Positions 1 to 24,527 of a DNA stretch of 24,527 bases are shown here, in pieces. The position numbers were made by a program, and so were the translations under genes. Each line of letters opens with the position of its first letter. Position 1 is the stretch's first letter. Under the pieces are notes generated by a model that made no database searches, was not told the origin of the DNA, and saw nothing but the letters and a program-made list of their open reading frames with translations. Origin of the DNA: a virus; IMG/VR virus record IMGVR_UViG_3300025889_000904, positions 1 through 24,527 of that record; one strand, given 5' to 3'.

Positions 1-2
1 TG

Positions 3-2348
3 GTCGAAGGATTTAGTGGCGTAAGTACAAAATTAAGTCCATCTTCTAAACCATTTACTTTGGGAGAATTTAATCAATCCGAGGATTTATTTAAGCCAAT
101 AAGACCACAACTTGCTACAATACAATTTATAGGAAATGATACTATAACAATAGATGATTTTATAGCTGATAATGATAGTGATATAGAAGTTTTATTTTCA
201 TATAAAAATTTTACTAATTATTGGAGAGGATATTTACTACAAGATAATTTTCAAGAAACTTGGATTGATACAAATCATATAATTACATTAACTGCAACCG
301 AAGGATTAGGTTTATTAGAATATGAGCAGTTTAATAATAATGGAACTGAAGTTGTTGGAAGATTAAAAGTATTAGATGCAATACAATATTGTTTACAACC
401 TACACCATTGATATTTACTGGTACTAAAGTTGTAAATAATTTGTTTCATTCATCAATGACAGATACTGGTACAAATATACCTTTAGATCAATGCTACATT
501 GATGCACGTAGTTTTCAAATTGAAGCAAGAGAATTTGACAATAAAAAAATTGCTTTAGAAAAAATAAATCAAGCATTTTCACAAACTATTTTTCAATATA
601 ATGGAAAATGGTTTTTATATAGATTAGAAGAATTATATACTGGATTAGCAAGTAATTTAAGAGAAGTTACATTAAATACAACTCGTACATCATCAAATAG
701 AAGGTATGATTTAAATGTTGGGGTATCACAAGAAATAAAACCTATTGCCCCCGAGATGTTAAGGTATCTTAAAAGGAAAACAAAAAAAGATATAAATAAT
801 TTTAGATATGAATTATTTAATGAGGTTATAGAAAATGAGAGTTTTACAAGAGGTAATTTATTGTCATCTAATCCTTCAACTAAATTAAAAACATTAGATT
901 CTTGGACTTACGAAACTGGTACGTTTGCATCACCAACAACTCCAACATCTGGAACTTATGGATTAATTGAAAATTATATAAATGGGTTATTTGAAAATAG
1001 TAATGCCTTTTTCGATATACCATCTACAACTGGTGCTTTTTGGATTAAATCACAACCAGCTACGGTAAATAATTTACAATATTTAGATATTCAATTTGAA
1101 GTATCATACGCTCCATTTTTAGGTAATTTCCCAACTGGTAAAAAAACAACGTTTCCTTGTTGGGTTTTTTTAAATGGAGTAAGTGCAAATTATCAATTAC
1201 TAAATACCGGCAAATGGGAACAAGTAGCAGGCTCAGTTCCAACAAAAGCAATAGAACTTGATTATGATAGTAACAAAGAACCAGTAGCTTATCAATATAA
1301 TACTATAAGCGTACAATCAGATAGAATACCAGATGAGGGTGATATTACTGTATATTTTTATGCTCAAGGTCAAACTGGGATGATTGGTAATTATCTTAAA
1401 ATTAAAAATTTTATTTTTAAGGTTAAAAATCCTTGGGAGGTAGACACCGAGCGTAGAAATATATTTGGTCAAAAGTTATATTATAAAAAATCTGCAACTT
1501 TAAGAACAAATGATGAATTTGATATATATTTTGGCGATAGTTTTTCTCAATCACACAAGGGTACAATATATCAATCAGATGGCGTAACAATATGTGATAA
1601 AAGTTGGTATAGATTAAGATTTCCTAATGAAACGGTGCCATTTAGAAAAGAGGCATTAATAGCGCATTGGGAAAATAATAGATTTAATCGTAATAAGATA
1701 GATGCTACATTTTATAATTTAACCTGGGATACTGATACAAGACCAATAGGATTAATGAATACAATCAAATTTATTGATGATGATCCTAATAAAGTATATG
1801 CCATTTTAAATTTAAAAGAAATAGATTTTTCTACTGGTATTTGGTCAGCTACTTTACTTGAGGTATATGATGAAGATAAAGATAGTGGTACACCTACTAC
1901 TAATACATTTACTACTGATGTCATAGATGGAACATATACATCACAAACGTATGTTCCAATGACTATAACCTCTGCAGCTGATTTTATAGCAAATAGTAGT
2001 GATACTATTTTTTCATACACTGGTGATGATACAATAACCGTGAACATAACGTGTAGTGTTGGTGGATATATAAATAATGCTTCAACACCATCTACGCAAT
2101 ATCTTCGTTTACAAAAAAATGGATTAGATATACAAACTTATGCTATAAGTGTAAATACACTTCCTGAGCCATTTAATGCTATATTAGATGTTAATGGAAT
2201 ACAAATTAATAGTCAAGATAATTTAAGTATTTTAATTGATAGCAATATTGTTGAAATACAACTTTCTACTGGAGGTATTAATTTTACCTATACTGATGCA
2301 GTACCATTTATATATGATCCGTATTATGAAGAATATTTAAGTAATTAA
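3..2348 (+). CDS. Tail-tip/baseplate-like structural protein (5' partial)
   Basis: The reading frame is open to the left edge of the window, so the true start lies upstream; the TTG at 60 is not a credible start because in-frame codons from position 3 read straight into it. At least 781 residues are present, ending in TAA. The protein is rich in Asn, Thr, Tyr and Ile, has no membrane segment, and alternates charged stretches with beta-type segments. The N-terminal part has the look of a tail-hub protein, and the C-terminal 150 residues are Thr/Ser-rich and fibre-like. It sits first in a run of tail genes and is separated by 2 bases from a tail-tube-like gene. It is markedly more AT-rich than the fibre and replication genes. 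No motif fixes the exact role; tail tip, host-specificity or baseplate protein are all possible. Placement in the tail cluster is the main evidence. Confidence 0.6.
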   Translation, partial: VEGFSGVSTKLSPSSKPFTLGEFNQSEDLFKPIRPQLATIQFIGNDTITIDDFIADNDSDIEVLFSYKNFTNYWRGYLLQDNFQETWIDTNHIITLTATEGLGLLEYEQFNNNGTEVVGRLKVLDAIQYCLQPTPLIFTGTKVVNNLFHSSMTDTGTNIPLDQCYIDARSFQIEAREFDNKKIALEKINQAFSQTIFQYNGKWFLYRLEELYTGLASNLREVTLNTTRTSSNRRYDLNVGVSQEIKPIAPEMLRYLKRKTKKDINNFRYELFNEVIENESFTRGNLLSSNPSTKLKTLDSWTYETGTFASPTTPTSGTYGLIENYINGLFENSNAFFDIPSTTGAFWIKSQPATVNNLQYLDIQFEVSYAPFLGNFPTGKKTTFPCWVFLNGVSANYQLLNTGKWEQVAGSVPTKAIELDYDSNKEPVAYQYNTISVQSDRIPDEGDITVYFYAQGQTGMIGNYLKIKNFIFKVKNPWEVDTERRNIFGQKLYYKKSATLRTNDEFDIYFGDSFSQSHKGTIYQSDGVTICDKSWYRLRFPNETVPFRKEALIAHWENNRFNRNKIDATFYNLTWDTDTRPIGLMNTIKFIDDDPNKVYAILNLKEIDFSTGIWSATLLEVYDEDKDSGTPTTNTFTTDVIDGTYTSQTYVPMTITSAADFIANSSDTIFSYTGDDTITVNITCSVGGYINNASTPSTQYLRLQKNGLDIQTYAISVNTLPEPFNAILDVNGIQINSQDNLSILIDSNIVEIQLSTGGINFTYTDAVPFIYDPYYEEYLSN

Positions 2349-2350
2349 CA

Positions 2351-2965
2351 ATGGCAGACGTAATAAAAACAGAAGGATTAGTTGTTGCAGTTACAAATAA
2401 TGCGGGACAGATATACCCATTGGCTTGTGCAAAAAATAGTACAATAAATATAACAAGGGATTTTATAGAACTTGCTCCTAAAAGTAACGCTTATTATAGA
2501 GAGTATTTGCTTGGAAGGAGCAGTTTTACAATAAGCGGAAGCGGTTTAATTAAAATACCTATCGAAAATTCAATGAATAGTTTGGCTTTTTTCGATAACT
2601 TTATATTGGCATCCGATACATTATTTAAGGGGTATTTGGATATAATTGACACATCAAATAATTATAAAGTCTATAAATTTGATTGTTATATTAGTTCACT
2701 AACTCTCGACTCTACTTATGGGCAAATCCCATCTTACTCTTTTACTTTGCAGGGTGCTGGACCAATGGAACTTATAAATGTCGCTGACCAATATGTTGTG
2801 AGTGGCGGCACTATCACGGCTCGTTCTACTGCTACTTATAAATTAGTTGCGGTAGGATATAATGGCAAGTGGTACTATAACTACTCGGTGAGTGCGGGTC
2901 CGGTAATTAACCTTGGTGTTTCTTTAAATGGAACTATGGTTACTGCGTGTTACATAACAATATAA
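2351..2965 (+). CDS. Tail-tube-like structural protein
   Basis: This 204-residue protein starts 2 bases after the upstream stop. The stretch around residues 27-65 (a Cys-Ala-Lys-Asn segment, then ITRDFIEL, SNAYYREYLLGRSSFTISGSG) resembles the pattern of TP901-1/lambda gpV-type major tail proteins. In that family a strand ending in ser/thr-ile-asp-glu is followed by a hydrophilic loop and then SWxISxxGL. The segment near residues 95-135 (a second strand pair ending in FTLQGAG) fits the same fold. The last 60 residues are an extra Tyr/Ser/Gly-rich beta segment. Its position after the tip-like gene, rather than before a tape-measure gene, is unusual for the main tube protein, so it may be a tube-derived tip or baseplate component. 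The fold is inferred from sequence pattern alone. Confidence 0.5.
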   Translation: MADVIKTEGLVVAVTNNAGQIYPLACAKNSTINITRDFIELAPKSNAYYREYLLGRSSFTISGSGLIKIPIENSMNSLAFFDNFILASDTLFKGYLDIIDTSNNYKVYKFDCYISSLTLDSTYGQIPSYSFTLQGAGPMELINVADQYVVSGGTITARSTATYKLVAVGYNGKWYYNYSVSAGPVINLGVSLNGTMVTACYITI

Positions 2966-2976
2966 AAACCAATAAT

Positions 2977-3138
2977 ATGAAAGAAATGATTGAGAACATT
3001 AAGACAAGCCTTTTTGGAGCAGTTGCGGGACTTCCTATGATTTATGAAGGTGCAATGGCGCAAGATTGGAAAGTTGTATTGGCAGGTATAGGTATGCTCC
3101 TTGTCGGCCTTTTTGCTAAAGATTCAAGCAAGAAATAA
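2977..3138 (+). CDS. Small two-helix membrane protein, holin candidate
   Basis: This 53-residue protein starts at the ATG at 2977. An upstream ATG at 2947 would overlap the previous gene and add ten polar residues, so it is less likely. Two hydrophobic segments are visible, about residues 11-27 (SLFGAVAGLPMIYEGAM) and 31-47 (WKVVLAGIGMLLVGLF), with a short polar link and a Lys-rich tail. Size and topology fit a small holin. The endolysin at 10615 has no signal peptide and would need one, although it is 7.5 kb away. The stop codon overlaps the next start by one base, so the two small membrane genes are probably co-translated. Small membrane proteins of this type are easily misassigned; the holin role is inference. 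Confidence 0.5.
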   Translation: MKEMIENIKTSLFGAVAGLPMIYEGAMAQDWKVVLAGIGMLLVGLFAKDSSKK

Positions 3139-3359
3139 TGGACAACGGCATTGTAGTAACGATTGTAATACAAAGTATTGCTTTTATTGCTGCTCTTAGC
3201 AAGATGTTTACGGATATGAAGATCAAGTTACGAGAGCTTGATCTTCGTGTTCGTACACTCGAGAAAAAAGAGGATGAGATAGGCGATAAGTTAGAGCGTA
3301 TCTTTGAGGCTCTAAATGATATAAAATTGGAATTAAAGGATAAACAAGATAGACAATGA
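3138..3359 (+). CDS. Membrane-anchored coiled-coil protein, holin/XhlA-like candidate
   Basis: This 73-residue protein starts at an ATG overlapping the preceding TAA. Residues 3-20 (GIVVTIVIQSIAFIAALS) form one hydrophobic segment. The remaining 50 residues are strongly charged, with heptad-like Leu/Ile spacing (LRELDLRVRTLEKKEDEIGDKL and on), which predicts a coiled coil. This layout resembles XhlA-type holin accessory proteins, in which a coiled coil precedes a membrane helix, but here the order is reversed (helix first). It overlaps the next gene by 4 bases (ATGA), so 2977, 3138 and 3356 behave as one translational unit. Alternatives are a lysis regulator or a small virion-associated membrane protein. 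Function is not established. Confidence 0.5.
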   Translation: MDNGIVVTIVIQSIAFIAALSKMFTDMKIKLRELDLRVRTLEKKEDEIGDKLERIFEALNDIKLELKDKQDRQ

Positions 3360-3694
3360 CACCAGAGCATAATTTAAAACCCATCAAAAAAGGCGATACC
3401 TGGTCAATGGACTTAAAGTTTTATGAGGATGACTGCGAAACCACTACCGTTGATGTTAGCACTTGGACATTTAAGCTAATGGCTAAAAATAGCGCAGGTG
3501 CAACTATGTTCATTTGGAACAACGCTGATTTTGTGGTGGGTGATAACTGGCAGCGTACCGTAACACTTAGTAGTGTAACAACGGCTGGTTATACGGCAGG
3601 TGAGTTTGTCTATGACCTACAAGTGACCAACGGCAATGGTACGTTTACTTATATGCAAGGTTACGTTCAAGTTCAAGACCAAATAACAAGTTAA
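3356..3694 (+). CDS. Small beta-sandwich protein, baseplate/fibre-adaptor-like
   Basis: This 112-residue protein has a start that overlaps the upstream stop by 4 bases. The sequence reads as a single Ig-like beta domain: KKGDTWSMDLKF at the N-terminus, a TWTFKLMAKNS strand, an NWQRTVTLSS strand, and a final YDLQVTNGNGTFTYMQGYV pair. The KxGDTW start followed by alternating strands resembles the N-terminal domain of lactococcal-phage upper baseplate protein BppU and related fibre adaptors. It lies directly before the large fibre gene, 2 bases from its start, which suits a protein attaching the fibre to the tail. The family match is by eye; an unrelated Ig-like structural protein is the main alternative. 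Confidence 0.5.
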   Translation: MTPEHNLKPIKKGDTWSMDLKFYEDDCETTTVDVSTWTFKLMAKNSAGATMFIWNNADFVVGDNWQRTVTLSSVTTAGYTAGEFVYDLQVTNGNGTFTYMQGYVQVQDQITS

Positions 3695-3696
3695 TT

Positions 3697-6600
3697 ATGA
3701 CAATAAAAGTTTCATATACCTACGCATCTCCCGTTTATATAAATATCGGCTATGGCACGGTTGATGGCGGTGCGGTTTGGGGTGATATCACGGGGACATT
3801 ATCCAACCAGGCGGATCTCCAAGCGGCTCTCAATGCCAAGTTCAATAATCCTACGGGGACTACCCTTCAGTATTTAAGGGGTGATGGCAGCCTTGCTACG
3901 TTTCCTTTAACACTTCCCGTTCTTCAGCAAGTCCGCAATCAGAGTGGTACTACGATGAACGCAGGTGAGGTGGTGTATATAAATGGTGCTACGGGTAACT
4001 TGCCAACCATAGCGAGGGCGATAGCTAATGCTGATGCTACGAGTGCTCAGACACTTGGTATGGTGCAGACCGCTATTGCTAACAATGGAACGGGTTATGT
4101 TGTGGTGTTGGGTACACTTGGTTATTTAGATACTTCAGCGTATACGGAAGGACAACAGTTGTATTTAAGTGGTTCAGTCGCTGGTGGGGTAACAACAACA
4201 AAGCAACTTGCTCCTATTCATTTAGTCTATGTTGGTATTGTAACACGTTCACATCCTACTCTTGGTACTATTGAGGTCAAAGTGCAGAACGGATATGAGT
4301 TGGATGAGATTCACGATGTGCAGATAACAAGTCCTACTAATGGTCAGGTTCTTAAATATAACTCGGCTACACAATTATGGCAAAATAGTTCAGATACTGA
4401 CACAGGCATAACAAGTTTAAACGGCTTAACGGCTCTTTCACAGACTTTCGCAACAGGGACAAGTGGTACGGACTTTAATATCAGTAGTGCGACTTCTACG
4501 CATACCTTTAATCTCCCAAGTGCGAGTGCAACGAATAGGGGATTATTGACAAGTGCAGATTGGAGTACATTTAATGGTAAAGAAAATGTATTAACATTTA
4601 GTTCTCCATTATCACGTTCAACCAATACCATATCAATTCCACAAGCTACTGGTTCGGTTAATGGATTCCTTTCATCAACAGATTGGACAACATTTAACAA
4701 CAAGCAGAACGCACTAACTAACCCTATCACGGGAACGGGTACAACAAACTATTTACCAAGATTTACTGGTACAAGTGCTTTAGGTAATAGTGTTGTTTTT
4801 CAAGGGACTCGTGCATTAGGATTACAAACTGCTACTCCAGTTGATTGGGGTGTTGGTAGTTATTTTTTAAATATATATGATGATGGAATATCTGGTATTC
4901 ATTTAACCAATTTAACAACTGGACAAGTTTCTTCAGTTGGTATGAGAATGCAATCTTTAAACAATGATTTCATATTCATAAATAATCAGGCTACTGGAAA
5001 TATACGTTGGTTAACAAATAGTACCGAACGTATGCGACTATTTGCTACTGGTAACCTTGCTATAAACTCCACCACCGACTCTGGTCAACGCCTCCAAGTC
5101 ATTGGCGATACGTTAATGAGAGGTAGTGGCAATACAAGTGCGACAACGGCATTGACGGTGCAGAATAGTGCAGGAACAAATATGTGGAGGTTCTTGAATG
5201 ATGGACAATTATTATTAGGTTCAAACGCAAGTGGTGCAGTTATATTTCCATCAGGTACAGATGGGATTTTAAATATTGGCGGTCTAAATACAACATTTTA
5301 CACATCAGTAACAACACAAACATTTGGTGTTGGTGCATTTAATTTTTGGGGAACAACATTAGGTGCAACAAGTGGGTTTAATACTCAAGTAAGTATTACA
5401 AGGCAGTTCGCTCCTACAAGCGGTAATGCTGCTATGTATTATTTAACTATTTCACCAAGCATCAACCAAACAGGCGGTGCAAACGGCATCACTCGTGGTC
5501 TATACGTCAACCCAACCCTAACCGCTGCTGCTGATTGGAGGTCAATAGAATGGAACAATAGCACTGGATGGGGGTTGTATGGTGCGGGGACTGCAAATAA
5601 CTATATGGCTGGGTCATTGGGGATTGGGAGTACAAATTTAGCTGGTTATGTTTTTAGAATAAGTAAAAGCATAACTGGAGGTGCAAATGCAATTGGAGCG
5701 TATATAGATGGAGCAATACAAAATGATGTAACATCTCAAGCAAGAGGTTTTCAAATATCTCCATCAATAGCAAGTGGTACTGCGGTAACTGATTTAATAT
5801 ATTATTTTGCAAGACAAAACACTTTTACTGGAACTGCAACAAATCAATTCGGGTTTTTTGTAGATAATAACCTAACTGGGGCTACTTTTAACTATTCATA
5901 TTTTGGCAATATGCCAAGTGGAACTGGTCGTTGGAATCTATATATGATTGGCACTGCCGATAACTATTTGGCTGGGTCATTGGGTCTTGGGACAACATCA
6001 TTGACTGGATATAAATTTATTGTTATTGGTAATACATATTTAGCTGGTACAACAAACTATATTGACGGACTGACTATTTTTAGAAATGCATCAGCTGTTG
6101 AAACAATACGTTTATTTGCAAGCAATAATGTAGGTATCGGAACTGGTGCAACTGATTCTGGGCAGAGGTTACAAGTGATTGGTGATACGTTATTGAAAGG
6201 TAGTGGTAATACAAGTGCGACAACGGCACTTACGGTGCAGAATAGTGATGGAAGTTCTTTATTTCTTGCAAGAAATGACGGGTCAATATTTTTAACATCA
6301 AATACTGGTGCGAGAATATATCCATCGATTGCTATTTCGGGTGTTGAAATTGGTGCTACTGGTTTAGCATTTGATGGTAGGGCAGTAACAAGAACCGCAG
6401 CAAGTTCAAGTTTTTGGTTTTTCGTTTCAAATAATTCTACCGCTGCTGCGCAATCTTTAATGAATTTTGGTGGTGGATTTACTCCTACAAGCGGTACTGC
6501 AACTTGGAATAGCACTTTAATAAATACAACCATCAATCAAACTGGTGGTGCAAGCGGAATCACTCGTGGATTGCTTATTGCACCAACCCTAACCGCAGCG

Positions 6601-8094
6601 GCTGATTGGAGGTCAATAGAATGGAGCAACAATACTGGATGGGGATTGTATGGTTCTGGAAGTGCCTCCAACTATATAGAGGGTTCATTGGGGATAGGTA
6701 CTACGAGTTTGACAGGCTTTACATTACGTTTAGGTAAAACACTTACTGGTGGAGTTAATACTTATGCGGTTTATCAAAATGGTGTTGTACAATCCGATTC
6801 AACAACAAGTTCAAACGGATTTTTCAATGCACTACAAACACAAGCCGCAGTATTTAATATAAGCAATTATAGACATTTCTTTGCAACGCAAGGAACAATC
6901 GGTGCTGGTAGTACAATAACAAATCAATATGCTTTTTGGTCAGATGATATAACTGCTGCAACAAATAATTTTGGTTTTTACGGAAGTTTATCAAGTGGGG
7001 CAAATAAGTGGAATCTATATATGAACGGAACTGCCAACAACTATTTGGCGGGGTCGTTGGGGATTGGTACAACATCATTAAGCAATACAAATATAAACGT
7101 TACTAAGAACCTTACTGGCTCTGTTAACTATTATGGAATATATAATAGTGGTAGTATTCGTTCTGATGTAACTTCATCTGCTCAGATGTTTTCATCTGCG
7201 CCTTCTATTCAAAACACTGCATTCACACTTTCTGTTTTGAAGCATTATGAAGTAGCTGGAATTAGTACAGTGGGTTCTGCTACAATAACTTCACAATTTG
7301 GATTTCTTGTTGATTCAAACTTAACAGGTGCAACCAACAACTACGGTTTTTACGGAAACATAGCATCCGGCACTGGTCGTTGGAATCTCTATATGAACGG
7401 CACTGCACTGAACTATCTCAACGGCTCATTACTCATCGGCAGCACAACTGACTCAGGCGAGAAGTTACAAGTCACTGGCACTGCGAGGATAACGGGGGCG
7501 AGTACGTTGAACGACAACTTAACTATTGTAAAAAATACTAATGGTTATACAAGATTAATTTTAAGAAATACTACAAGTGGTACAGATGCAATTCCGTATC
7601 TAACAATAACTACTGGTGCAGGTGATTTATCAAGTTTTAACATTGGTAAATATAGTGCTTCAACAACTACATATAAATTTGTTGTTGCTAATGATGCGTA
7701 TTTATCAAATATTACAAATGGTGATATTGCAATACTAAACGACTTCGCAAGTGGTTCAATCAAGATGGCAGCTGGTGGTTCATCTACTGCGCAATTCACA
7801 ATAGCTTCAACTGGTGCAGCCACATTCAGTTCGAGTGTGACGGCGGCATCTTATACAATAAATGATGCAGGTAATATAACTATTGGAACAACAACGGGAA
7901 CTAAAATAGGAACGGCTACATCACAAAAATTATCTTTTTGGAACGCAACGCCAATAGTTCAACCGACTACTGCGGTGGCAGCAGCAGCATTTGTAGCAAA
8001 TACGGGTACGGCAGTAAATGATGCAAGTACCTTTGATGGATATACAATGGCTCAAGTAGTTAAAGCACTTCGTAACGCAGGTTTATTAGCATAA
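3697..8094 (+). CDS. Large repetitive tail fibre protein
   Basis: This 1465-residue protein is rich in Gly, Ser, Thr and Asn, as expected for a trimeric beta-structured tail fibre that binds the host surface. The N-terminal 230 residues look like an attachment domain. Residues 280-345 carry two copies of a DWSTFN/DWTTFNNK motif. From residue 346 (GTGTTNYLPRFTG) a repeat region begins. DSGQRLQVIGDT-type segments recur at residues 461, 820 and 1252. Five copies of a NLYMNGTANNYLAGSLGIGTTSL-like motif lie at about 5581, 5948, 6655, 7021 and 7393. The LGIGTT style is typical of fibres that end in an S74 chaperone, but no S74 domain is visible. The protein instead ends in FDGYTMAQVVKALRNAG, shared with the second fibre. 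AT-rich and GC-richer blocks alternate within the gene, suggesting domain exchange. Confidence 0.85.
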   Translation: MTIKVSYTYASPVYINIGYGTVDGGAVWGDITGTLSNQADLQAALNAKFNNPTGTTLQYLRGDGSLATFPLTLPVLQQVRNQSGTTMNAGEVVYINGATGNLPTIARAIANADATSAQTLGMVQTAIANNGTGYVVVLGTLGYLDTSAYTEGQQLYLSGSVAGGVTTTKQLAPIHLVYVGIVTRSHPTLGTIEVKVQNGYELDEIHDVQITSPTNGQVLKYNSATQLWQNSSDTDTGITSLNGLTALSQTFATGTSGTDFNISSATSTHTFNLPSASATNRGLLTSADWSTFNGKENVLTFSSPLSRSTNTISIPQATGSVNGFLSSTDWTTFNNKQNALTNPITGTGTTNYLPRFTGTSALGNSVVFQGTRALGLQTATPVDWGVGSYFLNIYDDGISGIHLTNLTTGQVSSVGMRMQSLNNDFIFINNQATGNIRWLTNSTERMRLFATGNLAINSTTDSGQRLQVIGDTLMRGSGNTSATTALTVQNSAGTNMWRFLNDGQLLLGSNASGAVIFPSGTDGILNIGGLNTTFYTSVTTQTFGVGAFNFWGTTLGATSGFNTQVSITRQFAPTSGNAAMYYLTISPSINQTGGANGITRGLYVNPTLTAAADWRSIEWNNSTGWGLYGAGTANNYMAGSLGIGSTNLAGYVFRISKSITGGANAIGAYIDGAIQNDVTSQARGFQISPSIASGTAVTDLIYYFARQNTFTGTATNQFGFFVDNNLTGATFNYSYFGNMPSGTGRWNLYMIGTADNYLAGSLGLGTTSLTGYKFIVIGNTYLAGTTNYIDGLTIFRNASAVETIRLFASNNVGIGTGATDSGQRLQVIGDTLLKGSGNTSATTALTVQNSDGSSLFLARNDGSIFLTSNTGARIYPSIAISGVEIGATGLAFDGRAVTRTAASSSFWFFVSNNSTAAAQSLMNFGGGFTPTSGTATWNSTLINTTINQTGGASGITRGLLIAPTLTAAADWRSIEWSNNTGWGLYGSGSASNYIEGSLGIGTTSLTGFTLRLGKTLTGGVNTYAVYQNGVVQSDSTTSSNGFFNALQTQAAVFNISNYRHFFATQGTIGAGSTITNQYAFWSDDITAATNNFGFYGSLSSGANKWNLYMNGTANNYLAGSLGIGTTSLSNTNINVTKNLTGSVNYYGIYNSGSIRSDVTSSAQMFSSAPSIQNTAFTLSVLKHYEVAGISTVGSATITSQFGFLVDSNLTGATNNYGFYGNIASGTGRWNLYMNGTALNYLNGSLLIGSTTDSGEKLQVTGTARITGASTLNDNLTIVKNTNGYTRLILRNTTSGTDAIPYLTITTGAGDLSSFNIGKYSASTTTYKFVVANDAYLSNITNGDIAILNDFASGSIKMAAGGSSTAQFTIASTGAATFSSSVTAASYTINDAGNITIGTTTGTKIGTATSQKLSFWNATPIVQPTTAVAAAAFVANTGTAVNDASTFDGYTMAQVVKALRNAGLLA

Positions 8095-8110
8095 ATAAAA
8101 TAAAATAAAA

Positions 8111-8392
8111 ATGAAACAAATTCAACCAGTACAGATTTGGAAAAATGGCGAAAGCAAAAGCGCATCGGTATTAGATGCTATACTCATCAATGATGACCTT
8201 GCTACATCAGCAACTTTTTACTATCAACTTAAAGAAGGTGATAGCCAAGACGCTGATGGTAATCTCATAAGTGGTCAATCCCTTGCCGATGGTAACGTAG
8301 GAATGAGCGGTCAAGATTATCAAGATTGGGATAATTCTAACGATGGTGCTTATGCTTTTATTGCTTCTCAACTTAACCTTGTGATTATCTAA
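8111..8392 (+). CDS. Small acidic protein between the two fibres
   Basis: This 93-residue protein follows a short AT-rich leader after the first fibre gene and ends 1 base before the second fibre's start. It is acidic, with a Gln/Asp/Gly-rich centre (GDSQDADGNLISGQSLADGN). It starts KQIQPVQIWKNGESKSASVLDAILINDD and ends in an aromatic/hydrophobic segment (AYAFIASQLNLVII). No membrane segment or known motif is seen. Placement between two fibres that share a C-terminal tag suggests a fibre-associated component: a chaperone, tip or collar protein. The family is not recognised. Confidence 0.6.
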   Translation: MKQIQPVQIWKNGESKSASVLDAILINDDLATSATFYYQLKEGDSQDADGNLISGQSLADGNVGMSGQDYQDWDNSNDGAYAFIASQLNLVII

Positions 8393-8393
8393 T

Positions 8394-10475
8394 ATGAGGA
8401 TAAATAAGTCCTTAATAACTTATACACCTACATCGGGTGCAGGTAGCGGCTCGGTCACCTCCGTTGCGATGAGCGTTCCAACTGGCTTCGTTGTCAGTGG
8501 ATCGCCCATCACATCGTCAGGAACACTTGCAGTTACATTTGCTGCTGGATATTCACTTCCTACCGATGCAAGACAAGCCACGTGGGATGCCAAGATGAAC
8601 AATGTATTTACCACACTTGGTGATATTGTATATTCTAACGCATCAGGGGCGGCCGTTCGTAGAGCGGGTAACACGGATGCGGTGACTAAGTTTCTATCCC
8701 AAACGGGTGATGGCTTTGGCAATAGTGCCGCTCCTCAATGGTTAGAAATAACATCGACAACAATAGGCGCAGTCCCTACAACAAGGACATTAACAATTAA
8801 TGGCACATCTTATGACCTAAGTGCCAATAGAACGTGGAATGTAGGTACGGTTACTTCGGTGGCGGCATCGGCCGGGACTGGGATCTCTATCTCTGGTAGT
8901 CCAATAACCTCAAGTGGTACGTTGACAATCACAAATACTGCACCCGACCAAGTGGTTGCATTGACTGGGGGTACGGGTATAAGCATCTCTGGGACTTATC
9001 CCAATTTCACGATAACAAATAGTTCACCATCCTCGGGTGGTACGGTTACCTCCGTTGCGCTTAGTGTTCCAACTGGCTTAACCATTACTGGATCACCTAT
9101 AACAACAAGCGGGACATTGGCGATATCACTACAAAGTGGATATTCAATACCAACAACGGCAAGTCAGGCGAATTGGGACACCGCATATACAAATCGTATT
9201 ACAAGCCTAACTACAACGGGGTCGAGTGGTGCGGCTACTTTAGTAAGTAATGTCTTAAATATACCTAACTATACGTTAAGTGGTTTGGGTGGTGTTCCAT
9301 CAACAAGAACACTAACAATAAATGGCACGGCCTATGATTTGAGCGCAGATAGGTCTTGGAGTGTGGGTACGGTTACCTCGGTTGCCGCAAGTGCTGGGAC
9401 TGGCATATCAATTTCTGGCTCACCTATCACCTCATCGGGTACGATAACTATAACCAATACGGCTCCCGACCAAGTGGTCGCATTAACGGCCGGGACTGGG
9501 ATAAGTATATCTGGCACATATCCAAATTTTACCATCACTAACTCATCTCCATCATCGGGTGGAACGATTACGGGAAGTGGAACAACGGGTTATTTGGCAC
9601 GATTTACTGGCTCGAGTAGCATTGGAAATGGTATTGTGTATGATAATGGCACAAATATAATTTCCGTTGGCGAAGGTGGCTCAAATGGTGAGTATGCGAT
9701 AAAGATTGGTCAAAATAGAAGTGGCAATGGTTATGCGTATATTGACTTAATTGGCGATACTACTTATACTGGGTATGGCGCAAGGTTTATTCGCTATAAC
9801 ACGGGTGCAAATGCTAATACTTATTTTGAGCATCAAGGAACTGGTGCTTTAGTATATAAAACGGTTCATTCGGCTTCAATACAATTTGAAACTGGATCTA
9901 CATATCGAGGTCAAATATTGTCCAATGGTAGGCTTTTATGGAATACCAGTAGTGATAATGGTATTGGTACAATACAAATAAATGGTAGTGGGTATTTTTA
10001 TGATAATGTACGTTTTCCAAACCTAAAAGGCGTTGTATTTGAAACAACTGGTGGCTCTGCTCTTGGGTCAGTTGCAATGGATTCATCCAATAGAGTCACA
10101 GTAGACAATAATGGACATAATTTAAGTATATCTACTGACCATATAATGACGAGTGGAAATTTAGGAATTGGACAAGGTGGCTCAGTGTTTGGTGGTGGTA
10201 CAAAAGTTATTTCAATGGTTAATGCAACTGCACCAAGTTCATCGCCTACTGATTCATTTTTGCAATATTCGGCAGATATTACGGCTGGTAATGCAGCAGC
10301 TCACTTTAGAACGGAGAATGGAGCGATTGTAAAACTTTACCAACAAACAACCGCAGTAGGTAGTGCTACTTATATTGGTGGGGGTGGCACAACGGTAACT
10401 GATACAGATACATTTGATGGATATACTATACCTCAAATAGTAAAGGCACTTAGAAACGCAGGTTTTTTACAATAA
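8394..10475 (+). CDS. Second tail fibre protein with internal duplication
   Basis: This 693-residue protein is rich in Gly, Ser and Thr and fits a tail fibre or receptor-binding protein. Residues 130-300 and 304-395 are near copies with a period of 174 residues (522 bp). Each copy begins with TRTLTINGT(S/A)YDLSA and continues through VTSVAASAGTGISISGSPIT and a TAPDQVVALT segment. The domain beginning GSGTTGYLARFTG at residue 394 is homologous to the one at residue 346 of the first fibre. The C-terminal 300 residues are less repetitive and may carry receptor binding. The protein ends in FDGYTIPQIVKALRNAGF, matching the first fibre. The start at 8394 is 2 bases after the previous stop. No S74 autoprotease domain is seen. 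Confidence 0.85.
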   Translation: MRINKSLITYTPTSGAGSGSVTSVAMSVPTGFVVSGSPITSSGTLAVTFAAGYSLPTDARQATWDAKMNNVFTTLGDIVYSNASGAAVRRAGNTDAVTKFLSQTGDGFGNSAAPQWLEITSTTIGAVPTTRTLTINGTSYDLSANRTWNVGTVTSVAASAGTGISISGSPITSSGTLTITNTAPDQVVALTGGTGISISGTYPNFTITNSSPSSGGTVTSVALSVPTGLTITGSPITTSGTLAISLQSGYSIPTTASQANWDTAYTNRITSLTTTGSSGAATLVSNVLNIPNYTLSGLGGVPSTRTLTINGTAYDLSADRSWSVGTVTSVAASAGTGISISGSPITSSGTITITNTAPDQVVALTAGTGISISGTYPNFTITNSSPSSGGTITGSGTTGYLARFTGSSSIGNGIVYDNGTNIISVGEGGSNGEYAIKIGQNRSGNGYAYIDLIGDTTYTGYGARFIRYNTGANANTYFEHQGTGALVYKTVHSASIQFETGSTYRGQILSNGRLLWNTSSDNGIGTIQINGSGYFYDNVRFPNLKGVVFETTGGSALGSVAMDSSNRVTVDNNGHNLSISTDHIMTSGNLGIGQGGSVFGGGTKVISMVNATAPSSSPTDSFLQYSADITAGNAAAHFRTENGAIVKLYQQTTAVGSATYIGGGGTTVTDTDTFDGYTIPQIVKALRNAGFLQ

Positions 10476-10502
10476 ATTAGTAACTTTATAAAAATTAAAA
10501 CT

Positions 10503-10637
10503 ATGGACATTAAAGAACTCAAGGCACAAGCCTACGACATTCTCGCTCAAATTGAGTATTTGCAAAAGCAATTAGCTGAAACAAACGCCAAGATTGGCGA
10601 AGCAATGCAGCAGAATGCTGACGAAAGTAAGGCATAA
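10503..10637 (+). CDS. Small coiled-coil protein upstream of the endolysin
   Basis: This 44-residue protein starts at ATG 10503 after a short AT-rich leader and stops at TAA 10635-10637. It starts MDIKELKAQAYDILAQIEYL and continues with a Gln/Lys/Glu-rich amphipathic helix whose spaced Leu/Ile residues predict a coiled coil. Its end overlaps the chosen endolysin start by 23 bases, which suggests coupled translation. The reading frame is clean and the amino-acid pattern looks selected: A/L/I at helix core positions with charged flanks. Function is unknown; a small structural or lysis-associated helix protein is possible. Confidence 0.6.
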   Translation: MDIKELKAQAYDILAQIEYLQKQLAETNAKIGEAMQQNADESKA

Positions 10638-11196
10638 GATACCCATACAAGTGTATGATGAGTTGGTAGATGTCGTTCAAATGTTCGACATCTCCAACCC
10701 ATTTCGTTTGGCGCACTTCCTTGCGCAATGCGCTCACGAGAGTGGTAATTTTAAGTTTACTCGTGAGAACCTTAATTACTCGGAAATAGGATTACTCAAC
10801 GTATTCCCAAAGTATTTTGATAAGAACACGGCTAAGTTATATGCTCGTAAGCCAGAGCAAATAGCCAACATCGTCTACGAATGTCGCTTGGGTAATGGGA
10901 ATAGGAACACGGGGGATGGGTATAAATTTAGAGGCAGAGGTTATCTCCAACTTACCGGAAGGGTAAATTATAAAGCATTTGGTGATTTTATAGGGGTAGA
11001 TTTATTAAGCAACCCCGACCTGGTAGCCACAAAGTATGCACTCACCTCTGCGGCTTGGTTTTTTGAAAAGAAAGGCCTTTGGAAGATATGCGATCAAGGG
11101 GTGGATGAGCCAACCATAGTAGCGGTCACCAAGCGGGTTAATGGTGGGACTAATGGTCTAAAAGATAGAATAAGCAAGACTAAAGTTTTTGTATGA
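10615..11196 (+). CDS. GH19-family endolysin (chitinase-type lysozyme)
   Basis: Predicted to cleave the glycan strands of peptidoglycan at the end of infection. The chosen start at 10615 gives 193 residues (MLTKV...); an ATG at 10594 would add seven residues. GH19 features are clear. FLAQCAHESGNF holds the probable catalytic acid Glu42. The YKFRGRGYLQLTGRVNY block lies at residues 103-119, AAWFFEKKGL at 146-155, and KRVNGGTNGL at 173-182. There is no signal peptide, so export should depend on a holin; the small membrane proteins at 2977 and 3138 are candidates. The 3' end overlaps the lipoprotein/spanin candidate by 4 bases, a normal lysis-cassette arrangement. The family assignment is confident; the exact bond cleaved is not shown by sequence. 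Confidence 0.9.
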   Translation: MLTKVRHKIPIQVYDELVDVVQMFDISNPFRLAHFLAQCAHESGNFKFTRENLNYSEIGLLNVFPKYFDKNTAKLYARKPEQIANIVYECRLGNGNRNTGDGYKFRGRGYLQLTGRVNYKAFGDFIGVDLLSNPDLVATKYALTSAAWFFEKKGLWKICDQGVDEPTIVAVTKRVNGGTNGLKDRISKTKVFV

Positions 11197-11591
11197 AATA
11201 CCTAATGATACTTATAATGCTATTATCGTCTTGCACCACCGAGCGACTAATAACCAAATACATTGATAAAGAGGTTCACGATACAAGTATAATCTATAAG
11301 GATAACTATGTCATTGAGGTAATGACTGACTCTATTTATTCGTGGATATACGACACTACAATAGTGACATATGATAGGGTACAAAAAGTCTTAAAGCCTT
11401 GCGCTGACTCCATCGTAAAAATAAACAAAATTGTTTATACGGAGATTTATAAGGACCAGTTCCACCAGGCGGAGGAAGAAATAAAGAAATTAAAAGAAGG
11501 CAAACGCTACTGGCAAAAAGGCGCACTCCTCACGTGGGGGTGGATTGCATTAATAATAATCATTATATTCGTAGTACGTAAATTTTTATGA
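11193..11591 (+). CDS. Lipoprotein with C-terminal membrane helix: unimolecular spanin candidate
   Basis: This 132-residue protein starts with a short signal sequence ending in LSSC (Cys14), a lipobox. Residue +2 is Thr, so outer-membrane sorting would be expected. Residues 111-128 form one strongly hydrophobic helix (ALLTWGWIALIIIIIFVV) followed by RKFL. Between them lies a periplasmic-type segment with a charged helix at about residues 85-108 (KDQFHQAEEEIKKLKEGKRY) that could form a coiled coil. An outer-membrane lipid anchor at one end and an inner-membrane helix at the other is the known layout of u-spanins such as T1 gp11, which fuse the two membranes in the last step of lysis. It overlaps the endolysin gene by 4 bases, the expected genomic place. 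No sequence similarity to a known spanin is claimed. Confidence 0.65.
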   Translation: MKYLMILIMLLSSCTTERLITKYIDKEVHDTSIIYKDNYVIEVMTDSIYSWIYDTTIVTYDRVQKVLKPCADSIVKINKIVYTEIYKDQFHQAEEEIKKLKEGKRYWQKGALLTWGWIALIIIIIFVVRKFL

Positions 11592-12571
11592 CTAAAAAGG
11601 AACTACTCCACCAATACCGAATAAAGTATGGGTGGGAGATGCCAACTAAAAAACTTGCTCGAATTGCCTATAATGAAAATTCCATACTTTTCCCGAATTT
11701 GGAGGCCGTAAGACTTGGACTAATGCGATTGGAGGGTAAAGGAATGTCAACACGTTACAAACCCATAACCAATATGCCTACTCGACCTAAAAACCCTTAC
11801 AACATCCCTCAAAGCTACGCAGAGGAGCGAATGCCATTTGAGTTGGATAAGAAGTGCAATAACATCTTACTTATCTCTGATCTTCACATCCCATACCACG
11901 ATGTCGATGCCATCACTATGGCATTTGAGTATGGGATAAAAAATGACATTAATACTATAATCATTAATGGTGATTTGATGGACTTTCACAATCTCTCACG
12001 ATTTGAGAAAGACCCACGCAAGAGATCGGTAAAGGAAGAATTTAGTCTTACCAAGCATTTTCTACAATCCCTACGCAAGTCATTTCCAAAGGCAAGGATT
12101 TATTGGATTTTGGGCAACCACGATGTGCGTTATCAAAAATGGCTAATGACTAAAGTACACGAAATTTTTGACGATGAGTATTATCACCTACATCGTAGAC
12201 TTGCCATTAGCGAAGAGAACATTCAAATAATAGAAGATAACGTGCTTGTCAAGGCGGGTAAACTATCCATCACTCACGGCCATCATATAATGAGGGGTTT
12301 TTTCTCACCCGTAAACTCGGCTCGTGGTGCGTGGATGAAAGCAAAGCAAAGCGTTATCATTGGCCACGTACATAAGGTAAGCAACCACGTTGAGGTCAAT
12401 CTTGATGGTAAGTCATTTGGGTGTTGGTCTACCGGCTCCCTATGTGAACTAAAGCCTGATTATAACCCCTTGGTGAGTAATTATCAGCACGGCTTTGCTC
12501 ATATCTTGGTGGAAGACAATGGAGAGTTTAGTGTAAAAAATTACCAAATCATCAATGGCCAAATCCATTAA
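11588..12571 (+). CDS. Calcineurin-like metallophosphoesterase
   Basis: This 327-residue protein has the full set of metallophosphoesterase motifs: SDLH (Asp98, His100), NGDLMD (Asp129), GNHD (176-179), THGHH (His230, His232) and GHVH (259-262). These residues bind two metal ions. The substrate may be a nucleic-acid 3' end, a cyclic nucleotide or a phosphodiester and cannot be decided here. The first 60 residues precede the catalytic domain and form a basic, possibly helix-turn-helix-like extension (KKLARIAYNENSILFPNLEAVR), so DNA binding is possible. The start overlaps the spanin candidate by 4 bases, and the end overlaps the HExxH gene by 17 bases. Its position at the end of the late operon rather than in the replication block is notable. 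Confidence 0.85.
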   Translation: MTKKELLHQYRIKYGWEMPTKKLARIAYNENSILFPNLEAVRLGLMRLEGKGMSTRYKPITNMPTRPKNPYNIPQSYAEERMPFELDKKCNNILLISDLHIPYHDVDAITMAFEYGIKNDINTIIINGDLMDFHNLSRFEKDPRKRSVKEEFSLTKHFLQSLRKSFPKARIYWILGNHDVRYQKWLMTKVHEIFDDEYYHLHRRLAISEENIQIIEDNVLVKAGKLSITHGHHIMRGFFSPVNSARGAWMKAKQSVIIGHVHKVSNHVEVNLDGKSFGCWSTGSLCELKPDYNPLVSNYQHGFAHILVEDNGEFSVKNYQIINGQIH

Positions 12572-12830
12572 GGTACGATATGGCAAATTAGGTAAGCAAA
12601 AAGCGTGGGGAATTGCTCACGGGGATGAGTTCATTGAGATCGATGAACGCCTCAAGGGTAAAAAGCACCTGGAAATCTTGCTTCACGAGTGTCTGCACAT
12701 CCTTCTCCCACAACTTAGCGAGGAGGAGGTCATAAAGTATAGCATTATTCTCACCAATACCCTTTGGAAGGAGCGTTATCGTAGGATTGAGGATTTACCA
12801 CACCCACCATTGCAAGATGGGAGTAAATAG
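12555..12830 (+). CDS. Small HExxH zinc-metalloprotein
   Basis: This 91-residue protein is encoded from an ATG inside the 3' end of the phosphoesterase gene. The motif LLHECLHILLP places the zinc-binding HExxH at His44-Glu45-His48; the following acidic run SEEEV at about 55-59 may supply the third ligand. The N-terminal half is a small beta region (SIKVRYGKLGKQKAWGIAHGD). Short phage proteins with this HExxH followed by an LSEE helix resemble the core of SprT/ImmA-like metallopeptidases but lack any further domain. Peptidase activity is plausible, but the target is unknown. It is the last gene before the terminator at 12899. Confidence 0.65.
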   Translation: MAKSIKVRYGKLGKQKAWGIAHGDEFIEIDERLKGKKHLEILLHECLHILLPQLSEEEVIKYSIILTNTLWKERYRRIEDLPHPPLQDGSK

Positions 12831-12890
12831 ATTTTGATAAATAATATAGGAGGGTTACATTCGTAACGATATACGGTTAGGTTTTTTTTT

Positions 12891-12903
12891 AGGGGAGACC
12901 CCT
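12891..12903 (+). other. Small hairpin competing with the late-operon terminator
   Basis: AGGGG-AGA-CCCCT forms a 5-bp stem with a 3-base loop. Its right arm (CCCCT) is also the left arm of the terminator stem at 12899-12920, so the two structures cannot form together. A run of nine T lies just before it (12882-12890), and another small inverted repeat, GTTAC-ATTC-GTAAC, lies at 12854-12867. The arrangement could modulate termination, but it may simply be G/C-run coincidence. Confidence 0.35.
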
Positions 12904-12925
12904 CACATTCTTGTGGGGGGTTTTT
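12899..12925 (+). terminator. Rho-independent terminator ending the late operon
   Basis: CCCCTCAC pairs with GTGGGGGG (one T-G wobble) around a 6-base loop and is followed by TTTTT. It lies 68 bases after the HExxH gene stop and separates the tail-lysis operon from the block that starts with the promoter at 13041. Confidence 0.8.
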
Positions 12926-12929
12926 ATTT

Positions 12930-12986
12930 CCGATTGGAATGAGGAAATCCGATTGCAATGAGGAAATCCGATTGGAATGAGCAAAT
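12930..12986. repeat. Three tandem 19-bp repeats (operator or iteron candidate)
   Basis: Three direct head-to-tail copies of CCGATTGGAATGAGGAAAT occupy 12930-12948, 12949-12967 and 12968-12986. Copy 2 differs by one base (GATTGC) and copy 3 by one base (GAGC). Copies 1 and 3 contain the partial dyad TCC-GATT-GGA. The array lies between the terminator and the promoter at 13041, upstream of a helix-turn-helix gene, so it could be a regulator-binding array for that operon. Confidence 0.75.
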
Positions 12987-13040
12987 ACCTAATGACACGT
13001 AATTATTAAATATATATTTTTTTATGAAGAAATGTTGTTA

Positions 13041-13048
13041 TAGATTTG
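13041..13048 (+). promoter_or_regulatory. Bacteroidota-type promoter (-7 element TAGATTTG)
   Basis: TAGATTTG fits the Bacteroidota -7 consensus TAnnTTTG. Transcription would begin near 13055, just ahead of the ATG at 13070. A good -33 TTG is not seen; the upstream region is a T-rich tract. It follows a terminator and a repeat array and precedes the first gene of the replication block. Confidence 0.6.
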
Positions 13049-13069
13049 CATTACCTAAAAAGAAACAAA

Positions 13070-13234
13070 ATGCAAAGACAATTAACCGAACAAGAATGGA
13101 TAGCAGAGTTTAAAGTTGGTATGTATTACGTCAAGCCTACCAATTACTATCCAACAGAGTGGAACGTTGACTACAACCAATCCACCTTCTCACGCATCAT
13201 TAACACAATTATTAAAACACTTAAAAAATGGTAG
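13070..13234 (+). CDS. Small protein of unknown function, first gene of the early block
   Basis: This 54-residue protein starts at ATG 13070 (MQRQLTEQEWIAEF). An in-frame ATG at 13046 overlaps the predicted promoter -7 element and would be outside the transcript, so it is rejected. The protein is basic, with Tyr/Trp-rich middle residues (GMYYVKPTNYYPTEW) and a C-terminal amphipathic Ile/Lys segment. It overlaps the next start by 7 bases, so it is likely co-translated with the helix-turn-helix protein. No family is recognised. Confidence 0.6.
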   Translation: MQRQLTEQEWIAEFKVGMYYVKPTNYYPTEWNVDYNQSTFSRIINTIIKTLKKW

Positions 13235-13422
13235 AGATTAAAAAACTAAGACAAGAGAAAAAACTAACACAAGAGAAATTGGCGCAATTAACTGGTCTTA
13301 CAACTGCAACAATTAACAAAGCCGAGAACCACGGCAACATTCGTTTACATACTTATAGATTAATAATCGAAAAACTAACCAACTATGTTATTTCCGATTC
13401 TCATCATCCTACTGCTGCTTAG
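13228..13422 (+). CDS. Small XRE-family helix-turn-helix regulator
   Basis: This 64-residue protein is a single DNA-binding domain of Cro/CI type. The helix-turn-helix spans about residues 13-36 (LTQEKLAQLTGL then TTATINKAE), following KKLRQEKK. There is no dimerisation or cleavage domain, so it is Cro-size rather than CI-size. It is the second gene after the promoter and the 19-bp repeat array, which are the most obvious sites for it to act on; that link is inference. Its stop lies 38 bases inside the following membrane-protein gene. Confidence 0.8.
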   Translation: MVEIKKLRQEKKLTQEKLAQLTGLTTATINKAENHGNIRLHTYRLIIEKLTNYVISDSHHPTAA

Positions 13423-13702
13423 TATCATCATTGGTATGTACTTGTTCGCAGAGCAAGATCCATTTGATTATGAACGTTTAAGTGGTTACGATATTCCAAA
13501 AATATTTTATTCGGATTATAATCGTATTTGTTTGTTAATCTTTCAAATGACAAAAGAGAATGCCGACAATGTAATGCACGAGATTTCATCCTTTGAGGAT
13601 AAATACGCACAAATAGTAGATAGTAAGCCATACCACGAAGCCGTTGCAATGTTAATGGACACTTTTAGAAAGCGTCATTTTTTTCTTAACTATAATAAAT
13701 AA
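13385..13702 (+). CDS. Single-pass membrane protein of unknown function
   Basis: This 105-residue protein begins inside the end of the helix-turn-helix gene. Residues 1-21 (LFPILIILLLLSIIIGMYLF) form one membrane helix. The remaining 84 residues are soluble and mixed charged (FDYERLSGYDIPKIFYSDYNR...). The helix has no positive residue before it and no clear cleavage site, so an N-terminal anchor is likelier than a signal peptide. An alternative ATG at 13436 would remove the helix. The membrane location and early position could fit superinfection exclusion or host takeover, but nothing shows this. Confidence 0.6.
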   Translation: MLFPILIILLLLSIIIGMYLFAEQDPFDYERLSGYDIPKIFYSDYNRICLLIFQMTKENADNVMHEISSFEDKYAQIVDSKPYHEAVAMLMDTFRKRHFFLNYNK

Positions 13703-13705
13703 ACA

Positions 13706-14260
13706 ATGGGACTACAAGAAAGTCAGACACAGAATGGAGGGATTACATTCCTCTCGGTTAGCAATGGTAAGTTTGTTCGTAGAGTTGACGAAGGCACACC
13801 CAATGCGGTGTCACGAGTCAACAAGGTTGGCAAGACCGTACACGAACTATTTTACACCTCACTCATTGGTCACGTCAAAGAAGTGACAACCAAAGAGAGC
13901 GAGTATGGTAAGTTTTGGGTGGTTAAGGTCAAATCACCTGCCAATGACCAAGTGTATCAGTTTGAGATGAACTACTCAAGTGGATATGCCACATCATTTC
14001 TCAAGGCATTACCCAACGTAAATCTTGACATCAATGTTGAGATCTCACCCGCCATCGTAAAAAAGGATGACAAAAGCCAAAGCGTTATCTTCCTTCGTCA
14101 AGATGGCCAAGCGGTCAAGCATTACTTCACCAAGGCAAACCCTAATGGTATGCCTGACCTCGAACAAATTAAAGTCAAGGGCAAAATAACTTGGGATGAC
14201 ACCAAGCGTATGGAGTTCTTGGAAAAATACGTACAATCGATGTTTTCGTTGTCGTTTTAG
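13706..14260 (+). CDS. Candidate ssDNA-binding protein
   Basis: This 184-residue protein starts 3 bases after the previous stop. It is a mixed beta protein with many Lys residues and aromatic-bearing strands (HELFYTSLIGHVKEVTTK, YGKFWVVKVKS, VYQFEMNYSSGYATSFLKAL). The C-terminal region has KVKGKITWDDTKRMEFLEKY. The order beta barrel-like strands, an NYSSGYATSFLKALP segment, then a short C-terminal helix resembles small OB-fold single-stranded DNA-binding proteins of Bacteroidota phages. It is followed by a Cas4/RecB-like nuclease and helicases, a neighbourhood that fits. No diagnostic motif is present, so the assignment is tentative. A terminator follows. Confidence 0.5.
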   Translation: MGLQESQTQNGGITFLSVSNGKFVRRVDEGTPNAVSRVNKVGKTVHELFYTSLIGHVKEVTTKESEYGKFWVVKVKSPANDQVYQFEMNYSSGYATSFLKALPNVNLDINVEISPAIVKKDDKSQSVIFLRQDGQAVKHYFTKANPNGMPDLEQIKVKGKITWDDTKRMEFLEKYVQSMFSLSF

Positions 14261-14275
14261 TGGTCAATAATTACC

Positions 14276-14306
14276 CCCCGATGTTTCTACATTGGGGTCT
14301 TTTTTA
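14276..14306 (+). terminator. Rho-independent terminator after the ssDNA-binding candidate
   Basis: CCCCGATGT pairs with ACATTGGGG (one G-T wobble) around the 4-base loop TTCT and is followed by TCTTTTTT. It lies 16 bases after the stop at 14260. Since the downstream genes have no visible promoter of their own, some read-through is likely, making the hairpin a dial between the high-level upstream genes and the nuclease/helicase genes. Confidence 0.75.
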
Positions 14307-14330
14307 CTTCATTAACTAAACCCCCTAAAT

Positions 14331-15068
14331 ATGCAAAATTACACACTAACCAAAGATCGTATCGAGTTCATCGACTCACGATTTTATGCCACGCCAGGTG
14401 GCCTTTATGTGCCTTCAGTTACCACTATCTTGGAGGCTTATCCCAAAGAAGCATCTTATTTTAAATGGCTAAAAGACGTTGGCTCCGATGCCGACTCCAT
14501 TCGTGACGAGGCGGGTCGTAGAGGCTCTAACGTACACGAACTCACCGAGCGTTACGATAGTGGAGAAGAAGTCACAATGCTCAATGAATATGGCAAACCA
14601 CAATTTAAAATCTTAGAGTGGGCGATGTTCGAGCGTTATGTTGAGTTCTCACGCACCCACCAACCCGTCATTGATATGATGGAGGCGCACATTGTGAGCG
14701 AGGAGTTAGGATTTGCGGGTACTCTTGATCGAGTTTTAACCATAAAAAACAAGACAATTCTCGTTGACATTAAGACCTCCAACTCCATCTATCCATCGTA
14801 TTGGCTACAACTTGCGGCCTACAACGAACTACTAAAAATAGGTGGTGGTAAAGTCGACCAAGTGGGTATACTTTGGCTCAACTCAAAGACTCGTACCACC
14901 GGAAAGGGCAATGTCATCCAAGGCTATGGATGGCAACTCGTTACTCGTGGGATGAGCGAAGTTGCTAAGGACTGGCAGTTATTTAAAGCAACCTACAAAC
15001 TATGGTCATCCATCAACGATGAGGTCAAGCCTCGCAATATATCTTACCAATTAAAACACAAGAAATGA
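14331..15068 (+). CDS. PD-(D/E)XK nuclease, Cas4/RecB-like
   Basis: This 245-residue protein has a PD-(D/E)XK exonuclease core. RRGSNVHE is at 63-70 with His69, GFAGTLDRV at 128-135 with Asp133, ILVDIKTS at 143-150 with Asp146 and Lys148, and the QLAAY motif at 160-164. This arrangement is that of Cas4 and RecB-type nucleases, including the RecE/phage-exonuclease group. No 4-Cys Fe-S cluster is visible, so it is not a typical Cas4. It follows the ssDNA-binding candidate, a pairing typical of phage recombination modules. The last 4 bases overlap the next start. Nuclease fold is confident; exonuclease direction is unknown. Confidence 0.85.
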   Translation: MQNYTLTKDRIEFIDSRFYATPGGLYVPSVTTILEAYPKEASYFKWLKDVGSDADSIRDEAGRRGSNVHELTERYDSGEEVTMLNEYGKPQFKILEWAMFERYVEFSRTHQPVIDMMEAHIVSEELGFAGTLDRVLTIKNKTILVDIKTSNSIYPSYWLQLAAYNELLKIGGGKVDQVGILWLNSKTRTTGKGNVIQGYGWQLVTRGMSEVAKDWQLFKATYKLWSSINDEVKPRNISYQLKHKK

Positions 15069-15280
15069 AAGACTTTATTGTAATCAATAACGATGATACT
15101 ATCATCTATGAGGTAGCTTGTAGGATGAAAAATAGAGCAAACGATGGACTAATTACGTATGGCGTAACTATGGATAGGAAGGACTTGAGTAACGAGGATT
15201 GGCTTGACCACGCCATTGAGGAGGCTCTTGACCTTGCTATTTACTTAACCAAAATAAAACGTCAATTATGCTCGGAATAA
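15065..15280 (+). CDS. Small MazG-like or hypothetical protein
   Basis: This 71-residue protein starts at ATG 15065, overlapping the nuclease stop by 4 bases. The C-terminal half (DWLDHAIEEALDLAIYLTKIK) is an amphipathic helix with an EExxD pattern, similar to the metal-binding helix of MazG-like nucleotide pyrophosphohydrolases and other all-alpha NTP pyrophosphatases. A full MazG domain would be larger, so only a half-domain is present, as occurs in phage proteins of this size. Nucleotide-pool control is possible; unrelated function is equally plausible. It overlaps the next gene by 13 bases. Confidence 0.5.
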   Translation: MKDFIVINNDDTIIYEVACRMKNRANDGLITYGVTMDRKDLSNEDWLDHAIEEALDLAIYLTKIKRQLCSE

Positions 15281-15474
15281 TACGCAAGACCGATGATGGG
15301 TGGGTCATTGACTCACCCGTAGGCATCTACCCCATCCACCCCGATGACCAAGTGTATCTCAATGAAGTTAAGATCACCAATATGGATGGCATTAGAGCCG
15401 ACTTTTGGATAGTTTATTATGAACGTGAATACGCTAAAATTTATGGAGATGCGAACAACACACAATATAGGTGA
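15268..15474 (+). CDS. Small hypothetical protein
   Basis: This 68-residue acidic protein starts inside the end of the preceding gene. It opens with a beta-type segment (MLGIIRKTDDGWVIDSPVG), has a YPIHPDD stretch, and ends with an aromatic-rich segment (ADFWIVYYEREYAKIYGD). No motif identifies a family. It belongs to a tightly overlapped set of three small genes between the nuclease and the helicase, so it is likely co-regulated with DNA-processing functions. Confidence 0.55.
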   Translation: MLGIIRKTDDGWVIDSPVGIYPIHPDDQVYLNEVKITNMDGIRADFWIVYYEREYAKIYGDANNTQYR

Positions 15475-15655
15475 ATACATACGCAAAAATGAGGAGCGTA
15501 AAAATGTACATTGGAGGATTAAAGATGGGGTAGCTTACTTTGAAATGGATGGATTTTTTCATCCACAAGAGGAATTTGACTACTTTTACCCAAAATACCA
15601 ATATAAACCCTTTAATGAAAAAGGCGAATCCCCCGGCAAATCATATGACCGATAA
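15449..15655 (+). CDS. Small hypothetical protein overlapping the helicase start
   Basis: The chosen start at 15449 follows GGAG and gives 68 residues; in-frame ATGs at 15443 and 15419 are alternatives with longer overlap of the previous gene. The protein is basic at first (RTTHNIGEYIRKNEERKN) and aromatic later (YFEMDGFFHPQEEFDYFYP), ending in a proline/glycine-rich tail. It overlaps the helicase start by 11 bases. No family is recognised. Because two frames are open here (15268-15474 and 15419-15655), the true start remains uncertain. Confidence 0.5.
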   Translation: MRTTHNIGEYIRKNEERKNVHWRIKDGVAYFEMDGFFHPQEEFDYFYPKYQYKPFNEKGESPGKSYDR

Positions 15656-16904
15656 ACTCACCCCACGCCCGTATCAAATCCAAATATCCGAACAAGCATT
15701 GGAAATACTACGCAAATATCATTTGGTCTACCTTGCGCTCGAGCCACGAGTAGGCAAGACAATGACATCCTTTATGACGGCTTGGAAATATGGCGCACGT
15801 AAGATACTTTTCGTCACCAAGAAGAAAGCCATTGATGACATTGTAGGCCAACTTAGTGAGATGGGTTATGACTTTGATAATGTAGTTGTCACCAATTATG
15901 AATCCACGCATAAGGTAGTCGATGAGTTTGATCTTGCAATTCTTGATGAGGCGCACTCCCTTGGTCGCTTTCCAAAGCCAAGCCATCGTGCGGTAGTTTT
16001 AAAAAAGTTATGCGAGGGTAAGCCTATTATTTACTTGTCAGGGACTCCATCACCGGAGAGTTTTTCTCAACTCTACTACCAATTTTGGGTGTCATCGTGG
16101 AGTCCCTTTATAGACTACAAGGGATTCTACAAATGGGCGGTGGACTTTGTAGATGTCAAGCAACGCAAGTTCAATGGGTATATGGTCAATGACTACAAAA
16201 AAGCCTACATAACTAAAATCAAACAAATGACCGATCACTTATTTATTAACTTCTCCCAAGAAGACGCAGGGTTTAAGTCCTACGTAGACGAGAATATCCT
16301 CTATGTTAAAATGATGCCATCGACCTATAAATTAGCCGACCATTTGGCTAAGCATAAGATTGTCAAAAATGGCGATGGTGATGTGGTACTTGCCGACACC
16401 GAGGTCAAATTAATGCAAAAGCTACACCAAATTTATAGTGGTACAATTATCGTTGATGAATCTCCAGAGAATAAAATCGATAGTAAAGTCTTTGACTATA
16501 CCAAAGGAGAGTTTATCAAAGACTATTTTAAAGGTAAAAAAATTGCCATTTACTATAAGTTTAAGGCCGAGTTAGCACTACTTAGGTGGGTATTCGCAGG
16601 GTGCAATACGCTCGACCCTAAAGAATTTGAGGAGCGTGATGACCTTGTGTTCTTATCTCAAGTGGTTAGCGGTAGGGAGGGAATTAACCTTTCCTCCGCA
16701 GATGCACTTGTGTTTCTTAACATTGATTTCTCTGCGGTATCGTATTGGCAAACCAGGGCGAGGATTCAGACTAAGGATAGGGTCAAAGAAAGCAAGATAT
16801 ATTACATCTTTAGCGTGGGAGGTATAGAGGAGAAGATACACAAAATGGTGAGTCAAAAATTAGATTATACATTGCAATATTTTAAGAAAGATTATATAAA
16901 ATGA
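15645..16904 (+). CDS. SF2 (SNF2-like) helicase
   Basis: This 419-residue protein starts at ATG 15645, the first start directly before the TPRPYQ motif; an upstream ATG at 15540 would add 35 residues lying in the gene before. Helicase motifs in order: Q-like RPYQ at 8-11, Walker A EPRVGKT at 33-39, DEAH at 101-104, SGTPSP at 132-137, a motif V-type SGREGINLSS, and motif VI QTRARIQTKDR near 369-379. It is a translocase or helicase of the SNF2/DEAH group, small, with no accessory domains. It may remodel recombination or replication intermediates with the neighbouring nucleases. It overlaps the next gene by 4 bases. Confidence 0.85.
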   Translation: MTDKLTPRPYQIQISEQALEILRKYHLVYLALEPRVGKTMTSFMTAWKYGARKILFVTKKKAIDDIVGQLSEMGYDFDNVVVTNYESTHKVVDEFDLAILDEAHSLGRFPKPSHRAVVLKKLCEGKPIIYLSGTPSPESFSQLYYQFWVSSWSPFIDYKGFYKWAVDFVDVKQRKFNGYMVNDYKKAYITKIKQMTDHLFINFSQEDAGFKSYVDENILYVKMMPSTYKLADHLAKHKIVKNGDGDVVLADTEVKLMQKLHQIYSGTIIVDESPENKIDSKVFDYTKGEFIKDYFKGKKIAIYYKFKAELALLRWVFAGCNTLDPKEFEERDDLVFLSQVVSGREGINLSSADALVFLNIDFSAVSYWQTRARIQTKDRVKESKIYYIFSVGGIEEKIHKMVSQKLDYTLQYFKKDYIK

Positions 16905-17317
16905 TCTACCAATCAACATCATTTGACATTGACTACATCGACCCTTGGTTTTTTGTGGGTTCGGATAAGAATAACTTTATTGAGGTATACCCTACCAATA
17001 GACGTAAGCAACTCATCAACTGGGAAGTGGACATTGAGGATAGGTCGTTTGGCATTTTACGAATTGCATCGGACATCCTTGAGGTTAGGTTATATCTTAC
17101 CATTGAACTGCTCACCAATGAGTGTAGCGAACTATTCAAGCAATACCTTATGGAGAAGTACGTTGTGGACATCAACGAATCATCCATTGATATACACCTC
17201 GAACCCCATCACTTTAGTAAGTTTAAACTCGTTAACCAAATGCGATGGAAAGAGGAAGGATTATTTATTACTGATGTTATTGTTGATTTTATGGATAAGC
17301 AAATAATAATACGATAA
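16901..17317 (+). CDS. Hypothetical protein between helicase and VRR-NUC nuclease
   Basis: This 138-residue protein starts 4 bases before the helicase stop. It reads as an alpha/beta protein with strongly alternating hydrophobic residues (FGILRIASDILEVRLYLTIELL) and acidic stretches. The end is a beta-type segment (VIVDFMDKQIIIR). A 127-residue open frame in another phase over the same DNA is a shadow. No motif or family is recognised. Its neighbours suggest DNA processing, but that is only context. Confidence 0.6.
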   Translation: MIYQSTSFDIDYIDPWFFVGSDKNNFIEVYPTNRRKQLINWEVDIEDRSFGILRIASDILEVRLYLTIELLTNECSELFKQYLMEKYVVDINESSIDIHLEPHHFSKFKLVNQMRWKEEGLFITDVIVDFMDKQIIIR

Positions 17318-17320
17318 TTT

Positions 17321-17593
17321 ATGAGCGAACAAAAAATACAGACAAAGATTAGGCAAAGACTTGAGTCGCACGGTTGGTTTGTGACGAAGTTAAAAGCAAC
17401 CTCGACTAACGGAATTCCGGACCTATTATGTATCAAGAGGGGGCGCATCGCCTTTCTCGAAGTCAAGACCGATGATGGAGTGGTGAGCGAACTACAAAAG
17501 TATATGATTGATAAGTTAAACGCCCACGGGTGCTACGCACGAGTGGTTCGTAGCGTTGAGGATGTAGATGTTCTTTGTGGGGTGAATTTGTAA
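17321..17593 (+). CDS. VRR-NUC domain nuclease
   Basis: This 90-residue protein forms a stand-alone VRR-NUC domain, a PD-(D/E)XK relative. The motifs are GIPDLLCIKRG at 31-41 with the catalytic Asp34, FLEVKT at 45-50 (Glu47, Lys49), and a downstream Gln/Tyr helix (ELQKYMIDKLNAHG). Such small VRR-NUC proteins cleave structured DNA such as Holliday junctions in some phages. It lies 25 bases before the primase-helicase gene. Family assignment is good; substrate is not shown. Confidence 0.85.
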   Translation: MSEQKIQTKIRQRLESHGWFVTKLKATSTNGIPDLLCIKRGRIAFLEVKTDDGVVSELQKYMIDKLNAHGCYARVVRSVEDVDVLCGVNL

Positions 17594-17618
17594 GTTTTCT
17601 TTACTATATTATTTTACT

Positions 17619-20096
17619 ATGGACTACTTAAACTTGAGCATAAATTGTATTGCGGTCAACGAACACAAAAGAGCCATCTTTCCTTGGAAGGAGTTCCAGA
17701 CAAGAATGATAACCAAGGAGGAGTTGGACAAGCAAATGAGCGACCCCAAGGCTCGTGGGGTGGCCGTGATATGTGGAGCGGTGAGCGGTGGCCTCGAGGT
17801 CATTGACATTGACACTAAATACGCTACCTATGACCTTTGGTCGGAGATAAAGGCCAAAATACCAAGCGAATTAATGGACAAGCTATACGTGGTTCGCACA
17901 CGTAGTGGTGGAGTGCATATTTACTATAAATGCGAAATAATTGAAGGCAACCAAAAATTAGCAAATCGTGAGTTATCTGAAATGGAGAAGAAAGCCTCTC
18001 CGCATCTTAAGACACTTACCATTGTGGAAACAAGAGGCGAAGGTGGTTATGTCGTTGCGCCTCCTACGCAAGGTTATCAAGTGGAACAAGGGGATGAGCC
18101 AAGGCGCATTGAAGTCGAAGATCGTGAGCGACTACTCGCAATTATGCGAACTTTTAATGAGGTACTTGAAGAAGTAGTCATCGAGGCGTCAGAAAGGCCA
18201 AGTCCTAAGGAATATGGTAAGTCGCCATTTGATGATTATAACAATAGGGGTGACATATTAGAGTTAATGAGTCGCAATGGTTGGTCGCTTGTAAAAAATG
18301 GAGGTGATCGGATATATTTCTTGCGACCTGGTGGCACATCCGAGCATAGTGGTTCGTGGAATAAGACACTTGGCTTATTCTCGGTCTTTAGCACCAACAC
18401 GCCTTTTATTGTTCAAAAGGGATATAAGTTATCTGCGGTCTTCGCCATCTTGGAGTGTGGTGGCGACTTTAGTATGGCTGCCAAGAAATTGGTCGAGATG
18501 GGTTATGGAGAAAGGAGAAGTAGCGTTGACTATGAGGTCTACCAAAAGCGAGAGGAGGGGTATAGTAACGATGAGATAGTCGACCACTTGGTGCGTAATA
18601 AGAATATGGGCATCAAAGACGCTCAAGTGGTGGTGGAACGATTGGAGGCAAGGGAGCCGGTGCTTACATTTTGGGATGTTGAGATAAAGGGAAGGAAGTG
18701 CGTAGCGGTTATCAATAGATATAAGTTGCAATCGTATCTGACCAAGGTAGGTGGGTTTAGGTTATATTTTTATGAGCCTAATGGGACTGATTATCGCCTC
18801 ATTCGTGAGGTCAATGGGTTTGTGAGGGAGAGTAGTACGGAGGAGATTAAAAAGTTCATCAAGGGGTATTTAGATAAGGAGGTCGATGACCTTGGACTTG
18901 AGCAATCCCCACAAAGTATTATGGAACTTGTTTATCGTGGTAGTTCGCAACTATTCAATGATGGCTTCTTTGAGTTTTTTGATAGAGCGGAGTTAGATTT
19001 TTTGCGTGACGATAGAAGCACGGCCTACTTCCCATTTAAAAATGGTGTGGTCGTGATTACAAGTGAAGGAGTTGGTTTGCGTTCGTATGGAGAGTTGGGT
19101 AAGGTCATCTGGGAGTCGCAAGTCATCGATCATTACATTGTGGTCGACCAAGAGCAGGAGGCCGAGCAAATAGAATACTTTAGGTTTTTGAAGCGTATAT
19201 GTGGCGATGATATGGAGCGAGTCTTATATGCTATGGGACTCATTGGCTACTTACTTCATAAGTACAAAGACCCCGCAAGGCCATTCTCGGTTATTTTGGC
19301 TGAAGAAACCGAGAACGAAGCCAAAGGAGGTGGAACTGGTAAGGGGATATTTGTCAAGGCACTTGGCTACTTGTGTCAAATGGTGAGAGTAGATGGTAAG
19401 AACTTTAAGATTGACAAAAACTTTGCGTTCCAAAGAGTCGACCTGGACACTAAGATACTTGCCATTGAGGATACGAGGAAGAACGTAGATTTTGAGGGTT
19501 TTTACTCTATAATAACTGAAGGGATAACGGTAGAGAAGAAGAACAAAGATGAGTTGTTTATCCCTTACAAGGATTCTCCTAAGGTGATGTTTACCACGAA
19601 TTACACTATCCCTAATATGGGAACACACGCCAAGAGGAGGCAAAAGGTATTGGAATTTGCCCCTTATTTTGGAGTGGATAGAACTCCCGAGGATGAGTTT
19701 GGCAAGAAGTTATTTGAGGATTGGGATGCTGATGAGTGGAATAGGTTTTATAACCTGATGTTTGAGTGCGTAAGGGACTACCTTGGTAGTGGGGTAACGG
19801 AGGTAAAGAGGAGCGACAAGTTGGCGAGAAAGCAGGTTCGTGTGCAATTTGGGGAGGAATTTTTGGACTATTTTGAGGCGGTAAGGCTTGTGGATGGATG
19901 GACCAGTTTGGAGCAATTATATGCCGATTTTTTGAAAATGGCTGGGTATGAAAAGAAGGATTATAGTGTAAAACGGTTTTCCCGAGCGGTTGAAGAATCC
20001 GCTACAATTTTGGGAATTGAGCTACAGATAACCAAGGATCGGAGTGCGAATAATAAAAAGGCTTATAAATTTATTTATAATGAAGAAATGTTTTAA
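17619..20096 (+). CDS. PrimPol-SF3 helicase replication protein
   Basis: This 825-residue protein combines an N-terminal primase-polymerase and a C-terminal helicase. PrimPol motifs: DID at 63-65 (catalytic Asp63, Asp65), SGGVH at 96-100 with His100, and ETRGEGGYVVAPP at 137-149. Residues 205-300 form a linker domain with a WNKTLGLFSVFSTNTPF segment. The helicase has Walker A KGGGTGKG at 569-576, Walker B ILAIED at 613-618, sensor VMFTTN at 656-661, and the AKRRQK arginine region at 671-676. This is the SF3/D5-like replicative layout of phages and plasmids: primer synthesis and unwinding in one protein. No separate family B DNA polymerase is seen, so the phage probably uses the host's replicase. 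Confidence 0.9.
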   Translation: MDYLNLSINCIAVNEHKRAIFPWKEFQTRMITKEELDKQMSDPKARGVAVICGAVSGGLEVIDIDTKYATYDLWSEIKAKIPSELMDKLYVVRTRSGGVHIYYKCEIIEGNQKLANRELSEMEKKASPHLKTLTIVETRGEGGYVVAPPTQGYQVEQGDEPRRIEVEDRERLLAIMRTFNEVLEEVVIEASERPSPKEYGKSPFDDYNNRGDILELMSRNGWSLVKNGGDRIYFLRPGGTSEHSGSWNKTLGLFSVFSTNTPFIVQKGYKLSAVFAILECGGDFSMAAKKLVEMGYGERRSSVDYEVYQKREEGYSNDEIVDHLVRNKNMGIKDAQVVVERLEAREPVLTFWDVEIKGRKCVAVINRYKLQSYLTKVGGFRLYFYEPNGTDYRLIREVNGFVRESSTEEIKKFIKGYLDKEVDDLGLEQSPQSIMELVYRGSSQLFNDGFFEFFDRAELDFLRDDRSTAYFPFKNGVVVITSEGVGLRSYGELGKVIWESQVIDHYIVVDQEQEAEQIEYFRFLKRICGDDMERVLYAMGLIGYLLHKYKDPARPFSVILAEETENEAKGGGTGKGIFVKALGYLCQMVRVDGKNFKIDKNFAFQRVDLDTKILAIEDTRKNVDFEGFYSIITEGITVEKKNKDELFIPYKDSPKVMFTTNYTIPNMGTHAKRRQKVLEFAPYFGVDRTPEDEFGKKLFEDWDADEWNRFYNLMFECVRDYLGSGVTEVKRSDKLARKQVRVQFGEEFLDYFEAVRLVDGWTSLEQLYADFLKMAGYEKKDYSVKRFSRAVEESATILGIELQITKDRSANNKKAYKFIYNEEMF

Positions 20097-20123
20097 AAGA
20101 AATATTGAGGATTTGGGCAAAAA

Positions 20124-20202
20124 TGTAGCGGATGTAGCGGATGTGTAGCGGATTTGTAGCGTATATCTCGTTGATAACCACCCTTGTAGTCAATGTAGCG
20201 GA
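20124..20202. repeat. TGTAGCGGA iteron-like repeats
   Basis: TGTAGCGGA starts at 20124, 20133 and 20144, with a one-mismatch copy (TGTAGCGTA) at 20155 and another exact copy at 20194. The first four lie 9-11 bases apart, about one DNA turn. The array begins 27 bases after the primase-helicase stop. Spacing and position fit replication-initiator binding sites; an alternative is that it is an operator. Confidence 0.65.
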
Positions 20203-20309
20203 TTTTTTAGAAATTTGGAAGACACTTGTTTTTTTTTAGAGCCTCATATGTAAATGTAATAGTATGAAAAAATCGACTACATCGAGTTATTGAATACATC
20301 TATAATATG

Positions 20310-20378
20310 TGTGGTTAATATAGATTTTATCTATGAAAGAAATGTTTATGAATAAATGTATATGGTGGTTGTGGATAA
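20310..20378. promoter_or_regulatory. Consensus and near-consensus DnaA boxes
   Basis: TGTGGATAA at 20370-20378 is the exact complement of the DnaA box TTATCCACA. A second site, TGTGGTTAA at 20310-20318, has one mismatch. Both lie upstream of a gene whose product resembles the DnaA box-binding domain (20557). A 9-base match can occur by chance, but here it coincides with the iteron-like repeats and the DnaA-like gene. Confidence 0.55.
20321..20328 (+). promoter_or_regulatory. Weak Bacteroidota-type promoter (TAGATTTT)
   Basis: TAGATTTT differs from the TAnnTTTG -7 consensus only at the final base. It lies about 230 bases upstream of the DnaA domain IV-like gene and overlaps the end of the upstream near-consensus DnaA box region. 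If used, the resulting leader would contain two terminator-like hairpins (20387-20417 and 20453-20481). Confidence 0.35.
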
Positions 20379-20386
20379 CTCAAGGG

Positions 20387-20417
20387 TTTTTGCTCCTAAA
20401 GTTGAAAAGGATTTTTT
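20387..20417 (+). repeat. Hairpin repeat copy 1 (terminator-like)
   Basis: TTTT(G)C and GAAAA flank the loop TCCTAAAGTT, followed by GGATTTTTT. The stem has a bulge. It is the most diverged member of a five-copy family that shares the loop core AAAGT and a following G/T-rich tract. It lies 8 bases after a DnaA box. Confidence 0.5.
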
Positions 20418-20452
20418 GGGTTTGGTTGATGGGGTTTTGTTGCGAGTTGGTG

Positions 20453-20481
20453 CTATCCTCACAAAGTTCGGATAGGTTTTT
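20453..20481 (+). repeat. Hairpin repeat copy 2 (terminator-like)
   Basis: CTATCC pairs perfectly with GGATAG around the 11-base loop TCACAAAGTTC and is followed by GTTTTT. The element extends to 20490 and matches copy 3 at 36 of 38 positions. A further hairpin, GGGG-TTATA-CCCC, follows at 20485-20497, so the leader of the DnaA-like gene is highly structured. Confidence 0.6.
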
Positions 20482-20556
20482 GTTGGGGTTATACCCCGTG
20501 GTTGACCTTAGGTGGGGAATTAATATGCGTATAAATAACACAATAAAATAAATAGT

Positions 20557-20958
20557 ATGATGGACATTATTGGAATAGCAAAAGCAGTGGAGGAGGTGAG
20601 TGGTTTGAGCCTGGAGGAAATTAAAAGGAAGGATAGGAGAAGGAAGGTCGTAATGGCCCGGCATAGCTTGATGTATGTTGCGAGAATGAATATGGATATC
20701 TCCCTTATGGCCATTGCGAGGTTTTTGGGGGTAGATCATACTACGGTTATAAATGGCATCAATAGGATGCAATGTATGATTGACACAAATGATGAACCCT
20801 ATGTGAGGTTTTTGTCCGATGTGAGGAAAAGAAGTTATGAGTTATGCGATAACCCTACAAAGGTTTTTGTCGTGGTTCCAGGACACAAAGACCCTAAGAA
20901 GATCATAGAGTTTTTGGTCAAGGAATATGGGTGCCAGTGCAGGATTGAGAAGTTTTAG
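20557..20958 (+). CDS. Stand-alone DnaA domain IV-like DNA-binding protein
   Basis: This 133-residue protein resembles the C-terminal DNA-binding domain of DnaA. RRRKVVMARHSLMYVAR at about 27-43 is followed by ISLMAIARFLGVDHTTVINGINRM, in which DHTTV is the signature of the helix-turn-helix that reads DnaA boxes. No AAA+ ATPase domain is present, so it cannot load helicase like DnaA, but it could bind DnaA boxes, recruit host DnaA or replication proteins, or block host DnaA. The last 50 residues (VFVVVPGHKDPKKIIEFLVKEYG) are an added alpha/beta tail. The start is one of two adjacent ATGs. It lies downstream of the PrimPol-helicase and an origin-like region. Confidence 0.8.
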   Translation: MMDIIGIAKAVEEVSGLSLEEIKRKDRRRKVVMARHSLMYVARMNMDISLMAIARFLGVDHTTVINGINRMQCMIDTNDEPYVRFLSDVRKRSYELCDNPTKVFVVVPGHKDPKKIIEFLVKEYGCQCRIEKF

Positions 20959-20972
20959 TTTTGGGTTTTTGG

Positions 20973-21001
20973 CTATCCTCACAAAGTTCGTATAGGTTTT
21001 T
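20973..21001 (+). repeat. Hairpin repeat copy 3
   Basis: CTATCC and GTATAG flank the loop TCACAAAGTTC; one stem position is mismatched compared with copy 2. It is followed by GTTTTTGTCGGGG. Copies 2 and 3 lie on either side of the DnaA-like gene and differ at 2 of 38 positions. Confidence 0.6.
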
Positions 21002-21021
21002 GTCGGGGTTTTTGGTGCTGG

Positions 21022-21050
21022 TTTGCTCCTAAAGTCGCAAAGGTTTTTTG
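21022..21050 (+). repeat. Hairpin repeat copy 4
   Basis: TTTGC pairs with GCAAA around the loop TCCTAAAGTC, followed by GG and six T. The stem differs completely from that of copies 2 and 3, but the loop core and T tract are kept. Confidence 0.6.
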
Positions 21051-21068
21051 TTGGGTTTTTGTCGCCGG

Positions 21069-21100
21069 TTTGCTCCTAAAGTCGCAAAGGTTTTTGGCGG
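21069..21100 (+). repeat. Hairpin repeat copy 5
   Basis: TTTGC pairs with GCAAA around TCCTAAAGTC, as in copy 4, 47 bases downstream of it. It is followed by GGTTTTTGGCGGG. Copies 4 and 5 form a tandem pair. Confidence 0.6.
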
Positions 21101-21247
21101 GTTTTTGGTGCATATATGCCAAAAAGCACCCAAAATTTGCTGAAATTTAGTTAAATCAATTTAAAGGCACTTTTTAGGCGTTTTACGGGCTTTTATTGTG
21201 TATTGCGTAGGTAGGTATCATTTTTGTATTTTAGGGGATAAAATTGG

Positions 21248-21400
21248 CTAAAAATAGGCTTTAAATTCATTAATGAATTGCAAATATGCTTTGCTCCGTG
21301 TACTGAAATAATATGAACGGCTAACGCTAATGCCCTCAATTATTGCGCTAATTATCCAAACGCCGTGTAAATTACAAGTAATGTTAATTGACTTTTTCAT
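21248..21400 (-). CDS. Small hypothetical protein (50 residues), end of the minus-strand operon
   Basis: On the minus strand, the ATG at 21400 opens a 50-residue frame to TAG at 21248-21250. The product starts MKKSINITCNLHGVWIISAI and continues with IEGISVSRSYYFSTRSKAYLQ and a final EFKAYF. The pattern of a short hydrophobic segment, then SRSYYFSTRSKA, then an amphipathic end resembles small Bacteroidota proteins that read xGYxVSRxYYxYTKKEAxxxF. Such proteins are common in phage and mobile DNA and have no known function. The frame is clean with no near stops and is much longer than chance in this AT-rich DNA. It is too short for routine ORF length cut-offs. Confidence 0.6.
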   Translation of the reverse strand: MKKSINITCNLHGVWIISAIIEGISVSRSYYFSTRSKAYLQFINEFKAYF

Positions 21401-21427
21401 TGTCTTTTATTTTTGGTTAATATAAAA

Positions 21428-21443
21428 GCCGCAATTTTGCGGC
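21428..21443 (-). terminator. Perfect inverted repeat, terminator-like
   Basis: GCCGCAA-TT-TTGCGGC is a perfect 16-base inverted repeat. On the minus strand it is followed by TTTTATA; on the plus strand by CTTTATTT. It lies between the genes at 21478-21585 and 21248-21400 of the minus-strand operon, so it probably attenuates or ends transcription before the last gene. Confidence 0.55.
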
Positions 21444-21477
21444 CTTTATTTCGGCTAATTTAAGCCTCGTCAGTTAA

Positions 21478-21585
21478 CTATAAACAGTACTTATCCTGTA
21501 ATTGGCCTACAATATATGCCGCAATAATTATGGCAATAATTGCTCTAATTAAATTCCGGTTATTATTAGGTGACTTTTTATCCAT
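21478..21585 (-). CDS. Small single-helix membrane peptide (35 residues)
   Basis: The minus-strand ATG at 21585 opens a 35-residue frame ending TAG at 21478-21480. The product is MDKKSPNNNRNL followed by one hydrophobic helix (IRAIIAIIIAAYIVG) and QLQDKYCL. Charge before the helix (Lys3, Lys4, Arg10) and few positive residues after it favour an inside N-terminus. It shares the operon with another peptide of the same type at 22698-22775. Function is unknown; small hydrophobic peptides may be toxins, holin-like or membrane-protein modulators. The evidence is the clean frame and membrane-helix pattern. Confidence 0.5.
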   Translation of the reverse strand: MDKKSPNNNRNLIRAIIAIIIAAYIVGQLQDKYCL

Positions 21586-21686
21586 TGTTTATCAATTTTG
21601 TTTTTAATTAATTCGTTTACAATTGCTTTTTTTACTTGCTTTACTTTTTTGTCTGTTTCAGTTTGCTTTTTTTGTTTCTGTTTCAT
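21549..21686 (-). CDS. Lysine-rich small protein (45 residues), overlapping
   Basis: The minus-strand ATG at 21686 gives a 45-residue frame ending TAA at 21549-21551, overlapping the next gene's start by 37 bases. The first half is almost all Lys, Gln and Thr (KQKQKKQTETDKKVKQVKK), and the rest is mixed (AIVNELIKNKIDKQW...). A-rich DNA makes such frames less reliable. Because the overlap is in a different phase and the frame fills the gap between the GP88-like gene and the membrane peptide, it is kept as a possible gene. No family is recognised. Confidence 0.35.
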   Translation of the reverse strand: MKQKQKKQTETDKKVKQVKKAIVNELIKNKIDKQWIKSHLIITGI

Positions 21687-21690
21687 ATGT

Positions 21691-22443
21691 TTATTTTTGT
21701 CTAATTACAAAGCCGCTTATATCTTTTTTTGCGTCACCCTTAGCTTTAAGGCCTACAATGCAGTTAACCGGATCAAAGATCCTTAGGTCGGTTTCGTCTC
21801 CGTTAATTACTTTATATCCTAAATAACTCTCTGGTAGATCCTCAGCGAATACGGCCGCAATATTGCCGCCATCAGCAAGTACAGAAAGGGCCTGCAAAAA
21901 ATTAGTTTCTGATAAACTAAATGTTAATGAATACCTGGTACCTTTGTACTTTTTTATTGCGTTGATATTTTTAGTGTAGTCATAAAAAATTAGATCAGAA
22001 TAAAAATCATCTAAAAAATTAATTCCAGTGTACCGCTTTAATAAGTCTAAATGATCAATGTCAGAAGTACCGTTCAAACGTATGGCAATAGCTTGGCCTT
22101 TCTTTATTGTTTTATCATGTATTTTTAACAATTCATCAGCCAATTGGATATAAAATTGCTTTCTATTGTAGGCCCAAAATTTAGTCTTATTTATCCTTGC
22201 TTCTTGTACGCTGGTAAATTTACCGTGACCGGCAGTATTTAAACAACCTTTAATGCACCCGGCTGAGGCGAAAGGGCAAACGTTATGCGTCCCTATTGTG
22301 TTAGCTGGTGCCAAAAATAATACATGTGTTTCTAAGCTATTTTTGGCTATCTTAAGGTTAGTTTTACCGTCCGAGAGTAGTTTTTTTACTACTTTATAGC
22401 TGCTATCAATTTGCGTGTTTTGTTGTTGTGTAGTGGCTGACAT
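21691..22443 (-). CDS. GP88-family protein with Cys cluster
   Basis: This 250-residue protein starts 13 bases after the stop of the preceding minus-strand gene. It resembles the phage gene product 88 (GP88) family: LFLAPANTIGTHNVCPFASAGC is followed by KGCLNTAGHG, then an ARINKTKFW segment, LNGTSD, and a later YSLTFSLSE segment. Cysteines at 56, 63 and 67 (C-x6-C-x3-C) suggest a metal or Fe-S cluster reminiscent of radical-SAM proteins. The biochemical role of the family is not known to me. It is the largest gene of the operon and is preceded by a hairpin leader (AAAAAACTATTTTTT) identical to that of its upstream neighbour. Confidence 0.7.
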   Translation of the reverse strand: MSATTQQQNTQIDSSYKVVKKLLSDGKTNLKIAKNSLETHVLFLAPANTIGTHNVCPFASAGCIKGCLNTAGHGKFTSVQEARINKTKFWAYNRKQFYIQLADELLKIHDKTIKKGQAIAIRLNGTSDIDHLDLLKRYTGINFLDDFYSDLIFYDYTKNINAIKKYKGTRYSLTFSLSETNFLQALSVLADGGNIAAVFAEDLPESYLGYKVINGDETDLRIFDPVNCIVGLKAKGDAKKDISGFVIRQK

Positions 22444-22461
22444 AAAAAATAGTTTTTTAAT
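22441..22461 (-). promoter_or_regulatory. Hairpin leader at the GP88-like gene start
   Basis: On the minus strand, AAAAAACTATTTTTT folds as a 6-7 bp A/T stem with loop CTA immediately before the ATG at 22443. A 21-base stretch is identical to the one at 22673-22693. A stem at the translation start could affect ribosome access. Confidence 0.5.
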
Positions 22462-22675
22462 AGTTTACTTTTATTGTTTTATTTGTTTCAACTGATCTTA
22501 ACTGAATTTCTACAATGTTTGGGTCAATTGCTTTATATGTATCAATTGCCTTTCCTATATTTTCGCTTTCTATAATTGTGGCAAAAATTAAGTTATTAAC
22601 TTGAATGCCTTTACTGCAGTCAATTGCTTTAAAGGTTGATTGATCTTTAAACTTTGCATAAACTCTGTAATACAT
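22457..22675 (-). CDS. Hypothetical 72-residue protein
   Basis: This minus-strand 72-residue protein starts at ATG 22675. It has a beta start (MYYRVYAKFKDQSTFKAID), a hydrophobic stretch (NNLIFATIIES), and an ENIGKAIDTYKAIDPNIVEIQLRSV segment suggesting an alpha/beta fold such as a ferredoxin-like domain. It directly precedes the GP88-like gene and shares its leader hairpin, so the two are likely controlled together. No family is recognised. Confidence 0.65.
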   Translation of the reverse strand: MYYRVYAKFKDQSTFKAIDCSKGIQVNNLIFATIIESENIGKAIDTYKAIDPNIVEIQLRSVETNKTIKVNY

Positions 22676-22693
22676 AAAAAATAGTTTTTTAAT
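22673..22693 (-). promoter_or_regulatory. Hairpin leader at the 72-residue gene start
   Basis: This is identical over 21 bases to 22441-22461: AAAAAACTATTTTTT before the ATG at 22675. It lies between the 25-residue peptide stop (22698) and the start codon. Confidence 0.5.
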
Positions 22694-22697
22694 TTAG

Positions 22698-22775
22698 TTA
22701 GATAATTTTCCAGGCAATAAGGTTGACCAAAATAATAGCGGCGTAAATTGTGGCGGGGATCAATACTTTTTTCAT
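22698..22775 (-). CDS. Small hydrophobic peptide (25 residues), first gene of the minus-strand operon
   Basis: The minus-strand ATG at 22775 gives a 25-residue frame ending TAA at 22698-22700: two Lys, then a continuous hydrophobic run (VLIPATIYAAIILVNLIAW) and KII. It is a typical single-pass membrane peptide, the first gene after the promoter at 22808. A leader peptide or a small membrane-active peptide are both possible. At this length a chance frame cannot be excluded; what favours it is the KK-plus-helix pattern, promoter position and close packing with the next gene. Confidence 0.45.
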   Translation of the reverse strand: MKKVLIPATIYAAIILVNLIAWKII

Positions 22776-22807
22776 TGTGTTTTGTTTTTAGTGGTGAATT
22801 AATACAA

Positions 22808-22838
22808 CAAAGATAATAAACAAAAGTTAATAAACAAA
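22808..22838 (-). promoter_or_regulatory. Minus-strand promoter of the GP88 operon
   Basis: On the minus strand, TATCTTTG (complement of 22808-22815) fits TAnnTTTG, and TTTG (complement of 22835-22838) lies 19 bases upstream as the -33 element. Transcription would begin near 22800, 25 bases before the ATG at 22775. Confidence 0.65.
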
Positions 22839-22869
22839 AATTAATAAAGAAAAATAAAAGAAATAGAAA

Positions 22870-22886
22870 AATACTAACAAAGTATT
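22870..22886. promoter_or_regulatory. Inverted repeat in the divergent intergenic region
   Basis: AATACT-AACAA-AGTATT lies between the minus-strand promoter (22808-22838) and the plus-strand gene at 22916. A weak plus-strand -7-like TATTTTG is at 22890-22896. The dyad could be an operator controlling one or both directions; there is no direct evidence. Confidence 0.4.
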
Positions 22887-22915
22887 GTGTATTTTGAATA
22901 AAAAGCAAGGAAAGT

Positions 22916-23143
22916 ATGTCTATTTTGGATAGATTGAAGAAAAAAGGCTTTTATATTCGAGAAGATAAAAATAATAAAGGGTTGATACTTAACCTTTTTA
23001 TTGAAGATTTTGTGCAATTTATTGAAGCGGCAAAAGATCCAACCGGGTGGGCAAAGTTCAGAATATATGAACGGGCAAAGGTTGACCACGAAAAAGGTTT
23101 CACGCATAATATGGAAGCAATACTAAAAACTGAAAAACAATAA
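22916..23143 (+). CDS. Hypothetical 75-residue protein
   Basis: This small soluble protein starts at ATG 22916 and restarts the plus strand after the minus operon. It begins MSILDRLKKKGFYIREDKNN, has a hydrophobic central segment (GLILNLFIEDFVQFIEAAKD), and ends with GWAKFRIYERAKVDHEKGFT and a Lys-rich tail. The GWxKFRIYERxK stretch resembles that in other small Bacteroidota phage or plasmid proteins of unknown function. It lies 30 bases upstream of the small terminase gene and may be co-transcribed with it. Confidence 0.6.
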   Translation: MSILDRLKKKGFYIREDKNNKGLILNLFIEDFVQFIEAAKDPTGWAKFRIYERAKVDHEKGFTHNMEAILKTEKQ

Positions 23144-23173
23144 TCTTTCACGCTTGAAAATTCAACATCTATC

Positions 23174-23485
23174 ATGATGAAAGACGCAACACTTGACAAA
23201 CTTATTGAACAACGCAAAGGGAAGCATGGCGGCGCTCGACCTGGAGCCGGTAGAAAACGGAAGATGGAAGAACACGAACTAATCGAGAAACTCTATCCAA
23301 TGGCCGACAAGGCCTTTCAGGTATTGCGGCAAAAGGTCGAAGAAGGCGATATTAAAGCGCTTCAGATCTTTATGCAATACTTTGTAGGTTTACCAACTCA
23401 AAAGATTGAGAGCAAAATCGAAGGCAACCTAAATAACGTTGCAGTCGAAGTGGTGCGCCCTCACGAACTGGAAAAGGTAGCGTAG
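23174..23485 (+). CDS. terS: Small terminase subunit
   Basis: This 103-residue protein starts at the first of two ATGs (23174, 23177). The N-terminal basic GGARPGAGRKRK at about residues 19-30 is the typical start of phage small terminases and related DNA-packaging proteins, and the middle is helical (LIEKLYPMADKAFQVLRQKV). The following KALQIFMQYFVGLPTQ segment fits the oligomerisation region. It would recognise the packaging site and hand DNA to the large subunit. It is short compared with classical TerS. The large subunit gene is 306 bases downstream, which supports the call. Confidence 0.65.
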   Translation: MMKDATLDKLIEQRKGKHGGARPGAGRKRKMEEHELIEKLYPMADKAFQVLRQKVEEGDIKALQIFMQYFVGLPTQKIESKIEGNLNNVAVEVVRPHELEKVA

Positions 23486-23791
23486 CCGGTAGGGTGGGGG
23501 AGGGGCAAGGCAACGTAGTGGCAAGGTAAGGGAGTGGCAAGGCAAGGGAGTGAGGATATGGCAACAACATATTATATAAAATTGTCAATTTAACATAAGA
23601 TAAACTATAAGAACGAAAGCGGCCGCACACGATGGGGAGGGTACTTTACAAAACCGAAACCGACCGAGGCGGGGGCAAACCGCCCAAATGACAACCACCA
23701 AAACACACATATAAAAAACCACTATACGATGACCCCCCTTTTTGGTACACTTTTTCGACTCGAAAACTAAAACTCGAATTTTTTTTTTACT
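23486..23791. other. Non-coding gap between terminase subunit genes (pac/cos candidate)
   Basis: This 306-base stretch has no credible gene. It starts with a G-rich polypurine tract and three 16-bp tandem repeats (23504-23551). An AT-rich tract, GCGGCCGC (near 23618), a GGCGG/CCGCC inverted repeat at 23668-23684, and a TTCGA/TCGAA repeat with T10 before the TerL start (23754-23788) follow. Location and composition suit a packaging recognition site. Confidence 0.5.
23504..23551. repeat. Three tandem 16-bp G-rich repeats
   Basis: GGCAAGGCAACGTAGT, GGCAAGGTAAGGGAGT and GGCAAGGCAAGGGAGT lie head to tail at 23504-23519, 23520-23535 and 23536-23551. They are almost all purine on the plus strand and sit directly downstream of terS. 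Confidence 0.75.
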
Positions 23792-24527
23792 ATGGAAGCC
23801 AAACTCCAAACTAACAAGGTCTTTGAATTATTGATGGATAGTGATAAACGCATCACGGTGATGCAGGGAGGCTCTCGCTCCGGTAAAACTTATAACATCC
23901 TCATTTGGTTCATCGTAAAGTTATTGCAAGAGAATGGCAAGACCTTAACGATAGTTCGCCAATCGCTTCCAAGCATAAAGGGTACGGTCTTGAGGGACTT
24001 TATCGATATACTTGGTAGACTTGGGATATATGATGAGAACAATCACAATAAAACGGATCAGATTTACGAGATGAATGGCAACATCATTGAGTTTGTCTCC
24101 GCAGATCAGCCACAAAAGATTCGTGGTAGGGCGAGGGATTATTTGTTTTGCAATGAGGCCAATGAATTGAGTTATGATGCGTGGATGCAACTTATTATGC
24201 GTACCGAGGGTAAGATAGTGATTGACTACAACCCTTCTGATGTTTCGAGTTGGATATACGATATGGTTATCCCACGTGATGACTCCGATTTTTATATCAC
24301 AACATTTCGTGACAATCCATTTCTTCCAAGGGAACTTATTTTGGAGTTGGAGAGGATGAAGGATGCCGACCCTAACTATTGGCAAGTGTATGGCTTGGGC
24401 GAGAGGGGGTTAAGTCAAGATTTGATATATACGCACTACAAGACTACGGAGAATTTTCCCGAGGATGGTGAGGTGGTCTATGGTCTTGACTTTGGGTTCA
24501 ATGTACCAAGTGCAATGGTGAAGGTGG
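23792..24527 (+). CDS. terL: Large terminase subunit (3' partial)
   Basis: The frame opens at ATG 23792 and is open to the window edge, so at least 245 residues are visible. TerL drives DNA into the capsid by ATP hydrolysis and cuts the concatemer. Walker A GGSRSGKT at 26-33, Walker B YLFCNE at 117-122 with Glu122, and a DYNPSD coupling-type segment mark the ATPase. The segment VVYGLDFGFNVPSAMVKV near the edge has the first Asp of the RNase H-like nuclease; the rest of that domain is outside the window. A GSRSGK P-loop and CNEANEL resemble the Terminase_3/PBSX group. The start follows a T-rich tract. Confidence 0.9.
   Translation, partial: MEAKLQTNKVFELLMDSDKRITVMQGGSRSGKTYNILIWFIVKLLQENGKTLTIVRQSLPSIKGTVLRDFIDILGRLGIYDENNHNKTDQIYEMNGNIIEFVSADQPQKIRGRARDYLFCNEANELSYDAWMQLIMRTEGKIVIDYNPSDVSSWIYDMVIPRDDSDFYITTFRDNPFLPRELILELERMKDADPNYWQVYGLGERGLSQDLIYTHYKTTENFPEDGEVVYGLDFGFNVPSAMVKV

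Follow-up and report, generated by a model that had tools for sequence, protein, structure and literature searches.

The open reading frame at 20557–20958 of the window (the whole 24,527-base stretch analysed here, a complete IMG/VR virus record) encodes a DnaA domain IV without the initiator ATPase, referred to below as DnaA-IV. Four observations underlie our reading of it: the fold of the protein, the conserved pairing of its gene with a primase-helicase gene, the origin-like anatomy of the DNA between the two genes, and the tracking of the short repeats (iterons) in that DNA with the primase-helicase and not with DnaA-IV. With middling confidence, we take DnaA-IV to be a DnaA-box-type regulator or accessory of the phage replicon, probably acting at its own promoter and perhaps at the conserved centre of the putative origin.

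The identification as DnaA domain IV, already proposed in the earlier note, was borne out by profile, sequence and structure comparisons. The Bac_DnaA_C profile (PF08299) matches residues 7–70 at 3e-16, above its gathering cut-off, and phmmer against PDB sequences retrieved DnaA chains (8btg, 2e-5; 3pvp, 1.6e-4). The AlphaFold model, built on 21 family sequences (pLDDT 90.4), superposes on the box-bound DNA-binding domains of Mycobacterium tuberculosis DnaA (3pvp; Z 16.2, rmsd 1.5 Å over 96 residues) and Escherichia coli DnaA (1j1v; Z 15.7, rmsd 1.6 Å over 93 residues), with the next unrelated fold at only Z 6.2; these fold searches bear on the helix-turn-helix (HTH) domain, not on the C-terminal extension. 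The same note had described the ATPase domain as missing, and indeed no AAA+ domain III is present in the 133 residues, where Bac_DnaA_C was the sole domain found by Pfam; against the NCBIfam profile for full-length DnaA the protein scored 50 bits, far under the cut-off of 344. No PHROGs family matched it. DnaA-IV therefore has in common with DnaA domain IV the fold, the minor-groove arginine and the DHTTV recognition motif, but differs from full DnaA in lacking the AAA+ ATPase and N-terminal domains and in carrying an extra C-terminal extension. This extension (window 20850–20955, residues ~98–133) is kept in most family members, with one proline and one cysteine prominent.

The window protein retains the equivalents of E. 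coli R399, D433, H434, T435 and T436. Across the family, the equivalents of R399 (the minor-groove arginine) and H434 are invariant (55/55 members), whereas two positions that read bases in E. coli vary, D433 being replaced by H in 9 of 55 members and T435 by A or S in 14 of 55, to give recognition helices such as DHAT, HHAS and HHST. This variation sets the family apart from DnaA domain IV; the two host proteins compared, from Niabella and Chitinophaga, both have RDHTT at these positions. Where the neighbouring primases remain 58–66% identical, family members share 24–32% sequence identity with the window protein; the invariance of R399 and H434 despite this divergence supports a DnaA-box-type regulator or accessory.

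Stand-alone DnaA C-terminal proteins are already widely annotated in phage records, and the window protein, a small Bac_DnaA_C protein without an ATPase in a phage genome, therefore belongs to a known kind. Other phage open reading frames also match Bac_DnaA_C in Pfam, and proteins annotated as 'Chromosomal replication initiator, DnaA C-terminal' in uncultured Caudovirales phages and in Nonlabens phage P12024L are likewise stand-alone, with matching predicted folds. We found no functional study of such a protein in the open literature, most subscription journals lying outside the scope of the search. As far as our searches go, the fixed pairing of DnaA-IV with a Prim-Pol/SF3 protein, the origin anatomy and the evidence on the iteron reader are new. 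They supply a genomic context for many phage proteins known just as 'DnaA C-terminal', point to a candidate origin and to which protein may read which part of it, and show the DNA-reading half of the bacterial initiator maintained on its own next to an initiator of viral type.

The primase-helicase encoded next door matches Prim-Pol (2e-13) and DUF5906 (2e-8) in Pfam; its profile found no match among PDB sequences. Its predicted structure (pLDDT 82) most closely resembles the SaPI5 primase-helicase (Z 19.9), with further matches to poxvirus D5/E5, pRN1 Prim-Pol (Z 16.0) and the NrS-1 CTR (Z 14.1), and has a helix-helix-hairpin of winged-helix type at residues 764–819, near its end. Primase, SF3 helicase and C-terminal winged helix are thus united in one protein with iterons directly 3′ of its gene, the arrangement of SaPI-, P4- and pRN1-kind replicons. 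Genes for a VRR_NUC protein, a helicase and a PD-(D/E)XK nuclease precede it. GC skew reaches 0.39 across the primase and origin region (window 17251–21000) and is about 0.03 beyond 21 kb.

Table 1. Coordinates of the replication-associated features in the window.
Feature	Position	Strand	Details
Primase-helicase, probable initiator	17619..20096	+	825 aa; AEP Prim-Pol, DUF5906/D5-like SF3 helicase, C-terminal winged helix ~762–819
Left iterons, TGTAGCGGAT three times and TGTAGCGTAT	20124..20164	+	Starts 20124, 20133, 20144, 20155; repeat search; homologous blocks in relatives
Central element GTTGATAACCA (GTTGATAAYCA)	20170..20180	+	Most relatives have a palindromic TGATWATCA core
Right tandem iterons TGTAGTCAA TGTAGCGGA, then T6 tract	20185..20208	+	From sequence; layout shared by relatives
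Inverted copy of right iteron and T-tract, AAAAAATCGACTACATCGA	20267..20285		Other arm 20190–20208; 58-base spacer
One-mismatch DnaA box TTAACCACA	20310..20318	-	No support beyond chance
Perfect DnaA box TTATCCACA	20370..20378	-	Precedes the DnaA-IV start by ~180 bases
Repeats rich in GGTTTTTG, strand-biased, in and around the DnaA-IV gene	20385..21107	+	Repeat search
DnaA-IV gene, free-standing DnaA domain IV	20557..20958	+	133 aa; HTH domain residues ~2–97, then family-specific C-terminal extension of ~36 residues

Scans for the primase yielded some 70 distinct relatives, of which 66 closest-class loci had at least 1 kb of sequence downstream of the primase. A DnaA-IV open reading frame lies within 650 bases after the primase in 65 of these 66, beside origin-like repeats, which upholds the link to phage replication drawn in the earlier note. 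In the single exception, L016, the DnaA-IV gene lies ~7.5 kb upstream, away from the origin-like element, and a protein similar to a GP88-family product (PF17338, 2e-34) encoded past the DnaA-IV gene of the window (21691–22443, minus strand) occurs there in the same place. The pairing is looser where primase identity is 42–51%: it is kept in a Niabella aurantiaca prophage (L185), and in L186–L188 (another Niabella, a Chitinophaga and a Sphingobacteriales genome) the primase is present and the host dnaA is the sole Bac_DnaA_C gene. The DnaA-IV partner therefore seems dispensable in some such replicons, given these three genomes and the distant gene of L016. The prophages suggest Chitinophagales-type (Bacteroidota) hosts for these phages. 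Stand-alone DnaA-IV genes in other, unrelated viral contigs also lie near replication genes, which encode a DnaB-like helicase (L160), a DUF3987 protein (L169), a DnaG-like primase (L172) and a DUF5906 protein (L178); an association of DnaA-IV with phage replication modules thus recurs. Listeria and Enterococcus 'phage' matches were left out as short unannotated records, one of them marked unverified.

Between the two genes, an element spanning 20124–20285 has the layout of a replication origin. Its iterons are 9 bp long, four to the left and two to the right of a centre that reads TTATCAACG on the minus strand, a DnaA-box-like sequence two changes from the box. Just past the primase stop, close relatives likewise have iterons (usually three or four), a TTGATWATCAA-like centre, two tandem iterons and a T-tract, and in several of them the right iterons and T-tract are repeated in inverted orientation ~60 bases further on. 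The iterons vary in sequence by group (TGTAGCGGAT, GTACGCGAT, GTACACGAT, TGTAGTCCAT, TACCACTT and others). The core of the centre, GATTATCA or TGATAATC, is kept in 19 of 23 lineages, and the central element is found also in the Niabella prophages L185 and L186. In L185 the element after the primase is a mirror image, with inverted iterons, the centre TTGATTATCAA and the DnaA-IV gene adjoining. Inverted arms of 19–24 bases around a ~60-base spacer, which might correspond to a pRN1-type stem-loop, occur in several phages; the inverted-repeat score is 16.5 in L021 and L027 (shuffled sequences, 10.5–11.5) and 11.5 in the window (shuffled maximum, 12). A stable origin hairpin in the window was rejected, as folding was not above that of shuffled sequences (z −0.2), and Rfam gave no match anywhere in the window. 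Judged by this anatomy and by the SaPI, SCCmec and pRN1 precedents, the element is the probable phage replication origin. The iterons of L017 and L028 (TACCACTT) share their core with the AAGTG iterons of the SCCmec Cch2 origin (PMC7581432), which may be coincidence.

Covariation points to the primase-helicase as the reader of the iterons. Across 40 phages, iteron similarity correlated with similarity of primase residues 776–825 (partial rank correlation 0.60, with the rest controlled; Mantel permutation p 0.001 for residues 771–825) but not with that of DnaA-IV (0.03; Mantel p 0.36). The tracking climbs along the primase toward its C terminus, with a second, smaller peak in the ATPase region (0.51, residues 576–625). 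Stricter de-duplication, down to 13 phages, left values of 0.44–0.57 for the primase and at most 0.12 for DnaA-IV, and the contrast was stable over four de-duplication levels and three word lengths. Within one close clade, AACATCAT iterons go with the primase wing RDKGSGGKKL and GTACGCGAT iterons with REKSAGGKKM. The genomes behind this covariation are related. Physical linkage might have given the primase end an advantage, and tracking by DnaA-IV might be masked if its gene is often replaced; linkage alone is argued against because DnaA-IV is also nearby yet does not track the iterons. We therefore think that the C-terminal winged helix of the primase-helicase probably reads the iterons, by analogy with SaPI, P4 and SCCmec replicons.

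In SaPI and SCCmec replicons, iterons lie immediately 3′ of the helicase gene and are bound by the C-terminal domain of its product, SaPI Rep or SCCmec Cch2 (PMC7581432). The window, as judged from its sequence, is alike in having a predicted self-loading helicase, a putative C-terminal DNA-binding domain and a probable iteron origin 3′ of the gene, but SaPI Rep and Cch2 as described there are without a DnaA-IV partner. The pRN1 protein ORF904 combines Prim-Pol, SF3 and winged-helix domains with an origin downstream of its gene, and a winged helix of the phage P4 alpha protein binds origin repeats (PMC4234260); pRN1 differs from the window in having a stem-loop without iterons, and P4 alpha in having a Toprim primase.

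The earlier note had reported a perfect and a one-mismatch DnaA box upstream of the DnaA-IV gene and had suggested that the protein may recruit host DnaA or replication proteins to the phage origin. Both boxes are present on the minus strand, but it is the iteron block that is origin-like, and boxes as the origin were rejected: they are not conserved in the intergenic DNA of relatives, most of which lack the box at 20370. Nor are boxes enriched in the window, with one exact TTATNCACA (2.0 expected) and 25 sites with at most one mismatch (40 expected). Immediately upstream of DnaA-IV genes the picture differs. Within 260 bases, exact TTATCCACA occurs three times in 35 lineages (8,572 bases), once each in L035, L046 and the window; 150 permuted 9-mers averaged 0.05, none of them reaching three, and two copies remain without the window, which was picked for its box. 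With one mismatch allowed there are nine sites against a mean of 2.3, a count reached by 3 of 150 permutations; most lineages have no canonical box there. The box is shared by L035 and L037, whose DnaA-IV proteins are near-identical, despite differences in the sequence immediately preceding it; in the sister clade of L059, TTATCAACA occupies the corresponding site. An attractive idea, that a change at T435 explains the shift from TTATCCACA in L035 to TTATCAACA in L059, was not adopted, since L046 (DHST) retains TTATCCACA. The boxes that do occur resemble sites close to the promoter of the DnaA-IV gene itself, which suggests that DnaA-IV binds there and perhaps at the origin centre; host DnaA could bind the same putative sites. 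Depletion of DnaA boxes from these phage genomes, which the one-mismatch count in the window had hinted at, was also rejected, TTATCCACA being commoner than permuted 9-mers (24 versus 8.6 over 691 kb), with many of the 24 copies shared by descent inside the primase gene.

Together, these data are consistent with a model in which the self-loading Prim-Pol/SF3 primase-helicase would initiate phage replication at the iteron origin just 3′ of its own gene, its C-terminal winged helix reading the iterons. DnaA-IV would bind DnaA-box-like sites (TTATCCACA or TTATCAACA) close to the promoter of its gene and thereby regulate its own expression. The parallel is dnaA, the product of which represses its own promoter containing a TTATCCACA box (PMC8203912). 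Possibly bound also at the DnaA-box-like origin centre, DnaA-IV might serve as an accessory factor or in copy control, tuning or coupling initiation. Because the origin repeats look like primase-helicase sites, DnaA-IV is likelier a helper or regulator than the starter. We regard it as very unlikely that DnaA-IV is itself the origin-binding initiator, reading the iterons and recruiting host DnaA or DnaB: its gene adjoins the iterons, which are 9-mers like DnaA boxes, and in other contigs DnaA-IV genes have DnaB-like or DnaG-like genes nearby, but the iterons do not track it, identical GTACGCGAT iterons stand alongside DHTT, DHAT, DHST and HHAS recognition helices, and those of L016 still lie beside the primase though the DnaA-IV gene is elsewhere. 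A two-reader origin, with the primase-helicase on the changing iterons and DnaA-IV on the constant TTGATWATCAA centre, is a tentative and rather doubtful proposal; if true, a viral SF3 replicon would have a cut-down DnaA as a second, dedicated factor binding its origin.

Two other roles were weighed against the regulator or accessory. DnaA-IV might compete with host DnaA, occupying host oriC boxes so as to stop host initiation and free replication resources for the phage. Rapid divergence suits a host-directed protein, and the window protein keeps the equivalents of all five residues named above, with RDHTT at the same positions in Niabella and Chitinophaga host DnaA; yet the base-reading positions drift within the family while the two host proteins keep theirs, making competition less likely as a family-wide role, and the gene is tied to a phage origin-like element in nearly all relatives. 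We consider this explanation unlikely. A transcription factor of GafA type, whose DnaA-like HTH would activate or repress phage operons without contributing directly to replication, also seems somewhat improbable. The DnaA-like N-terminal DNA-binding domain of RcGTA GafA is required for GTA gene activation, and Hyphomicrobiales have a DnaA-like gene, small and separate, ahead of gafA (PMC9638019), so that a small DnaA-like DNA-binding protein has been reused outside chromosome initiation, as the window protein may be; the boxes close upstream of DnaA-IV genes in L035, L046 and L059 would fit such a role. GafA, however, is a transcription factor with further domains, and what constantly lies beside DnaA-IV is no transcription module but an origin-like element with a primase-helicase gene.

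The DNA around the DnaA-IV gene is also rich in GGTTTTTG, with 12 plus-strand copies in the window, 11 of them within 20385–21107, and none on the minus strand. Near-identical relatives vary in the copy number of such arrays between the origin and the DnaA-IV gene, and terminators, priming sites or recombination repeats are candidate roles for them.
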